Source: Candidatus Acidiferrales bacterium (lineage in GTDB: Bacteria; Bacteroidota; Ignavibacteria; Kryptoniales; JAKASW01). From it: 64,000 nucleotides of DNA. A program made the position numbers and the translations under genes. The notes beneath the pieces are model-generated. The model was not told the origin of the DNA. It ran no database searches and saw only the letters and a list, made by a program, of their open reading frames with translations. Position 1 is the first letter of the stretch, and each line of letters begins with the position of its first letter. The stretch is from assembly GCA_035515795.1 (NCBI GenBank), contig DATJAY010000039.1:1-64000 (forward strand). The letters run 5' to 3'. Of the stretch, positions 1 through 64,000 are shown piece by piece.

Positions 1-1355
1 ACTTCCTTACTTTAACCATCGCCAATGGCTTTTATTACTATATCCGTGTTCGCAGCGGTATCTTCCGTGTGATTACGATTCCGGATTTTTGGGGCCCGAT
101 AATAACGCTTTCGCTTCTTACAATGTTTGTATTTTGGTTCTGGGGACTTTATAGGTATTCTCGATTGCACTCCCGGCTGGATGAGTTCTTGACGGTTGTG
201 AAGGCATCTTCATTTGCAGTCCTTCTTCTTTTCTTTGCAATTTTCTTTGATGACATCACGACCGGTCAGGTTGCTCACTTTCGACTTATGGTGGTTGCCT
301 ACTGGACGTTGGTTGTGTTTTGCGCCGGCATCGGACGAGTACTGCTGAGGACTTTTCAGCGCAATCTAATAATTAGAGGATACGGTCTCCATAATGCACT
401 GATAGTCGGGGCCGGCAGAAGAGCTTTAGATGTTTACAATTTGTCCATGAGATATAAGGCGCTCGGTTATAAGCCGGTTGGATTTGTTTCCACAGGTGAA
501 TTCGTGCCTGATGGTCTCCCGGCTCCTATCATTAGCACCCTGGATAATCTGACGATCGCAATCCGTAATTCAAATATTCAGGAGGTCATCGTTGCTCTCG
601 AAGAAAGCGAGAGGGAACAGCTCTACAGAATAATGTCCGAGGTAAACGGTGAGAATATCTCGATCAAAATAGTTCCTGACTTGCACGATGCGGTCTCTGG
701 CCAAGTGAAAGTCGGTCAGTTGTATGGGTTCCCGTTTATTGAAATCATGCCTCAGCTCATGCAGCCATGGGAAGAAGCCACTAAGAGAACGATAGATGTC
801 CTTTTCTCGTTTCTCGTTTTGGCACTCGGATCTCCGCTTTGGGTTTTGGTAGCGTTGGCAATACGATTGGAATCCAAAGGGACGGTTATATATAAGCAGG
901 ATAGAGTAGGTCAGGAAGGTCGCAGCTTTACGCTCTATAAGTTTCGCTCAATGTATGAAAATGCTGAGAAGCATACCGGTCCTACTTGGGCCGACAGAAA
1001 TGATCCTAGGATAACACATGTCGGAAGAATTCTCAGAAGAGCTCATATCGATGAGATTCCTCAATTCTTTAATGTCCTGAAAGGGAACATGAGTTTGGTT
1101 GGTCCGCGGCCAGAGAGGCCATTTTTTGTGGACCAGCTTTCTGCACAGATCCCGTTGTACAGGCGAAGATTGAAAGTAAGGCCCGGCATAACTGGATGGG
1201 CACAGATAAAACATTCGTACGACCAGAGTGTTGATGATGTGAAAATCAAACTGCAATTTGACCTGTTTTATATTGAAAACATGTCCCTCAGGATGGATTT
1301 TAAAATCGCCATTAACACAATCTTTCACATGATTTCAGGAAAGGGGCACGCATAA
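1..1355 (+). CDS. Undecaprenyl-phosphate sugar (glycosyl-1-phosphate) transferase, 5'-truncated by window edge
   Basis: Integral-membrane enzyme that would move a hexose-1-phosphate from a nucleotide sugar to undecaprenyl phosphate, the first step of exopolysaccharide or O-antigen repeat assembly. The frame is open to the first base of the window, and codons before the GTG at 69 read as family-like sequence (a TIANGFYYYIR-type stretch), so the true start lies upstream. Visible parts are hydrophobic helices, a CoA-binding-like nucleotide fold (LIVGAGRRALDVY), and a C-terminal bacterial sugar transferase domain with QDRVGQ, LYKFRSM, DEIPQFFNVLKGNMSLVGPRPE and RPGITGWAQI. All expected catalytic-core motifs are present, unlike the gene at 2167. 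Family confident; the sugar is not predictable. Confidence 0.9.
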   Translation, partial: FLTLTIANGFYYYIRVRSGIFRVITIPDFWGPIITLSLLTMFVFWFWGLYRYSRLHSRLDEFLTVVKASSFAVLLLFFAIFFDDITTGQVAHFRLMVVAYWTLVVFCAGIGRVLLRTFQRNLIIRGYGLHNALIVGAGRRALDVYNLSMRYKALGYKPVGFVSTGEFVPDGLPAPIISTLDNLTIAIRNSNIQEVIVALEESEREQLYRIMSEVNGENISIKIVPDLHDAVSGQVKVGQLYGFPFIEIMPQLMQPWEEATKRTIDVLFSFLVLALGSPLWVLVALAIRLESKGTVIYKQDRVGQEGRSFTLYKFRSMYENAEKHTGPTWADRNDPRITHVGRILRRAHIDEIPQFFNVLKGNMSLVGPRPERPFFVDQLSAQIPLYRRRLKVRPGITGWAQIKHSYDQSVDDVKIKLQFDLFYIENMSLRMDFKIAINTIFHMISGKGHA

Positions 1356-1417
1356 CGAGAGATAAATTTTGAACTATGTCACTTAAACTTTAATATTGTA
1401 TAGAATCATTAACCAGC

Positions 1418-2170
1418 ATGCAGATAAAATCTCCAGGTAAGACACTTGTAATTATTCCGACCTATAACGAAGCGGAGAATATTGACAGGGTTATCGCTCA
1501 AACTTTGGATTCGAGCCCTGAGGTTTCAATCCTGGTGATCGATGACAATTCACCGGATGGAACTTCAAGGATAGTCGAAGACATTTCAAAGCGGGATAGC
1601 CGAGTGTATCTTTTGAGTCGTACGAGTAAATCCGGATTGGGAACCGCTTACGTTGCCGGCTTCCGTTATGCTATCATAAATGGCTATGACTATGTCATGG
1701 AGATGGATGCCGATCTTTCCCATGATCCCGCTGATATCCCCAGGTTCCATGAAGCATTGATGAATCACGCAGATGTTGTCGTCGGTTCTCGCTACGCATT
1801 CGGAGCCTCCGTGCTTAATTGGCCAATGAAACGACTCCTGTTGAGTTACGGCGGCAATATTTTTGCGCGCGTCGTGACGGGAGTGCCGGTCCACGACATG
1901 ACTGCCGGTTTCAAAGCCTTCAAGATTGATGTCCTTAAGTCGGTGAATTTAGGTTCTATTCGTTCAAATGGCTATGCATTCCAGGTAGAGATGAATGTCC
2001 GGGCTTATAGGGAAGGCTTCAAAATTATGGAAATACCGATTGTCTTCACCGAGAGACGTGAAGGCACAAGCAAGATGTCCAAGAAGATAGTCTTCGAAGC
2101 GATGAAGATTGTTTTGATACTCGGTCTGGGAAGAGTTCTGAAATTTTTGAAGCGGCGCAAGAGTCGATGA
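1418..2170 (+). CDS. Polyprenol-phosphate mannosyltransferase-type GT2 glycosyltransferase (DPM1-like)
   Basis: A 250-residue GT2 enzyme of the dolichol/polyprenol-phosphate mannose synthase type, which transfers a hexose from a nucleotide sugar to a lipid phosphate at the inner face of the membrane. Motifs: VIIPTYNEAENI at the N-terminus, the nucleotide-binding DDNSPDGT, the metal-binding MDADLSHDP and a GYAFQVEM segment further on. It ends in a basic tail without the C-terminal transmembrane helices some relatives carry. The stop overlaps the next start as ATGA, so it is probably co-translated with the fused GT2 downstream. It could supply lipid-linked sugar for envelope glycosylation. Substrate not determined. 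Confidence 0.88.
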   Translation: MQIKSPGKTLVIIPTYNEAENIDRVIAQTLDSSPEVSILVIDDNSPDGTSRIVEDISKRDSRVYLLSRTSKSGLGTAYVAGFRYAIINGYDYVMEMDADLSHDPADIPRFHEALMNHADVVVGSRYAFGASVLNWPMKRLLLSYGGNIFARVVTGVPVHDMTAGFKAFKIDVLKSVNLGSIRSNGYAFQVEMNVRAYREGFKIMEIPIVFTERREGTSKMSKKIVFEAMKIVLILGLGRVLKFLKRRKSR

Positions 2171-4131
2171 CCAAGGTCTCGGTAATAATTGTAAGTTATA
2201 ATGTCAGAGAATTTCTCGAAAACTTACTCGCATCTTTGCGGCACTCACTTGTCGGCTTGGATTCGGAGATTATAGTGGTTGACAACTCTTCTGATGATGA
2301 CACGGTCGAGTTTGTGAAAAGAGATTTTCCCGAGGCGAAGATAATAGAAAATCGGACCAACGTCGGATTCGGTAAGGCGAATAATCAGGGCGCTAAAATC
2401 GCCAAGGGGGAATATCTTTTGATAATAAATCCGGACGCTGTAGTTCAGGAAGACACAGTGAAAGAAATGATTGATTTCATGGCTGCACATCCGGAAGCCG
2501 GCGCGGCGAGCTGCAAGGTATTGAACGCCGACGGCACTTTACAGAAATCATGCAGGAGAGGATTTCCGACACCATGGGTTGCATTCACAAGAATTTCCGG
2601 CCTGAGCATCCTTTTTCCTCGCACAAAGACTTTCGGAAAATATAATCTCACGTATTTGGATCCCGAAAAGGTTCACGAGGTGGACGCGATCGGTGGAAGC
2701 TTCATGTTCATTCCAAGACGGGTTTTCCTGGAGGTAGGGGGATTCGACGAGGCCTATTTCATGTACGGTGAAGACATCGATCTCTGTTACAAAATCAAGC
2801 AAGCAGGGTATAAAGTCTACTATACCCCCCAAACGACGGCGATACATTTCAAAGGCGAAAGCACGAGACGCAGCAGCATTAATCAGACTTACGAGTTTTA
2901 CCGGGCGATGAATGTATTTGTCGAAAAACGATATGGTACTGGAACGTTACTTTCGCGGCTGTTGAATGGTGCGATTATTATTAACCGACAAACTCGGACG
3001 TTCATGAATTTTGTTGTGAAAATATCTCCCATGCTGGCTGATTTCTGCACCGGTGTAGTTGCCGTTTTTGTCGGGGAATTTTTTAAGGCACACCGCATCT
3101 TTGAGATACCGGGATACGGCCGCCCGTTTGTTTATTTTGGCCCCGCAGTCGCCTTCATTTTATTCGGCGCGGGATTTGGAATCTACGGAGAAAATAAGTT
3201 TTCCGTCAGGCTTTCTTTCCTGAGCACGCTCCTGACTTTCCTGCTGTTTTCGTCGCTGACATATTTCTTCAAGGAATTTGCTTTCTCAAGATTGATAGTC
3301 CTGGTTGCATGTTTCATCATGGCGGTAATCATACCCGGTTGGCGCCTGCTCTATCAACTGAAGACTTCAGTGGGTCCGAAAAGGCACCCGGTATTCGGGA
3401 GGAGAACTCTTGTTGTCGGCACAGACGAACGCGCCGTGGAACTGATAAGGAAAATCCGCGCCAAGATATCGATGGGTTATGAAATAGTGGGCATCGTATC
3501 GGAACTGCCGCTGCTGGAGACACGAATCTTAGGAATCAGAATCGTAGGAGCTTTGTCCGAGTTGCCGCAGATTATTTGGGAAAGAAAGATAGATGAAGTG
3601 ATCTTTGCATCGGGAAAAATATCTTACTCACAAATGCTCCAGACAATATCAAATGTGAATAAGTCCGGCGTGAGTTTGAAACTTGTTCCGGATACCATAG
3701 ATGTCATTGTCGGAAAGACTTATGTTGACGGTTTAGCGGATGTCCCGCTTCTCGATATTGACTACAATATCAACCGGACAAGGAATAAAGTTCTTAAGAG
3801 AGTATTTGACGTTTTGTTCGCTGTCGCAGGCATGATCTTGTTATGTCCGGTCGCATTAGTCAAGCGGTCGAACTCGATACGGAGAGTGTTTGAAAAACTT
3901 CCCGGTGTAATAAAGGGAGAACTGTCCGTCGTGGGGTGTTCGGAATATTATCCACAGGGAAACGAAAAGATTTTCGGAAAGGTTGGTATAACAGGCGTAG
4001 TTCAGTTAAACCGCGGGCAATTCCTTTCAGATGAAGAGGTCGAGAAGCTCTATGTCTACTACGCGAAGAACCAATCGTTCTGGCTGGATCTGGAGATAAT
4101 AGCAAAGAGTTTTCTTCAGATGTTCCGCTAA
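2167..4131 (+). CDS. GT2 glycosyltransferase fused to a degenerate polyprenyl-phosphate sugar transferase domain
   Basis: Two-part protein of 654 residues. Residues ~1-290 are a rhamnosyltransferase-like GT2 domain (VIIVSYNVREFL, VVDNSSDDDT, NVGFGKANNQG, INPDAVV, FMYGEDIDLCYKIKQAGY). Residues ~320-420 hold several hydrophobic helices. Residues ~430-560 match the nucleotide-fold region of sugar transferases (RTLVVGTDERAVELI). The C-terminus keeps the entry helix (KRVFDVLFAVAGM) and a VVGCSEYYP/GITGVVQL remnant, but lacks the QDRVG, YKFRSM and DEIPQ blocks seen intact in the gene at 1-1355. The GT2 half looks active and the transferase half does not. It may act as a membrane anchor or partner of the first gene. 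Confidence 0.85.
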   Translation: MTKVSVIIVSYNVREFLENLLASLRHSLVGLDSEIIVVDNSSDDDTVEFVKRDFPEAKIIENRTNVGFGKANNQGAKIAKGEYLLIINPDAVVQEDTVKEMIDFMAAHPEAGAASCKVLNADGTLQKSCRRGFPTPWVAFTRISGLSILFPRTKTFGKYNLTYLDPEKVHEVDAIGGSFMFIPRRVFLEVGGFDEAYFMYGEDIDLCYKIKQAGYKVYYTPQTTAIHFKGESTRRSSINQTYEFYRAMNVFVEKRYGTGTLLSRLLNGAIIINRQTRTFMNFVVKISPMLADFCTGVVAVFVGEFFKAHRIFEIPGYGRPFVYFGPAVAFILFGAGFGIYGENKFSVRLSFLSTLLTFLLFSSLTYFFKEFAFSRLIVLVACFIMAVIIPGWRLLYQLKTSVGPKRHPVFGRRTLVVGTDERAVELIRKIRAKISMGYEIVGIVSELPLLETRILGIRIVGALSELPQIIWERKIDEVIFASGKISYSQMLQTISNVNKSGVSLKLVPDTIDVIVGKTYVDGLADVPLLDIDYNINRTRNKVLKRVFDVLFAVAGMILLCPVALVKRSNSIRRVFEKLPGVIKGELSVVGCSEYYPQGNEKIFGKVGITGVVQLNRGQFLSDEEVEKLYVYYAKNQSFWLDLEIIAKSFLQMFR

Positions 4132-4243
4132 GGTAAGACTCCTTACTCACCTCAATTCTCTCGCATTGGCGACGTGGAAATAGCTGAGGGCAAGCCATCC
4201 GAATAATCTGTGATAGGTGGTCAATGATCTCCGAATTTCATCC

Positions 4244-4280
4244 TTGACATTGGAAACTCAATACACTAAATTAGTTTCCA
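4244..4280 (+). promoter_or_regulatory. Promoter with overlapping TetR-type operator, in front of the efflux operon
   Basis: TTGACA at 4244-4249 and TAAATT at 4267-4272 are separated by 17 bp. A perfect 8-bp inverted repeat, TGGAAACT (4251-4258) and AGTTTCCA (4273-4280), with a 14-bp centre, spans the -10 element and touches the start codon of the TetR gene. The arrangement fits autorepression by the regulator encoded immediately downstream. The predicted transcription start falls at about 4279, so the message would be almost leaderless. Operator assignment is inference from symmetry and position. Confidence 0.65.
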
Positions 4281-4864
4281 TGGTTACGGACGAGAGCGAA
4301 ATAAAACAAGAGATAGTCGACTTGGCTTACCGCAAGTTCAGTCAGCATGGCTTTAGAAAAGTCACGATGGACGAAATCGCTGCCGAGCTCGGAATAAGCA
4401 AGAAGACTGTCTATAAGCATTTTGAAAGCAAAGAGGCAATCCTTGAGGAGATAGTTGAACAGCGAATCAAACGCGGCCAGGAAGCCCTTAAGTCGCTTCT
4501 TTCCGCGGATGGTTCCGTCGACGAGCGAATCAAACAGGTCGCTGAAATGTTTCCCAGGATCGTCGATCCGGATTGGCAAAGGTTGATTTCCGGCGTCGTA
4601 CACACCGTGCCGTCGGTCGCCAGGAAAATCCAGACGATTTTAAAATATTTTATCACTGAAGTCGTCCCTAAGATATTGAGGGAAGGTCAAAGAGAAGGCA
4701 CTGTCAGGAAAGACTTGAATGTCGACCTATTTACCGTTGCTTACTTAGGAGCCGCCAAAGAAGTTTTCAACTCGGATTTTCTTCAAAAGCATCCGGTCAC
4801 TGAAGAAGTAATTCCAAAACAATTGATGAAGATTTTTATGGAAGGAGTTTTGGTCAGAAAATGA
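4280..4864 (+). CDS. TetR/AcrR family transcriptional regulator of the efflux operon
   Basis: A 194-residue TetR repressor. Residues ~8-55 form the helix-turn-helix domain (FSQHGFRKVTMDEIAAELGISKKTVYKHFESKEAIL). The helical C-terminal half would bind ligand. I chose the ATG at 4280 over the GTG at 4217 because a promoter and operator lie between them and family members begin a few residues before the DNA-binding domain. The stop overlaps the adaptor gene start (ATGA), so regulator and transporter share an operon, as in the E. coli ybiH-ybhGFSR arrangement. Likely represses its own operon and is released by a transported compound. Confidence 0.9.
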   Translation: MVTDESEIKQEIVDLAYRKFSQHGFRKVTMDEIAAELGISKKTVYKHFESKEAILEEIVEQRIKRGQEALKSLLSADGSVDERIKQVAEMFPRIVDPDWQRLISGVVHTVPSVARKIQTILKYFITEVVPKILREGQREGTVRKDLNVDLFTVAYLGAAKEVFNSDFLQKHPVTEEVIPKQLMKIFMEGVLVRK

Positions 4865-5877
4865 ACCGTGTAAATTGGCAGAGTTTAGAGCGTGGGAAGC
4901 ATGAAGTTGTTGATATGATGGTCGCCATGGTAGCGTGTGCCGTTACGGCTTCATTCATTGGTTGTGGCTCCAATTCAAGTAAGAACCGGGTCGACGCGAC
5001 GGGAACCATTGAAGCTACCGAAAGCTCAATTGCTGCTCAAGTGCCGGGTCGAATTCTCAAAATGAATTATGAAGAAGGCGCAATCATGAAAAAGGGGGAC
5101 ACGCTCGCTGAGATCGACCATCGCACATTTCAACAGCAAGTCAATCAGGCGCAGGCTGCTTATGAAATGGCAAGGCAGCAGTATGATTTACTGGTGAAAG
5201 GTGCACGAAGCGAGGACTTGCGAGTAGCCGAAGAGTCGGTGAAACAGGCCGAAGCAAATTTCAATCTGGCAAAACTCGCGCTCGACAGGACGCAGAAACT
5301 TTTCAGGGATCACAGCGTCTCGCAATCACAGATGGATGCGGCTCAAACGCAATATGATGTGGCCTCCGCACAGATGACATCCGCTCAGCAAAATCTTGAA
5401 AAGGTGCAGCATTTCGCCAGGCCTGAAGAAATTCGTTCCGCTGCAGCTCAAGTTCAGCAGGCGCAGGCCATGCTTAACAGTGCTCAAATTTCATTTCAGC
5501 GCTCGTATGTTACGTCGCCTTACGATGGCACAGTTCTGGAGAAACTTGTCGAGATTGGAGACTATGCGAACATCGGGACACCGATCTATACCATATCGGA
5601 TTTGCAGACGATGAAGATGACCGTTTACGTAAGCGAAGTTGACCTCGCAAGAGTTAGACTTGGCGACGATGCGAAAGTGCTTCTGGACGGTCTGCCGAAT
5701 CATCCCTTCGATGGAAAAGTGATTTATATTTCCCCGACTGCAGAGTTTACTCCGAAGAACGTGGAGACGAAAGAAGATCGGATCAAATTGGTTTTTGCTG
5801 TAAAGATCGGAATAGCGAATCCTGAAAATTATTTGAAGGCGGGTTTACCTGCCGATGCAGCTATTTATACGAAATAA
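4861..5877 (+). CDS. HlyD/YbhG-like membrane fusion lipoprotein (periplasmic adaptor)
   Basis: A 338-residue adaptor that would connect the inner-membrane ABC transporter to the TolC-like protein encoded two genes downstream. The N-terminus has a hydrophobic stretch ending in a lipobox (TASFIGC), so it is probably a lipoprotein. A biotinyl-lipoyl half (VDATGTIEATESSIAAQVPGR) is followed by a long coiled-coil hairpin rich in Q/A (residues ~95-215), the second lipoyl half (TSPYDGTVLEKLVEIGDYA) and a beta-barrel domain (MTVYVSEVDLARVRLGD). Start taken at the ATGA overlap with the TetR gene; an internal start nearer the signal segment is possible. Confidence 0.9.
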   Translation: MNRVNWQSLERGKHEVVDMMVAMVACAVTASFIGCGSNSSKNRVDATGTIEATESSIAAQVPGRILKMNYEEGAIMKKGDTLAEIDHRTFQQQVNQAQAAYEMARQQYDLLVKGARSEDLRVAEESVKQAEANFNLAKLALDRTQKLFRDHSVSQSQMDAAQTQYDVASAQMTSAQQNLEKVQHFARPEEIRSAAAQVQQAQAMLNSAQISFQRSYVTSPYDGTVLEKLVEIGDYANIGTPIYTISDLQTMKMTVYVSEVDLARVRLGDDAKVLLDGLPNHPFDGKVIYISPTAEFTPKNVETKEDRIKLVFAVKIGIANPENYLKAGLPADAAIYTK

Positions 5878-5924
5878 CGACCCGTATCGGACAGAACTCA
5901 TCGACTGATCACCGGTAGCTAAAA

Positions 5925-6833
5925 ATGTTTATTCAGATACAAAATCTCACGAAAAAATATGGAGACCTCGTCGCAGTTGACAATGCCTCGCTGGCGATAA
6001 ATCGCGGAGAACTTGTCGGAATTATCGGGCCCGACGGCGCAGGCAAAACGACGTTCATGCGGATGCTTGCAGGGGCTTTGACGCCGAGCAACGGAAGCAT
6101 GGTGATCGACGACAAAACTTTTAAAGAAAATCGCCAGGAGTTGAAAGAAGAAATCGGCTATCTGTCGCAGGTGAGTCAGGCTTACGGCGATTTGACTGTA
6201 TGGGAGAATATCGAGTTCTTTGGAAAAATCCACCATGTCAAAGATTGGCAGGAGCGGGGAGAAAAACTTCTCGAGTTTGCTCGTCTGAACAACTTTAAAG
6301 TCCGTTTGGCCGATCAGCTTTCCGGCGGAATGCGGCAGAAACTCGGAGTTTGTTGCGCGGTTATTCATCAGCCGAAGATTCTAATTTTGGATGAACCGAC
6401 GACCGGGGTCGACCCCGTATCGCGAAGGGAGCTCTGGTTGATACTTGCGGCGTTCTTGAAAGATTCAATGACGATATTGATCTCCACGCCGTATCTCAAC
6501 GAAGCGGAGCGCTGCAACAGGGTTGCGTTGTTTAACCAGGGCAGACTTCTGAGATATGATACCGTGACGGCATTGACTTCGGAAACATCGCTGATGGTCT
6601 TTGAAATACATTCGGAAAATTTAAGCAAGGCATACGACGTGGTTTCAAAATTTGGTTTTGTCGATAACGTCACAATACTTGGCGACAGGATAGATTTTGT
6701 AGCGGATCATTCTTCGGAAAGTAACATAGGATCTGTCTTAGATGAAGTGCGGAAAGTAGTCGATCCGAACGCGGAGATGAAACAAATCGGCGCATCGCTC
6801 GACGATATTTTTACTAGTATGATAAAAGAATAG
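5925..6833 (+). CDS. ABC transporter ATPase, YbhF N-half-like (degenerate H-loop)
   Basis: A 302-residue nucleotide-binding subunit for the ABC-2 permeases encoded at 9295 and 10427. Walker A is GPDGAGKTT, the signature is LSGGMRQK, and Walker B is ILILDEPTTGVD. The segment after Walker B reads ISTPYLNEAERC, so the usual H-loop histidine is a proline. In E. coli YbhF two such domains are fused; here they are separate genes with the tolC-like gene between them. With the second ATPase (8323) it should form an asymmetric heterodimer; see findings. A C-terminal regulatory extension of ~90 residues follows the ATPase core. Confidence 0.9.
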   Translation: MFIQIQNLTKKYGDLVAVDNASLAINRGELVGIIGPDGAGKTTFMRMLAGALTPSNGSMVIDDKTFKENRQELKEEIGYLSQVSQAYGDLTVWENIEFFGKIHHVKDWQERGEKLLEFARLNNFKVRLADQLSGGMRQKLGVCCAVIHQPKILILDEPTTGVDPVSRRELWLILAAFLKDSMTILISTPYLNEAERCNRVALFNQGRLLRYDTVTALTSETSLMVFEIHSENLSKAYDVVSKFGFVDNVTILGDRIDFVADHSSESNIGSVLDEVRKVVDPNAEMKQIGASLDDIFTSMIKE

Positions 6834-6905
6834 TTTTCAGTGGCCATTCGTTAACTGAACGCCATGTACCGAAAACTGAATACTGAAGAAACGGAGGAAA
6901 TAAAA

Positions 6906-8294
6906 GTGGAAAAAATATTTTTGATAATTGTCGGTTGTTTGATATTGTCCATCGGCTATCAGCCATCAGCCGCGTACGCCCAGGAACCGCTGACTTTGCA
7001 GGACGCAATTCAAATTGGATTGGAAAATTCCAAGTCCCTCAAGATATCCGAGCTCAATGTTGATTATGCCCAGGAGAAATCCAGTGAGGTCAATGCAAAT
7101 CGCTGGGCCAATCTGTCTTTCAAAGGTGGATACACTAGACTGTCCACTATCCAGCCATTCGATCTTACAATACCTCAAGGGGCTTTTGGCACAATACCTG
7201 CTGGAGTTCTCGGCCCTAATCCGGTTCCTTTTCCGAACTCGAACGTATCATACCCTCTTTACTCAAACGTTTATAATTATTACAACTTACAACTGCAGCT
7301 TCAGCAGCCTCTTTTCACGGGACTCCAGCTTGAGAACTCTGCGAAGGCCGCCGAGAGAACCGCCGAGGCGACAGCCTTCGACTCAAAAGCAGATAAGTCG
7401 AATTTGAGAGTACAGATCGCGACAGCATACTGGAATCTTTTTCAGGCTTTCGAAGCACAGCAGTTCATGCAAGAAAATTTGGACAGGACAAATTTGCATT
7501 ATCAACAGGCACAGGACATGTTGAACCAGGGGATGCTGACTCAGAGCGATGTGCTGAGCGCGAAGGTGCAGGTTTCGAACGCCCAGTTGATGCTACTTGA
7601 TGCACAGAACAACCTGAGATTGGCAGCGGTGGCATTGAACAACGTCCTCGGAGTGCCGTTGAACACCGAGTACAAAATCACATCCGTTCCTCAGACAGGC
7701 GACACGACCATGCAGGATATAAGTGCACTTCTGCAGGCGGCTCTAGAAAACCGAAATGAGCTTCAATCTCTGAAGTTGAAGGAAGAAGCAGCCGACGCTG
7801 CCGTTGCGGCCGCCTGGGGAGGATATCTTCCACAAATAGCATTGGTCGGCGATTATTATTATCAGCGTCCGAATCAGAGGATTCAGCCGCCGATAGACGC
7901 GTTCAAGGATACTTGGGATGCCAGTGTTCAAGTCAGCCTCCCTATCTGGAATTGGGGACAGACTGAATCAAAAGTCGATGAGGCCAGAGCTCAGAGAGAG
8001 CAGGCAGAATGGGCGCAGAAGCAGGCCGCCGATGCGGTATATCTCGATGTAACTCAAAGCTATCTCAACTTCAAACAGGCGAAGGATAAAATCGCTGTGG
8101 CACAAACCGCGGTAAATGATGCGGAAGAGAGTTATAGGATATCCGACCAGAAATTCAAAGTCGGTCTGGTAACGAATACCGATTTGATGGATGCGGAGAT
8201 TGCGTTGCTGCAGGCGAAGTTGAATTACACTCAAGCACTCACCGGTTTGGAAATCGCGCGGGTGAGCTTGGAAAAAGCAATCGGTCAATTATAA
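6906..8294 (+). CDS. TolC-family outer-membrane efflux protein
   Basis: A 462-residue outer-membrane channel of the TolC/OprM family, the exit duct of the tripartite pump. The GTG at 6906 is chosen because GGAGG lies at 6893-6897 with 8-nt spacing and a clean signal peptide follows (hydrophobic segment, then AAYAQE). Two repeats of the outer-membrane efflux domain follow, with long helices rich in Q and A and typical QLQLQQPLFTG and LPIWNWGQTESKVDEA beta-strand/helix junctions. An upstream in-frame ATG at 6864 has no ribosome-binding site and would spoil the signal peptide. Its position between the two ATPase genes is unusual for this operon type. Confidence 0.92.
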   Translation: MEKIFLIIVGCLILSIGYQPSAAYAQEPLTLQDAIQIGLENSKSLKISELNVDYAQEKSSEVNANRWANLSFKGGYTRLSTIQPFDLTIPQGAFGTIPAGVLGPNPVPFPNSNVSYPLYSNVYNYYNLQLQLQQPLFTGLQLENSAKAAERTAEATAFDSKADKSNLRVQIATAYWNLFQAFEAQQFMQENLDRTNLHYQQAQDMLNQGMLTQSDVLSAKVQVSNAQLMLLDAQNNLRLAAVALNNVLGVPLNTEYKITSVPQTGDTTMQDISALLQAALENRNELQSLKLKEEAADAAVAAAWGGYLPQIALVGDYYYQRPNQRIQPPIDAFKDTWDASVQVSLPIWNWGQTESKVDEARAQREQAEWAQKQAADAVYLDVTQSYLNFKQAKDKIAVAQTAVNDAEESYRISDQKFKVGLVTNTDLMDAEIALLQAKLNYTQALTGLEIARVSLEKAIGQL

Positions 8295-8322
8295 GCCAAA
8301 ATCTTCTGAGGCTGAACTAGAA

Positions 8323-9249
8323 ATGTCATTAGCGATAAAATCTACGAATCTTACGAAAACATTCGGAAGCTTTACCGCGGTGGATGCGATTTCGTTCGAG
8401 GTCGAAGAAGGGAAAATCGTCGGCTTCATTGGCGCGAACGGAGCCGGAAAGACTACGACCATAAAGATGCTGTGTGGACTTACTAAACCGACGTCCGGTG
8501 AAGCCATGGTTGCGGGTTATGACGTAGCGCACCATCCCGAGCAGGTCCGGCAAAGCATCGGCTATATGTCGCAGAGATTTTCGCTGTACCATGATCTGAC
8601 GGTAAGAGAGAATATAGAATTTTACGGCGGCGTCTACGGACTCCGCAACAACGAACTGAAAAAAAGGCTGGATTGGGTCGTGGAGGTCGCTGATTTGAAA
8701 GGGAGAGAAGACATTTTGACGAAGGATCTCCCGCTCGGATGGAGACAGAGGCTTGCGCTGGGATGTGCGGTATTGCACGAGCCGAAAGTCGTCTTTTTAG
8801 ATGAACCGACAAGCGGTGTCGATCCGGTAATTCGGGACAAATTCTGGCAATTGATCGGCAGGCTCTCTCAAGAGGGAGCGACTATTGTCGTTACCACTCA
8901 TCATCTTGAAGAAGCGGAGTTCTGTGAAAGCATTATTATGATGCATCTCGGAAAAATCGTAGTGCAGGGATCGCCGGAAACGATTAGGAAGCAGTTTTCC
9001 AATTTACCTTTGTTTGAAATTGAAACTCTGCAGGCGCTGCGGGTTTTTAATTTGCTTGAACCGGAGCCATGGATTTCGGAGGCAGCAGTTTTCGGAGGGA
9101 GCGTTCATGTCTACGCCGAGGGGAACGATCCAATCGGTGCCATCGAACGACTCTTGAAGAAAAACCAGATCGAAAAATACACGATCGCGAAGGCCGCCCC
9201 GACACTTGAAGACATTTTCATAAATGCGAACAAAGCCGGGGTGAAGTGA
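8323..9249 (+). CDS. ABC transporter ATPase, YbhF C-half-like (degenerate signature)
   Basis: A 308-residue ATPase, second nucleotide-binding subunit of the pump. Walker A GANGAGKTT, Walker B VVFLDEPTSGVD and H-loop TTHHLEEAE are intact, but the signature is LPLGWRQR instead of LSGGQ. This complements the first ATPase, which has a good signature and no H-loop histidine. The two together should give one consensus and one degenerate ATP site. A ~90-residue C-terminal extension follows. The gene lies 28 bp after the TolC-like gene and 45 bp before the first permease. Confidence 0.9.
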   Translation: MSLAIKSTNLTKTFGSFTAVDAISFEVEEGKIVGFIGANGAGKTTTIKMLCGLTKPTSGEAMVAGYDVAHHPEQVRQSIGYMSQRFSLYHDLTVRENIEFYGGVYGLRNNELKKRLDWVVEVADLKGREDILTKDLPLGWRQRLALGCAVLHEPKVVFLDEPTSGVDPVIRDKFWQLIGRLSQEGATIVVTTHHLEEAEFCESIIMMHLGKIVVQGSPETIRKQFSNLPLFEIETLQALRVFNLLEPEPWISEAAVFGGSVHVYAEGNDPIGAIERLLKKNQIEKYTIAKAAPTLEDIFINANKAGVK

Positions 9250-9294
9250 TAAAGACGCAGCGGCATAAAATAGAGTTGTGTATTATTCAATTTT

Positions 9295-10425
9295 ATGTTT
9301 GAAAATATACTGACAATTTACACAAAAGAGTTCCGCCAGCTTAAACGCGACAGGTTGACCCTCGCAGCAATTATTTTTACGCCTGTGATGATGCTCCTGC
9401 TGTATGGATACGCACTCAATTTCGACGTAAAGCACGTGAGGCTGGGCCTGCTTGATGAATCGCATTCGAAAGAAAGTCGGGAATTGGCTCAGAAGTTTTT
9501 CAGCACGGAATATTTCGATTTCGCGGGAAATGTGCCGGAAGAACCTGCGATTGATAAATACATCCAGGACGGGAAGGCTGCGGCCGTTATGGTCATTCCC
9601 CGGGACTATGCGAAAGACATCTTGCTCGGTCGGAGCACGGAAATACAAATTGTGGTCGATGGAACAAATTCAAACAACGCTACCATCATTTTGGGCTACG
9701 TCGATGGAATAGTTCAGAACTATTCCCAGGATTTGACGGTGAATTATATGAATCAAAAAGGCTTTTCAATTTCACCGGGAGCGATAGATTTTCGGCCGAG
9801 AGTCTACTATAATCCGGAATTGCAAAGTATGAAGTACCTCGTGCCGGGTCTCGTGGCTTTTATCTTGATGGTGCTGACGATGCTGGTCCCCGCAATTTCA
9901 ATCGTGCGTGAAAAGGAACGCGGCACCATGGAACACATTCTTCTTGCGCCCGTGAGATCGTTGGAAGTAATACTCGGGAAAACGTTCCTATATTTTATTT
10001 TGTCTTTATTGGCGACGGTCGCAGTGATCACAGTCGGTGTCATCCTTTTCGGGATACCGATAAGAGGGAGTATTTTTCTGCTTGGATTCGTGACCATTCT
10101 ATTCTTGATTGCTAGTCTCGGAATAGGAATTCTTATATCGACGGTTACGGTAAACCAGGCGCAAGCCTATTTGGCTGCCGGGGCACTTGGATTTTTGCCG
10201 AACATGATCCTGTCGGGATTTATTTTCCCGATCAGTAGTATGCCCTTCTGGCTGCGATGCATAACTTATATTTTTCCCGGGCGATACTTCATCGCTTCGT
10301 TGAGGGCGATACTGCTGAAAGGTGCGGGTATCCTGAGTATTTGGGACCAGATCTTACCTATGGTTCTCATTCTTGTCATCGTGCTCATAACTGCATCGAG
10401 ACGTATGGCGACGAAAGGTATCTGA
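9295..10425 (+). CDS. ABC-2 type transporter permease (YbhS-like)
   Basis: Inner-membrane permease of 376 residues with the classic ABC-2 layout: a cytoplasmic start with the KEFRQLKRDR motif, a first membrane helix, a ~150-residue extracytoplasmic domain, and five C-terminal helices. The conserved REKERGTMEHILLAPV coupling segment sits before helix 3, and the family hallmark SGFIFPISSMP is near the end. It pairs with the permease encoded at 10427, from which it is separated by a single base. Substrate unknown; YbhFSR relatives are linked to drug or cation export. Confidence 0.92.
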   Translation: MFENILTIYTKEFRQLKRDRLTLAAIIFTPVMMLLLYGYALNFDVKHVRLGLLDESHSKESRELAQKFFSTEYFDFAGNVPEEPAIDKYIQDGKAAAVMVIPRDYAKDILLGRSTEIQIVVDGTNSNNATIILGYVDGIVQNYSQDLTVNYMNQKGFSISPGAIDFRPRVYYNPELQSMKYLVPGLVAFILMVLTMLVPAISIVREKERGTMEHILLAPVRSLEVILGKTFLYFILSLLATVAVITVGVILFGIPIRGSIFLLGFVTILFLIASLGIGILISTVTVNQAQAYLAAGALGFLPNMILSGFIFPISSMPFWLRCITYIFPGRYFIASLRAILLKGAGILSIWDQILPMVLILVIVLITASRRMATKGI

Positions 10426-10426
10426 C

Positions 10427-11563
10427 ATGAAAAGAGTGTTTCACGTTGTAAGAAAAGAATTTCTTCAAATGAAAAGAGACCGCAGAATGGTCGGAATGCT
10501 TTTCGCGGCCCCGATCCTTCAGCTGGTTCTTCTCGGATATGCTGCTTCGCTGGATATAAAGAATATACCTATGGTCGTCTGCGACCTGGATAACAGTAAA
10601 CAAAGCAGAGAGTTAATCGAGCATTATTCCGGTTCCGGATATTTCAACCTGGTCGGCAATACACAGGATATTAACGACATAGACAGCTACTTCCAGAGCG
10701 GCAGGGCGGGAATCGCTCTTATAGTCCCTGTTAACTTTGGCCGCGACTTATTAGCTGGAAGGAATCCGCAGCTTGCAGTGGCTGCCGATGGATCGGATTC
10801 GAACACCGGTGGAATAGGTTTGAGCTACGCAAGCAACATTGCCTTGAGCTATGCGCGGAGCATACTGGTACAACGTGCAGAAAAGCTCAATGTTATAAAA
10901 AATCCCGACGATCTGCCGCAGGTGAGTGCACAGACAAGATCCTGGTATAATCAAGATTTGAAGAGCGTGTATTTCATGGTGCCGGGTGTCCTTGTAATGG
11001 TATTGATGCTGGTTATGACTGTTATCAGCGCCATGGCGATAGTAAAGGAAAAAGAAGCCGGCACGATCGAGCAGATAGTTGTTACGCCGCTGAGCGATCT
11101 GGAATTTATTCTCGGGAAGATGATCCCGTTCACGGCGACAGGGTTTATCCAGGTATCTCTGGTTCTCATCGTTGCTGTTTTCTTTTTCAAGATACCGTTG
11201 ACAGGAAGCCTCCCTGCCCTGCTTTCGTTGAGTATTCTGTTTGTTATCGTAGGTCTTGGTCTTGGAATATTTGTCTCCTCAATCTCAAAAACTCAGCAGC
11301 AAGCAACGATGACGGCTCAATTCTTATTATTGTTTCCGATGCTGATACTCTCCGGATTCATATTTCCCATAGAGAATATGCCGAAGTTTTTTCAGTACCT
11401 GACTTATTTAATCCCGATGAGATACGCGCTTGAAATTGTGCGCGGAATATTTTTGAAGGGAGATAGCTTCGGTGACCTTATCCCGCAAACCATTGCACTA
11501 CTCATCATCGGCAGCGTCGTTCTTTCGTTGAGTGTGAACAGGTTCAGAAGGTCACTGAGATGA
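10427..11563 (+). CDS. ABC-2 type transporter permease (YbhR-like)
   Basis: Second permease of the pump, 378 residues, with the same topology as its neighbour: KEFLQMKRDRRM start, one helix, an extracytoplasmic domain, then five helices with KEKEAGTIEQIVVTPL and SGFIFPIENMP. The two permeases differ clearly, as expected for a heterodimer. It is the last gene of the tetR-adaptor-ATPase-tolC-ATPase-permease-permease operon. It is followed by 84 bp of convergent spacer containing a 12-bp palindrome (ATCGCCGGCGAT, 11565-11576) but no clear terminator. Confidence 0.92.
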   Translation: MKRVFHVVRKEFLQMKRDRRMVGMLFAAPILQLVLLGYAASLDIKNIPMVVCDLDNSKQSRELIEHYSGSGYFNLVGNTQDINDIDSYFQSGRAGIALIVPVNFGRDLLAGRNPQLAVAADGSDSNTGGIGLSYASNIALSYARSILVQRAEKLNVIKNPDDLPQVSAQTRSWYNQDLKSVYFMVPGVLVMVLMLVMTVISAMAIVKEKEAGTIEQIVVTPLSDLEFILGKMIPFTATGFIQVSLVLIVAVFFFKIPLTGSLPALLSLSILFVIVGLGLGIFVSSISKTQQQATMTAQFLLLFPMLILSGFIFPIENMPKFFQYLTYLIPMRYALEIVRGIFLKGDSFGDLIPQTIALLIIGSVVLSLSVNRFRRSLR

Positions 11564-11647
11564 CATCGCCGGCGATCTACAATCGATGATTTACGATCCT
11601 GTATCGCGGGCACACATCGTGAGTCTTCGATATCAAATCTTTAATTC

Positions 11648-12178
11648 TTACGCGCCCTCGCGCTCGGTCGTGGTTCGCAGACGTCTTGTCGGTATATTAA
11701 GGACATCTTCCGGAAAATATTCAGAGAGGAATGCGACTGCATCCTTAATTGAAATGACTCCAATCGGTTCACTTCTCTCATTTACAATAGGAATGTGCCT
11801 GTATCCGTCGATGTGCATCAGATTCAACGCATGCCCGATCGAATCATCCATCTGCAGACTTTCCGGATCCTCCGTCGAAAAGTCGGAGACCGCGATGCTT
11901 TTGAGGTCATTCAATTTGCCGGCCACTTTATATAATAAATCCCTCTCGGTAAAAATACCCGTGAGTTTGTTTGATTCTGCCAAAAGCACGCAGCCTATCT
12001 TGTGTCTCTGCATCTCCTCAACGACTTTTTGAACTGGAGTCGAAGGGGGAACAGCTATTGCTTCCTGAAGCTTCAATGCTTTTATCGGCAATCTGAGAAC
12101 CTCATTTGATAGCACCTTCGCACGCCGCCGTGGGTCTTCGTACATCTCTTGAAGCTCATCGTTCAATTCTTCTGTCAT
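11648..12178 (-). CDS. CBS-domain pair protein
   Basis: A 176-residue protein made of two CBS domains (residues ~38-95 and ~103-160) after a short charged N-terminus. Recognisable pieces are VEEMQRHKIGCVLLAESNKLTGIFTERDLLYK and GYRHIPIVNERSEPIGVISIKDAVAFL. Such Bateman modules bind adenosine nucleotides and usually control a partner protein. No enzyme domain is attached. GuaB, which has its own CBS pair, is 1.4 kb away on the other strand; I see no evidence of a link. A GGAGGAG ribosome-binding site precedes the ATG and a promoter lies at 12231-12259. Confidence 0.88.
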   Translation of the reverse strand: MTEELNDELQEMYEDPRRRAKVLSNEVLRLPIKALKLQEAIAVPPSTPVQKVVEEMQRHKIGCVLLAESNKLTGIFTERDLLYKVAGKLNDLKSIAVSDFSTEDPESLQMDDSIGHALNLMHIDGYRHIPIVNERSEPIGVISIKDAVAFLSEYFPEDVLNIPTRRLRTTTEREGA

Positions 12179-12230
12179 GGTGCTCCTCCGTCATTAAATC
12201 AGAAACGAAATTCAAACTTCTTGCATTTAG

Positions 12231-12259
12231 AAGCTAAAGAATTCGGAATTGAATTTCAA
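12231..12259 (-). promoter_or_regulatory. Promoter for the CBS-domain gene
   Basis: On the minus strand TTGAAA (12259-12254) and TAGCTT (12236-12231) are 17 bp apart, matching the TTG-N20-TAnnTT pattern seen at other gene starts in this window. The start codon of the CBS gene is about 50 bp downstream. Confidence 0.5.
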
Positions 12260-12304
12260 ATTTCATGTTCGAAAATATCTTGAAGGCGGCGCTCGGCCGT
12301 CTCC

Positions 12305-12333
12305 TTGATTTTCTTTGATTTCTTGGTTAATAT
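12305..12333 (+). promoter_or_regulatory. Promoter for the glutaryl-CoA dehydrogenase-like gene
   Basis: TTGATT (12305-12310) and TAATAT (12328-12333) with 17-bp spacing. The predicted start (~12340) lies just before a small hairpin with a T-run (12348-12367), ahead of the ATG at 12410. It is divergent from the CBS-gene promoter at 12231-12259. Confidence 0.45.
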
Positions 12334-12347
12334 TTTGTCTAGTTCAG

Positions 12348-12367
12348 TCCGCTTAATGCGGATTTTT
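12348..12367 (+). terminator. Small hairpin plus T-run in a leader (attenuator-like or weak terminator)
   Basis: TCCGC (12348-12352), loop TTAAT, GCGGA (12358-12362), then five T. Only 5 bp of stem, so weak. No plus-strand gene ends just upstream, and it lies between a predicted promoter and the gene it serves, so leader attenuation or 5'-end protection are both possible. Confidence 0.3.
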
Positions 12368-12409
12368 AGTAATTAACGAAATGCTCCTACCCACTATGTT
12401 GAGATCGTG

Positions 12410-13573
12410 ATGTTCGGCGGCGTCGACTATTTCAAAACCGAAGATCTTCTATCCACGGAAGAGAAGCTGATCAGAGACGCCGTGCGAGACTTCGTGTCTC
12501 AGGAAATAACTCCGATTATCGAAATGCATTATCGAGAAGGAACATTTCCGGTTCATCTCGTCAAGAAGATGGGCGAACTCGGATTCCTCGGCTCAACTCT
12601 TCCCACGAAGTACGGCTGCGCAGAACTCAACAATATCTCATATGGACTAATCATGCAGGAACTCGAACACTGCGATTCGAGCATCCGGAGTTTTGTGTCC
12701 GTGCAAAGCAGCCTTGTCATGTACCCGATTTTTGCGTTCGGCTCCGATGCGCAAAAGGAATATTGGCTGCCGCGGCTGGCAAAAGGGGAGGCGGTCGGCT
12801 GCTTTGGTTTGTCGGAACCCGATCACGGCTCGGATCCGGGGGCTATGATTACTCATGCAGAGAAAAAGGGTGACGGATATATCTTAAACGGGGCAAAGAT
12901 GTGGATTACGAACGGGACAATTTCCGACGTTGCCGTCGTGTGGGCGAAACTCGACGGCAAGATTAGAGGTTTTCTGGTCGAGAAAGGCACGGCGGGATTC
13001 TCTGCGCCTGAAATGAGAGGTAAGCATTCTCTCCGGGCGTCGATCACAAGTGAACTCGTTTTTCAAGATTGCGAAATACCCGGCAAAAATCTTCTGCCGG
13101 AATCGGACGGATTGAAATCCCCGTTGATGTGCCTCGATCAGGCTCGCTACGGAATCGCTTGGGGAGCAACCGGTGCAGCAGCGGCGTGTTACGAGACGGC
13201 TTTGAACTATGCGAAATCGAGAATTCAATTTGGCAAACCTATCTCTGCATTTCAGATGACTCAAGAGAAGCTGGTATTCATGCTGACGGAAATAACCAAA
13301 GCTCAGCTTTTAAATTATCAGCTCGGAAGGTTAAAAGACCAGGGGAAAGCAAAGCCTTCACAGATTTCCATGGCCAAGCGGAACAATGTCCATTTTGCGC
13401 TGGAGATCGCTCGTGTTGCAAGAACCATTCTCGGTGCAAACGGGATCCTGGATGAATATCCGATCATGCGCCACATGGCAAACCTTGAGAGCGTCTATAC
13501 TTACGAAGGTACCCACGATATTCATACATTAATTATCGGAAATGATATTACAGGAAATCAAGCCTTCACTTGA
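12410..13573 (+). CDS. Acyl-CoA dehydrogenase, glutaryl-CoA dehydrogenase type
   Basis: A 387-residue flavoenzyme. The sequence resembles glutaryl-CoA dehydrogenases: VQSSLVMYPIFAFGSDAQK, FGLSEPDHGSDPGAM, GAKMWITNG, LRASITSELVFQDCEIP and the C-terminal YEGTHDIHTLIIGNDITG, in which the Glu is the catalytic base. The family oxidises and decarboxylates glutaryl-CoA to crotonyl-CoA in lysine and tryptophan breakdown, passing electrons to ETF. I favour the ATG at 12410 over the adjacent GTG at 12407. It is followed 14 bp later by guaB. No other genes of the pathway are in the window, so the substrate is inferred from family resemblance only. Confidence 0.85.
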   Translation: MFGGVDYFKTEDLLSTEEKLIRDAVRDFVSQEITPIIEMHYREGTFPVHLVKKMGELGFLGSTLPTKYGCAELNNISYGLIMQELEHCDSSIRSFVSVQSSLVMYPIFAFGSDAQKEYWLPRLAKGEAVGCFGLSEPDHGSDPGAMITHAEKKGDGYILNGAKMWITNGTISDVAVVWAKLDGKIRGFLVEKGTAGFSAPEMRGKHSLRASITSELVFQDCEIPGKNLLPESDGLKSPLMCLDQARYGIAWGATGAAAACYETALNYAKSRIQFGKPISAFQMTQEKLVFMLTEITKAQLLNYQLGRLKDQGKAKPSQISMAKRNNVHFALEIARVARTILGANGILDEYPIMRHMANLESVYTYEGTHDIHTLIIGNDITGNQAFT

Positions 13574-13587
13574 TGGAGAAAATCTAA

Positions 13588-15054
13588 ATGAAAATTGGAA
13601 GAAAGATTACCGGCGATGCATTGACGTTTGACGATGTCCTCTTAATTCCGAATTATTCCACCGTCCTGCCGCGTGAAACGGATGTGCGGACGCGCTTGAC
13701 GAAAAAAGTCTGGCTTAATATTCCTCTTGTCAGCGCTGCTATGGATACCGTCACAGAAGGAGAACTCGCCATTGCGCTTGCGCGTGAAGGCGGCATCGGG
13801 ATCATTCACAAGAATTTTTCCATCGAGCAGCAGGCAAAGGAGGTTTCTCTTGTAAAGCGCTCGGAAAGCGGAATGATCGATGATCCGATCAAGCTGGAAC
13901 CCGATCGACCAATCCGTGAAGCCGTTGCCTTGATGAATCAATATCATATTTCCGGTATTCCTATCGTGAATGGAGAGCGACTCGTCGGCATTCTTACAAA
14001 TAGAGATTTGCGATTCGTCGATGACCATGACCGGAAAATCAGCGAGTACATGACGAAAGACCATCTTGTTACCGCGAGGGTCGGCACTACACTGGAGGAT
14101 GCCGAGAAAATTCTCCAGAAGCATAAAGTGGAAAAGCTTCCTGTTGTAGATTCGTCAGGCAGGCTGCGTGGCATGATAACTTACAAAGACATTCAAAAGA
14201 AAAAGAGCTTCCCGAATGCCTGTAAAGATGGACGGGGCAGACTGCGCGTCGGAGCAGCCGTCGGAGTGAAATCGGAAACGGTGGAGCGTGTTGAAGCTTT
14301 AGCTAAAGCCGGGGCGGACGTCGTCATTGTCGATACGGCTCATGGACACTCCCGCGGTGTCATAAACATGGTGAGGGAATTGAAAAAGAAATTTCCGCAA
14401 TTGCAGTTAGTTGCCGGGAATGTCGGGACGCGTGATGGCACGGTCGAATTGATTAAGGCAGGTGTCGATGCGGTGAAAGTGGGAATTGGACCGGGCAGCA
14501 TTTGCACGACCCGCGTCGTGGCAGGCATCGGGATTCCGCAAATAACTGGTGTAATGGAATGCGCCGCCGCTGCTGCCAAATATGACGTACCGATAATCGC
14601 CGATGGTGGAATTAAACAGACGGGCGATATTGCGAAAGCAATCGCGGCCGGTGCGGACTCCGTGATGATCGGAAATTTGTTTGCAGGCGTGGAAGAAAGC
14701 CCCGGTGAGAAAGTTCTGTACGAAGGGAGAGCTTACAAAACTTATCGCGGCATGGGTTCGCTTCAAGCGATGAAGGCCGGGAGCAGCGATAGATATTTTC
14801 AGGATGTTGAGGACGACATAAAAAAGCTTGTTCCCGAAGGAATCGAAGGACGGGTTCCATATCGAGGTCCACTCAGCGACACGGTTTATCAGATGGTGGG
14901 GGGACTGCGAGCGGCAATGGGCTACGTAGGGTGCAAGAACATTCAAGAGTTGAAAAAAAATGGAAGGTTTGTGAGGATAACTTCTGCCGGACTCACAGAG
15001 AGTCATCCTCATGATGTCGATATAGTTCAAGAGGCTCCTAACTACCGCGTATGA
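13588..15054 (+). CDS. guaB: Inosine-5'-monophosphate dehydrogenase
   Basis: A 488-residue IMPDH, normal bacterial length. It converts IMP to XMP with NAD+, the committed step of GTP synthesis. Barrel start [18 protein letters not shown], a CBS pair at residues ~95-205, the IMP/NAD motifs [11 protein letters not shown] and AGNVGT, the catalytic loop [13 protein letters not shown] with the active-site Cys, and the GMGSL...RYFQ flap followed by EGRVPYRG. All key residues are visible. Its stop overlaps the following peptidase start (ATGA). Confidence 0.97.
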
Positions 15055-16199
15055 CATACTCGGATAGCTCGGTCCTCAGTTCGAATCTCCAGAAGCAATC
15101 ATTGGCTTCGATAAAGAGTCTCCAAACGTACATCCGCAAGAATCGCCTGGACGCCTTCTTTCTTGCCGACATTTCGAATGTCAGGTATCTCACGACGTTC
15201 AGCGGCACAGCCGGGTTTTGTCTTGTTTTCTCCGACGCCGCCTATTTCCTGACGGATTTTCGCTACAAAGGCCAGGCGAAAGAGGAAGTAATCAGCTGTA
15301 AGATAGAAATTTTCAGCGGGAAGCTTTTCGATTACCTTGGCAGAAATTTTTTCAGGACGCGGGCGCGGAAACAATTCTCTGTAGGAATAGAAGATACTCT
15401 CTCGATTGATGCACATTCGAAACTGAGCGAGGTGTTGCAAAACTGCAGACTTGTAAAAACAAGCGGCGTTGTCGAGAAACTTGCTTCAGTCAAATCTGAA
15501 CCGGAGGTCGAAAGGATTAAGAATGCCTGCTCGGTTAGCGGAACCGCACTTGACCTTCTAGTTCAAGAAAACTGGCTGGGAAAGAGGGAAAAAGATTTGT
15601 CCGCGACTCTCGAATTCAACCAGAAGATCCTCGGCGCATCGAAAGAGTCGTTTGATACAATTGTGGCCGGAGGACCGCGAGGCGCGTTGCCTCATGGTGT
15701 TGCGTCCGATAGAGGGATTGAAGACAACGAGTTTGTCACGATTGATTTTGGATGCGTCTATGATGGATATTCATCCGATATCACGAGGACATTTCAAACA
15801 GGTTCGCGGATCAATGCGAAGCTGGAAAAGATTTTTCAAGTGGTTTATGATGCCCAAAGGAAAGGGATTGATGCTGCACATCCAGGCACTGCAGCCCGGA
15901 AGGTTGACAAAGCTGCCAGAGATTACATTGAAAAGAAAGGTTACGGCAAATATTTCGGCCATGGTCTAGGCCATGGCATTGGACTGCGGGTTCATGAGTT
16001 GCCGAGAATATCCAAGATCAGTGAAGATGTGCTCGAGGTAGGGAACGTCATCACGATCGAACCCGGCATTTATATCCCGAAATTAGGAGGAGTAAGAATC
16101 GAGGACGATTTCCTCGTGACGAAAGACGGACTCGAACAACTTTCACATTTTTCAAAAGATAGGGACTACTATTTAGCTCATGGCTCGTGGATGCCATAG
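15051..16199 (+). CDS. M24 family aminopeptidase (Xaa-Pro aminopeptidase-like)
   Basis: A 382-residue metallopeptidase of the creatinase/aminopeptidase-P fold that removes an N-terminal residue before proline in related enzymes. Residues ~20-140 are the creatinase N-terminal domain ([26 protein letters not shown]). The pita-bread domain has all five metal ligands in context: [37 protein letters not shown] and VRIEDDFLV. The start overlaps the guaB stop by 4 bp. No signal peptide, so cytoplasmic. Confidence 0.93.
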
Positions 16200-16222
16200 C
16201 GATACGAAAGGATTTCAAATGA

Positions 16223-17539
16223 ATGGCAAATAAGGTACTGGTTGTGGCCTATTATTTCCCGCCGATGGGATTGAGCGGCGTTCAGAGAACACTCAAGTTT
16301 GTCAAGTATTTGCCGAATTACGGCTGGGAGCCCACCGTTTTGACTATCACGCCGACGGCGTATTACGCTTTAGACTACGGTATGCTGCGCGAACTTACCG
16401 AAAGTAATGTCAGAACCGTCAGGACAAATTCGCTCGATCCAACTCGACTTTTCGAGAGTGGGAAACCGGTTAAGATGCCGCACGAGAAGCTCAGAAATTT
16501 TTTCAGCGCGATAAGTCAGGCAATCTTCCTTCCGGACAACAAAATCGGATGGAAGCATGAAGCGATTAAGGCCGGAAGAAAACTTCTTCAACAGGAAGAG
16601 TTTAACGTCATCTTCTCGACAGCGCCTCCTTATACCTGCCATCTTATCGGTGCAGCGCTGTCAAAGGAATTCAGTGTACCTCTTGTCGTAGATTTCAGGG
16701 ATTCATGGGTTGATAATCCTTTACATTTCTACCTCACCCCGTTGCACAAATTGATGCACCAGATACTCGAAAAGAAGGTGTTGAAGACTTCAAATCGAAT
16801 AATTACGATCAATCGCAGAATAAAAGAGCTGATGCTTCGTCGTTATCGGTTTCTCAACTATAATGACATCGCTATAATCCCGCAAGGTTACGATCCGGAA
16901 GATTTTCACGTCGATAACCCGCTCAAGCTGCCGGTCTCCAAGCGAATGAGATTCACGTATGCCGGCACATTTTATCGCAATCGAACGCCGAAATATTTCC
17001 TTCGGGCATTATCGGAAGTTGTGAAGGAAAATCCGAAATTGAAAAGCAAGATTGAAGCTGTTTTCATCGGGAAATTCAGGAAAGAGAATCTTACAATGGT
17101 TGAATCGCTCGGGCTGGCTGACGTTGTCAAGGTTTTCGGATACTTAGATCATAAATCCACGGTCAGGTATTTGATTACCAGCGATGTGTTATGGATGACG
17201 ATCGGCAACGGGAAGGGTGAAGATCAGATATCAACCGGAAAACTTTATGAGTACGTCGGAAGCAGGAAACCAGTACTTGGACTTGTCCCAGATGGCATTG
17301 CAAAAGCCACGATACTCGAATCCGGCGCAGGAAAGGCACTGGATCCTGATGATGTTCCTGGAATTAAAAAGGCCATTCTGGAGTACTATGAATTGTGGGA
17401 GAAAAGGGCGCTACCTGAGATTTCCATCGAGTTTGCGCAAAATTTTGATCGAGTAAGATTGTCGGGAGAGCTTGCGCGCGAGTTGGCATTTCAGCTCGAT
17501 TACAGGGGATCTTATGTTAAAGTAGGAGTTGAAAAATGA
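16223..17539 (+). CDS. Glycosyltransferase (GT4-like, GT-B fold)
   Basis: A 438-residue protein that looks like a GT-B glycosyltransferase. The N-terminal domain opens with LVVAYYFPPMGLSGVQRTLKFVKYLP and contains a VVDFRDSW segment; the C-terminal domain has TYAGTFYRNRTPKYFLRAL, a VKVFGYLDH nucleotide-sugar-proximal segment and STGKLYEYVGSRKPVLGLVP, where an E/Y pair normally contacts the donor. The acceptor is unknown; similar genes take part in surface polysaccharide synthesis. An ATG at 16219 is out of frame; the ATG at 16223 is used. Ends with an ATGA overlap onto purD. Confidence 0.82.
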   Translation: MANKVLVVAYYFPPMGLSGVQRTLKFVKYLPNYGWEPTVLTITPTAYYALDYGMLRELTESNVRTVRTNSLDPTRLFESGKPVKMPHEKLRNFFSAISQAIFLPDNKIGWKHEAIKAGRKLLQQEEFNVIFSTAPPYTCHLIGAALSKEFSVPLVVDFRDSWVDNPLHFYLTPLHKLMHQILEKKVLKTSNRIITINRRIKELMLRRYRFLNYNDIAIIPQGYDPEDFHVDNPLKLPVSKRMRFTYAGTFYRNRTPKYFLRALSEVVKENPKLKSKIEAVFIGKFRKENLTMVESLGLADVVKVFGYLDHKSTVRYLITSDVLWMTIGNGKGEDQISTGKLYEYVGSRKPVLGLVPDGIAKATILESGAGKALDPDDVPGIKKAILEYYELWEKRALPEISIEFAQNFDRVRLSGELARELAFQLDYRGSYVKVGVEK

Positions 17540-18834
17540 AAGTTCTTGTCGTGGGAAGCGGAGGCCGTGAGCACGCAATCGTGGATGCAATAGTGCGTGA
17601 CAAGGACGTGCAAGTTTATTGTGCTCCGGGAAATGCCGGGATAGCTGAGCAAGCAGAGATAGTTGAGTTGAAACCAAACGATGTTGCCGGATTGTTCAAA
17701 TTTGCACGTGATAACAAAATTGATCTCACCGTTGTAGGTTCCGAACAGCCGCTTGCAACCGGAATGGTTGACGCCTTTCAGGATCGGAAGAAAGTCATTT
17801 TCGGCCCGCGGCGACTTGCTGCACGACTTGAGACAAGTAAAGTGTTCGCAAAGGAATTTATGAAGAGATGGAAAATTCCTACCGCGATGTCCAAGACGTT
17901 TTCGTCAAGAGACGGAGAACCACTTTCGACGTATCTTTCTAAAAGCAAATATCCGCTGGTATTGAAGGCTGACGGCCTGGCAGCGGGCAAAGGCGTTTCT
18001 ATAGTGGATTCCCTCAAACAGGCGAAGGAAGAGGTCGAAAAATTCTTCGTGAAGAAGATTTTCGGCGAAGCTGGTGAAAGAATCGTCGTTGAAGAATTTA
18101 TGTTTGGCGTCGAGGCTTCCGTGTTTGCAGTCACCGACGGTACAGATTATGTGGTGCTTCCCCCCGCACAGGATCACAAGCGAATCGGAGATGGCGATAC
18201 CGGAAAAAATACCGGCGGCATGGGATCAATTGCTCCCACTCCCTTTCTGGATGAAACCACGATGCGAAAAGTAAGGGAGGACATAATTGAGAAGGTAATT
18301 CGAGGCACATCAGAAGAGGGTTTTCCTTACTCCGGGTGCCTGTATTGCGGCTTGATGTTGACAAAGGATGGTCCGAAAGTGGTTGAATTCAACGCCAGGT
18401 TTGGGGATCCTGAAACCCAGACGGTCCTTCAGCTGATTGACTCGTCTTTTCTCGATCTGTTGTATTTTGCTTCCACCAAAAGGATGCGATCTTATCGACT
18501 TAAAACCAACGGGGCGGCGTCTGTGTGTGTCATAGCAGCATCAAAGGGATATCCTGACGAATATGAAAAAGGGAAATCAATATCGGGTCTGGAAAAACAT
18601 CATGCGGGTATCAGGGTTTTTCATTCCGGTACAACTTTAGCCGGCGGAAAATATGCGACTAACGGAGGAAGAGTGCTCGGAGTTACGGCAACAGACAAGG
18701 GAGGTAAAGTGTCCGTCGCTGCGCAACTAGCTTATGCTCGTGTGAGAGAAATTCATTTTGATGGAATGTACTTCAGGCATGATATCGGGCGGAACGCAAT
18801 AGAATTTGAAAAAAGAGAGAAGATCAACAAATGA
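17536..18834 (+). CDS. purD: Phosphoribosylamine-glycine ligase
   Basis: A 432-residue ATP-grasp ligase that joins glycine to phosphoribosylamine, second step of purine synthesis. Signature pieces: VLVVGSGGREHAI at the N-terminus, GNAGIAEQAE, KADGLAAGKGVSI (ATP binding), NTGGMGSIAPTPF and EFNARFGDPETQ (metal ligands). Length and motif order are standard. It overlaps both neighbours by 4 bp, linking purine synthesis with a glycosyltransferase and GalE in one transcript, probably by operon accretion. Confidence 0.96.
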   Translation: MKVLVVGSGGREHAIVDAIVRDKDVQVYCAPGNAGIAEQAEIVELKPNDVAGLFKFARDNKIDLTVVGSEQPLATGMVDAFQDRKKVIFGPRRLAARLETSKVFAKEFMKRWKIPTAMSKTFSSRDGEPLSTYLSKSKYPLVLKADGLAAGKGVSIVDSLKQAKEEVEKFFVKKIFGEAGERIVVEEFMFGVEASVFAVTDGTDYVVLPPAQDHKRIGDGDTGKNTGGMGSIAPTPFLDETTMRKVREDIIEKVIRGTSEEGFPYSGCLYCGLMLTKDGPKVVEFNARFGDPETQTVLQLIDSSFLDLLYFASTKRMRSYRLKTNGAASVCVIAASKGYPDEYEKGKSISGLEKHHAGIRVFHSGTTLAGGKYATNGGRVLGVTATDKGGKVSVAAQLAYARVREIHFDGMYFRHDIGRNAIEFEKREKINK

Positions 18835-19802
18835 AGATTCTTGTTACGGGCGGCGCCGGATACATCGGGTCTATTTGCACGGAGGAGATACTGAATGCTC
18901 GACATCAGGTCACTGTTTACGATAATTTATCCGAAGGTCACAGGTCAGCTGTCGATTCACGGGCAGATTTTATTCTCGGCAAGCCTGAGGAGCCGGGCGA
19001 CGTGCTCAACGCTGTCAAATCATGTCGGCCGGATGCCATCATGCACTTTGCTGCGAGTGCCCTTGTAAGCGAATCGATGGCGAATCCAAAGAAATATTTT
19101 CACAATAACGTGGTCAACGGTATCAAACTGTTAGATGCAGCAGTGGAATGCGGGGTGAAAAAATTTGTTTTCAGTTCAACTTGCGCCACCTATGGGCCAC
19201 CGGATCGAGTACCGATGACTGAAGATCTGCCGCAGCATCCGATAAACCCGTACGGCGAATCGAAATTAATGTTTGAGAAAATCCTAAAATGGTACAGTGG
19301 AGTCTACGGGTTGGAGTTTGTGGCGTTCAGATATTTTAACGCCGCGGGTGCGACCGAAAAATACGGGGAACACCATAGGTATGAGACTCACCTTATACCG
19401 AATGTGCTAAATGTCGTTCTCGGCAAGGGACCGCATTGTGAAATCTTTGGTACCGACTATCCGACTCCCGATGGAACCTGCATTCGAGATTACATACATA
19501 TCATCGATCTTGCACAAGCCCACATGCTCGGACTTGAACCGGGGAAACAGGGTTTCTATAATCTCGGGAATGGGGACGGCTACTCCGTGCGCCAAGTCAT
19601 CCAGACATGCGAGAAGGTCACCGGCAGAAAGATTCCGACCGTCGAGAAACCGCGAAGGGAAGGTGATCCGCCCCGATTGGTCGCATCTGCTGAAAAGGCA
19701 ATCCGCGGGCTCGGTTGGAATCCGAAATACACCAAGCTCGAAGACATCGTCGCGACATCATGGTCATGGCACAAAAACTTTCCAGACGGTTATCCGGACT
19801 GA
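18831..19802 (+). CDS. galE: UDP-glucose 4-epimerase
   Basis: A 323-residue extended short-chain dehydrogenase that interconverts UDP-glucose and UDP-galactose. NAD-binding GGAGYIGS, the catalytic Ser in FSSTCATYG, the YGESK motif (YxxxK), the FRYFNAAGA substrate motif and PTPDGTCIRDYIHIIDLA are all present. It probably supplies UDP-galactose to envelope glycosyltransferases such as the one encoded at 16223. Overlaps purD (ATGA) and meaB (TGATGA). Confidence 0.94.
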   Translation: MKILVTGGAGYIGSICTEEILNARHQVTVYDNLSEGHRSAVDSRADFILGKPEEPGDVLNAVKSCRPDAIMHFAASALVSESMANPKKYFHNNVVNGIKLLDAAVECGVKKFVFSSTCATYGPPDRVPMTEDLPQHPINPYGESKLMFEKILKWYSGVYGLEFVAFRYFNAAGATEKYGEHHRYETHLIPNVLNVVLGKGPHCEIFGTDYPTPDGTCIRDYIHIIDLAQAHMLGLEPGKQGFYNLGNGDGYSVRQVIQTCEKVTGRKIPTVEKPRREGDPPRLVASAEKAIRGLGWNPKYTKLEDIVATSWSWHKNFPDGYPD

Positions 19803-20755
19803 TGATCGACGATGTTTTTTTGCAGAAATTATTTTCTTCAGATAAACGGACCGTTGCTCGTGCGATTTCTATTGTAGAGGACCAAGAAGACTCAGCGTTA
19901 GAACTATTGGAGAAAGCACATGATAGATTTGGGCATGCCTATAGAGTTGGGGTTACCGGACCTCCCGGTGCGGGGAAAAGCACGATCGTAAGCAAGCTCG
20001 CGAAAATAATTAATGACAAAGGGAAAAAAGTCGGAATAATCGCCGTCGATCCGACAAGTCCTTACACCGGGGGAGCTTTGCTGGGAGATCGTATCAGAAT
20101 GATGGAGCTAAGCTCGCGTGACGGAATTTTCATAAGGAGCATGGCAACGCGTGGCAGCCTTGGCGGACTGAGCAGGACCTCGCAGCAAGCCGCGGATGTT
20201 CTCGACGCGGCGGGATATGATTATGTATTCCTAGAAACCGTCGGCGTGGGACAGTCGGAGCTTGACATCGTGGAGGCAGCGGATACCACGGTGGTTATCC
20301 TCACCCCTGAATCGGGCGATTCCATTCAGGCGATGAAGGCCGGCTTGATGGAGATTGCTGACTTTTTCGTAATAAATAAAGCGGATAGACCGGGTACCGA
20401 TCAGTCGGTCAGTGCCATTACCACCATCCTTCAAATTTCGTCTAGTCAAAATAAATTTGAGAACGGATGGCAGCCGTTTGTTGTTAAGGCTATTGCGTAT
20501 GAGAACAAAGGCATCGACGAAATCACAAAGGGAATCGAGAAGCACAGTGATTATCTCCGAAGAACGGGTCGCCTTAGCGCAAAGCGAAAAGGGAGAGTGC
20601 GGAAATCGATCATTGAGATGGTAGACCAGGATCTTCATGACCGATGTTGGACGAGCGAACGTCTTTCGGAGCTGGATGAGAAGTTAGACCTCGTCACTTC
20701 ACGCAAAATGTCGCCCTTCCAACTCGCGCAAATAATATTGAGGAAAACTCTCTAA
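19802..20755 (+). CDS. meaB: MeaB/ArgK-family G-protein chaperone of methylmalonyl-CoA mutase
   Basis: A 317-residue P-loop GTPase that protects and reloads B12-dependent acyl-CoA mutases. P-loop GPPGAGKST, switch/DPTSPYTGGALLGDRIRM, ETVGVGQSE (G3-like) and NKAD (G4) are present. The frame is open back to 19715 inside galE, but the ATG at 19802, overlapping the galE stop, gives the family-typical start. No mutase gene lies in the window, so its partner is elsewhere. The following acyl-CoA dehydrogenase suggests a propionate or branched-chain setting. Confidence 0.92.
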   Translation: MIDDVFLQKLFSSDKRTVARAISIVEDQEDSALELLEKAHDRFGHAYRVGVTGPPGAGKSTIVSKLAKIINDKGKKVGIIAVDPTSPYTGGALLGDRIRMMELSSRDGIFIRSMATRGSLGGLSRTSQQAADVLDAAGYDYVFLETVGVGQSELDIVEAADTTVVILTPESGDSIQAMKAGLMEIADFFVINKADRPGTDQSVSAITTILQISSSQNKFENGWQPFVVKAIAYENKGIDEITKGIEKHSDYLRRTGRLSAKRKGRVRKSIIEMVDQDLHDRCWTSERLSELDEKLDLVTSRKMSPFQLAQIILRKTL

Positions 20756-20818
20756 CAAGAGAAGCCGCCTTGTCTTGACAAAATCGGGACGGGGTATCAG
20801 CAGACGGAGGAATCGAGT

Positions 20819-21961
20819 ATGGATTTCAAACTCGCGCCTGAAAACCAACAGGTGCGTCAACTGGCACGGGAATTCGCCGAAACGGAAATAAAGCCTGTGG
20901 TGATGAAGTACGATGAGACGCAGGAATTCCCTCTTGGGATTATCAAAAAGCTTGGCGATCTTGGCTTCATGGGGGTGACTTTCCCCGAAGAATACGGCGG
21001 AGCCGGACTCAGCTACCTCGGCTATTGCACCGTCATTGAAGAGATCGCGAGAGTCGATCCTTCCGTTGCCTTGTCCGTAGCGGCGCATAACGGACTCTGC
21101 ACGAGTCATATTTACAATTTTGGGTGTGAAGAACTCAAAAGAAAATATTTACCGGATTTAACCTCTGGTCTAAAAATAGGTGCATGGGGATTAACTGAAC
21201 CTACAAGCGGAAGCGATTCCGGTTCGCTGCGAATGACAGCCCGCAGGGACGGCGACTACTTCGTGCTTAATGGCACAAAGCAATTTACGACCCACGGAAC
21301 GGTCGGCGACATCGCGGTGGTAATGGCTCTGACGGATCCATCGGGAGGTAAGAAGGGGATCAGCGCCTTTGTTGTAGAGAAAGGGACAAAGGGTTTCTAT
21401 TCTGGGAAAAAAGAGAATAAGCTCGGAATGCGGGCCAGTGACACCTCGACAATGGTGTTCCATGATGCTGCAATTCCTAAAGAAAATCTCATAGGTCTCG
21501 AAGGAGAGGGGTTGAAACAGGCATTGAAAGTGCTGGATGCGGGACGAATCGGCATTGCCGCTCTAGCTGTCGGCGTTGCTCAGGGAGCATTTGACGCAAG
21601 TGTGAAATATGCCAGGGAGCGGGTTCAGTTCGGGAGACCGATCGGCGAGTTCCAGGCAATCCAATGGAAAATCTCCGAGATGGCGACGAAGATCGAGGCA
21701 GCAAGATTGCTGACGTATAAAGCCGCTTTTCTAAAGGACAAAGGCAAGAGCATCAGCCTTGCCTCTGCAACAGCAAAGTACTATGCGAGCGAAGTTGCGG
21801 TCAAAGCGACTGATGATGCCATTCAGATCCACGGAGGTTACGGTCTCATAAAGGACTTTCCGGTCGAGAAGTTCTATCGGGATGTCAAGCTCCTGACGAT
21901 CGGAGAAGGGACGAGTGAAGTTCAAAAGACGGTAATTGCAAGGAATATAATAAAAGTATAG
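20819..21961 (+). CDS. Acyl-CoA dehydrogenase (short/medium-chain type)
   Basis: A 380-residue acyl-CoA dehydrogenase. Conserved parts: MGVTFPEEYGGAGLSYL, WGLTEPTSGSDSGSLRMTA, NGTKQFTTHG, MRASDTSTMVF, the arginine motif RVQFGRPIGEFQAIQ, and the C-terminal GEGTSEVQKTVIARN with the catalytic Glu position of butyryl-CoA dehydrogenases. GGAGG at 20806-20810 is 8 nt before the ATG. It lies 63 bp after meaB. Distinct from the glutaryl-CoA type enzyme at 12410. Electron acceptor would be ETF, not encoded here. Confidence 0.92.
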   Translation: MDFKLAPENQQVRQLAREFAETEIKPVVMKYDETQEFPLGIIKKLGDLGFMGVTFPEEYGGAGLSYLGYCTVIEEIARVDPSVALSVAAHNGLCTSHIYNFGCEELKRKYLPDLTSGLKIGAWGLTEPTSGSDSGSLRMTARRDGDYFVLNGTKQFTTHGTVGDIAVVMALTDPSGGKKGISAFVVEKGTKGFYSGKKENKLGMRASDTSTMVFHDAAIPKENLIGLEGEGLKQALKVLDAGRIGIAALAVGVAQGAFDASVKYARERVQFGRPIGEFQAIQWKISEMATKIEAARLLTYKAAFLKDKGKSISLASATAKYYASEVAVKATDDAIQIHGGYGLIKDFPVEKFYRDVKLLTIGEGTSEVQKTVIARNIIKV

Positions 21962-21991
21962 TGGTACAGCTTATCGGCGAGATTCGTGGGA

Positions 21992-22020
21992 TTGAAAAGA
22001 ACGGTACCGATAGCTAACTT
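21992..22020 (+). promoter_or_regulatory. Promoter for the Mrp/NifU pair
   Basis: TTGAAA (21992-21997) and TAACTT (22015-22020), 17-bp spacer, predicted start ~22027, followed by GAGGAA shortly before the ATG at 22045. Same geometry as the other promoters listed. Confidence 0.5.
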
Positions 22021-22044
22021 TTACATGATACAGAGGAAAGTTTA

Positions 22045-23133
22045 ATGACTCAAAATGAAATATTATCGGTACTCAAGAACATAAAAGACCCGGATCTTCA
22101 CAGGGATATAGTTTCGTTGGGGTTTGTAAAAAAAGTTGACATTACGGAAAAACAAATTGACATAGAAATTCAGTTAACAACCCCGGCGTGTCCGGTGCGC
22201 GATGAATTGAAGTCGCAGACAGTCAATGAGATAAGAAAATTGGGATTCAAAGGGGAAGTGAATGTGTCTATGACAAGCCAGGTTGTTACCCATGCAAATC
22301 AGATCAGGGAACAGATACTTCCAGAAGTGAAGAACACGATCGCTGTCGCAAGTGGAAAAGGAGGAGTTGGGAAATCGACTGTTGCGGTGAACCTAGCGGT
22401 TGCGTTAGCCAAAGACGGAGCGAAAGTCGGAATTGTTGACGCGGACGTCTACGGTCCTTCTCTCCCGTTGATGCTCGGGGTGACTGATAAACCGGAAACC
22501 GAACGAATTGACGAAAAGCATTTTAAGATTTATCCGGTCGAGAAATTCGGGATTAAGTTGATGTCGATAGGATTCCTGGTCGATACAGAAACACCTATGA
22601 TCTGGCGCGGTCCCATGGCAAGCGGTGCAGTGAAACAATTTCTTACCGATGTGATCTGGCAAGACCTGGATTATATGATCTTCGATTTGCCTCCGGGAAC
22701 CGGCGACGTTCAGCTGACACTTGTGCAAACGATACCGCTGACCGGTGCGGTTATAGTGACGACGCCGCAGGATGTTTCTCTTGCCGACGTGCGGCGGGGC
22801 GTGCGAATGTTTCAAAAGGTAAATGTGCCGATCCTTGGAGTAATTGAGAATATGAGTTATTACATCTGTTCCCATTGCGGTCACAGGGAAGAGATCTTCA
22901 GTAACGGCGGCGGAAAAAGGACGGCCGCAAACTTCGGAGTTCCGTTTCTCGGAGAAATCCCGCTTTACACTCCAATCCGAATCGGTGGAGACACGGGCAG
23001 ACCGATCATACTGATGGAACCGGAGTCCGAGCAGGCAAGCATGATACAATCGGTCGCGAGACAACTTGCCGCGCAGGTCAGCATAACTAATTTCTCCTCG
23101 GGAGAAAAGCAAAAAGTGGAAATAGAGCTGTAG
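22045..23133 (+). CDS. mrp: Mrp/ApbC-family iron-sulfur cluster carrier ATPase
   Basis: A 362-residue protein with an N-terminal MIP18/DUF59 domain (residues ~1-75, LKNIKDPDLHRDIVSLGFVKKV, TTPACPVRDEL) and a deviant Walker A P-loop domain (ASGKGGVGKSTVAVNLA). The Fe-S-binding CxxC is in YYICSHCGHREEIF. Mrp proteins carry [4Fe-4S] clusters to apo-enzymes. The gene has its own promoter and is followed 7 bp later by a NifU-like scaffold domain, which supports a joint role in cluster delivery. Confidence 0.93.
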   Translation: MTQNEILSVLKNIKDPDLHRDIVSLGFVKKVDITEKQIDIEIQLTTPACPVRDELKSQTVNEIRKLGFKGEVNVSMTSQVVTHANQIREQILPEVKNTIAVASGKGGVGKSTVAVNLAVALAKDGAKVGIVDADVYGPSLPLMLGVTDKPETERIDEKHFKIYPVEKFGIKLMSIGFLVDTETPMIWRGPMASGAVKQFLTDVIWQDLDYMIFDLPPGTGDVQLTLVQTIPLTGAVIVTTPQDVSLADVRRGVRMFQKVNVPILGVIENMSYYICSHCGHREEIFSNGGGKRTAANFGVPFLGEIPLYTPIRIGGDTGRPIILMEPESEQASMIQSVARQLAAQVSITNFSSGEKQKVEIEL

Positions 23134-23140
23134 TTAGAAG

Positions 23141-23386
23141 ATGGGTTACCAGTCGGACTTAGTGGAGCGGATCAAGAGTGTTTTGAACGAGGCGAACGGA
23201 TTTTTAGCAATCGACAATGGAAGTGTTGAGTTTGTGAATTTGGAACTCGACGGGATTTTGCGAGTAAAATTCTCGGGGTCATGCGCTATATGTCCATTGC
23301 GGCCTATGACGTTGCGTGCCGGTGTTGAAAGAGCCGTGCTGCTGAAGGTAAGGGAAGTAAAAAGGGTCGAGCTTGCAGTAGCGTAA
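23141..23386 (+). CDS. NifU C-terminal-domain (Nfu-like) Fe-S protein
   Basis: An 81-residue stand-alone NifU C-terminal domain. The conserved part is VEFVNLELDGILRVKFSGSCAICP followed by MTLRAGVERAVL, with the CxxC that holds a bridging cluster between two subunits. In most relatives the segment reads G-C-x-x-C-P-x-S, and here it is CAICPLRP. Likely co-transcribed with mrp. Cytoplasmic. Confidence 0.85.
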   Translation: MGYQSDLVERIKSVLNEANGFLAIDNGSVEFVNLELDGILRVKFSGSCAICPLRPMTLRAGVERAVLLKVREVKRVELAVA

Positions 23387-23415
23387 GCGGCTCAACGAAG
23401 ATTCTCGGAGTGCCG

Positions 23416-24114
23416 TTACGTCCCGGGGGTTTGGAGCGGAAATCCGTGAAGTGAAAGAGTCCCCAGCTCCTCGCATTTATAGTTCCTGATTACGATCGTC
23501 CTTGCCGGAAATTTTCTTATGACTTCATAATTATGTGTCGACAAGAGTATTGTCGTCCCTCCGAGGTTGATTTTTCTCAAGAGAGCTAAAATATCCGCCG
23601 TGGTAACCGGGTCGAGATTCCCCGTAGGCTCATCGGCCAGAACTGCGATGGGATCCTTCACAATTGCACGAGCTATCGAGAGTCTCTGCTGTTCTCCGCC
23701 TGAAAGTTCGCTGATCGGTGAATTTTTCCTGTGCATCAGCCCGACTTGATTCAGAGCTTTCGTCGCCTGCATTTTAATGTCATGGGCAGGGTAACCGACG
23801 GCGTGTAAGACAAATGTGACATTATCGAATACCGATCTATCTTCGAGAAGTTTATAGTCCTGAAAAATCACGCCGAGCCGGCGTCTGAGAAGGTGAAGTT
23901 TTCTCCTCTTGATAGTCTTTGAAGTGAACGCGTCCACCGTGATAATCCCTGAAGCAGGCGAAAGATCCATGTAGAGCAAACGCATCAATGTTGTCTTGCC
24001 GCATCCGGTCTCGCCCACGATGTAAACAAACTCGCCTTTTTCGACGGAAAGATTTACATCCGAGAAAATGAGGTGTTCGTCATAGGCGAAGGAGACATCT
24101 CTGCAATTGATCAT
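23416..24114 (-). CDS. ftsE: FtsE-like cell-division ABC ATPase
   Basis: A 232-residue ATPase resembling FtsE, which works with FtsX at the divisome to activate peptidoglycan hydrolases. Walker A GETGCGKTT, LGVIFQDYKLLEDRSVFDNV (typical FtsE segment), signature LSGGEQQR, Walker B VLADEPTGNLD and H-loop STHNYEVI. The usual neighbour ftsX is absent: the gene is last in its operon and converges on the NifU-like gene. A MacB/LolD-type ATPase is a less likely alternative. Confidence 0.8.
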   Translation of the reverse strand: MINCRDVSFAYDEHLIFSDVNLSVEKGEFVYIVGETGCGKTTLMRLLYMDLSPASGIITVDAFTSKTIKRRKLHLLRRRLGVIFQDYKLLEDRSVFDNVTFVLHAVGYPAHDIKMQATKALNQVGLMHRKNSPISELSGGEQQRLSIARAIVKDPIAVLADEPTGNLDPVTTADILALLRKINLGGTTILLSTHNYEVIRKFPARTIVIRNYKCEELGTLSLHGFPLQTPGT

Positions 24115-24118
24115 GAAG

Positions 24119-24922
24119 TCATTTTGCTAAAATGAAATGAACTCTTTCTGAATTTCCATTCACCCGGAGAAGTGTGAAATCGCCGGCGGCAAATCTCTCA
24201 TTGAACCCGGCATTCTTTGCGGCCTGTCTGAGTGTTTCAATATCGTATACGTACTCTTTGTGAATTTCCTCAAAAACTTTCGCGCCCCTTTTGGTTCTTA
24301 TACGCGTCGTATGGGTGTTTGTCTTTGGGTCGTAGGCAGATTCCCTCTGGTAAAACACATTCTTAATCCTTCCGCGTTGAGTGAACAATTCGGGGTCAAT
24401 TGTCGAATTTGGTTCAAGACTCGCATCGAAAATAAAAATTCCTTCCGGACGCAGATTAAAATAAGCATTTTTGAAAAACATTTCGAGGTCTTTTCGTTCT
24501 CCAATATAGTTAATGCTGTCGTATACACATATGATTATATCGTATTGATTTTCCGACGTGTGTGTAACCATGTCATGGTTGATGAAATTCAATCTTTGCC
24601 TGGTTTGCCGCGTCAGTTTATTGCGCGCCACATCGAGCATCTTTGCAGAAATGTCGACGCCTGTTATCTCAAAGCCGTATTTTAATAAATGAAGTGCGAG
24701 ATTGCCCGTCCCGGTGCCAAGTTCGCAGAGTGATTTGCCGTTCAAGTTCGAACGACTCGTATTAACGCCCGTCAATTCCGCCAGCTGCATCAAATACTTG
24801 GCCCACCTTCTATAATCGACATCCTTCATCATGTGGTCGTAAACTATTGCAGACTCTGTGTAAGGCGGCACTGTCTCGGCATCGAGGTCGAAAAGGTCCT
24901 GGCTCCGCAGACTGGATAACAA
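24119..24922 (-). CDS. Class I SAM-dependent methyltransferase
   Basis: A 267-residue methyltransferase with the SAM-binding motif I CELGTGTGNLALHLL, motif II VDISAKML, and an ICVYDSINYI segment (motif IV region) followed by RPEGIFIFDAS. The small-molecule fold is clear but the acceptor is not. It sits 4 bp before ftsE and 20 bp after pdxA in the same direction; the combination does not indicate a pathway. Confidence 0.82.
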   Translation of the reverse strand: MLSSLRSQDLFDLDAETVPPYTESAIVYDHMMKDVDYRRWAKYLMQLAELTGVNTSRSNLNGKSLCELGTGTGNLALHLLKYGFEITGVDISAKMLDVARNKLTRQTRQRLNFINHDMVTHTSENQYDIIICVYDSINYIGERKDLEMFFKNAYFNLRPEGIFIFDASLEPNSTIDPELFTQRGRIKNVFYQRESAYDPKTNTHTTRIRTKRGAKVFEEIHKEYVYDIETLRQAAKNAGFNERFAAGDFTLLRVNGNSERVHFILAK

Positions 24923-24942
24923 AATCTTGCTAATTGTTGCGA

Positions 24943-25944
24943 TTAATCCTTTGCTGATTTTCTATTTTTTGAAATTTCCAATGCGAGTTTGATTGCTTCT
25001 ATCGTGCTGGACGGGTTAGCAATTCCTTTTCCCGCGATGTCGAATGCTGTTCCGTGGTCCGGGGAAGTCCTGACTATGTTAATCCCGGCCGTGAAATTTA
25101 CACCCGTGCTGAATGATTTCATCTTAAGCGGGATCAGTCCTTGATCATGATACATCGCCAATATTCCATCGTACTGTCCTTCCCGGTAAGTTCCGAAGAA
25201 TGCATCGGCCGGGAAAGGTCCAACGGCGTTGATCTTCGCAGATCGTGCTTCTTCGATTGCGGGTATAATAATTTCATTCTCTTCCTTTCCGATCAGGCCG
25301 TTTTCACCGGCGTGAGGATTCAAGCCCAGAACAGCAATTCTGGGTGCCTTAATCCCGAAGTCTTGTTTGATCGACTCGTTGAATATGTCCAGTCTTTCAC
25401 GTATGATTTCTTCTGACAGTGTGTGAGAGATTTCTGAGACTGGAACGTGGATGGTGGCGAGAGCAATTCTCGCGAATCCGGATGCCATCACCATGATGGA
25501 ACGTTTCGATTTGGAGAGGACCGTTACCATCTCAGTCTGTCCGGGATAACTATAGCCGGCGAGTCTAAGCGCTTCCTTGGATACCGGAGCAGTAACGATA
25601 GCATCGGCCTGATGCAGCGTGCAGAGCTCTACCCCTTTTTCAATCGCCTTTCCCGCCCATGCTCCGCTTTCCTTCGTGAGTTTCCCTGGTTTAATCTTGT
25701 CGCCGAAGCCGGGGCAGGTATCCCAGATTGTTATCTCGCTTCTTCCTATTGCATCGACAAGGGAATCGACTTTCAGAATTTTTCGCCGCAGAGAAAATTT
25801 GTTCGCATAAAATTCAAACGCCTTGAATGGTCCGATGAGCAGCGGCGTGCAGTTTGCTCGGATCGTTCTGCTTGCGGCAGCTTTCAGGGCGACTTCGGGT
25901 CCAATCCCGTTATAATCTCCGACGGTTATTGCTACGACGCTCAT
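24943..25944 (-). CDS. pdxA: 4-hydroxythreonine-4-phosphate dehydrogenase
   Basis: A 333-residue PdxA that oxidises and decarboxylates 4-phosphohydroxy-threonine in the DXP-dependent vitamin B6 pathway. Family motifs: VGDYNGIGPE (usually GDPAGIGPE), TAPVSKEA, metal-binding His in ATIHVPVSE, LNPHAGENG and YHDQGLIPLK, and the C-terminal RTSPDHGTAFDIAGKG. The start overlaps the stop of the GWxTD gene (ATGA). Full length. Confidence 0.95.
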   Translation of the reverse strand: MSVVAITVGDYNGIGPEVALKAAASRTIRANCTPLLIGPFKAFEFYANKFSLRRKILKVDSLVDAIGRSEITIWDTCPGFGDKIKPGKLTKESGAWAGKAIEKGVELCTLHQADAIVTAPVSKEALRLAGYSYPGQTEMVTVLSKSKRSIMVMASGFARIALATIHVPVSEISHTLSEEIIRERLDIFNESIKQDFGIKAPRIAVLGLNPHAGENGLIGKEENEIIIPAIEEARSAKINAVGPFPADAFFGTYREGQYDGILAMYHDQGLIPLKMKSFSTGVNFTAGINIVRTSPDHGTAFDIAGKGIANPSSTIEAIKLALEISKNRKSAKD

Positions 25945-27251
25945 AAATTTTTAGTCTGGTAAAGAATAAAATTACCAGGATTCAATTCTTTGAACACTAG
26001 ACTTTTCCCGTGATTAGGGTAGTACCATATCTCATACGTCCCATCTCTGCGAAATTCTCGTTCAACATTTGTCGGTTTGCCAAATAATATATATGCTTTC
26101 CCGCGGTCTGTCGCCGTTCCATCATCTATCGATACTGTTCTAAAATGTTCAAATGCATAGTCGGCTCTCTCGTAAAACTCCGCCTCGAGCTCGTTATATG
26201 CGGCCTTGGGGGTCGGACTGTGGGACTTCCAGTATTGATCGAATTTTTCTTTCTTTTCTTTATCGTTTCCCGAATTTAAGTATGAAAATACAGAATCGGA
26301 CACAATGTATTTCAGCAGTGAAATAGCAGTCTTGGGGTCCTTTAGTGTGAATGGTTTGTCAACCCACGAGTAATTGAAATATGTCTTATCCGTCTTTCCG
26401 TTCAGGTTCGCTTCGAGGCAGTAACTTCCTTCTACGAGGGAATCGATCTCGAATTTTCCTGAGTACAACGAGTGACCCCGATCTGCATCTACTCGTAGCG
26501 AAAACGTTCCGTCTGAGTCTACTGGGATCAGTCTACCTTTCCGCGGTGATAAGGAATCTGATATTATATCGGTTCCTAAAACTGTCTCGAGGCTCAAGTG
26601 TATAACTTGCGCCGTGGTATCGGACATAATAACGGCAAAGGTGATTGGGCGAGGGAAAACTGCCGTATTATCCGTGAAATTCGGGTAGAAAGCGTTCCTA
26701 TCCAACGAATCCGCGAAAGTTATCGACAATATATTTAAAGGATTCGTCACATTGAGATTTCTTGTCTCCGTGTGAGCAATATAAGTCATTTGTTGATTGT
26801 CGTCCCTGACCTCAGCCGATACTCTATATACTGATTTCGGCAGTGTCATTGTGATGATATTTTCAGCCAGACGTTTTGAATCCTGAGTGGTCGCAAAATC
26901 CTTCGCCGCGACAGTGCGTTCGCTCAGCTTATGATGATTTACTGCCGTTGCGGAATCAGTCGCATCGATTGAAAATGACAAGTCAGCTTCAAATCTTTCG
27001 AGTCCCGCCGAGCCTTCAGGAGTATAATTTGTCCTGGTAAAAATAAGTCTATTGTATGGGATTGCATAACCAAAGGAGACGGTCACACTGTCTTTGGAGG
27101 AGGCAAGCACCCAGGAAGCTACATGGAAATTTTCCTTCTGGGTAAGCGGCTGGGTCCAAACGAAACCAATCGGGACAAACACAGCTGCCACGAGTGGGAA
27201 GAGCAAAAAAAACTTATGAATGGATTTATCCATCATACCGAAAATGGTCAT
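25941..27251 (-). CDS. GWxTD-family secreted protein
   Basis: A 436-residue exported protein. The N-terminus has a hydrophobic signal segment (HKFFLLFPLVAAVFVPIGFVW); start could be the ATG at 27251 or 27236. The middle is beta-rich with no enzyme motif. The C-terminal ~110 residues match the GWxTD domain: a YWKSHSPTP-containing helix, TDRGKAYILFGKPTNVE and GTYEIWYYPNHG. The name-giving GWxTD reads GTATD here. The family is widespread in FCB-group and related bacteria and its function is not known. It overlaps pdxA by 4 bp and has its own promoter. Confidence 0.82.
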   Translation of the reverse strand: MTIFGMMDKSIHKFFLLFPLVAAVFVPIGFVWTQPLTQKENFHVASWVLASSKDSVTVSFGYAIPYNRLIFTRTNYTPEGSAGLERFEADLSFSIDATDSATAVNHHKLSERTVAAKDFATTQDSKRLAENIITMTLPKSVYRVSAEVRDDNQQMTYIAHTETRNLNVTNPLNILSITFADSLDRNAFYPNFTDNTAVFPRPITFAVIMSDTTAQVIHLSLETVLGTDIISDSLSPRKGRLIPVDSDGTFSLRVDADRGHSLYSGKFEIDSLVEGSYCLEANLNGKTDKTYFNYSWVDKPFTLKDPKTAISLLKYIVSDSVFSYLNSGNDKEKKEKFDQYWKSHSPTPKAAYNELEAEFYERADYAFEHFRTVSIDDGTATDRGKAYILFGKPTNVEREFRRDGTYEIWYYPNHGKSLVFKELNPGNFILYQTKNL

Positions 27252-27262
27252 CGTTCCGAATA

Positions 27263-27291
27263 AAGTTAATCAGCGGCCGAGTTTTTATCAA
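27263..27291 (-). promoter_or_regulatory. Promoter for the GWxTD-pdxA-methyltransferase-ftsE operon
   Basis: On the minus strand TTGATA (27291-27286) and TAACTT (27268-27263), 17-bp spacer. It lies immediately downstream of the terminator hairpin at 27293-27327, so one unit ends and the next begins within 65 bp. The predicted start is only about 5 nt before the ATG at 27251, or ~20 nt before the ATG at 27236. Confidence 0.55.
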
Positions 27292-27292
27292 A

Positions 27293-27327
27293 GCCGGGAT
27301 TTAGCAATTCATTTGCTGAATCCCGGC
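27293..27327 (-). terminator. Strong stem-loop ending the ALDH-bshB1 transcript
   Basis: A 15-bp stem (GCCGGGATTTAGCAA / TTGCTGAATCCCGGC on the plus strand, one G-T pair) with a 5-nt loop. On the minus strand it follows bshB1 by ~70 bp and is followed by CTTTGAT, an imperfect T-tract. Best read as a rho-independent terminator; a dispersed stem-loop repeat is the alternative. Confidence 0.6.
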
Positions 27328-27399
27328 GCGATGTCCTCCGAACGGATATAGCGGAAAGGATTTGTGATGGAACTCGATAATATTCCCAAAAAAATATTT

Positions 27400-28104
27400 C
27401 TACACCAGGCAATCAAAATTGGACACGGTCAACGGCTCCGTTGTCCAGAAGGGTTCCGCGTACCTGACGCCCGCCTGCCGGCCATGATATCTCATCCGAC
27501 CAAAAAGGTACTCGAGAAACTCCGGTGTGGAAAGTGCCGTTTCAGGGTCTTTGCTTGAAGGGTTGAAAAATTGTGACTTATGCGCCTTGATCGCTGCCAC
27601 CTTGGTTTCGTAATCGTTTGAAATATCGACATAAATCATCGGTCGAAAGGCTCGATGCTGCATGTAGTAAAAGGCTCGCCTGGGTCTGTGGGGAGAAAGT
27701 TTTCCAGTTCTCAATTTCACGAGGCCGGAATAAAAGACGGCTTCGCTTACAAGCTGATGGGTGTGTACATGGTCAGGATGGCGTTCCTCTTTGAACGGCG
27801 CGAAAACAATCTCCGGTTGGTGCCTTCTTAACAATTCGATGATCTTCAAGAGGTTTTTTCTTGAGAGTTCAATATCCGAGTCTGGGATTCCAAGATTTAT
27901 CCTTGTGTCTGCACCGAGGATTTTTGCGGCTTCTTTTGCCTCGTTTGCTCTTATTGCCGCATTGCCCCGCGTCCCCATTTCACCGCGGGTCAGGTCGATG
28001 ATGCCGAACGGTTTTCCGTTTCTGTTCAACATAGACAACGTTCCTCCACAGCTCATTTCGACATCATCGGGATGAGCACCGAAGGCGAGTGCGTATAGTT
28101 TCAT
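27400..28104 (-). CDS. bshB1: Bacillithiol biosynthesis deacetylase BshB1
   Basis: A 234-residue zinc deacetylase of the LmbE/PIG-L family that removes acetate from GlcNAc-malate on the way to bacillithiol. Zinc ligands are in GAHPDDVEMSCGG and HPDHVHTH. BshB1-type features are LTRGEMGTRGN, RINLGIPDSDI, FAPFKEERHPDH, YYMQH and FWTTEPL near the end. The start overlaps the aldehyde dehydrogenase stop by 4 bp. bshA and bshC are not in the window. It suggests bacillithiol is the low-molecular-weight thiol of this organism. Confidence 0.9.
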   Translation of the reverse strand: MKLYALAFGAHPDDVEMSCGGTLSMLNRNGKPFGIIDLTRGEMGTRGNAAIRANEAKEAAKILGADTRINLGIPDSDIELSRKNLLKIIELLRRHQPEIVFAPFKEERHPDHVHTHQLVSEAVFYSGLVKLRTGKLSPHRPRRAFYYMQHRAFRPMIYVDISNDYETKVAAIKAHKSQFFNPSSKDPETALSTPEFLEYLFGRMRYHGRQAGVRYAEPFWTTEPLTVSNFDCLV

Positions 28105-29639
28105 ATCTTTTTTATCCTTAAGTATTTCGGTAAAAGTTTGAGTAATGCATTCATCTTGTAAAGAAAATTTGCCGCAAAAAGGAAGTCCGTAGCGGATTCA
28201 AAAAAACTGGACATATCTGTGCTGTAACTGTACCACCATAACTTCTTTAGGCGTGGGGCGCGTTCAATTTCATAATACTTCGTGTAAACCATCTCGAGAA
28301 GTCCTTCTCTTCCGTGAACGCGGCCGTTGCCGCTTTGTTTTACGCCGCCTACAATGCCGTCACTCATCCCGTAATAACTGATCGCATCATTCACGATTGC
28401 CGCGCCCGCATGAAGCTTTTTTGCGATCGCTAAGCCGCGCTTCCTGCTGCCGGTCCACACACTGACGGATAATCCGAACCGCGAGCCGTTTGCAAGACTG
28501 ACGGCTTCCTCATCCGAACCGAATTTAAGGATTGGAAGAACCGGCCCGAAGGTCTCTTCATTCATTATGGTTGAATTCACCGGCACATCCGTCAGGATAG
28601 TAGGCTGGATGAAGTGAGCTGGATTGTCTGAAAAAATTCCGCCTGCAACTATTCTTGCGCCTCGTTGAACGGCATCTTCGACATGCCGCTTTACAACGTC
28701 GAATTGCGCCCGATGGATCATCGCTCCGAGATCTGTTTCAATTCCAGATCCTAACCTGAGTTCCTTCGTCTTTTGTCTCGTCAATTCGACGAATTGGTCA
28801 TAGATTTTTTCATGTACAAAGCATCGTTCGATGGAGACACAAGTCTGACCCGCATTCATGAACGCGCCCCATATAGCTCCGCTTGCCGCAGATTCAATGT
28901 GTGCATCATCGAGAACTATCATCGCGTCCTTGCCTCCGAGTTCTAACGAAACGGGAGTCAAATCCCGTGCTGCAAGCTCTGACACCCTTCTCCCCGTCGG
29001 GGTGCTTCCTGTAAAGAAAAGTTTGTCCACACCTGAAGAAACCAACGAAGAGCCAACTTCGCTTCCGCCCTGGATGATGTTGAATACGTTTTCGGGAACC
29101 CCCGCTTCCTGGAGGAGTTCAGAGATCCTTTCTCCGACAATTGGTGTGAACTCGGAAGGTTTGAAAACTACGGTGTTGCCCGCAAGAAGAGCTGGAACTA
29201 TTTGTCCCAAGGGAAGTAGAACCGGGTAATTCCATGGCGATATTATCCCGACGACTCCGTACGGTTCCTTAGCAACCCAGGCTTTCTTGGTCCTTAGTAG
29301 AGGAAGAGTGATCTTGACATTACGATGCCGCAGTATTCGACGAGATTTTTTTGAGTAATAATTTATCATGTCAAGAGTGGGTATGATTTCAGATGCGTAC
29401 GCTTCCACAACCGGCTTGCCATTCTCTCGAGAAATCAGATCTGCGATCTCCCGTTTTCGTGTAAAAAATATCCGACCAAATTCTCTGATTATTTGAACGC
29501 GACGACCGTGAGGCAATTGCATCCACTCTTTTTGAATCTGTCGTGCATCCTCAACAATCCGTGAAATGCGGGAAGGGGAAGTGGATTCAACACATCCTAT
29601 CGATTGGCCCGTACCTGGACTTGTGGACTCAATTTGCAC
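28101..29639 (-). CDS. NAD(P)-dependent aldehyde dehydrogenase
   Basis: A 512-residue aldehyde dehydrogenase. PWNYPV and GNTVVFKPSEFTP bind cofactor, FTGSTPTGRRV is the Rossmann glycine motif, SLELGGKDAMIVL holds the general-base Glu, and NAGQTCVSIERCFV holds the catalytic Cys. The C-terminus is ~50 residues longer than the core (LKKLWWYSYST to LPKYLRIKKI), hydrophobic and basic, and may bind membrane as in fatty-aldehyde dehydrogenases. The GTG at 29639 lies about 5 nt after a predicted -10 element, so the transcript may be leaderless. Substrate unknown. Confidence 0.9.
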   Translation of the reverse strand: MQIESTSPGTGQSIGCVESTSPSRISRIVEDARQIQKEWMQLPHGRRVQIIREFGRIFFTRKREIADLISRENGKPVVEAYASEIIPTLDMINYYSKKSRRILRHRNVKITLPLLRTKKAWVAKEPYGVVGIISPWNYPVLLPLGQIVPALLAGNTVVFKPSEFTPIVGERISELLQEAGVPENVFNIIQGGSEVGSSLVSSGVDKLFFTGSTPTGRRVSELAARDLTPVSLELGGKDAMIVLDDAHIESAASGAIWGAFMNAGQTCVSIERCFVHEKIYDQFVELTRQKTKELRLGSGIETDLGAMIHRAQFDVVKRHVEDAVQRGARIVAGGIFSDNPAHFIQPTILTDVPVNSTIMNEETFGPVLPILKFGSDEEAVSLANGSRFGLSVSVWTGSRKRGLAIAKKLHAGAAIVNDAISYYGMSDGIVGGVKQSGNGRVHGREGLLEMVYTKYYEIERAPRLKKLWWYSYSTDMSSFFESATDFLFAANFLYKMNALLKLLPKYLRIKKI

Positions 29640-29644
29640 CAGGG

Positions 29645-29673
29645 AATTTAAAGTTTAACCTATTGTGATTCAA
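29645..29673 (-). promoter_or_regulatory. Promoter for the ALDH-bshB1 operon
   Basis: On the minus strand TTGAAT (29673-29668) and TAAATT (29650-29645), 17-bp spacer. The GTG start codon at 29639 follows almost directly. A 13-bp palindrome AGAGGACTCCTCT (29682-29694) lies just upstream, between this promoter and the divergent gene at 29805, and could be an operator. Confidence 0.5.
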
Positions 29674-29804
29674 ACAATTGCAGAGGACTCCTCTCATTTT
29701 TCCGAGAAAATTTTATCTCATGACGTGTTAGTAATATTTACTTAATTCTATTATATTCTACGCAAAATGATTAGATGTAAGCGCCGCCTTTCCTAAATCC
29801 TCAA

Positions 29805-31478
29805 ATGAACGAACAACCAAAGAAGCCGGTAAAGCGATATGTGTTTGACGACCTGAGCTCCCAGTACTACGCCGAATATGACGAGCCTCAAGTCAGTCAG
29901 GCGGAGAAAGTATCGATTCGGCAGTCTCCTGAGTCACAGAGGACATTCGTTCCGAAAAAAGAAGGGCCACGGTTCAGCATCATCGACACTTTTTATTTCA
30001 AGCCGGATGAGCACGCTCCAGCCGAACCTCGCGCTGAATTTCATTCGATCTTGCACAAGCTCCTCGAACTGGTGCAAGAAGTTTTGTTTGCAAACACAAC
30101 GGTTCTCTTCTGGGTCATCAAGGAAAGAAAAATCTTGGCGGTTGCGGACAAGATAACGAACTCGAGCACGTTCACAAAAGAATTGCGGTTTCCGATCGGC
30201 AACGATGTCATAAGCAGGATTGCACTGAGTGGAAAACCGGAAATAATTTCAGAGATAAACCCGGCCTCCGAAATCGACGTCGTACCTTATTATGAATCGC
30301 CGGCAGGAGTGAAAAGTCTTATCGGCGTTCCGATCTTTTATCATGAAGATGTGATTGCTATCCTGGCGGCAGACAGTTTAGCCGACGAAGGGTTCGGGCG
30401 GGAGACAGTACCGTTGCTTGGAAACTTCACTCGGCTGTTTTCAGCAGTCTTGCGCGCACTGACGGACAAATACGACTTGGCCGTGACAAAGACTGCGTTT
30501 GGTTCTCTCAAGTGGCTCGCGAACGAATTGATGTCGAAGAGCGATCTTGAGTCGATTCTCACGACAATTGTTACGGCAGTATCCGACACCGTGGATGCTG
30601 AATTCGTGACGCTGGTTTCTCAGAGCGATTTGTATTCATGGACTGTCTCCCGCGTTATGAAACGTTCTGGCGCCGAATACGTAGAGGAAGGGTGTAAAAT
30701 CGGATTGAATGAAACTCTTGCAGGAAAGGCAATCAGAGAAAACAGGCCGCTTCACATGGAAGATCTTTCGAAGGTTGAGGAACACCGGTTTACTCAAAGC
30801 GAACCTTCGGGAAAAGGATCGTTTGTAGCCATACCAATCTCCGGTTTGCACGAATGTTTCGGCTTGGTGACTGTCGAAAGCCTGGGCCCAGCAAAATTTT
30901 CGTCGCTTGAGGTTGATGGGATAAAACAACTCGTAAATCTCGGAGCCCTCGCTGCAGAGGTCAATTCCGCTAACCAGCTTATCGATAACTTCATCGTGTT
31001 CGACAAAGTCACACGAACGTTGAATAAGAAATTTTTCCTCGAAAGGCTTGAGGAGGAGATCGGCAGGATCGCGGATCTTGGAATAAAAAGTGTACTGGTC
31101 TTGATAGGGTTGGATAGAGTTGACGATATCCGCAACAGGTTTTCCAATGAGGGGGTCGATTATATTCTCTCGGATGTCGCGGAAATTGTAAGAGGATGGT
31201 TGAAACCTTACGATGCAATCGGGAAGGTTTCGGCACATTCGTTCGGCGTGATACTCGAGGGTTTTTCCCAGCATGAAGCGCTTGCCTGGGGAGAGAAATT
31301 TAGAAAAAATCTGGCCACGAAAGTTTATCAAATTGGGAGTCGAAACTATATGGCAACCATCAGTGTTGCTGTTTTGAACATCGACGGGAAAAATGATCCA
31401 TCTGAGTTCTTGATCACAGCTCAAAAAGTTCTTCAGCGCGCTCACACGAGCGGCGGGAATGTCGTCAAGATATTATAA
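29805..31478 (+). CDS. GAF-GAF-degenerate GGDEF protein
   Basis: A 557-residue soluble signalling protein. After a charged, low-complexity N-terminus (~70 residues) come two GAF domains (~80-225 and ~235-390, with LIGVPIFYHEDVIAILAADS and FVAIPISGLHECFGLVTVES), then a GGDEF-fold domain (VTRTLNKKFFLERLEEEI ... VLVLIGLDRVDDIRNRF). The catalytic GGDEF loop reads SAHSF within GKVSAHSFGVIL, so it should not make cyclic di-GMP. It may bind a nucleotide or act as an interaction module. Divergent from the aldehyde dehydrogenase and 29 bp before a zinc-ribbon peptide gene. Confidence 0.83.
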   Translation: MNEQPKKPVKRYVFDDLSSQYYAEYDEPQVSQAEKVSIRQSPESQRTFVPKKEGPRFSIIDTFYFKPDEHAPAEPRAEFHSILHKLLELVQEVLFANTTVLFWVIKERKILAVADKITNSSTFTKELRFPIGNDVISRIALSGKPEIISEINPASEIDVVPYYESPAGVKSLIGVPIFYHEDVIAILAADSLADEGFGRETVPLLGNFTRLFSAVLRALTDKYDLAVTKTAFGSLKWLANELMSKSDLESILTTIVTAVSDTVDAEFVTLVSQSDLYSWTVSRVMKRSGAEYVEEGCKIGLNETLAGKAIRENRPLHMEDLSKVEEHRFTQSEPSGKGSFVAIPISGLHECFGLVTVESLGPAKFSSLEVDGIKQLVNLGALAAEVNSANQLIDNFIVFDKVTRTLNKKFFLERLEEEIGRIADLGIKSVLVLIGLDRVDDIRNRFSNEGVDYILSDVAEIVRGWLKPYDAIGKVSAHSFGVILEGFSQHEALAWGEKFRKNLATKVYQIGSRNYMATISVAVLNIDGKNDPSEFLITAQKVLQRAHTSGGNVVKIL

Positions 31479-31507
31479 TTGTTTGCAAATAGTTTGGAGA
31501 AAATGGA

Positions 31508-31705
31508 ATGGCAAAGACAACAAGTTTTGCGGAAAAAGCAGCGAAAGCAATAGCAGGGAAAAAAGGATCCGAGTGTCCGAAATGCGGCGAGTTGATGCAA
31601 AATGTCCTCGTGATCTCTGCGGAAAAAACTCAAAAGGCAAGCTACAAGTACAACCAGCGGTTTGTCAGAGTCTGTAAGTGCAACGAAAAAGAAATTTACG
31701 CCTAA
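31508..31705 (+). CDS. Small zinc-ribbon-like protein (65 aa), function unknown
   Basis: A 65-residue basic protein with a CPKCG knuckle and a CKC pair near the C-terminus (CPKCGELMQNVLVIS ... FVRVCKCNEKEIYA), suggesting a four-cysteine zinc ribbon. A GGAGAAAA-type ribosome-binding site precedes the ATG. It sits between the GAF protein and rpoD on the same strand. A role in translation or transcription is conceivable from size and fold only. I do not recognise a named family. Confidence 0.65.
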   Translation: MAKTTSFAEKAAKAIAGKKGSECPKCGELMQNVLVISAEKTQKASYKYNQRFVRVCKCNEKEIYA

Positions 31706-31901
31706 ATACCCACAGTTCATAGTTCCTGGCTCATCGCGGATGTTTCAAAGTCTTGCGGTATCCGTGTGCGAAGTAATCTACTGCTTGTGGATTATTCAGG
31801 GAATAAAGCTGTCCAATTTTTTGTTAATACCATAGATAGGAAAATTTGCTGGGTTTACGGTGAAAATCCTGCGAGATTACAAAAACGAACGAGGAAAATA
31901 G

Positions 31902-32759
31902 ATGATTAAGGTCGGTAAACAATATCCGTCCCGGGAAAACCAGACGATCGACAAGTATCTCCAAGAAATTGGGAAGGTCGACCTTTTGACTCCTGAGGAG
32001 GAAATTGAACTGGCAATCAAAGTTCGCGAAAACGACCAAAGAGCACTGGAGAAGTTGATCAAGGCTAATTTGAGGTTCGTGGTTAGCGTCGCAAAACAAT
32101 ATCAAAACCAGGGCCTTTCTCTAGGAGATTTGATTAATGAAGGCAACCTAGGGCTAATCAAGGCAGCGAAGCGTTTCGACCCGACGCGCGGGTTTAAATT
32201 TATTTCCTATGCGGTATGGTGGATTCGTCAGTCTATTCTCCAGGCTCTCGCGGAACAATCCAGGATCGTTCGTCTGCCGCTGAACCGCGTCGGCGCTTTG
32301 AACAAGATCGGCAAGAAGTTCAGTGAGCTTGAACAGGAATTTGAGCGCGAGCCAAGCCCTTCCGAAATCGCGGAACAGCTCGACATGAGCCTTTATGAAG
32401 TTGACAAGACTCTGCAGATCTCCGGCCGCCATCTTTCCGTAGATCAGCCGTTTGTCCAGGGTGAAGATAACAAGCTGTTAGACGTGATGGCTGATGACAA
32501 CCAGCTGCCACCTGACCACATCTTGATGAAGGAATCGTTAAGGGTTGAAGTTGAACGTGCTCTCAAGTCTCTGACCGACAGGGAAGCCGAGGTCATCAGA
32601 TTGTACTTCGGAATTGAGCGAGAACATCCACTTACACTGGAGGAGATTGGAGAAAAATTCAATCTTACCCGTGAACGTGTGAGGCAGATTAAAGAAAAGG
32701 CGATTCGGCGCCTTCGTCATGCTACTCGCAGCAAAGCTCTGAGAGCATATCTAGGGTAG
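31902..32759 (+). CDS. rpoD: Primary RNA polymerase sigma factor, short RpoD/SigA
   Basis: A 285-residue sigma-70 factor. Region 1.2 is [22 protein letters not shown], region 2 is [57 protein letters not shown] (split here into known blocks), region 3 follows, and region 4 ends in [30 protein letters not shown]. Region 1.1 and the long non-conserved region are absent, as in the primary sigma factors of Bacteroidota and Chlorobi. GAGGAAAATAG precedes the ATG. The 196-bp leader upstream shows no promoter I trust. Probably the factor that reads the TTG-N20-TAnnTT promoters. Confidence 0.95.
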
Positions 32760-32765
32760 TTTACA

Positions 32766-32801
32766 CAGGCGCAGGTCGGGCAGCACGCTCGACCTGCCTG
32801 T
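32766..32801 (+). terminator. Stem-loop after rpoD
   Basis: GCAGGTCG (32771-32778) pairs with CGACCTGC (32790-32797) across an 11-nt loop; ACAG and CTGT extend the stem after a 2-nt bulge. It begins 12 nt after the rpoD stop. The only T-run nearby is four T about 15 nt later, so termination may be weak or partial. Confidence 0.45.
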
Positions 32802-32821
32802 TCGTTGGGGGCTTTTCCTGT

Positions 32822-34762
32822 TTGAAAAATTTTTCGGGAATGTTATCTTCATTTACCAAACAGGCTGAAATGCAAGATATCTCTTTTGAGGAGGAGCGTG
32901 TCCTCTTGCTGGAAGATTCGACCGAGCTGCGCGACAAGCTGGTACGCGCCCTGAAATCGACAAAGATTTCTGTTGAAGCTCTTTCAAATTCCGACGGGCT
33001 CACAAAGAAACTGATCGATGGGAAGGTTGATGTCCTTGTAATAGATTACGATCTTGGGGTGGGCGATGTGTCGGTCATAATCAGGACAGTAAAAGAGATC
33101 GATCCCTTTCTCCCGATTGTGTTGATATCGAGGGACTTCTCGGATCATATATTTCGCGAGAATGCTCGGATCGGAGCGGACGCGTACATTCCGCTGACCG
33201 GAGTTTCTTTTAAAATGCTTCCTGCTATTCTCATGGATAGAATCAAGACCCAGGGAATATTGAGGGAGGCTACATATTCACGCCGCCAATCAACTCTGAA
33301 GTCATTTCAAATTGAGATACTATCGTCCCTCGTCCGCAAAATGGTGGAAACGAATGATCTCAGATCAGTTATGCAGGAGCTCGCGCAGCAAATCGTCAAG
33401 AGGTTGGACATGAAAGCGGCGAGTCTCCAGCGGTTCATAAAGCACAGGAATGGTTTTGCGGTATATGGAATGTATCCTCAAGGAAGGCTCCTCAGATTTG
33501 TAAAAAAGTTCTTCGACATTTCATCCGAGTCATTTACTTTTCCGTTTGATCCCCCGCATTGCATAGTGGATCAGTACACGGCCGCGAGGAAACCATGGGT
33601 AGGTTATGATTTTGCAGATGTATTTGGGACGACGGTGCCAGCTCAGGCTGCTCGACTGATCCAGAAGTTTGCGAGGGTCGAATCAATTTACAACGCCCCG
33701 TTCTATAGCAAAGATGAGTTGCTGGGTGGAATAGTGGTTGGCAACGCCAGAAAGAATTTTACGAACGAGGAGCTTGAGGCATTCGATGCAATTGTCCATG
33801 TGAGTTCATTGTTGTTCGAGTATAATGAGAGCGTAAATTCCCGGATAATTCAAAATGAAAAGTTGAAGGCAATCCATGAAATTAGCGTGCAGCTTCACGA
33901 GAATCTTGAGCCTGCCGATTTGTTTGAATTCATTTATAGAAAGTTGGACGGTTTGATCCCTTCCGATTTGGTCCGGCTGTTTCTTTTTGTAAAGGGAGAA
34001 GAACTCCTTCGGGTCGAGCGGGCAGTTGTAAAGAAGGGGAAATCTGCAAAATCATTTCCCGCGGAGATTCCCCTTGGCAAAGGTTTGATCGGTATTGCGG
34101 CTGCAGAAAAAAAATCTATATTGGAGAACAATTCTCATAAGAATCCTTTATCATTATATGCGGGCGACAGACCCAAACTGGAGCACTTATTAGCTGTACC
34201 CATCCTTCATGGTTCGGAACTTCTCGGGATGATTGCTTTGACAAGATGGAGAAGTGAGGAGTTTGAGGAGTCCGATCTGAGTTCATTGGAGATTTTTGCC
34301 TCACAGTTTGCGATCGCTCTACACAATTCCCAGCTATATGACAGAGTCTCCCGAAGCGAGAGTTTATATCGGCACGTTGTTCAAAATGTCAACGATCCTA
34401 TCATTCTCATCGGAGGAGATAGACGTATCGTTTATGTCAACAGCAGATTCGCAGATGCAAGCGGGTATGAGCAGGAAGAAGTAATAGGCAAGGAGTTTGA
34501 TTTTCTGGTATACCCCGAAGATCGAAAGCTTATCGACAAGTTTTATTCGGATCGGATGAAGGGACGCCCCGCACCTTCTCGCTACGAATTTAGATTTATG
34601 AAAAAGTCCGGGGAAGTCGGGTCCGCCGAGTACAATGTCGCGACAATTTATGACAATGGGGAGATCACCGGGGTACTCGGGATAGCAAGAGAGGTCCATG
34701 ACGATATGAGCGGTGGAAAAAAGGGGGTTTTGACGTATCATAAACCCTCCAAAAATTTGTAG
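32822..34762 (+). CDS. Receiver-GAF-GAF-PAS protein without output domain
   Basis: A 646-residue cytoplasmic protein. A receiver domain at ~25-140 keeps the acidic pocket (LLLEDS) and phospho-acceptor Asp (VIDYDLG) but has YIPLTG where the conserved Lys is expected. Two GAF-like regions (~180-340 and ~360-505, the latter with IPLGKGLIGIAA and LLAVPILHGSELLGMIAL) precede a PAS domain (~515-635: YRHVVQNVNDPIILI, YVNSRFADASGYEQEEVIG, EFRFMKKSGE, GVLGIAREV). It stops soon after PAS, where a kinase or GGDEF would normally follow, and no such domain is encoded in any frame downstream. Start at 32822 or the ATG at 32840. Confidence 0.82.
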   Translation: MKNFSGMLSSFTKQAEMQDISFEEERVLLLEDSTELRDKLVRALKSTKISVEALSNSDGLTKKLIDGKVDVLVIDYDLGVGDVSVIIRTVKEIDPFLPIVLISRDFSDHIFRENARIGADAYIPLTGVSFKMLPAILMDRIKTQGILREATYSRRQSTLKSFQIEILSSLVRKMVETNDLRSVMQELAQQIVKRLDMKAASLQRFIKHRNGFAVYGMYPQGRLLRFVKKFFDISSESFTFPFDPPHCIVDQYTAARKPWVGYDFADVFGTTVPAQAARLIQKFARVESIYNAPFYSKDELLGGIVVGNARKNFTNEELEAFDAIVHVSSLLFEYNESVNSRIIQNEKLKAIHEISVQLHENLEPADLFEFIYRKLDGLIPSDLVRLFLFVKGEELLRVERAVVKKGKSAKSFPAEIPLGKGLIGIAAAEKKSILENNSHKNPLSLYAGDRPKLEHLLAVPILHGSELLGMIALTRWRSEEFEESDLSSLEIFASQFAIALHNSQLYDRVSRSESLYRHVVQNVNDPIILIGGDRRIVYVNSRFADASGYEQEEVIGKEFDFLVYPEDRKLIDKFYSDRMKGRPAPSRYEFRFMKKSGEVGSAEYNVATIYDNGEITGVLGIAREVHDDMSGGKKGVLTYHKPSKNL

Positions 34763-35226
34763 TCCAACCATTTGCTTTTGACATCTCAAAACGCTATCAT
34801 ATATCCGCAAATAACAGTACACCGTTGTTTGCGCCAAATGGCGCTCTATGCGTCATGCCGCATACGATTTAAATGCCGCCATGGGAGGCATCCTGGTAAT
34901 GAGGTTGAACTGATGAGCGGCAGTGGCGATTCGAGATTCAGTAATTAGCGAATCGTGCTTTTATAGGTTGTTGTAGCTGCAGATGTAATCCCCCGTGTGT
35001 TTACACGCCGAGGTGCTTTGGCATTCAAGTGTGTTAGCTCCATTCAAAGGATATTACACGAGGCGTAGCATTTCATGCAGAGATGAATGCCGGAAATTTT
35101 TCGGCATCATCAGTCCTGACTTTAGTCGGGATCCCGATCGGAATCGGGACAATACTGTATAAGCCAAGAACATCTGGCGCGACGGCTCGGGTACACATTT
35201 TAGAAACTTATTGAAAGGATCCAGCA
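34763..35226 (+). other. Gene-free 464-bp stretch with promoter-like signal and several stem-loops
   Basis: No plausible gene. TTGACA (34778-34783) with TATATC (34800-34805) at 16 bp is promoter-like. It is followed by hairpins at 34831-34844 (GCGCC/GGCGC, loop AAAT), 34873-34891 (ATGCCGCC/GGGAGGCAT type, one mismatch) and an inverted repeat CGATTCG/CGAATCG at 34927-34955 trailed by TTTT (34959-34962). Further on, a 7-bp hairpin TCCCGAT/ATCGGGA lies at 35132-35149. It could encode a ~150-nt RNA, a long cold-shock leader, or both. No known RNA family recognised. Confidence 0.3.
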
Positions 35227-35427
35227 ATGGAGCAGGGAACCGTGAAGTGGTTCAACGCAACCAAGGGATACGGCTTCATCTCTCGCGACGGCGGAGAAGA
35301 CGTGTTCGTTCATTTCAAAGCTATCATTGGCGAAGGCTATAAGACTTTGAAAGAGGGCGACAAGGTCGAATTTGAAGTCGAGCAAGGCCCAAAAGGTTTG
35401 CAGGCAGCCAAAGTAAGAAAGGTCTGA
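35227..35427 (+). CDS. Cold-shock protein (CspA family)
   Basis: A 66-residue single cold-shock domain. RNP1 is [11 protein letters not shown] and RNP2 is [20 protein letters not shown] at the start is the family hallmark. It binds single-stranded RNA and DNA and melts RNA structure. GAAAGGATCC precedes the ATG. It stands alone, with a structured upstream stretch and its own strong terminator, so it is monocistronic. A structured leader is typical for cold-responsive csp genes. Confidence 0.96.
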
Positions 35428-35462
35428 AGCGAACTTTTCACGAAGTAGCAACTTCGGTGAAG

Positions 35463-35496
35463 TCCCGATTGGCATGACGTCAATCGGGATTTTTTA
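35463..35496 (+). terminator. Rho-independent terminator of the cold-shock gene
   Basis: TCCCGATTG (35463-35471) pairs perfectly with CAATCGGGA (35481-35489), 9-nt loop, followed by six T (35490-35495). The stem shares TCCCGAT/ATCGGGA with the hairpin at 35132-35149 upstream of the same gene. Confidence 0.88.
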
Positions 35497-35586
35497 TTTG
35501 TATCGATCGAACGATTCAGGTGAAAGAGTTTTGCCGGTAACTTTCTGCGTCTATTCCCGTAGCATTTTTTTGAAAGGAGTTATAAA

Positions 35587-36063
35587 ATGGAACGCAGACT
35601 TTATCGTTCAAGGAAGAATCGGGTTATTGCCGGAGTGGCTGGCGGGCTGGGCGAATACTTTGACATCGACCCAGTTTTTATCAGAGTTATTTTTGTCGTG
35701 GCGACTCTCGCCGGTGCGTCGGGATTACTGGCGTACATCATCCTTTGGATTGTCGTGCCAAAGGAGAGACTTATGTTTGAAACAAACACACCAACATCGG
35801 AAGGAGCAACTAACATGGCGGAAGGATCAAGCGGAGAAAAACAGTATTCGAATTACGAATACAGACGGCACAAGCGTAATGGAGGCGTGATGGGCGGATT
35901 GATATTGATAGTCATCGGCGGACTTTTTCTTGCAGATAATTACCTGCCGCATTTCAGCTTTTCGGACACATGGCCGCTCATCCTGGTTGCGATCGGCATC
36001 GGGTTGATTTTGAATTCAATCAAGCGCGCCGAAGAGCGTGGGGGGAGCCATGAAGGTCAGTAG
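35587..36063 (+). CDS. PspC-domain membrane protein
   Basis: A 158-residue inner-membrane protein. Residues 1-60 are a PspC domain (RLYRSRKNRVIAGVAGGLGEYFDIDPVFIRVIFV ends in a membrane helix IILWIVVP; quoted in parts). The second half has two further helices in the GGLILIVIGGLFLADNYLP / PLILVAIGIGLIL pattern shared with LiaI/LiaF-like proteins. PspC domains sense envelope stress in phage-shock systems. AAAGGAG precedes the ATG. Its end overlaps the next gene by 14 bp, so the two are likely partners. Confidence 0.88.
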   Translation: MERRLYRSRKNRVIAGVAGGLGEYFDIDPVFIRVIFVVATLAGASGLLAYIILWIVVPKERLMFETNTPTSEGATNMAEGSSGEKQYSNYEYRRHKRNGGVMGGLILIVIGGLFLADNYLPHFSFSDTWPLILVAIGIGLILNSIKRAEERGGSHEGQ

Positions 36064-36961
36064 AATTTTCGCAGGGCTGCTCATAATATTGTTGGGGGCA
36101 GCCCTATTCTTATCGAACTTTGATGTGTTGAGTCTTGACTGGCACTTCATTTTTCGACTTTGGCCTATTCTCCTGGTATTCGCCGGAATATCGGTGCTCG
36201 TTTCTAATTCAAAATTGAAAGCGGTGCTGTACGCTGTCACTGCGATTCTGGTCCTGGCATGGATTTTCTCTGCGGCTTCAATTGGCTGGGGAAACTTTCA
36301 CGAGATGTTCCATCACAGATCAGTTCATTATCAAGAGCTCAATCAAAATCTTGAGAAAGATATCAAGCATGCATCCCTTCTGTTGGATTCCGGTGCGGGA
36401 TCGTTTTATCTGAATGATTCAACTGACAAATTGTTTGAAGCGAATGCTGAATCTAACATAGGGACATATTCGCTCAACGCGGAGAAAAACGGCTCGACAG
36501 AGAGGTTGAATCTCAATTTTGAGAACGACAATAGTGACCATTGGAGATTTGGTGAATTCGGCGGCGGGAAAAATAAAGTCGAAATGAAATTGAATCCCAA
36601 AGTGGATTGGAAACTGGATATAGACGTTGGCGCGTGCTCAATTGATTTTGACCTAAGTCAGTTCGAAGTAAGTTCCGCGGATATCAAAGCGGGTGCCTCT
36701 TCGCTGAAAATTAAGCTGGGAGAAAAGTCTGACACCGCGAATGTCCATATGAGCACCGGAGCGTCGAAGGTGACGATTTATGTTCCTAAAGGCTCTGGCT
36801 GCCAGGTAAGAGACGATGCAAAGCTGTCGAGTAAATCCTTCGAGGACTTTGCACAGACAGGCGACGGGGTTTATAAGACTTCCAACTTTGATAATTCGAA
36901 GAAGAAGATATTTGTTAATGTCGAAGCGGGGGTTTCATCAATTAAAGTCGTGAGGTACTGA
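36050..36961 (+). CDS. LiaF/LiaI-like membrane protein with C-terminal toastrack-type beta domain
   Basis: A 303-residue protein. Four N-terminal hydrophobic segments (IFAGLLIILLGAALFLSNF, FRLWPILLVFAGISVLV, VLYAVTAILVLAWIF and intervening) are followed by a beta-rich extracytoplasmic or cytoplasmic domain with repeated DSGAGSFYL, DVGACSIDFDL, KAGASSLKIKL and STGASKVTIYVP strands. This repeat pattern is typical of LiaF/DUF2154-like adhesin-shaped domains. The ATG at 36050 follows GGGGGAG and is preferred to the GTG at 36038. Probably forms an envelope-stress unit with the PspC protein. A terminator follows. Confidence 0.8.
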   Translation: MKVSRIFAGLLIILLGAALFLSNFDVLSLDWHFIFRLWPILLVFAGISVLVSNSKLKAVLYAVTAILVLAWIFSAASIGWGNFHEMFHHRSVHYQELNQNLEKDIKHASLLLDSGAGSFYLNDSTDKLFEANAESNIGTYSLNAEKNGSTERLNLNFENDNSDHWRFGEFGGGKNKVEMKLNPKVDWKLDIDVGACSIDFDLSQFEVSSADIKAGASSLKIKLGEKSDTANVHMSTGASKVTIYVPKGSGCQVRDDAKLSSKSFEDFAQTGDGVYKTSNFDNSKKKIFVNVEAGVSSIKVVRY

Positions 36962-37005
36962 CAAGTATAAGCTATAAGTGCAGCGGTTTCATTTTCGATT
37001 TTGTT

Positions 37006-37036
37006 AAAAGATCGGCAACAAACGCCGATCTTTTTT
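37006..37036 (+). terminator. Rho-independent terminator after the PspC/LiaF pair
   Basis: GATCGGC (37010-37016) and GCCGATC (37024-37030) with loop AACAAAC; flanking A4 and T6 runs extend the stem and give the U-tract (37031-37036). The A-run on the other side makes it usable in both directions. Confidence 0.88.
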
Positions 37037-37042
37037 ATTAGC

Positions 37043-37071
37043 TGGAAATAATCGCGCCACTGTGATATAAT
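37043..37071 (+). promoter_or_regulatory. Promoter for the PAP2 gene
   Basis: TGGAAA (37043-37048), 17 bp, TATAAT (37066-37071) preceded by TG one base away (extended -10). It begins 7 bp after the terminator at 37006-37036. The GTG start codon at 37113 lies ~35 nt after the predicted start. Confidence 0.55.
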
Positions 37072-37112
37072 GGTGCACAATAGCAAGTCTAAGTCATCGC
37101 TCGAAGAAATTA

Positions 37113-37796
37113 GTGAACTCCAAAAACAAAATCAGAACCGACTTAAGAAGCCTATTTGTCGATTGGGGCAGGTACTATGCTCTCCCGCTCAGTTGGGAAC
37201 TGAAGCAATGGGTCGTGCTAGCGTGCATCATCTCCGTCACGATTATATCTGCATTCTTCGACGAACCGGTCCGGTATCTTTCTTTCAATCTTCATGGACC
37301 CGTCGAAGATGCCGTCTGTAAATTCGTCCATTGGTTCGGTACGGGCTGGCCTACGCTGTACCTGTTCATCGGGTTTTATTTCGGAGGATTGATCTTCAAA
37401 ATGGAAAAACCAAGGCTGACGGGGTTGATGTTACTGCAATCGTACCTCTATTTGGGTGCGATTACAATCTCTCTCAAATCGCTCGTTGGAAGATGGAGAC
37501 CTGCCGCCGGTCATGGGCATTTGACATTTACGCCTTTAGTGACGACTCCCAACGCACATCTTTCGTTTCCTTCAGGCGATGTAGCAGTTGTGTTTTCGCT
37601 GGCGATTGTCATTATGAGATTGTCGGAAAATATCGTATGGAAATCGATGTGGGTTATTCTCGCGATTGTGACTTCGTTATCCCGGATATATTACGATGCA
37701 CATTGGTTTTCCGACGTTGTGTTCTCAACGGTGAATGCGGTCGCGGCTGGAATGTGGGTAGTAAGCAAATTTGAGATGGAGCAAGCAGGAACCTGA
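37113..37796 (+). CDS. PAP2-family membrane phosphatase
   Basis: A 227-residue multi-helix membrane protein with the three phosphatase motifs: KSLVGRWRP (C1), SFPSGD (C2) and SRIYYDAHWFSDV (C3). Related enzymes dephosphorylate undecaprenyl diphosphate, phosphatidylglycerophosphate or lipid A. The His of the usual PSGH motif is Asp here, which may alter or weaken leaving-group protonation. The GTG at 37113 is the only reasonable start and has a weak ribosome-binding site. A pseudogene on the other strand ends exactly where this gene stops. Confidence 0.87.
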   Translation: MNSKNKIRTDLRSLFVDWGRYYALPLSWELKQWVVLACIISVTIISAFFDEPVRYLSFNLHGPVEDAVCKFVHWFGTGWPTLYLFIGFYFGGLIFKMEKPRLTGLMLLQSYLYLGAITISLKSLVGRWRPAAGHGHLTFTPLVTTPNAHLSFPSGDVAVVFSLAIVIMRLSENIVWKSMWVILAIVTSLSRIYYDAHWFSDVVFSTVNAVAAGMWVVSKFEMEQAGT

Positions 37797-38506
37797 AAGT
37801 ATCGGCTTGACTTTTTGAGATGCATACCGGCATCTCCAAAATTTGTACAGAAGGATTCTCTCGGAAAAACATAGAACTTGTTTGTCTAGACAAGATACTT
37901 TGCGGCAGGCTGGAACCAATCCTCCTCATCAAGCGCAGCCCATCTTTCATGCAGCGGGTCTTCGAGAGAAACGTGATGATTACGGTGTTCATACCAGGAC
38001 ATATACGGTTCTCATTGTGAAGAAAGAAATGCCTGTCTGTGAGGCCATGGCGATCGCATAAAATAAATATCTCCTGCATCAAGATATGGATTGAATATTT
38101 CACGGGCGATTCCATTGAACCACACATTATAAAGTGCTATTGCTGCGATGCGGGGATCGTCTCTGTAAAATTCAAGCGCGTTGGATGCATATTCGTACAA
38201 CATCAGTGAAATCCAATATTCGTCTTCGAGTCGAATGATTGAACCGTATTCGCTTGCGAGTGAGCCTGCAAAAAAAACCTGTTTTTGCAGTCCAAGGTGC
38301 GTTTTATGTCTTATGATTTGCTTGTCGCCGTATTTCCATTCGAAGGCATCTGCAATCTCCAGCACTTCAGGTCTCCGCGTCCCTCCGAAGTCAATAGAGA
38401 TAATGAGAGTAACATTGTCGGGATAGACTCCCGATGATATCGGCCGTAGAGGGCGGCTTAAGGCTTCAGGACGATTGTAGGCTGTAATAACAACAGCAGA
38501 TCTCAA
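37797..38506 (-). pseudogene. Glycosyltransferase pseudogene with two in-frame stop codons and lost 3' end
   Basis: Reading from 38506 gives a GT2-like glycosyltransferase: VVITAYNRPEALSRPL, a HLGLQKQVFFAG segment, YGSIIRLEDEYWIS, NALEFYRDDPRIAAIALY and DAGDIYFM. A TGA at 38014-38012 interrupts it, but the same frame continues with EPYMSWYEHRNHH, meets a TAG at 37888-37886, and continues again with TNKFYVFPRESFCTNFGDAG and a YFQVP-type end near 37800. There the homology stops, at the end of the PAP2 gene. The first stop sits where the family usually has Trp (TGG). No frameshift is needed. A once functional gene that was truncated and is decaying. Confidence 0.8.
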
Positions 38507-38709
38507 ACGGTAAGCGCCTCCACCGCTGCGACCGGCCTCTCAACTCGTGCTTTCCGTTTCTTCCGCGCGGAGATATCGTGTCCTCAGCTTTGAGTACTGC
38601 AGAATATTTAAACTTATCGGAAAAGTGAGGAAGGCTCATTGGAGCTAATATTATTCAGAAGTCAGAGGAAGATATATCAGTGAGATTTTCTTCCTTTGAT
38701 TCTTACCTG
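38507..38709. other. Intergenic spacer between pseudogene and tRNA
   Basis: About 200 bp with no credible gene, hairpin or promoter that I can support. It would contain the upstream region of the decayed glycosyltransferase and the 3' flank of the tRNA gene. Confidence 0.5.
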
Positions 38710-38799
38710 CGGAGAGGGAGGGATTCGAACCCTCGATACCAGTTTACCCAGTATGACGGTTTAGCAAACCGTTGCCTTCAGCCACTCGGCCACCTCTCC
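38710..38799 (-). tRNA. tRNA-Ser (anticodon GCT)
   Basis: A 90-nt class II tRNA on the minus strand. The acceptor arms are GGAGAGG and CCTCTCC, the D-arm region is GTGGCCGAGTGGCTGAAGG, the anticodon stem-loop is ACGGTTTGCTAAACCGT with anticodon GCT (38765-38763), a long variable arm follows, and the T-loop is GGTTCGAATCC. The discriminator is G and CCA is not encoded. It reads AGC and AGT codons. Confidence 0.97.
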
Positions 38800-38980
38800 A
38801 TGTTGAAGAAGAAAATCAAAGTTCAAAGAACAATCAGCATAAGATAGGCAAACCCTTGCCTCCATCCTGGATTTGCCGGAACATTGCCGCAAAATCGGCA
38901 GATGGATTTCAAATAACCGTTGAAAATATAATTGATTAATTGCTTCATTTCCAAAGCTGCCGTTGAGGAATTTTTCGTGA

Positions 38981-39009
38981 TTGAATTTGGCGGATTTTTG
39001 ACCTAAATT
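38981..39009 (+). promoter_or_regulatory. Promoter for rplU-rpmA
   Basis: TTGAAT (38981-38986) and TAAATT (39004-39009), 17-bp spacer. The -10 hexamer is identical to that of the tetR promoter. A TTGGAGG ribosome-binding site (39023-39029) precedes the ATG at 39034. Confidence 0.55.
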
Positions 39010-39033
39010 ACCGTCTAATTTTTTGGAGGTAAA

Positions 39034-39351
39034 ATGTTAGCTGTTGTTGAAATAGCAGGAAAACAATTCAAGATTGCCGAAGACGTGACCGTGAAAGTCC
39101 CGAGGCTTGATGCAAAGGTCGGAGACAAAATAAAATTTGATAAGGTGCTCCTCGTCGAAGGTGAGAAGGCAAAATCAGTCGGCAGCTCGTACGTGAAGGG
39201 CGCGCTTGTCGAGGCAACGATAATCGACCATGACAGAGACGACAAAATCATAGTCTTCCGTAAGAAGCGCCGAAAGAATTTCAAAGTTAAAAAAGGTCAT
39301 CGGCAGGAATATACGACCATCCATATAGACAGCATAACACAATCTCGTTGA
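39034..39351 (+). CDS. rplU: 50S ribosomal protein L21
   Basis: A 105-residue L21. MLAVVEIAGKQFKIAED at the start and the basic KKRRKNFKVKKGHRQEYT stretch near the end are the family signature. L21 binds 23S rRNA domain I/IV and L20. It starts the rplU-rpmA-mdh run, 26 bp before rpmA. Confidence 0.97.
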   Translation: MLAVVEIAGKQFKIAEDVTVKVPRLDAKVGDKIKFDKVLLVEGEKAKSVGSSYVKGALVEATIIDHDRDDKIIVFRKKRRKNFKVKKGHRQEYTTIHIDSITQSR

Positions 39352-39376
39352 AGGGATCTAAGATAGGAGTTTTATC

Positions 39377-39646
39377 ATGGCACATAAAAAAGGCGGCGGC
39401 AGTTCTCGGAACGGCCGCAACAGCAATGCCCAGCGACTGGGAGTAAAAACGTTCGGCGGAGAGAAAATTACCGCGGGAAGCATCATCGTGCGCCAGCGCG
39501 GTACCAAAATCCTTCCCGGTGAAAATGTCGGAGTAGGAAAAGACGATAGCCTTTTTGCTTTGAGCGACGGAGTTGTAAAGTTTGAGACTTATAGAAGAGT
39601 CCGCAAGATGGTTAGCGTTATTCCTGAGATCGCGCACAAGAACTGA
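39377..39646 (+). CDS. rpmA: 50S ribosomal protein L27
   Basis: An 89-residue L27 whose N-terminus [16 protein letters not shown] reaches the peptidyl-transferase centre; no Firmicutes-type cleavable extension. [20 protein letters not shown] is the conserved core. GGAG is 8 nt before the ATG. Standard pairing with L21; the frequent third partner obgE is not here. Confidence 0.97.
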
Positions 39647-39693
39647 AACGTCGATCTTGTGAAGGCTCCACTTCGACAAGGTTCTCATCGTAA

Positions 39694-40638
<945 letters not shown>

Positions 40639-40690
40639 ACAAGACCGGCAGGCATCGGCAAGGAAAACCATCAACCTGTCATAACTTCTT

Positions 40691-41116
40691 TTATTTTGTT
40701 TTTCCTAATTTCAGTTTCATAATTGTCCTTGTCCCTTTCGGAGTGAATTCAAACTTCACTTTGTCCATGAGTGACTTCATGATATGGATCCCCCGCCCGC
40801 TTGGCTTCATCAAATTTTCGGGTAATAGCGGGTCAGGAACGTTTGTTGGATTGAATCCCCGCCCCTCGTCCTGAACCTCCACAGTTATTTCGCGCTCATC
40901 GTAATTTACATCTAGCAGCACCTTCTTTTTGGGATCATTTTTATTTCCATGTACCACAGCATTGCTGACAGCTTCGCTTGCCGCGACCAAGAGGTTATGT
41001 TCCTGTGAGGCGGTTATATTAATCCTGTCGAGGACAGACTTCAGTTTATGTTCAGCGAATTTGACGGCCGAGTGTCTGCTGCTGACGACTATATGTTCAT
41101 GTAGTACACGTGTCAT
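40691..41116 (-). CDS. Anti-sigma-factor-type serine kinase (RsbW/SpoIIAB-like HATPase)
   Basis: A 141-residue stand-alone GHKL ATPase domain. The N box is AASEAVSNAVVHGNKND, G1 is VQDEGRGFNP and G2 is GRGIHIMKSLMD. Such proteins bind sigma factors or phosphorylate STAS-domain antagonists. No antagonist or phosphatase gene is nearby. It is the last gene of the five-gene minus-strand operon, overlapping the outer-membrane barrel gene by 4 bp, an odd partner for a cytoplasmic regulator. Confidence 0.85.
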   Translation of the reverse strand: MTRVLHEHIVVSSRHSAVKFAEHKLKSVLDRINITASQEHNLLVAASEAVSNAVVHGNKNDPKKKVLLDVNYDEREITVEVQDEGRGFNPTNVPDPLLPENLMKPSGRGIHIMKSLMDKVKFEFTPKGTRTIMKLKLGKTK

Positions 41117-42996
41117 AGAACGTATCTTGCGCTCAACTCGAAATTAGGATACACAACCGGACTTTGCAATGATTGCCAAAAAACCTGGTACCAGCCTGAC
41201 AGTATCAATTGAAGATGGGACATGTTTAATGATAGGTAGGTTGTCGGACCTGAATTAGTCTGCTGCGAGGCGAAGCTTCTAGACGCTGCCGTGGTATAAT
41301 TGTATTGGGTCAACGCTAGATATTTATATCCGATGCCGCAGCGATAAAGTTCGGAGTTATAAAAAAGCGATATCCAGATAGTTCGATCGACGAAATAGTT
41401 CAGAGGATATTCCGAAAAACTTGACCAATAGAGTTCGCCTCTCGTGTAAAGTTTTAAATCGCCGAAGAAGAGAACTGTTAGTTTGGAAGTCAAATCCAGC
41501 GCTGTCGAATCCCGGAATGAAGCTTGACGAAACGAATAGGAATGTACCTGAGAAAAGGCTTCATAGTCGTATACCGTGTAGTTTGCGAGGACTTCAAACT
41601 TGTTGTAGGAACGGATTTGCGAATTTGAAAAAGTGATCGTAGGGAAGAGTCGATAAATAAAATTCCTGTTATTGTTCGCGCTTCGCTGCGACTCAATGTA
41701 GACGATGTGGATCAGGTCCGCTTCCAATCCCAGTGCCGCCTGAAAAAAGGGATTGAAGTCGCGGCTGAGGATCAACGCAAGCGTATTGGTAAGTTCATCA
41801 CGGTCGTCGTAATTCAGGATGCTAGGAGTATCATAATGCAGGATGGAGGCTAATCCCGTCATGCCCAGTGAGGTGTTTCCAAAATGCAAGTGAATTTCTC
41901 CCGCGAGTGTGTTCCTTGTCCCGATATTATTCAGTTGAGATTGCTGCTGGATTTGCTGCTGGGTGAAAGAATTGAGTGTATCATAATTGATCACTGTGTG
42001 GGTTTCATTTCTCTCGGAATGTGCCATGGTGGCAGATAGTGTATCGTCATCCACCTCTGTCGTTAATTGACCGCTCAAATCGAAATCTAATACCTTTATT
42101 CCGGTATCATACAAGTTAAGTGCAGGATTCGTTGAGTTGTTGTTTAGTTTGTAGCGGCTAGTAAAGTCGATTTGTCTTTGGCCGACGCTTCCATGGGTGG
42201 TCAGTTGAAAAAAGAGAACCGGCACAACGATACCGGCGGAGAATAAGCTCTGATTTTCCGATCTGTCCTGGATATTGTTGGTGACTCCATAAATCGGCTG
42301 TAAGGCGGAATCAGAAAAATAAAAATCTCTCAATTGAGAACTGTATAGCCCGTTGAAATTTATCGATGACCCTTGTGAAAAAAACTGGGAATAGTTGACG
42401 CCTGCAGCCCTGTCGTAATTTCTTCGCGGGAAGATCTGTTCACCTTGAATAGAAATTGACGGAAAGAGTCTGCTATCTTTTAGCGGCGAGAAAACTGTCG
42501 CACCGTGGAATATATAACTCAGCCCGCTGTTGTCAACACCTGCCTGCCGGTCCCACTTGTTGCCCAGTTCTCCGAGAAGCGTGTCGGAAAATATTGAGTA
42601 AGTAAGTCCACCCAATACTGATGACGCACCGACGGAATTCAATCCTATCTGCCGGTTATCACTGACGAAATTAGATTGGATTGTGCCTATGCCGTAAATG
42701 TCCTGAAATATTTCCCGTTTCAATCCTGCGCCGAAGTTTTGTTCATCCCTGATCAAATTTTCGGAGCCTTTTATCAAGACGGAATGAAAATTTTCATTTA
42801 TCCCGATACTTCCGAATTTCGTATCATGGTTCGCCGAAGCGATTCCATACCAGTCTGATGTATTTAGATTCTGATCGAACGCCGTCAACGCAACGTCGCT
42901 GTCGGCAACAGCACCCTGAAATTGCGCCATCCCTTTTGAGCTTAAAATAAACAAGGCCGGGATAAGAAAGCTAAATGTTATTCTCGAAGAAAGCAT
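41113..42996 (-). CDS. Outer-membrane beta-barrel protein, function unknown
   Basis: A 627-residue secreted protein. The signal peptide (FSFLIPALFILSSKGMAQ) is followed by ~600 residues of alternating hydrophobic/polar strands rich in S, N, Q and Y, with frequent aromatic girdle residues and a strand-like C-terminus (FELSARYVL). No plug, TonB box or enzyme motif is seen. Its start lies 26 bp inside the ABC ATPase gene and its stop overlaps the anti-sigma gene, so synthesis of all three is coupled. I do not recognise a named family. Confidence 0.75.
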   Translation of the reverse strand: MLSSRITFSFLIPALFILSSKGMAQFQGAVADSDVALTAFDQNLNTSDWYGIASANHDTKFGSIGINENFHSVLIKGSENLIRDEQNFGAGLKREIFQDIYGIGTIQSNFVSDNRQIGLNSVGASSVLGGLTYSIFSDTLLGELGNKWDRQAGVDNSGLSYIFHGATVFSPLKDSRLFPSISIQGEQIFPRRNYDRAAGVNYSQFFSQGSSINFNGLYSSQLRDFYFSDSALQPIYGVTNNIQDRSENQSLFSAGIVVPVLFFQLTTHGSVGQRQIDFTSRYKLNNNSTNPALNLYDTGIKVLDFDLSGQLTTEVDDDTLSATMAHSERNETHTVINYDTLNSFTQQQIQQQSQLNNIGTRNTLAGEIHLHFGNTSLGMTGLASILHYDTPSILNYDDRDELTNTLALILSRDFNPFFQAALGLEADLIHIVYIESQRSANNNRNFIYRLFPTITFSNSQIRSYNKFEVLANYTVYDYEAFSQVHSYSFRQASFRDSTALDLTSKLTVLFFGDLKLYTRGELYWSSFSEYPLNYFVDRTIWISLFYNSELYRCGIGYKYLALTQYNYTTAASRSFASQQTNSGPTTYLSLNMSHLQLILSGWYQVFWQSLQSPVVYPNFELSARYVL

Positions 42997-43753
42997 CTAC
43001 GAGATGATTTTGTGAGTCGACATGTTCCATGAAAACGTCTTCCAGGTAGCCGCGCTTGCCAATGAAATCGTTGCTCGAGTATTCCCCGACAATTTGTCCT
43101 TTGTCTATGAAATAAACTTTGTCGCAGACACTCTCTACTATGTCGAGCAGGTGCGAGCTGTAGAACACTGTGCCGCCGTGTGAGGTGAACGATTTGATCA
43201 GCCGCTTTAATGCAACCACAGCTTGAACGTCCAATCCGTCAGTTGGTTCGTCGAGAACCAGGACTTTCGGATTGAACATGAGAGCAAGGCTGATGACGAT
43301 TTTTTGTTTGGTGCCTTTTGAAAGGCCCTGAATGGGTTTCTTAAGATATTCCCGGAACGAGAGTATTTGTGACAATACTTCAAGTCTCTTAATGGCTTCT
43401 TTCTTGTCGAACTTTCGTAAGAGGGATGCCATGGTGATCGTCTCGGCCGGGGTCATTGATTCGTAAAGCTTTGCCGATTCCGGGACGTAGCCGATACCCG
43501 ATTTGTGGTTCCTGATTACATGGTGCGGATCATGAGTTCCTAGAGCAGAGATGGGTGGTCCTGATTTCCAAGCCACCTTGATTTCGCCGCGGTCGGGCTT
43601 CTCGAGCCCGACTATGATCCTGGCCGTCGTTGTCTTCCCGGCGCCGTTTGGTCCGATGTAACCGCATGCGGTGCCGTCGTCGATACGAAATGAAATTGAA
43701 TCGACTGCAACACTGAATCCGTATTTCTTACTTACCGTTTTGAATTCTATCAT
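42971..43753 (-). CDS. Orphan ABC transporter ATPase
   Basis: A 260-residue ABC-2-type nucleotide-binding subunit (CcmA/NatA-like). Walker A GPNGAGKTT, Walker B VLVLDEPTDGLD and H-loop YSSHLLDIVE are intact; the signature reads LSKGTKQK instead of LSGG. No permease gene is in the operon: it lies between an FN3 lipoprotein gene (4-bp overlap) and an outer-membrane barrel gene (26-bp overlap). The permease may be elsewhere. Confidence 0.88.
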   Translation of the reverse strand: MIEFKTVSKKYGFSVAVDSISFRIDDGTACGYIGPNGAGKTTTARIIVGLEKPDRGEIKVAWKSGPPISALGTHDPHHVIRNHKSGIGYVPESAKLYESMTPAETITMASLLRKFDKKEAIKRLEVLSQILSFREYLKKPIQGLSKGTKQKIVISLALMFNPKVLVLDEPTDGLDVQAVVALKRLIKSFTSHGGTVFYSSHLLDIVESVCDKVYFIDKGQIVGEYSSNDFIGKRGYLEDVFMEHVDSQNHLVDAFFENNI

Positions 43754-44742
43754 TGAGTCAAAGAAAAGCTGTAGATGTTGCTTACGGAATTCGGGGTATT
43801 TTGATCAACCGTTGTCGCGCCGACATGCCAAAAATATAATTCATTAGGAGTTAACGATGAACCCGGTAATGTAAAAGAATTTTGATCGGGGGCTAGTGCA
43901 GTGGTATAAATGTCGCCTCCACTGAGAGATGTTGAGATATAAAGAATATACCCGCTGGCGCCTGTAACGTTGGTGAATGTGAAGACCAGATCGTTTTGAG
44001 CATTGATAGCGGACTCGTCTTCGGGTGAAATAAGCAGGGGCCGTGCCAATATTTGATCGCCCGCAGCTGACGAAGGCAGACTTCTCCAGTGAGCAAAGTC
44101 GAATGCAACTATCCTGTAAAAATAGTTTTTGTCAACATCGAGGTTCAAAGTGTCGCGAAACGCGTTTGTATTCGCTATCGCCGCGAGGTTGGAAAATGAT
44201 AACGTGTCCGGCTGAAAGTCCGCAGAAGTATCCCTGTAGATTTCATATCCTCCGAGGTCGCCTTCAGTATTTGCCGACCAGATCACGGTCACGTATTTCC
44301 CGGAGTTGTCATTATGCCCTTGGACGTTCAGACCGGTCGGCATGTTAGGCGGATAAACGTTGATCGGTTTTGCTGAAACAACGTTGCTGGGGGTGCTTTC
44401 ACTGTCGTTGAGATAAACCGCGGTTACTTGAAAATAATAAGTTGAGTCGTAGCTTAGACTGTCGATGAAGAAATAGTTGTTTGACGTCTCTAATATGAAA
44501 TGAAGTCTTTTGGTATTCGTCCCGAAGTAGATGTTGTAATAGGAAAAGCCCACGGCGGAAACTGGCTGCCAATAGATCAGTATGGATGCATCTTCTGCCC
44601 CTACAACCAATAAATCAGTCGGTGGGACAACTATGAAGTTGTCGTTTGCCGTCGGGATTGAAGAAAGTTTTTGGCATCCGGAGAAAATGGAGACAAAGAC
44701 AAAGAGAAAAACAACATACTTCGCCTTGACGATAGCATTCAT
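43750..44742 (-). CDS. Fibronectin type III-domain lipoprotein
   Basis: A 330-residue exported protein with a lipobox (VSIFSGC) after a short hydrophobic stretch. Two FN3 modules follow at ~45-135 and ~137-235 (PPTDLLVVGAEDASILIYWQPV ... YYFQVTAVYLNDSESTPSNVVSAKP, in parts; then PPNMPTGLNVQGHND ... YFYRIVAFDF). A third beta domain at ~240-330 ends in YFWHVGATT. Probably sits at the periplasmic or outer face and mediates binding. Overlaps neighbours on both sides (start shares a base with the nuclease stop). Confidence 0.82.
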   Translation of the reverse strand: MNAIVKAKYVVFLFVFVSIFSGCQKLSSIPTANDNFIVVPPTDLLVVGAEDASILIYWQPVSAVGFSYYNIYFGTNTKRLHFILETSNNYFFIDSLSYDSTYYFQVTAVYLNDSESTPSNVVSAKPINVYPPNMPTGLNVQGHNDNSGKYVTVIWSANTEGDLGGYEIYRDTSADFQPDTLSFSNLAAIANTNAFRDTLNLDVDKNYFYRIVAFDFAHWRSLPSSAAGDQILARPLLISPEDESAINAQNDLVFTFTNVTGASGYILYISTSLSGGDIYTTALAPDQNSFTLPGSSLTPNELYFWHVGATTVDQNTPNSVSNIYSFSLTQ

Positions 44743-46145
44743 TATTCGAAAAGCTCGAGCGAATCGCCCCTCTTCGGAGCACAGATATTTTTGTAACCCG
44801 CCTGAATCAGAGATTGTGAGAGGGCGTTTTGCCCCTCGACTTCTCCATGCACCAGAAAAATATTCTGAAGCTTTCTGTTGTCAAAATTTTTAGCGAAGTT
44901 CATAAGGTCGTTGTGATCCGCATGAGCGGAGAAAGAATGCATTTCGACCACTTCCGCTTTTAATTGATGTTCTTCTCCGAAAATTTTCAACACGGGTTGA
45001 TGTTCGATAATCCTTCTTCCCAACGTATTTTCCGCCTGGTAGCCTACAATCATGATCGTGTTGTTCGGATTGCCGACATTGTTTGCCAGATGATGAAGTA
45101 TCCTACCGCTTTCGCACATTCCCGACGCCGAAATAATGACAATCGGTTCGTTGATGTCATTCAGTTTTTTCGAGTCTTCGACCGTACGAATGTAGTTTAT
45201 GTACTCGAAGCCGAACGGATCTTCATGGTTTATCACCATTTTGAAAATGTCTTTATTGAAACATTCGGGATGCAATCGGAAAACTTCCGTTGCATTGACC
45301 GAGAGCGGGCTGTCGACGAAAACAGGGATTCGAGGAAGCGTTTTGTTTTCGAACAAGCGATGAAGCGTATAGGTTATTTCTTGAGTTCGTTCCACGCTGA
45401 AAGCTGGTATGATGACTTTCCCACTGCGCTTTACGGTCCGCAGTATAACCTCGGCGAGCTTGCCTTCCATTCCTTCGATAGGGTCGTGGAGTTTGCCGCC
45501 ATAAGTGCTTTCCATTGCTAGGACGTCAGCATCGCGCACGACCTCGGGGTCCTTAAGAATCGGCAGACCATGGCGTCCGAGATCTCCTGTGAATAAAAAT
45601 GTTTTTCCGTCGCCGTTACTGCCGATTCGAAGTTGCACCATTCCGCTCCCGAGAATATGGCCGGCATCGAGAAATGTGAGCTTCACGCCGTCGGTCACGG
45701 CGGTTTCCCTGTGGTATGATACGGAAACAAAAAGAGGCATTACGGAGAGGGCGTCTTCCGTTGTATAAAGCGGTTCGACAGGCGGTTCGCGTCTTTCTGC
45801 AAGTTTCTTATTTAGAAATTCTGTGTCCTGTTCCTGAATTTTAGCACTGTCGGCGAGCATGATTCCAGCGAGGTCGCGGGTTGCCGGAGTTGCATAGATA
45901 GGTCCGGAAAACCCTTGTTTAACTAAGTTGGGAAGATTTCCGCTGTGATCGATATGAGCGTGAGAAAGAATGACCGCATCAATTTGTGCGGGATGGAAAA
46001 GGTCAAAGTTCTTGTTGATCCTTATGCTTTCCGCCCGCTTTCCCTGATAAAGGCCGCATTCGAGCAGGATTTTTTTCCCGTTTAATTCGAGAAGGTGCAT
46101 AGAACCGGTGACGGTCTGAGCGGCGCCGATAAATTCCAATTTCAT
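44742..46145 (-). CDS. Metallo-beta-lactamase/beta-CASP RNA-processing exonuclease-like protein
   Basis: A 467-residue cytoplasmic hydrolase of the RNA-specificity MBL group. Zinc motifs are SHAHIDHSGNLP, GDLGRHG and the downstream SAHADHNDL. The beta-CASP parts include AFSVERTQEI, SPLSVNATEVF and SASGMCESGRILHHL. Relatives act as RNA endo/exonucleases resembling CPSF73. It leads the minus-strand operon and has a well-formed promoter at 46171-46199. Why an RNA nuclease should head an operon of envelope proteins is unclear. Confidence 0.9.
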   Translation of the reverse strand: MKLEFIGAAQTVTGSMHLLELNGKKILLECGLYQGKRAESIRINKNFDLFHPAQIDAVILSHAHIDHSGNLPNLVKQGFSGPIYATPATRDLAGIMLADSAKIQEQDTEFLNKKLAERREPPVEPLYTTEDALSVMPLFVSVSYHRETAVTDGVKLTFLDAGHILGSGMVQLRIGSNGDGKTFLFTGDLGRHGLPILKDPEVVRDADVLAMESTYGGKLHDPIEGMEGKLAEVILRTVKRSGKVIIPAFSVERTQEITYTLHRLFENKTLPRIPVFVDSPLSVNATEVFRLHPECFNKDIFKMVINHEDPFGFEYINYIRTVEDSKKLNDINEPIVIISASGMCESGRILHHLANNVGNPNNTIMIVGYQAENTLGRRIIEHQPVLKIFGEEHQLKAEVVEMHSFSAHADHNDLMNFAKNFDNRKLQNIFLVHGEVEGQNALSQSLIQAGYKNICAPKRGDSLELFE

Positions 46146-46170
46146 TTTAGAATCCGAATAAATTTAAACA

Positions 46171-46199
46171 AATATATTTTACTGTGTTCAGTGATTCAA
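46171..46199 (-). promoter_or_regulatory. Promoter for the five-gene nuclease-FN3-ABC-barrel-anti-sigma operon
   Basis: On the minus strand TTGAAT (46199-46194) and TATATT (46176-46171), 17-bp spacer; the next two bases are TG, giving TATATTTG, a full match to the Bacteroidota TAnnTTTG element. The start codon is at 46145. Confidence 0.6.
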
Positions 46200-46409
46200 G
46201 ATTTGTCCTCGCGAAAGCGCGGCCAGGATGGAACGCGCATTCAAATTCCGGCGCAATTAGACAAGGTTTCAAATGCTTCATCGATAAAGAAATCATACTG
46301 CTTATGGACTGAACGGAGGAGATTAAAAAGGCGGAAGGGAAATGAAGATTCTTCCATGTCATCCCGTGTTCAAGAAAAAGAGCATCACCCCCGGGGGATA
46401 AAGACTTGC

Positions 46410-46904
46410 TTATTTCAAATACCTTTCTTTGATAACACCAATATGGTGGATTTCATGGCCGATCGTAGCTTTCAGAGCTTCCTCGACTGTTAGTTCAGAT
46501 TTCCACACCGTTCCTCTTAACTGGAGTTGTTCAGGCGAGAATGAATTCATGAGGCTGATTGTAGCTTGTCTTACGTTCTGAAAATCTTCCAAAACATCTA
46601 TGTAATTCAACTCGTTGAACCTGCTGTTATTGACAAATAATTCCTGATCATAACCAGGCAGCGGAGTCGTATCTCTTCTGGAGATTCTCAGAGTCCGGTA
46701 CGTCATGATCCTTTCATGATCTGTCATGTGTCCCACGATCTGCTTTATGCTCCATTTTCCCGGAGCATATCTGTGTTCTGCCTGAGCCGGAGTGACAGAA
46801 GATAAGAGCTTGAGATTTTCCTGTGAGAGGAAAAGCTGCTTATAATCTGCGGTACCGACCAGTGAGATATAGTACGGAAATCCTGAAGATACGTCGAGAA
46901 TCAT
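46410..46904 (-). CDS. DinB-family protein
   Basis: A 164-residue four-helix-bundle protein of the DinB/YfiT group. Candidate metal ligands are the His residues in IVGHMTDHERIM and IGHEIHHIGVI, spaced as in the family's three-His site. Relatives include thiol-S-transferases that use bacillithiol; the presence of bshB1 in this window makes such a role possible but unproven. Between it and the nuclease gene, 264 bp hold no gene that I can support. It is divergent from glgA. Confidence 0.82.
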   Translation of the reverse strand: MILDVSSGFPYYISLVGTADYKQLFLSQENLKLLSSVTPAQAEHRYAPGKWSIKQIVGHMTDHERIMTYRTLRISRRDTTPLPGYDQELFVNNSRFNELNYIDVLEDFQNVRQATISLMNSFSPEQLQLRGTVWKSELTVEEALKATIGHEIHHIGVIKERYLK

Positions 46905-47040
46905 GGTATGATGAATATAATAAGGAGAAAAGCCCTAAACCAAGCTCAATCTGGAAACAAGATGTTAAAAAAGTATCATGACGTCGACATTGCTCGGATG
47001 TCGCGGACACTTGGAAAATTCCCGCCGGCACCACGGTTCG

Positions 47041-47069
47041 TTGATTATCAGCATTTTTTTTGGTACTTT
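47041..47069 (+). promoter_or_regulatory. Promoter for glgA
   Basis: TTGATT (47041-47046) and TACTTT (47064-47069), 17-bp spacer, predicted start ~47076 and ATG at 47093. No strong ribosome-binding site is seen in the short leader. Confidence 0.5.
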
Positions 47070-47092
47070 TAACAAACAAATCGTGAAATGAA

Positions 47093-48577
47093 ATGACAAG
47101 ACCCCTCAATGTTTTATTCCTTTCCTCGGAGGTATTTCCTTTTGCAAAAACCGGAGGACTCGCCGATGTTGCCAGTGCGCTTCCGCAGGCTTTGAAAGAA
47201 ATCGGAAACGACATCAGGCTCGCGATTCCACGATATGGATTTGTCAACGAAAGGAAATTCCGCATTCATGAAATAATCCGGTTAAAGAATATCGATATAC
47301 CGATAGGGAAAAAAATTGCGAAGTTGGACGTCAAGTCGTCGTTTCTGGTCGGAGAACGAATAAAAGTCCAAATTTATTTTATCGACAACTCGGACTTTTA
47401 CGGCAGGCCGGGAATCTATCAGGATCCGAGAGCGAAGAAGGATTACCACGATAACGATGAAAGATTTATTTTTTATTCGCGGAGCGTTTTTGAAATATTG
47501 AAGCGGCTGGGATGGGCACCGGACATAATTCATTGCAATGACTGGCAAAGCGGACTTGTGCCTGCATACTTGAAAAAGGTCTATGGCAAAGATCCGTTTT
47601 TCAAAAAGATCAGAACTCTATTCACGATTCATAACGTCGCTTATCAGGGCAACTTTCCCAAAGAGACATTCCAAAAAACAGGCTTGCCCGCGGACGTGTT
47701 CACCGCCGAGGGAGCGGAGTTTTACGGACAGCTCAGTTTTATGAAAGCAGGTATCGTTTATTCGGATTATATTACGACCGTGAGTGAAACATACAGTGAG
47801 GAGATTTCTGACGGGCAGGAGTACGGCTGCGGAATGGAAGGAATCCTGAAGAAAAGGAAAAAAGTCTTCACCGGGATTGTGAATGGGATCGACTATGCCA
47901 TCTGGAATCCTGATACCGACAAATACATCCCGTTCAAGTACAGTGTTAAAACTCTCGACGCAAAGGTCGAAAACAAGAAATATCTATTGAAGCGTTTTAA
48001 CATGAAATTTGACCCTAAAGCACCGCTCATCGGAATGGTGACGCGTCTCGTCGAACAGAAAGGGATCGATCTTTTGATCGAGGGGTTCCCTGAACTTATG
48101 AAAATGAATTTGCACTTTGTCCTTCTGGGAGCGGGCGAGAAGGAATATCATTCCAAATTAGAATCGCTGGTAAAAAAATATCCTGAAAAATTCGCCCTCG
48201 AGCTCAAATACGATGACGAGATGTCGCATCTGATCGAGGGAGCTGCCGATATATTTCTTATGCCCAGCAGATTCGAACCGTGCGGATTGAACCAGCTGTA
48301 CAGCTTGAAATACGGCACAATTCCGGTTGTAAGAAGGACTGGAGGACTTGCCGATACGGTCAGCGAAGTGAATCTGCAGAAGGGAACCGGAACCGGCTTC
48401 TTCTTTGACAAGTACAAAGCAAGCGAGATGGTCAAGGCGGTTGCAAGAGCGATTGGGGTGTTCAGTGACGGAAAGAATTGGCAAAAGCTCATGCGAAACG
48501 CCATGGTCGAGGATTTCTCGTGGGAAAATTCTGCAAAACTCTACACAGAGCTTTACAATAAAATCTTAGAGAAGTGA
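47093..48577 (+). CDS. glgA: Glycogen/starch synthase (GT5)
   Basis: A 494-residue GT-B enzyme that extends alpha-1,4-glucan from ADP- or UDP-glucose. The N-terminal donor motif is KTGGLADVASALPQ, followed by IIHCNDWQSGLVPAYLK, FTIHNVAYQGNF and GIVNGIDYAIWNP. The C-terminal domain has TRLVEQKGIDL, MPSRFEPCGLNQLYSLKYGT and RRTGGLADTV. All catalytic motifs are intact. It ends in a GTGA overlap with a HAD gene. No other glycogen genes are nearby. Confidence 0.95.
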   Translation: MTRPLNVLFLSSEVFPFAKTGGLADVASALPQALKEIGNDIRLAIPRYGFVNERKFRIHEIIRLKNIDIPIGKKIAKLDVKSSFLVGERIKVQIYFIDNSDFYGRPGIYQDPRAKKDYHDNDERFIFYSRSVFEILKRLGWAPDIIHCNDWQSGLVPAYLKKVYGKDPFFKKIRTLFTIHNVAYQGNFPKETFQKTGLPADVFTAEGAEFYGQLSFMKAGIVYSDYITTVSETYSEEISDGQEYGCGMEGILKKRKKVFTGIVNGIDYAIWNPDTDKYIPFKYSVKTLDAKVENKKYLLKRFNMKFDPKAPLIGMVTRLVEQKGIDLLIEGFPELMKMNLHFVLLGAGEKEYHSKLESLVKKYPEKFALELKYDDEMSHLIEGAADIFLMPSRFEPCGLNQLYSLKYGTIPVVRRTGGLADTVSEVNLQKGTGTGFFFDKYKASEMVKAVARAIGVFSDGKNWQKLMRNAMVEDFSWENSAKLYTELYNKILEK

Positions 48578-48987
48578 CGCGAGCAATCTTTATCGATCGC
48601 GACGGAAAGATTAATATCGACAAGGATCGCCTCACCGGTTCTGATCAAGTCGAATTCATACAAAATTCACCCGAAGCAATTTCTTCAGCTAATAATCTCG
48701 GATTGAAAGTCGTAGTAATCTCAAACCAGTCCGGAGTTGCCCGCGGTCTTGTGACGACCGGGCAAGTTGACCTCGATTTGTCTTCATCTTTTGTGGTAGG
48801 GGATAAATGGAGCAACGTAAAATACGGTGATAATGCAGCAGCAATAACCTCACTCGTCATGACCGGCTACGGCAAAACAGATTGCCAGCGGTGCATTGAC
48901 GACCGAATCAAAATAGATTATCTTGCTGAAAGCCTTTACGATTTTGTCACTAATTTTGTCAAGAAAAAAATTGAAAAGAATAATTGA
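48574..48987 (+). CDS. Shortened HAD phosphatase (histidinol-P/heptose-bisphosphate phosphatase-like), probably defective
   Basis: A 137-residue relative of GmhB/HisB-N phosphatases, which are usually ~180 residues. The nucleophile motif AIFIDRDGKIN (usually DRDGTIN), the motif II SNQSGVARG and the motif IV FVVGDKWSNV are present. The ~55 residues normally between them, including the CxH zinc loop and the conserved Lys of the CRKPKPG segment, are missing: TTGQ runs straight into VDLDLSSSF. The deletion keeps the frame. Without motif III it should be inactive, so either a recent loss or a non-catalytic remnant. Overlaps glgA (GTGA). Confidence 0.7.
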   Translation: MTRAIFIDRDGKINIDKDRLTGSDQVEFIQNSPEAISSANNLGLKVVVISNQSGVARGLVTTGQVDLDLSSSFVVGDKWSNVKYGDNAAAITSLVMTGYGKTDCQRCIDDRIKIDYLAESLYDFVTNFVKKKIEKNN

Positions 48988-50197
48988 ATTTTCTCTAGTA
49001 GCATGTGCCTTCGCATTGTGGATAGCTGGTTGCACAAACAGGTTTAACCAAACAGGATCGTGGCTTGTTACTAGCGACACCACGGTGACTCCGCATTTTT
49101 ATGATTCAGATTCGCTGAGAGCAAAAGTGACCACGTCGGAAGTTAACCAGGGGTTGGCCAACGGCTCCGGTCTCTTTGACACTGTGCTATGCCTGGGTAA
49201 GGTTCCATGGTCAGAAGCGGATATGCTGTTGAATTTTGTTCTGCCTGATTCTATCTACAATGCGACCACTATCATGTCGGCGCAGGTAATATTGCGGCGC
49301 ACCGCTTATGTTTTACAGGCGAACGGATCTAATGTGAACGCTTATGATGTCCACAATTTACAGTTTGAAGGCTATGCATTCGATACGTCATGGAACTCTG
49401 CCACATTTACCTGGGACAGCGTTGCACTTTTGCAGAGTGAAGGGAAGATTGAAAGCGCAAACATAGTTCTTACGTCGGCATCGTTTGTTAATGATTCGGA
49501 TGTCGTGATTCAAATCGACACGGGTCTGGTAAGGCGCTGGGTGAAAGCGACTCAAGATAGTAATTTTACCAATGATGGTTTCATAATAAAACCAGCCAAC
49601 ACATCGGGCGTAGTATCAGTGTATTCATCCGCATACTCCGGTACCGGATATGAGCCTACGATTGAAATCTACTGCGTTATCAACGGAGTATCTGATACCG
49701 TCACTTCCACCACAAGCGCTTCGACCTACGTGGCGAACACTTCGATTTCTTCTCCCTCACAGACATTCGCAGTGCAAAGTGGTACAGGGCTTCACGGAAA
49801 CATCGTTTTCGATCTGAGCCGTATTCCGAATTACTCCGTCGTGAACTTCGCACAGCTTACGTTATATACTAATTCTTCAGATACTCTTTATTCCGGTCAG
49901 TCGTCGGACTCTCTCTGGGCATATTATCAGACAGACCCGTCTACGCACGCTCTTAGTCTCGCCGGCGCTGCAGTCAGCACGCGTGACAGTGTTGTCAGGA
50001 ATAAGTACACATTTCCCGTAGCATTGATAGTTCAGCAGATGCTTAGCAACCAAGGAAACTATGGTTATGGATTCATGATTACTCGATATGACGATTATAA
50101 CAGTATCGATTCACGCTTCATCTATAACGAGAATGCCCCTGATTCTTTGAAGCCGAGACTTTCTATAATCTATGCACCGGCGGTAAGGAAAAAATGA
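48971..50197 (+). CDS. Beta-rich outer-membrane lipoprotein, function unknown (DNRLRE-like)
   Basis: About 408 residues from a TTG at 48971; another TTG at 48923 is possible. The signal (LKRIIEFSLVACAFALWIAGC) ends in a lipobox. The mature part is beta-rich, with two similar halves separated by a TSTTSASTYV linker. It resembles the beta-sandwich arrangement of DNRLRE/carbohydrate-binding-like secreted proteins (FTWDSVALLQ, GYEPTIEIYCV, RLSIIYAP near the ends). It overlaps the barrel gene downstream by 4 bp, so the two probably work as a pair at the outer membrane. Confidence 0.65.
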   Translation: MKRIIEFSLVACAFALWIAGCTNRFNQTGSWLVTSDTTVTPHFYDSDSLRAKVTTSEVNQGLANGSGLFDTVLCLGKVPWSEADMLLNFVLPDSIYNATTIMSAQVILRRTAYVLQANGSNVNAYDVHNLQFEGYAFDTSWNSATFTWDSVALLQSEGKIESANIVLTSASFVNDSDVVIQIDTGLVRRWVKATQDSNFTNDGFIIKPANTSGVVSVYSSAYSGTGYEPTIEIYCVINGVSDTVTSTTSASTYVANTSISSPSQTFAVQSGTGLHGNIVFDLSRIPNYSVVNFAQLTLYTNSSDTLYSGQSSDSLWAYYQTDPSTHALSLAGAAVSTRDSVVRNKYTFPVALIVQQMLSNQGNYGYGFMITRYDDYNSIDSRFIYNENAPDSLKPRLSIIYAPAVRKK

Positions 50198-51498
50198 AAC
50201 GAAAATCAATTTTATTACTATTCCAGCGGTCCATTATCAGGGCCGCCCTTCTTGTGTTGCTGTTCTGCACCTCGAACGTTTGTGCGCAGGATGGAACACC
50301 GCTTGCGGCAAAAGGGATCGGCGCGTTCACGAGTTTCGGAAGCAGCTGGTCTGCAGGAATGGGCAATTCAGGCATCGCACTGACCGGAAACGGGTTCCTA
50401 AGTTGCTACAATCCTGCAACATGGTCCGGATTACAGAACGTGCAATTCACAGTGTCTTATGACTTTTCCGGTCTGACTTCCAGGGATGATTCAACTTCTT
50501 TGTCTTCGTACTATGCGAACGGAAATTTCGGCGGAGGAATTTTTGCTCTGCCGATCGATGCAAACCTTGGCATGACCGTAGCGGCCGGTTTTACTCCGCT
50601 TACATCCTACAATTTTTCGATCAACAGTTCGTTTGACTCTAATTATGTTCCCACTGTCCCCTCATACGCTTACAAGTCTTCAGGTTCCGGCGGATTGGGC
50701 GAAGGCTTTGTGGGGATGAGCTTCTCACCGTTCCACGATGTAAATCTAGGTGGGATGTTCCAGTATGCATTTGGCAGGATAGAAAATACGACCACCGTGG
50801 ATTTCAACAATTCATCATATACAAATACGTACTCCGACTACAGCTCATACATGCAAGGTTCAAGCGGAACGATAGGAATTGTCCTGGACAGCCTCGATAA
50901 GCTGGTACAGACGGATTTCTTGAAAGGCGTTTCTCTCGGAGGATTTTATAAATTCGCTTATAATCTCAGGGGAACCTCTGTCCTGGAAAATCTTTATGAG
51001 GATACTCTTTATTCTCCGTTTTCGCAGGGTGCAAGAGGGTATATACCCCCCGAATTTGGAATCGGAATTTCAAAATCATTCAGCAACCGTGTTAGGGCAA
51101 TGCTTGATATCAGGACGCAGTCATTTTCAAAATATTATGACACGTATACTCCGGCTGGCTCGTTAAAAGACGCCCTTTTTATTGGAGGGGGTGTGGAGAT
51201 TCTTCAAGGACGGGAGTTCAGTTCGCTTTTCGATAAGAGAATCCTGCGTGCGGGGCTTTATTATCAAAAGACTCAATTTGTTGTGCGAACTAAATCCGGA
51301 CAGGATAAGCAAATGGATGAATTTTTCTTGACTGCCGGCGTTGAGGTTCCGCTGAGTTTCTCTTCAACAGCATCTATTTCTGCTCAATACGGCTTGCGTG
51401 GATTATCAAGCGATTTTCTATTGAGAGAACAAATCTTCCGGCTGTATTTTTCAATCACGATGGGCGAAGGATGGTTTGCCCGTCCTGAAGGAGACTGA
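50194..51498 (+). CDS. PorV/FadL-like outer-membrane barrel protein
   Basis: A 434-residue outer-membrane protein. The signal peptide (AALLVLLFCTSNVCAQ) is followed by GIGAFTSFGSSWSAGMGNSGIAL and CYNPATW, the N-terminal pattern of PorV/FadL-type 14-strand barrels in FCB bacteria, where an N-terminal helix plugs the barrel. Many alternating strands follow, with RLYFSITMGEGWF at the end. Could be a porin, hydrophobic-substrate channel or part of a type IX-like export route; nothing in the window decides this. It overlaps the upstream lipoprotein gene and is 2 bp before rpiB. Confidence 0.75.
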   Translation: MKRKSILLLFQRSIIRAALLVLLFCTSNVCAQDGTPLAAKGIGAFTSFGSSWSAGMGNSGIALTGNGFLSCYNPATWSGLQNVQFTVSYDFSGLTSRDDSTSLSSYYANGNFGGGIFALPIDANLGMTVAAGFTPLTSYNFSINSSFDSNYVPTVPSYAYKSSGSGGLGEGFVGMSFSPFHDVNLGGMFQYAFGRIENTTTVDFNNSSYTNTYSDYSSYMQGSSGTIGIVLDSLDKLVQTDFLKGVSLGGFYKFAYNLRGTSVLENLYEDTLYSPFSQGARGYIPPEFGIGISKSFSNRVRAMLDIRTQSFSKYYDTYTPAGSLKDALFIGGGVEILQGREFSSLFDKRILRAGLYYQKTQFVVRTKSGQDKQMDEFFLTAGVEVPLSFSSTASISAQYGLRGLSSDFLLREQIFRLYFSITMGEGWFARPEGD

Positions 51499-51500
51499 AT

Positions 51501-51938
51501 TTGATAGCACTAGCTTCCGATCACGCCGGATTTGAATACAAAGAGAAACTGAAAAAGATCCTTGACCAGTTGCATGTTGAGTACAAGGATTTTGGCGCAT
51601 ATAACGATAAGCCGAGCGACTACCCGGACTATGCCTATGTAGCCGCCAAAGCCGTTGGAGCCGGAGAATGCGAGAAAGGAATACTTGTTTGTGGAAGCGG
51701 GATTGGAGTAGACATCGTTGCGAACAAGGTTGAGAACGTTCGATCTGCTCTCTGCGCGAACCTCGAAATGGCGGAACTGTCTCGAAGGCACAACAATGCA
51801 AACGTGCTGAGCATCGGTGAGAGGCTCACCGATTGGGACACAACTGAGAAGATGGTACGACTCTGGCTGTCGACGCCGTTTGACGGTGGGAGGCATGAGC
51901 GGCGTGTCAACAAGATTCACACTCTCACCGGATGTTAG
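51501..51938 (+). CDS. rpiB: Ribose-5-phosphate isomerase B
   Basis: A 145-residue RpiB that interconverts ribose-5-P and ribulose-5-P. IALASDHAGFEYKE, GILVCGSGIGVDIVANK (catalytic Cys) and RRHNNANVLSIG (His) are the family motifs. It starts with TTG, supported by GAAGGAG 7 nt upstream. Standard length. It lies 28 bp before glyA. Confidence 0.95.
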   Translation: MIALASDHAGFEYKEKLKKILDQLHVEYKDFGAYNDKPSDYPDYAYVAAKAVGAGECEKGILVCGSGIGVDIVANKVENVRSALCANLEMAELSRRHNNANVLSIGERLTDWDTTEKMVRLWLSTPFDGGRHERRVNKIHTLTGC

Positions 51939-51966
51939 CGAATTTTCAAATTCATAAAAGGATATC

Positions 51967-53289
51967 ATGGATTTCATAGAGATTCTTAAAAAATCTGACG
52001 AGCAAGTTTTTCAGGCGATTGCAAATGAAATAGCCCGGCAAAATAATACGCTTGAGCTTATAGCGTCTGAAAATTTTGTAAGTAAAGCCGTCCTCGCTGC
52101 GGCCGGTTCCGTAATGACGAACAAGTATGCCGAAGGTTATCCCGGCAAGCGATATTACGGAGGATGTGAATTTGTCGATACAGCGGAGAATCTCGCGCGC
52201 GAGCGCGTGAAAAAATTGTTCGGTGCGGATTACGCCAATGTCCAGCCGCATTCCGGCTCTCAGGCGAACATGGCGGTTTATTTTTCATTTATAAAGCCTG
52301 GAGATAAAGTCCTCGGGATGAACCTATCCCACGGCGGCCATCTTACCCACGGCTCCCCGGTAAATTTCTCAGGCCAGCTGTACAATTTCGTCGCTTACGG
52401 TGTCAAGAAGGAAACAGGATATATAGACTACGATGAAGTGGAACGTATCGCCGTGAAAGAAAAACCGAAATTGATAACGGTCGGGGCCAGCGCGTATTCT
52501 CGCAACATAGACTATGAAAAGTTCCGTGAGATCGCCGACAAGATAGACGCATTTCTCTTCGCAGACATTGCGCATCCGGCCGGCTTGATTGCTTCAAAAC
52601 TTTTGAATGATCCCTTGCCATATTGCCACGTCGTAACTTCGACGACCCATAAGACGCTGCGCGGTCCGAGGGGCGGGCTGATTCTAATGGGGAAAGACTT
52701 TGAAAATCCCTTTGGAGTCGTTGCACCGAAGAGCGGCCGCCGAAAGATGATGTCGGAGCTTGTCGACTCGATGGTGATACCTGGGATTCAGGGCGGACCT
52801 CTCATGCACATCATTGCCGCGAAAGCGGTTGCATTCCGTGAAGCGCTTCAACCGGAATTCATTACTTACTCAAAACAGGTCATTTCAAACGCGAGCGCTC
52901 TCGCTTCGTATCTTACGCAAAAGGGATTCGAAATAATTTCCGGCGGGACGGACAACCATTTGATGTTGATCGATCTTCGAAATAAAAATGTCACCGGGAA
53001 AGATGCGCAGGAGTCTCTCGATCGGGCCGGAATCACTGTAAATAAGAACGCAGTCCCCTTTGATGACAAGTCGCCGTTGATTACGAGTGGAATAAGAATC
53101 GGAACACCCGCCGTGACTACGCGGGGGTTCAAAGAAAAAGAGATGGCTGCTATAGCAGATTTGATAGACAGGGTCGTAATGAATATCGGGAGTGAGAAGA
53201 TTTACCGTGAGGTCAAAGAGGACGTCGCGGAATTATGCAGCAAATTTCCCCTGTATGATCTTGTACGGGAGCATTCCTCTATTGGCTGA
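51967..53289 (+). CDS. glyA: Serine hydroxymethyltransferase
   Basis: A 440-residue PLP enzyme that converts serine and tetrahydrofolate into glycine and methylene-THF. [32 protein letters not shown] and the PLP-lysine motif [15 protein letters not shown] are all seen, plus [11 protein letters not shown] in the small domain. Full length. Its stop overlaps the tatC start (TGATG). Confidence 0.97.
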
Positions 53290-54068
53290 TGAGTGAAAAA
53301 GTTGAAGATAATTTATCCGGCAACGACACCGCGGGAGAGATGTCCTTCTGGGGTCACCTCGAAGAACTTCGGAAGCGACTCATCTGGTCTCTTGTAGGCA
53401 TAGTGATAGGTACGGCCATCTGTGCCATCTTCGCAGACTTCATCGTAAATAAGTTTCTTCTAGCGCCCGCGCTTCACAGCAAACCTCCCCTAAAGATACA
53501 GAACCTTAAACCGTATGGGCAGATGGTCTTGTACATGGAGATTATTTTTGTTGCCGGATTGGTTCTGAGTATTCCGAACACTCTTTATCATTTATGGAAA
53601 TTCATAGAGCCTGCGCTGTATCCTAATGAACGTAAGTATATAGGGTGGATTGTTTTTTTCTCGACCTCCTTTTTCCTTATAGGAGGGGCATTCGCGTATT
53701 ACGTTTTAATACCGAATGCACTCGGGTTCTTTGCGGTGTTCGGGTCGCCGTACATCGAGAACATTATTGATGTGCAATCGTACTTCGGGTTTCTCGTCGG
53801 AATAATTTTAGCAAGCGGCATAGTGTTTGAGCTTCCGATGCTGTCGTATTTTCTGGCGAGGCTTGGAATTCTGAGCCCGGAGTTTCTCCGCAAATATAGA
53901 AAACATGCCGTTATCGTAATCCTGCTCGTGGCCGCTTTGATCACTCCTCCGGATATTGCAAGCTGGATCATGATGTCGATTCCTCTTTACCTGCTTTATG
54001 AAGTATCCATAATAGTCGTACAGGTGACCCGCGCAAACAAACGGAAAAAAGAAGAAGCCTCCGCTTAA
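53289..54068 (+). CDS. tatC: Sec-independent protein translocase TatC
   Basis: A 259-residue membrane protein with six predicted helices. The N-terminal MSFWGHLEELRKRLIWS segment is the twin-arginine signal recognition site, and PNTLYHLWKFIEPALYPNERKY is the conserved cytoplasmic loop region. It exports folded proteins with TatA/B, not encoded here. It continues into the polyprenyl synthase gene after 17 bp. Confidence 0.95.
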   Translation: MSEKVEDNLSGNDTAGEMSFWGHLEELRKRLIWSLVGIVIGTAICAIFADFIVNKFLLAPALHSKPPLKIQNLKPYGQMVLYMEIIFVAGLVLSIPNTLYHLWKFIEPALYPNERKYIGWIVFFSTSFFLIGGAFAYYVLIPNALGFFAVFGSPYIENIIDVQSYFGFLVGIILASGIVFELPMLSYFLARLGILSPEFLRKYRKHAVIVILLVAALITPPDIASWIMMSIPLYLLYEVSIIVVQVTRANKRKKEEASA

Positions 54069-54085
54069 TTTTTACGGGTGAATTT

Positions 54086-55057
54086 TTGGACATAAAGGAA
54101 ATCATCTTTCCGATTAGAGAAGAGATAAAACTCTTCAACAAGGAGTTTAAGTCGGCAATCCGCTCATCGGTCGGTATCGTGGATACCATCGCAAGATATT
54201 TGCTGCACCAGAAAGGAAAGCAGATTCGTCCCATCCTGGTTCTGTTGTCTGCAAAGGCAAGCGGGAAGATCAGCGAGAGCACTTATCGGGCCGCTACACT
54301 CGTGGAACTTCTTCACACGGCCACACTGATCCATGATGATGTCGTCGACAACGCGGACGTGAGACGCGGTCTTGCCTCGATCAATGCAACATGGAAGAAC
54401 AAGATTGCCGTCCTCATGGGAGATTATCTTCTTTCCCGCGGACTTTTGCTTTCGCTGGTTCATAATGAATACGAGTTTTTGCAGATCAGCTCCGCTGCGG
54501 TTAAACGGATGAGCGAAGGAGAACTTCTTCAAATCCAGAAATCGAGACAGCTTGATATGGATGACAGCACTTATTTCAGGATTATCTCCGATAAAACTGC
54601 GTCGCTGATTTCGAGCTGCTGCGAGATGGGTGCAGCGAGTGCAACAGATGACAAACGGGTTATAAATCATTTCAAAAATTTCGGCGAGTATCTCGGGATG
54701 GCATTTCAAATCCAGGATGATGTTCTGGATTACGAAGGGAAAAGGGCGACCCTTGGGAAACCGATAGGCAGTGACATTCGCGAAAGGAAAGTCACCCTTC
54801 CGTTTATTTATGCTCTCGGAAACGCACCAGAGCGAGAGGGCCGAAAGACGCTGAGGCTTCTTAAAAATGGGAAACGGGGTTCGAGGATTGATGAGGTGAT
54901 TGAGTTTACGGAGCGTCATGGCGGCATAGATCGCGCGAGAGGGAAGGCTACGGAGTTTGTTCAGAAAGCGAAGATGGAACTTGAGGATATCCCCGGTTCT
55001 GCCGCGAAAGATGCCCTTCTGAACCTGACGCGCTTTGTGGTCGAGCGGGTGAACTAG
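54086..55057 (+). CDS. Trans-polyprenyl diphosphate synthase (octaprenyl/heptaprenyl type)
   Basis: A 323-residue isoprenyl synthase. The first Asp-rich motif is LIHDDVVDNADVRRG, the second is FQIQDDVLDYEG, and KGKQIRPILVLL precedes them. Medium-chain products would feed menaquinone or ubiquinone side chains. The start is a TTG at 54086; no ATG fits the family start and no strong ribosome-binding site is visible. It lies 17 bp after tatC. Confidence 0.92.
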   Translation: MDIKEIIFPIREEIKLFNKEFKSAIRSSVGIVDTIARYLLHQKGKQIRPILVLLSAKASGKISESTYRAATLVELLHTATLIHDDVVDNADVRRGLASINATWKNKIAVLMGDYLLSRGLLLSLVHNEYEFLQISSAAVKRMSEGELLQIQKSRQLDMDDSTYFRIISDKTASLISSCCEMGAASATDDKRVINHFKNFGEYLGMAFQIQDDVLDYEGKRATLGKPIGSDIRERKVTLPFIYALGNAPEREGRKTLRLLKNGKRGSRIDEVIEFTERHGGIDRARGKATEFVQKAKMELEDIPGSAAKDALLNLTRFVVERVN

Positions 55058-55078
55058 CGCAACAAAGTGGTGCATTAA

Positions 55079-55960
55079 TTGCTTTCAGTCAGGAAAAAGA
55101 ATTCCGAATATGTCCTCGCCCTTGGCGGCGGCGGTGCCCGGGGATTGGCTCACATCGGCGTATTAAAAGTTCTTCAGGCTGAAGGAATCAACATCGGGGG
55201 AATCGCCGGCATAAGCATGGGTGCAATCATCGGTGCGATGTACGCTTACTACGGCAACGCTGTTGAAGTCGAAGAGATTTTCAAAAAATTCTTGCAGAGC
55301 CAATTTCATCAAAAATTCAGCAAAACATTTTTTCTCCTGTCCGAGAATCCGGACACTGTTCAGAGGCCGAGTAGAATCGTCAATAAATTGGGCCGTGGCT
55401 TTATTTATCTTAAGGCCGCCTCGAAGAAAGCACTCTTCTCCCAAAATATTTTGAAGGATACCCTCGATTATCTCCTGCCCGATATCCAATTCAGTGCCAT
55501 GAGAATCCCGTTTATCAGCATCGCATCTGACTTGGTATCAGGACGGCAAGTAGTGTTTAGAAGCGGCAAGATTCGGCCTGCTGTAATTGCGAGTTCGCTC
55601 ATACCGGGTATAGTTGAAACACTGAGATTAGGCAACTACGTTCTGACCGATGGCAGTGTCACCGGGATAGTGCCGGTAAAGGCGGCGCGTGACACATTCA
55701 GCGGAAAAGTAATTGCGGTCGATGTTTCAATGACAATGAGAAGAGATTTTGAGCTCCGAACGGCGTTTGATGTTGCACTGAGAGCGAATGAGATAACGAG
55801 TCACTTGCTGGATCAGACCTGTCTTGATATCGCCGATCATGTGATAAGCCCGAAAGTGGGAAATACTAATTGGGCAAACTTCGACAAGTTAGACGAGATG
55901 ATTCATGCCGGCGAAGTTGCCGCCAGAAGATCGCTTAGCTGGTTTAAAAATTCAAAATAG
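55079..55960 (+). CDS. Patatin-like phospholipase
   Basis: A 293-residue lipid acyl hydrolase of the RssA/YchK type. Oxyanion loop LGGGGARGLAHIGVL, nucleophile elbow GISMG (GxSxG) and the dyad Asp in LTDGSVTG are all present. No signal peptide, so cytoplasmic or peripheral at the inner membrane. A TTG at 55079 is used. It follows the polyprenyl synthase by 21 bp. Confidence 0.9.
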   Translation: MLSVRKKNSEYVLALGGGGARGLAHIGVLKVLQAEGINIGGIAGISMGAIIGAMYAYYGNAVEVEEIFKKFLQSQFHQKFSKTFFLLSENPDTVQRPSRIVNKLGRGFIYLKAASKKALFSQNILKDTLDYLLPDIQFSAMRIPFISIASDLVSGRQVVFRSGKIRPAVIASSLIPGIVETLRLGNYVLTDGSVTGIVPVKAARDTFSGKVIAVDVSMTMRRDFELRTAFDVALRANEITSHLLDQTCLDIADHVISPKVGNTNWANFDKLDEMIHAGEVAARRSLSWFKNSK

Positions 55961-55983
55961 GTAAGAATCCATTATCCGTCTCA

Positions 55984-56012
55984 TTGCATTCCCCTCCAAA
56001 ATTTGTTAAATT
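55984..56012 (+). promoter_or_regulatory. Promoter for the GH2-like gene
   Basis: TTGCAT (55984-55989) and TAAATT (56007-56012), 17-bp spacer; the -10 matches those of tetR and rplU. The ATG at 56042 is ~24 nt after the predicted start. A GGGAG (56024-56028) may be the ribosome-binding site. Confidence 0.5.
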
Positions 56013-56041
56013 TATGGACAATGGGAGTTAAATCTCAATAA

Positions 56042-58642
56042 ATGCTCCATCCGCACATTAGAAAGCTAACGATTCCGTTATTTTTCTTACTTTTCTCCTC
56101 TGTGTTTGCCCAAGAAGTTAGTCCTCAGGATGATCTGAGACAAAATGGGCTAACATACGTTCAGCTTACACCGACGAGGGGAAAAATCCTTCTCGACGGC
56201 GAGTGGCAGGCTTCCGCTGATAACGGCAAGACTTGGAAACTTGTGAATATCCCTGGAACGTTCGACGACAAGAATGTGATTTTTGAAAAACGCATTTTTA
56301 TTCCCGATGAGGTGGTATCTAAGAATGTTTTTACGCTGACTCTTGGGACAGGAGGGACGACAACCGAGGTAAGAGTGAATAATGAATACGTCGTTCTTCA
56401 TAACGGGGCATACTCGCAATTCGAAGTGAAGATACCGGACAGGCTTCTCCAATCAGGTGATGAGAATTTAATTCAAATAATTTGTAACAATGAGTTGAAC
56501 CCCGTTTCCTCTATTCCATTGAAACAGCTTGCCTTCCAGCCGAAATGTTACGGCGGTTTGTTCAGGGATGTCTATCTTGAGGTGAAGCCTCCGATCTATA
56601 TGGATAGACCTTCAATAAAGATTTCCATGAATCCGAATAACAGCGTCGCAACTTTAGAAAGTGATGTTGTTGTCTATGCGTCGGATTACACAAGGTACGG
56701 GTTGGATTCGACATCGACCTCGCTGTCGTTACGGGGTCACGCAGAGATAATAGACAAATCGACGGGGAAAGTGGTCGCAAAATCTGCCGATAATTCCTTT
56801 AGTCTTGCTCAGAATCATAATACTAAACTGCATTTCTCGATGCAGGTTCAAGACGTTAACCTCTGGTCGCCTGCAAGTCCCAATTTATATGAGGCAGTTT
56901 TTTATTTAAACAAGTCGAGCAAAGGCTCGGATCTGATAGATGAGTATTCAGAGAATATCGGTTTCAGATCCTTTCAGCTTTCTAACGGAAAATTCTTTCT
57001 GAATTCAGACCCGATTTTCATAAAGGGCGTTAATTACGTTGTCGACTATCCTAAAGCAGAAGCCGCAGTCGACGACGTCCAGATAGAAAAGGACATCGCT
57101 GTTATTAAGACTCTCGGTGCTAATGCGATCAGAGTGGTTAACTATCCGCCTTCACCGGAATTGCTCGACCTTTGCGACCGGTTCGGCTTGATGGTTTTTG
57201 AAGAGACGCCCCTTACCGATGCGCCGCCTTCAGTTATAGAGGACAGCCAGTACAAAAGAGCATTGCAGAACTATCTCAGGGAATTGATATCCTTAACGTG
57301 TTCTCACCCGTGCGTTGTCGCGGTGTCGGCAGGAAGCAACCTCGATCCAACATCGAAGGCGACGGTAGATCTTATTTCATCGATGACTTCGATTGTTCAT
57401 GACGATGCGGATAGACTGGTCTACTACACGCCTCTGGCCGGTCCGGTTGACGGGATTGCTACTGATGCGGACTTTGTGGGCTTGGACTTAACGCAGTTCA
57501 ACTCAGCCAGGAAGCTCAAAGATTTTTTGACAAATCTTTCGCAGCAGTACCCGAGCACCGTGTTTTGGATTTCTTCCGTAGGAACTCAATGCCAAATGAG
57601 CAACCATGACGGTTACTCCGACCCTCTTTCTCTTGAACATCAGGCAAGATACCTGGTGGATGCTTACGGAGCAGCGGAGGAAGCGAATGTCGCCGGCGTT
57701 TCGATAAATAGTTTTGCCGATTGGGAGGGTGCGACGCCGCATCTCATGCAAAACGGACACCCGTATTTATATACCTTCGGTCTGGTAAGCTATTGGCGGG
57801 AAAAGCGCCCTGCATTTATGGCCGTCCGTTCGCTCTTCAGTGACGAGACTCTTCCTATTTTGCCGATAGGAAATTATGCGGATTCGCCGCCGATAATTTA
57901 CGTGATATTGTCGACGCTGCTTCTTGTGATGGTGACGTATCTTCATTACAGTCGAAGGTGGTTCCGCGAAAGCGCTGCACGGGCAATATTCAGGCCGTAT
58001 AATTTTTTTGCGGACATACGCGACCAAAGGATGATCTCTGCTTTCCAGACTTTCACGGTGCTGCTGCTGGTCGCGGCAGGAATTGCAATTTATCTATCGT
58101 CTCTCTTTTATGCATATCGTGACAACTACGTTTTCGATCGCCTTCTTGGGATTCTGATACCGAGCGATTTTCTAAAAATAAAAATTGATTACTTAGTCTG
58201 GCATCCCGCGGAATTTATTCTCGCGTTCACCGCCTTTTGTATGGTCGTAATTTCATTTATCACTCTGGTCATTAAACTCTTTTCCCTCATCGCAAAAATA
58301 CGGCTCCAGCTGGTAAGCGCATTTACGGTCGCAACGTGGTCGACACTTCCGATGGCGGTTTTAATTCTGGTTGACATGATCCTTTTTAGACTGCTCGGCG
58401 ATTCAAGATTCGTCTGGGGAGCCTGGATCGTTCTTGTCCTCCTATTCTTGTGGAGTCTTCTCAGATTATTCCATGGCATCGGCGTGATATATGATCTTCC
58501 GACTCTGCGGGTCGGCATCATCGGCTCGGTATTTTTGATAATAGTGATCGTACTGTTGACTGTTTACTATAACGGAACAGACGGCGTTCTCTCCTACACG
58601 AAATTTTTCTATAATTTCTTATCTCAGAACAAGTTTATATAG
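56042..58642 (+). CDS. Membrane-anchored GH2-like pseudoglycosidase
   Basis: An 866-residue protein. A Sec signal (LTIPLFFLLFSSVFAQ) is followed by a GH2 sugar-binding jelly roll (ILLDGEWQASADNGKTW, VRVNNEYVVLHNGAYSQFEV), an immunoglobulin-like domain (~190-300), and a TIM-barrel-like domain (KFFLNSDPIFIKGVNYVVDYP, TLGANAIRVVNYPPSPELLDLCDRFG). Where GH2 enzymes have the acid/base NE, this protein has SAGSNLD; where the nucleophile Glu is expected it has ISSVGTQ. Residues ~620-866 hold six hydrophobic helices. It is probably not a hydrolase but a membrane-bound glycan-binding or sensing protein. Confidence 0.72.
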   Translation: MLHPHIRKLTIPLFFLLFSSVFAQEVSPQDDLRQNGLTYVQLTPTRGKILLDGEWQASADNGKTWKLVNIPGTFDDKNVIFEKRIFIPDEVVSKNVFTLTLGTGGTTTEVRVNNEYVVLHNGAYSQFEVKIPDRLLQSGDENLIQIICNNELNPVSSIPLKQLAFQPKCYGGLFRDVYLEVKPPIYMDRPSIKISMNPNNSVATLESDVVVYASDYTRYGLDSTSTSLSLRGHAEIIDKSTGKVVAKSADNSFSLAQNHNTKLHFSMQVQDVNLWSPASPNLYEAVFYLNKSSKGSDLIDEYSENIGFRSFQLSNGKFFLNSDPIFIKGVNYVVDYPKAEAAVDDVQIEKDIAVIKTLGANAIRVVNYPPSPELLDLCDRFGLMVFEETPLTDAPPSVIEDSQYKRALQNYLRELISLTCSHPCVVAVSAGSNLDPTSKATVDLISSMTSIVHDDADRLVYYTPLAGPVDGIATDADFVGLDLTQFNSARKLKDFLTNLSQQYPSTVFWISSVGTQCQMSNHDGYSDPLSLEHQARYLVDAYGAAEEANVAGVSINSFADWEGATPHLMQNGHPYLYTFGLVSYWREKRPAFMAVRSLFSDETLPILPIGNYADSPPIIYVILSTLLLVMVTYLHYSRRWFRESAARAIFRPYNFFADIRDQRMISAFQTFTVLLLVAAGIAIYLSSLFYAYRDNYVFDRLLGILIPSDFLKIKIDYLVWHPAEFILAFTAFCMVVISFITLVIKLFSLIAKIRLQLVSAFTVATWSTLPMAVLILVDMILFRLLGDSRFVWGAWIVLVLLFLWSLLRLFHGIGVIYDLPTLRVGIIGSVFLIIVIVLLTVYYNGTDGVLSYTKFFYNFLSQNKFI

Positions 58643-58689
58643 AATGAGCGGTGGTGCACGTGAACGTAAAAAGAGGATAGAATAATCAA

Positions 58690-61600
58690 ATGTTTCTCTC
58701 CAAGTTAGAATTATTCGGCTTCAAATCGTTCGCGACAAAGACGGAGCTTACGTTCAACGGCGGGATAACATCCGTCGTCGGACCGAACGGGTGCGGCAAA
58801 ACCAACGTACTCGATTCAATACGTTGGGTGCTCGGCGAGCAGCGTACCAGTATGCTTCGAAGCGATTCCATGGAGAACGTGATCTTTAACGGCTCTGAGA
58901 ACCGGAAAGCTCTTGGAATGGCAGAGGTAACAATCACTTTGAAAAATGACAAGGGACTGCTTCCGGTAGATTATTCCGAGGTAAGCATAACGCGCCGGGT
59001 GTTTCGCTCCGGCGAGGGAGAGTACTTTGTCAACCGCAATCAGTGTCGCCTGAAAGACATCCAGGATATGCTTATGGATTCGGGCATGGCTCCAACGGCA
59101 TATTCCGTGATTGAACTTAAGATGGTCGAGGATATTTTGCGCGAAAATGCGGACGAGCGAAGAAAAATGTTCGAAGAAGCCTCAGGTGTGACAAAGTACA
59201 AGGCAAGAAGGAAAGCCGCTCTCGGTAAGCTTGACGACGTCCGGAGGGACCTATTGAGGGTGAACGATCTGATCGCCGAGATTGAGAAGAAAGTGAATTC
59301 CCTTGAGCGGCAGGCGAAAAAGGCGGAGCACTACAAGCAGTTTATGGACGAATTGAATCTCCTCGAGCGGCAATATTTGTTCGCCGAGTACAGCTCGGTT
59401 TTGTCTAAAATTGCGCCGCTTAGAGAAAGTTTGTCCGTGAGCGAAACCGAAAAGGCAAACTCGCTCGATGCACTTTCACATCAAGAGGAGATCTTAAAGC
59501 TGATTCGTTCCGAAATCGATGATTGCGAAAAGAGCCTGTCAATTTTGCGCCAGCAGCGGGCGACCAAGCAGACCGATCTTCACGCAGTCGATGAGGAAGT
59601 CGCAGTATTGAGCGAACGAAAACGCGGACTCAACGAAAATGTTTCTTCACTCGATAAGCGGAAAATTGATCTCGCTGCAAAGAACGAGTCGCTTTTGTCG
59701 CAGATGAATGAGCTCGAATTGAGCCTTGATGAATCGATCGAGGAAGAGAAGGAGCTTTCTGTTTCTCTGGCGACCGAACAGGAGGACTTTAGAAATTCCG
59801 AACAACAGCTCTTCTCCGCAAGAGAGAAATCAAATGCGAGCCATGATGATCTGATACAGATATTGAATGGCCTTGCGGTCAAGCAGAACGAGCGGGAGCG
59901 ATGCCATGCCCGGCTTGAGAGACTCCAGTCGCACAACGAGGAGCTCGCGATCAGGATGAATCAGCTTGAGACCGAGAAAGACGAGTTATCATCGAGGGTC
60001 GAAGGCTCGCGTGCGGAAAAACAAAAAATCATCGATGGAATAGAGAGTGAGAAAAAAAACCTCACTGATTTCGAAAGACATCGTGAGGAGTTGTTCAGCG
60101 AAGTGGAGCGAGAAAAGCAAAGAGCGCAGAAACTTCGGGACCGACAGCAGGCAAATGACGCAAGAGCGGATTTCTTGAACGGTCTCGTCGAACATTTGGA
60201 AGGCGTTCCGGATGGCGCGAAGGCGCTTGCGCGCGGCGAGGTTGCCGGTCTCCCTAAGTTTGAAATTCTAAGCGACATTTTTTACGTGGAGCCGGATTAT
60301 CGAATTGCCGCGGAATCGATTCTCGGTGAGGCATCGAATTTTCTTGTAGCTCCCGACGAGCATGCCGCGCTGAGCGCAGTGGATGCACTTAGAAAGCGTG
60401 ACCTTGGAAAAGTAACTTTTATTTGTCGCGATAAAATAGTCTCTCCGGCGCCGCGGCCGAACCCGGCCGCACAGAGACGGCTGATGGATCATGTATCGAC
60501 TTCTACTGAGAACATTCAGATTGGGAAATATTTTTTTGAAAATGTTGCGGTCGTCGAAAATTTTTCCGAGGCCGAGAAAATTCTGCAGGAAGATGGCTCA
60601 GTTACGTGCGTAAATTTTTCGGGAGATGTTTTTTCTTCAAAAGGTATAATCAGGGGCGGAAGCACGCGTAAGACCGAAGGCGGCAGGGTCGGAAAATTAA
60701 AACAACTCGAAGAACTCAAGAGTGAAAGTCAAAAATTATCCGGCGAATTGTCCGGCGTCGAAAGAGAGATTGCCGCACTTCAATCGCAAATTGATGGAAT
60801 TCCGATCAAAACCGGGAACGATACTCTAAGGAATCTTGAGCTGCAATTGGCGCGTGTTGAGCAATCTAATGTCGAAAGCGAGCGAAGCCTTCAAAACGTC
60901 GAAACCCAAATTGTCGACATGCATGCCAGAGTTATGAAATTGGGAACTGAGATTTCCGATGCGGACGCAGAGCTTGCTAAGGTCGAAGCCGCTTTGAGTG
61001 AAGTGAGCCTGCGCAAAAGTTCGTCCGAAGATGATTATCAGAAAACTCTGGAGGCGGTTAAGACGATTGAGGATGCCTACAGGCAGAAAAACGATATCTT
61101 GAGGGAAGTCCAGGCACAGCACATCGAGTGCGTCAACAAGCTGAACTTTCTTAAACGGGAGATAGAAACCTCACGCCAGCAGGTCGCCACAAATCTCGAA
61201 GGAATTTCGAGAGCGGACGAGGACATCGAGACAGCAAAGCTTGCAATCGAACAAGCAGGCAAGAAATTAAGTGAACACGAAGATCGGCGGGTAAACTTGC
61301 GCTCTGAAATCGACGCCCTGGATGCTCAGACGAATGGTTTGATGGTGAAGCTGTCTTCGAAGAAAGACGAGAGTGAAGTTGAAGAGAAAGAGTTACGGGA
61401 TGCTCGCGCGAATCACGAGACGGCAATTGAGGCTGTCCATCAGGTAACTCTGAAGATTGGCGAACTTGATGCCCATGCGGATGCGATTCTGGAGCGCGCG
61501 AAAGAAGAATACAATTTGGATGTTTCACAGCAGACGGCGGAATCCATGAATCTTTCTGCAGGCTTTGATGCGGGAGCCGCTCATGAGCGCATAAACTACC

Positions 61601-62235
61601 TCAAAGGAAGAATCGAATCGTTCGGACCAGTCAACCTCGTCGCTTTTTCGGAATACACTGAAGAGAAGCAGAGGCTGGATTTTCTCACCGCTCAGCGTGG
61701 GGATTTGCTGGAAGCTGAGAAGACTTTGAAAGAAACCGTCGAGGAGATAAACCGTACAGCGCACCAGAAGTTCAAGGATACTTTCGACCAAATTTCGGAA
61801 AATTTTAAAGTAACATTTCAAAGTCTGTTCGACGGTGGAGAAGCTGAGCTCCGGTTGGAGGAGAATGTGGATCCGCTTGAAGCAAAGATAGAGATAATGG
61901 CGAAGCCCGCTGGAAAGAAACCGCAGTCGATCGACTTGCTTTCCGCTGGAGAAAAAACTTTAACCGCTATTGCATTGCTTTTCTCCATCTATCTCGTTAA
62001 GCCAAGCCCGTTTTGCATTCTAGATGAAGTCGATGGTCCGTTGGACGATAACAATACCGACAACTTTGTAAGAATGATCAAGAGATTTTCCGGAGATACG
62101 CAGTTCATTGTAATTACTCATAACAAGCGTACCATGGAAGCCGCCGACACTTTGTACGGAGTGACGATGGAGGAGCAGGGAGTTTCAAAAGTCGTCGCGG
62201 TTAGATTTGTAGACGATTGGGTGGCAAAGGAATGA
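58690..62235 (+). CDS. smc: Chromosome segregation protein SMC
   Basis: An 1181-residue SMC ATPase. Walker A is VVGPNGCGKTN (residues 31-38 for GxxxxGKT), Q-loop region SIRWVLGEQ, hinge at ~515-660 (GVPDGAKALARGEV ... IIRGGSTRKTEGGR), and two long coiled-coil arms. The C-terminal ATPase has the signature LLSAGEKTLTAIALL and Walker B CILDEVDGPLDD. The signature is LSAGE instead of LSGGE. SMC organises and segregates sister chromosomes with ScpA/B, not encoded here. It starts an ATGA-coupled run into the next three genes. Confidence 0.95.
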   Translation: MFLSKLELFGFKSFATKTELTFNGGITSVVGPNGCGKTNVLDSIRWVLGEQRTSMLRSDSMENVIFNGSENRKALGMAEVTITLKNDKGLLPVDYSEVSITRRVFRSGEGEYFVNRNQCRLKDIQDMLMDSGMAPTAYSVIELKMVEDILRENADERRKMFEEASGVTKYKARRKAALGKLDDVRRDLLRVNDLIAEIEKKVNSLERQAKKAEHYKQFMDELNLLERQYLFAEYSSVLSKIAPLRESLSVSETEKANSLDALSHQEEILKLIRSEIDDCEKSLSILRQQRATKQTDLHAVDEEVAVLSERKRGLNENVSSLDKRKIDLAAKNESLLSQMNELELSLDESIEEEKELSVSLATEQEDFRNSEQQLFSAREKSNASHDDLIQILNGLAVKQNERERCHARLERLQSHNEELAIRMNQLETEKDELSSRVEGSRAEKQKIIDGIESEKKNLTDFERHREELFSEVEREKQRAQKLRDRQQANDARADFLNGLVEHLEGVPDGAKALARGEVAGLPKFEILSDIFYVEPDYRIAAESILGEASNFLVAPDEHAALSAVDALRKRDLGKVTFICRDKIVSPAPRPNPAAQRRLMDHVSTSTENIQIGKYFFENVAVVENFSEAEKILQEDGSVTCVNFSGDVFSSKGIIRGGSTRKTEGGRVGKLKQLEELKSESQKLSGELSGVEREIAALQSQIDGIPIKTGNDTLRNLELQLARVEQSNVESERSLQNVETQIVDMHARVMKLGTEISDADAELAKVEAALSEVSLRKSSSEDDYQKTLEAVKTIEDAYRQKNDILREVQAQHIECVNKLNFLKREIETSRQQVATNLEGISRADEDIETAKLAIEQAGKKLSEHEDRRVNLRSEIDALDAQTNGLMVKLSSKKDESEVEEKELRDARANHETAIEAVHQVTLKIGELDAHADAILERAKEEYNLDVSQQTAESMNLSAGFDAGAAHERINYLKGRIESFGPVNLVAFSEYTEEKQRLDFLTAQRGDLLEAEKTLKETVEEINRTAHQKFKDTFDQISENFKVTFQSLFDGGEAELRLEENVDPLEAKIEIMAKPAGKKPQSIDLLSAGEKTLTAIALLFSIYLVKPSPFCILDEVDGPLDDNNTDNFVRMIKRFSGDTQFIVITHNKRTMEAADTLYGVTMEEQGVSKVVAVRFVDDWVAKE

Positions 62236-62945
62236 CCAGTTTACGACCTAAGGTATTCGTCGACTTTGACGGAACCATCACGACGCAGGATGTCGGGAAC
62301 CAATTTTTTAGAAAATTCGGAAACGAAACGGAGTCGCTGAAAGCGGTTGAGATGTGGAAGGCAGGCAAAATGTCCGGACGAGACCTGACGCTGAAAGAGG
62401 CTGAATATGTTGCGGTGGACGAGGAAGATGCTTTAAGGTATGTCGAAACTTTCCAGATCGATCCAACATTCAAAGATTTTATCGCATACTGCAGATCGAG
62501 CTCGATGGAAATTTCCGTTCTAAGCGATGGACTCGATTTTTACATCAAAAGAATTTTCGACTTGAACGGGATATCGGGTGTCCCGTTTTATTCAAATATT
62601 GTTCGTTTCAATTCAAACGGAATCCGTGTTGAGTTCCCTTATCAGTCGGACTGCAGCAAGTGCGGTAATTGCAAGGGTCATCAAATTCTGACGAGGACCG
62701 GGATTGATGACGTCGTAATCTACATAGGAAACGGATTTTCGGACCGGTGTGCCGTTCAATACGCCGATGTGATTTTCGCGAAGGACGAGCTGTTGAAATA
62801 TTGCGAGGAAAGCAACATCACGTATTTCCCGTTCGAGACTTTTGAAGATGTGATGAGAAAAATGAACAAGACTTTCAATGATGGAAAGTTCAGAAAGCGC
62901 CATCGCGCGGAACTGAAACGCAGAGAGGCTTATCTGGCAGAATGA
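62232..62945 (+). CDS. HAD-family phosphatase, MtnX/PSP-like
   Basis: A 237-residue HAD hydrolase of the MtnX/phosphoserine-phosphatase-like group. Nucleophile motif FVDFDGTITTQD, motif II SVLSDGLDFYI, a SKCGNCKGHQIL segment (possible structural metal site, with the Lys of motif III) and IYIGNGFSDRCAVQYAD (motif IV). Substrate could be a phosphorylated methylthio-sugar, phosphoserine or another small phosphate. The ATG at 62232 overlaps the smc stop; an earlier TTG at 62217 is less likely. Overlaps the following gene by 4 bp. Confidence 0.85.
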   Translation: MTSLRPKVFVDFDGTITTQDVGNQFFRKFGNETESLKAVEMWKAGKMSGRDLTLKEAEYVAVDEEDALRYVETFQIDPTFKDFIAYCRSSSMEISVLSDGLDFYIKRIFDLNGISGVPFYSNIVRFNSNGIRVEFPYQSDCSKCGNCKGHQILTRTGIDDVVIYIGNGFSDRCAVQYADVIFAKDELLKYCEESNITYFPFETFEDVMRKMNKTFNDGKFRKRHRAELKRREAYLAE

Positions 62946-63562
62946 CGGCATTAATAAATAGAAATTGGAAAAACTATTTGTTCACCTACAGGAGCTATAC
63001 GCCTATCCCTTTTTTGATAGCCATGATATGGTTTGCTTCGCCGACGGTCATGTCGCTCGCTGTTGGTTTCGTCATTTCGCTCTTAGGAGAAGCGATACGT
63101 TTCTGGGGAGTATTATATGCGGGAAGCGAGACACGCACTACAGGAAAGGCGGGCGGGACACAGCTTGTTACAAGCGGCCCTTACGCTCACGTAAGGAATC
63201 CGCTGTACATCGGAAATATCCTGATATACCTAGGTGTTGGAATCATGTCGAATGCCCTTGTACCATGGCTGCAATTGATCGCTCTCTTTTATTTTATTCT
63301 CCAATACCGGGCCATTGTAAGCATCGAGGAAGAATATTTATCGAAGACGTTTTCCGATTGGAAAATCTATTGCGCAAATGTGCGTCGTTTTGTTCCGAAA
63401 TTAAAGACATTTCGAATTAATGATGATGTTGTTCCCGGCAGGCCGAATCCGCGACCTAATTTTCCGAGGGCCGTTCGCTCGGAACGCTCGTCCTTAATTG
63501 CGCTGACTTCATTGACAATTCTCCTGATCGTATTTCGCGTAATATCCAGGGGTGGTGCATGA
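62942..63562 (+). CDS. Isoprenylcysteine carboxyl methyltransferase-like membrane protein
   Basis: A 206-residue membrane protein of the ICMT/PEMT superfamily. The SAM-binding core motif is LVTSGPYAHVRNPLYIGNILIYLG, followed by VSIEEEYLSKTFSDWKIYCANVRRFVPKL (shown in part), and helices flank it on both sides. In bacteria such proteins methylate lipids or quinone-like substrates. Starts at an ATGA overlap and ends at an ATGA overlap with lpxB. Confidence 0.82.
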   Translation: MTALINRNWKNYLFTYRSYTPIPFLIAMIWFASPTVMSLAVGFVISLLGEAIRFWGVLYAGSETRTTGKAGGTQLVTSGPYAHVRNPLYIGNILIYLGVGIMSNALVPWLQLIALFYFILQYRAIVSIEEEYLSKTFSDWKIYCANVRRFVPKLKTFRINDDVVPGRPNPRPNFPRAVRSERSSLIALTSLTILLIVFRVISRGGA

Positions 63563-64000
63563 GCAAGACTTGTATGATTATTGCTGGTGAAATTTCCGGC
63601 GATAAGCACGCCGCTCGAGTGGTCGAGAGAATGAAAAGAGAAAGAGACCTGCGAGTGATTGGAATCGGAGGAGACAGGATGAAGGCTGCCGGAGTTGAAC
63701 TGCTCTATCATGTGAAAGAAATGTCGGTGATGGGGTTTGGCGAAATCATATCAAAGCTCCCGTTCTTCAGGAAAGTCAGACGCGATTTATCCCGCGTGAT
63801 TGCAGAGGAAAAACCTTCGGCGGTGATTCTCGTCGATTATCCCGGTTTCAATTTACGCTTTGCAGAACTTGCAAAGAGAAAAGGGTTGAAGGTGGTTTAT
63901 TTCATAAGCCCGCAAATATGGGCATGGGGAAAAGGCCGCATAAAGAAAATTCGACGGACTGTAGATTTAATGCTCACCATCTTCAAGTTTGAAGAAGAAA
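63559..64000 (+). CDS. lpxB: Lipid-A-disaccharide synthase, truncated by window edge
   Basis: The first 147 residues of LpxB, running off the right edge. It condenses UDP-diacylglucosamine with lipid X in lipid A synthesis. IIAGEISGDKHAARVV, GIGGDRMKAAGVELLYHVKEMSVMGFGEI (in parts), ILVDYPGFNLRFA and ISPQIWAWGKGR are the family motifs. The ATG at 63559 overlaps the stop of the preceding gene. It shows that the organism makes lipopolysaccharide-type lipid A. Confidence 0.95.
   Translation, partial: MSKTCMIIAGEISGDKHAARVVERMKRERDLRVIGIGGDRMKAAGVELLYHVKEMSVMGFGEIISKLPFFRKVRRDLSRVIAEEKPSAVILVDYPGFNLRFAELAKRKGLKVVYFISPQIWAWGKGRIKKIRRTVDLMLTIFKFEEE

Follow-up and report, generated by a model that had tools for sequence, protein, structure and literature searches.

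The locus and its product

The window, a stretch of 64,000 nucleotides from a Candidatus Acidiferrales bacterium (assembly GCA_035515795.1, contig DATJAY010000039.1), contains upstream of smc a gene for a GH2-like protein with a membrane domain. The following features were assigned (all on the forward strand):

56042..58642, whole gene; ATG start, 866 amino acids; pseudo-GH2 domain fused to a six-helix membrane domain
56042..56113, signal peptide, about residues 1-24; sequence MLHPHIRKLTIPLFFLLFSSVFAQ; helix 10-19 in the model
56159..56590, GH2 N-terminal jelly roll, about residues 40-183; weak Pfam match PF02837, model and VIA alignment
56591..56965, GH2 Ig-like domain, about residues 184-308; Pfam PF00703, 45.2 bits, cut-off 23
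56966..57862, GH2 TIM barrel, about residues 309-607; Pfam PF02836, 64.2 bits, and model
57338..57340, codon of N433, position of the GH2 acid/base Glu; alignment with Glu-bearing relatives
57575..57577, codon of S512, position of the GH2 nucleophile Glu; alignment with Glu-bearing relatives
57602..57631, residues 521-530, with the family motif NxNGYSDPxS that closely follows the lost nucleophile; 163 orthologues
57896..58627, membrane domain, residues 619-862, six transmembrane helices, distantly Yip1-like; models and Pfam Yip1
57953..58030, predicted cytoplasmic motif RRWFRESAARAIFRPYNFFADIRDQR, residues 638-663; R647, D658 and R660 in 98-99% of 163 orthologues
58690..62235, smc, 47 bp downstream on the same strand; Pfam SMC_N; synteny conserved across classes

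The reading frame is intact, as it is in 12 congeneric orthologues with identities of 60-72%, and dN/dS is low for both parts of the protein (about 0.05 and 0.04), although these values are indicative only because dS is saturated. The intact frames of the 12 congeners and the low dN/dS rule out a sequencing error.

The AlphaFold2 model, built with 74 sequences, has a mean pLDDT of 91.2 and a pTM of 0.86 and runs from a signal helix (residues 10-19) through the beta domains and a TIM barrel, which extends to about residue 607, to the membrane helices. Jelly roll, Ig-like domain and TIM barrel were recovered in the GH2 order by Pfam, AlphaFold2 and VIA. The Pfam spans are 229-309 for the Ig domain and 312-465 for the barrel; the GH2_N model (PF02837) reached 21.8 bits, under its cut-off of 28. 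In VIA-align residues 40-602 matched the GH2 beta-galacturonidase 6ncw_D with a Z of 37.9 and an rmsd of 2.8 over 523 aligned residues, a score with which many further GH2 enzymes tie, and Foldseek related residues 40-607 to GH2 enzymes at an E of about 1e-39. The GH2-like order and the signal peptide had both been proposed in a sequence-only reading, and both hold, the latter from the sequence as well as from the helix in the model.

The protein thus has its domain order, its fold and many structural residues in common with GH2 beta-glucuronidases, beta-galacturonidases and beta-galactosidases (6ncw, 3cmg, 5z1a, 6xxw), to which it aligns with Z-scores of about 35-38 over some 520 residues. 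Unlike these enzymes, it lacks the catalytic Glu pair, carries a six-helix membrane domain and is encoded by a single-copy gene beside smc. The best curated-model matches were beta-glucuronidase and beta-galactosidase, all far under their cut-offs, so that annotation as an enzyme would mislead for most members of the family.

Loss of the catalytic residues

In GH2 enzymes the acid/base Glu, preceded by Asn, stands at the end of strand 4 and the nucleophile Glu at the end of strand 7. At these sites the window protein reads AVSAGSNLD (S432-N433) and ISSVGTQ (S512), so neither Glu is present. Alignment with Glu-bearing relatives places N433 and S512 in the acid/base and nucleophile positions, with no Asp or Glu substitute at either one, and in the model they stand at the ends of strands 425-434 and 508-513, the sites of the catalytic residues in clan-A enzymes. 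The absence of both glutamates, first noted from the sequence, is thereby confirmed. In the same alignment three GH2 paralogues from the same genome (L174, L180 and L181) retain both catalytic Glu, and a further one, the truncated gene L175, shows the acid/base Glu only.

Both Glu are absent in all 12 congeneric orthologues. The pair is likewise absent in 157 of the 163 distinct orthologues; the six proteins that keep it all belong to the Kryptonium-like family f2 (family codes come from the genome search). Taken singly, the acid/base Glu was found in 32/163 and a Glu in the nucleophile column in 22/163, and an acid at the nucleophile position is missing in 139/163. The homologues share the C-terminal helices and most of them the Glu losses, two points that the sequence-only reading had proposed to check, but the losses are not a trait of the whole family: one sister family (Kryptonium, f2) retains the pair, an observation that the same reading had named in advance as counter-evidence. 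The GH2 barrel model scores 160.6 bits in an f2 protein versus 64.2 bits in the window protein, and the domain of the Kryptonium family may still be enzymatic. TEYG or TEFG is kept without the acid/base Glu in f28 and f43, which belong to other classes, and in one member of f15.

On a tree built leaving out the catalytic columns, the minimum number of changes was eight for the acid/base residue, four for the nucleophile motif and one for the pair; if the ancestor had the residues and regain is disallowed, the losses number 25, 15 and six, respectively. Such counts alone do not decide between gain and loss, but loss is favoured by the pair-bearing GH2 outgroups and by the scattered remnants. 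Since other classes still show traces of the nucleophile motif (TEYG), the best-fitting history is that of a catalytic ancestor followed by repeated loss. The earlier proposal, that a former enzyme was converted into a membrane-bound protein, is in line with this distribution of the pair over outgroup GH2 proteins and Kryptonium and of its remnants over other clades. Because some relatives have retained the catalytic pair, the transition from enzyme to non-enzyme can be examined by comparison among orthologues.

Conservation elsewhere in the GH2-like part is high. Within NxNGYSDPxS, G524 and S530 are conserved in 99% of the 163 orthologues, N521 and Y525 in 89% and D527 in 88%. The motif occurs in most lineages, those with the Glu pair included; f10 and f21 have GYLN or GYLV instead. 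Positions occupied identically in 98-100% of the 163 orthologues are G172, D300, N361, G524, S530, D560 and G580 in the GH2 part and R647, D658, R660, W766 and R808 in the membrane part; W275 and G382 in the former and N654 and D661 in the latter are also among the most conserved. D527 was considered as a substitute catalyst and rejected, since whole lineages are without it.

The membrane domain

Six long hydrophobic helices were predicted by AlphaFold2 (residues 619-637, 667-691, 722-750, 769-784, 788-817 and 821-847), and the domain modelled alone had a pLDDT of 91.6. The six membrane helices of the sequence-only reading therefore stand, but its description was incomplete, as several amphipathic or interfacial helices are present in addition, two of which (639-650 and 652-662) lie on the predicted cytoplasmic side. 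Among the charged residues of the protein, the best conserved lie in the loop that bears the motif (638-663), which holds seven Lys/Arg residues.

A Foldseek search with the membrane-domain model gave no match at E<=0.001, VIA reached at most a Z of 5.5, to unrelated helical bundles, and the domain profile found chance matches only among PDB sequences. Despite the absence of a solved structural relative, the domain may have a known fold. The Yip1 family (PF04893) resembles it weakly, scoring around the Pfam cut-off of 28.6 bits (the whole protein scored 24.8, the isolated domain 28.7, and the genome search gave 29.6). Yip1 is weakly matched by 43 of 74 family members at E-values up to 0.01, and comparison of the family profile with local Yip1 proteins gave 68% probability over 97 columns. 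Unlike Yip1, the family of the window protein has a conserved RxYNFFADIRDQR motif and is fused to a GH2-derived domain.

DUF4271 (PF14093) is, like the domain described here, a single-copy membrane domain, but it occurs without a GH domain. Many Bacteroidia-like families encode it adjacent to a hemD-like gene (L203-L214, L230-L247), and at cut-off it never occurs in one genome together with the GH2-membrane family. Two of the 74 family members match DUF4271 in Pfam; profile comparison with the membrane domain gave no match using 12 sequences and 26% probability with larger sets, and the literature on DUF4271 yielded unrelated mentions only. That DUF4271 is a putative counterpart of the membrane domain is possible but unproven; as the counterpart in the Bacteroidia it was not adopted, given the weak profile evidence and its occurrence also without SprA (in the Bacteroides ihuae control and in G101).

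Distribution and reduced versions

A match at E<=1e-35 was found in 83 of the 296 sampled genomes of the phylum (69 in the class of the window, the other 14 outside it), with almost never more than one copy per genome. Named records with the family include Candidatus Kryptonium, Chrysopegis, Ignavibacteria and Kapaibacterium. Within the class 69 of 73 genomes have a strong match, the exceptions being G044, G223, G028 and G037. In G044 (f16), a one-contig genome, the gene is frameshifted into two overlapping frames (L070:4830-7557). G223 has neither a strong family match nor a detectable smc, which makes it probable that the assembly lacks the locus. The remaining two, G028 and G037, are members of f11, and G028 has the C-terminal membrane domain only. 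The record JADZEY010000123.1 (L163), titled Armatimonadetes, carries the Bacteroidota family; its title is probably wrong.

Two kinds of reduced version were observed. In f11 the membrane domain stands alone, as a protein of about 250-285 residues that is encoded immediately 5' of smc in three genomes. Families f33, f37, f44 and f46 encode proteins of 536-623 residues with a signal peptide, the barrel and the membrane domain but no beta domains; we infer that these families are Rhodothermia-like, a label that, like "Chlorobia-like", derives partly from gene context and SprA content. Profiles of the short and long families align with 99.9% probability (hhalign, E 1.2e-36 over 484 columns). Pfam gave no match in three tested short-lineage proteins (of those beside ftsZ or uppP, L293 and L294 were tested), and the NGYSDP motif is absent from the short lineages. 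The short-family profile had strong matches in f27, f32, f45, f47 and f48 and a weak, two-part match in f36. Since f11 has the membrane domain alone and the short lineages drop the two beta domains, the predicted membrane domain is the constant module of the family, with a nearly constant barrel and dispensable beta domains. Judged from these comparisons, the family consists of predicted single-copy inner-membrane proteins of the Bacteroidota outside the Bacteroidia and the SprA-less, Chlorobia-like genomes. The literature, of which coverage was partial so that absence weighs little, contained no GH2-Yip1 fusion and no inactive membrane GH2 protein in these bacteria.

Genomic context

The gene is followed by smc in 149 of 204 loci (redundant genome copies counted), with a gap of -23 to 377 bp and a median of 6, and this adjacency extends over most families of the window's class and to f25, f28, f43 and f55. 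Frequent further neighbours are TpiA, GatB and lpxB/lpxK (named from sequence and in part HMM-tested). In the window itself the neighbours are genes for TatC, a polyprenyl synthetase and a patatin; smc, the gene of an MtnX-like phosphatase and lpxB follow downstream. Two other genes of the window encode products without a Pfam match: an exported protein resembling an outer-membrane barrel (50194-51498) and, upstream of it, a lipoprotein-like protein (48923-50197).

Other lineages have other neighbours. In the division cluster of f44 (L294, L295 and L307) the short orthologue follows ftsZ directly, in f37 (L293) uppP is directly upstream of it, and in f15 and its relatives the gene precedes hrcA and grpE. 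The gene sprA, which encodes the outer-membrane translocon of the type IX secretion system (TIGR04189), is divergent from the orthologue in f15, f8 and f16; this was verified by HMM at four loci (L043, L052, L257 and L266) and by coordinates in further genomes. The position beside smc, ftsZ, uppP or sprA marks the protein as a candidate component of envelope growth, division or secretion that has been overlooked so far. As the neighbourhoods differ (smc, hrcA-grpE, ftsZ, uppP), an inherited old gene order could explain much of the synteny.

A putative pseudoglycosidase of the cell envelope

We consider it probable that the gene encodes a conserved inner-membrane envelope protein with a role in envelope growth or division, of which the periplasmic GH2-derived domain binds rather than cuts. 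The signal peptide would export this domain to the periplasm and the six C-terminal helices would hold it in the inner membrane. The barrel, presumably no longer able to cleave glycosides, could then bind or make contact with a partner protein or a glycan of the envelope, and its state might be passed through the membrane domain to the cytoplasmic face. Sensing or scaffolding would be further possible roles, and the receptor or scaffold of the sequence-only reading is a sensible though unproven proposal. Envelope growth or division as the process is suggested by the neighbours smc, ftsZ, uppP, lpxB/lpxK and sprA. A further-reaching version, which we put forward as rather doubtful, would make it a core envelope protein of most non-Bacteroidia Bacteroidota, with either the GH2-derived part or a bare TIM barrel joined to the six-helix membrane domain, encoded beside smc or ftsZ and linking the periplasm to cell division or chromosome segregation; it would be an ex-glycosidase in which the pair disappeared on at least six separate occasions, provided that the ancestor possessed it.

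The membrane domain might itself be the working part, for instance a transporter, a lipid-carrier handler or an assembly factor, with the GH2-derived part as an accessory cap that can be trimmed. The stand-alone domain beside smc in f11, the lack of beta domains in f33, f37, f44 and f46 and the invariant charged residues of the membrane domain are in line with this arrangement, which nevertheless seems somewhat unlikely: the barrel is kept in nearly all lineages, G524, S530 and D560 are near-invariant and dN/dS is low, so that the barrel is not mere ballast. An accessory function in type IX secretion would agree with the divergent sprA in f15, f16 and f8, and also with the presence of SprA in every sampled genome with an A3 membrane-domain match and the lack of both in f30. 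However, nearly all families except f30 have SprA, so that the joint absence may be a single event, the gene lies away from type IX secretion genes in most lineages, and Bacteroidia-like families have SprA and no detectable orthologue; we regard such a function as unlikely.

Continued glycosidase activity by other means, either through substrate assistance or with D435, D527 or D560, is very improbable. The frame of the GH2 pocket is retained, D527 and D560 are well conserved and Kryptonium has the classical pair, but D527 is missing in f10, f21 and f12 (GYLN, GYLV), the short lineages are without NGYSDP, D560 and D477 are ordinary GH2 positions in active enzymes too, and the great majority of orthologues has no acid at the nucleophile position. 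The loss of catalytic residues and the few orthologues with a stop or frameshift (G044, G333) might also be taken for decay of a pseudogene or for an assembly error, an explanation hardly worth entertaining in view of the intact and strongly constrained congeners, the synteny and the single copy.

The best-known pseudoglycosidases are those of animals and parasites; the family described here would be a bacterial, lineage-wide, single-copy pseudoglycosidase on the membrane. The Klotho proteins are GH1-derived, membrane-bound pseudoglycosidases that form parts of receptors, and use the dead barrel outside the membrane for binding (PMC7828330). Common to Klotho and the window protein are a retained fold, the loss of catalytic residues and a barrel held at the membrane, in the window protein on the predicted extracytoplasmic side; the window protein differs in its bacterial GH2 origin and in being multi-pass, whereas Klotho is single-pass. 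By analogy, the working mode of Klotho could serve as a model for the window protein.
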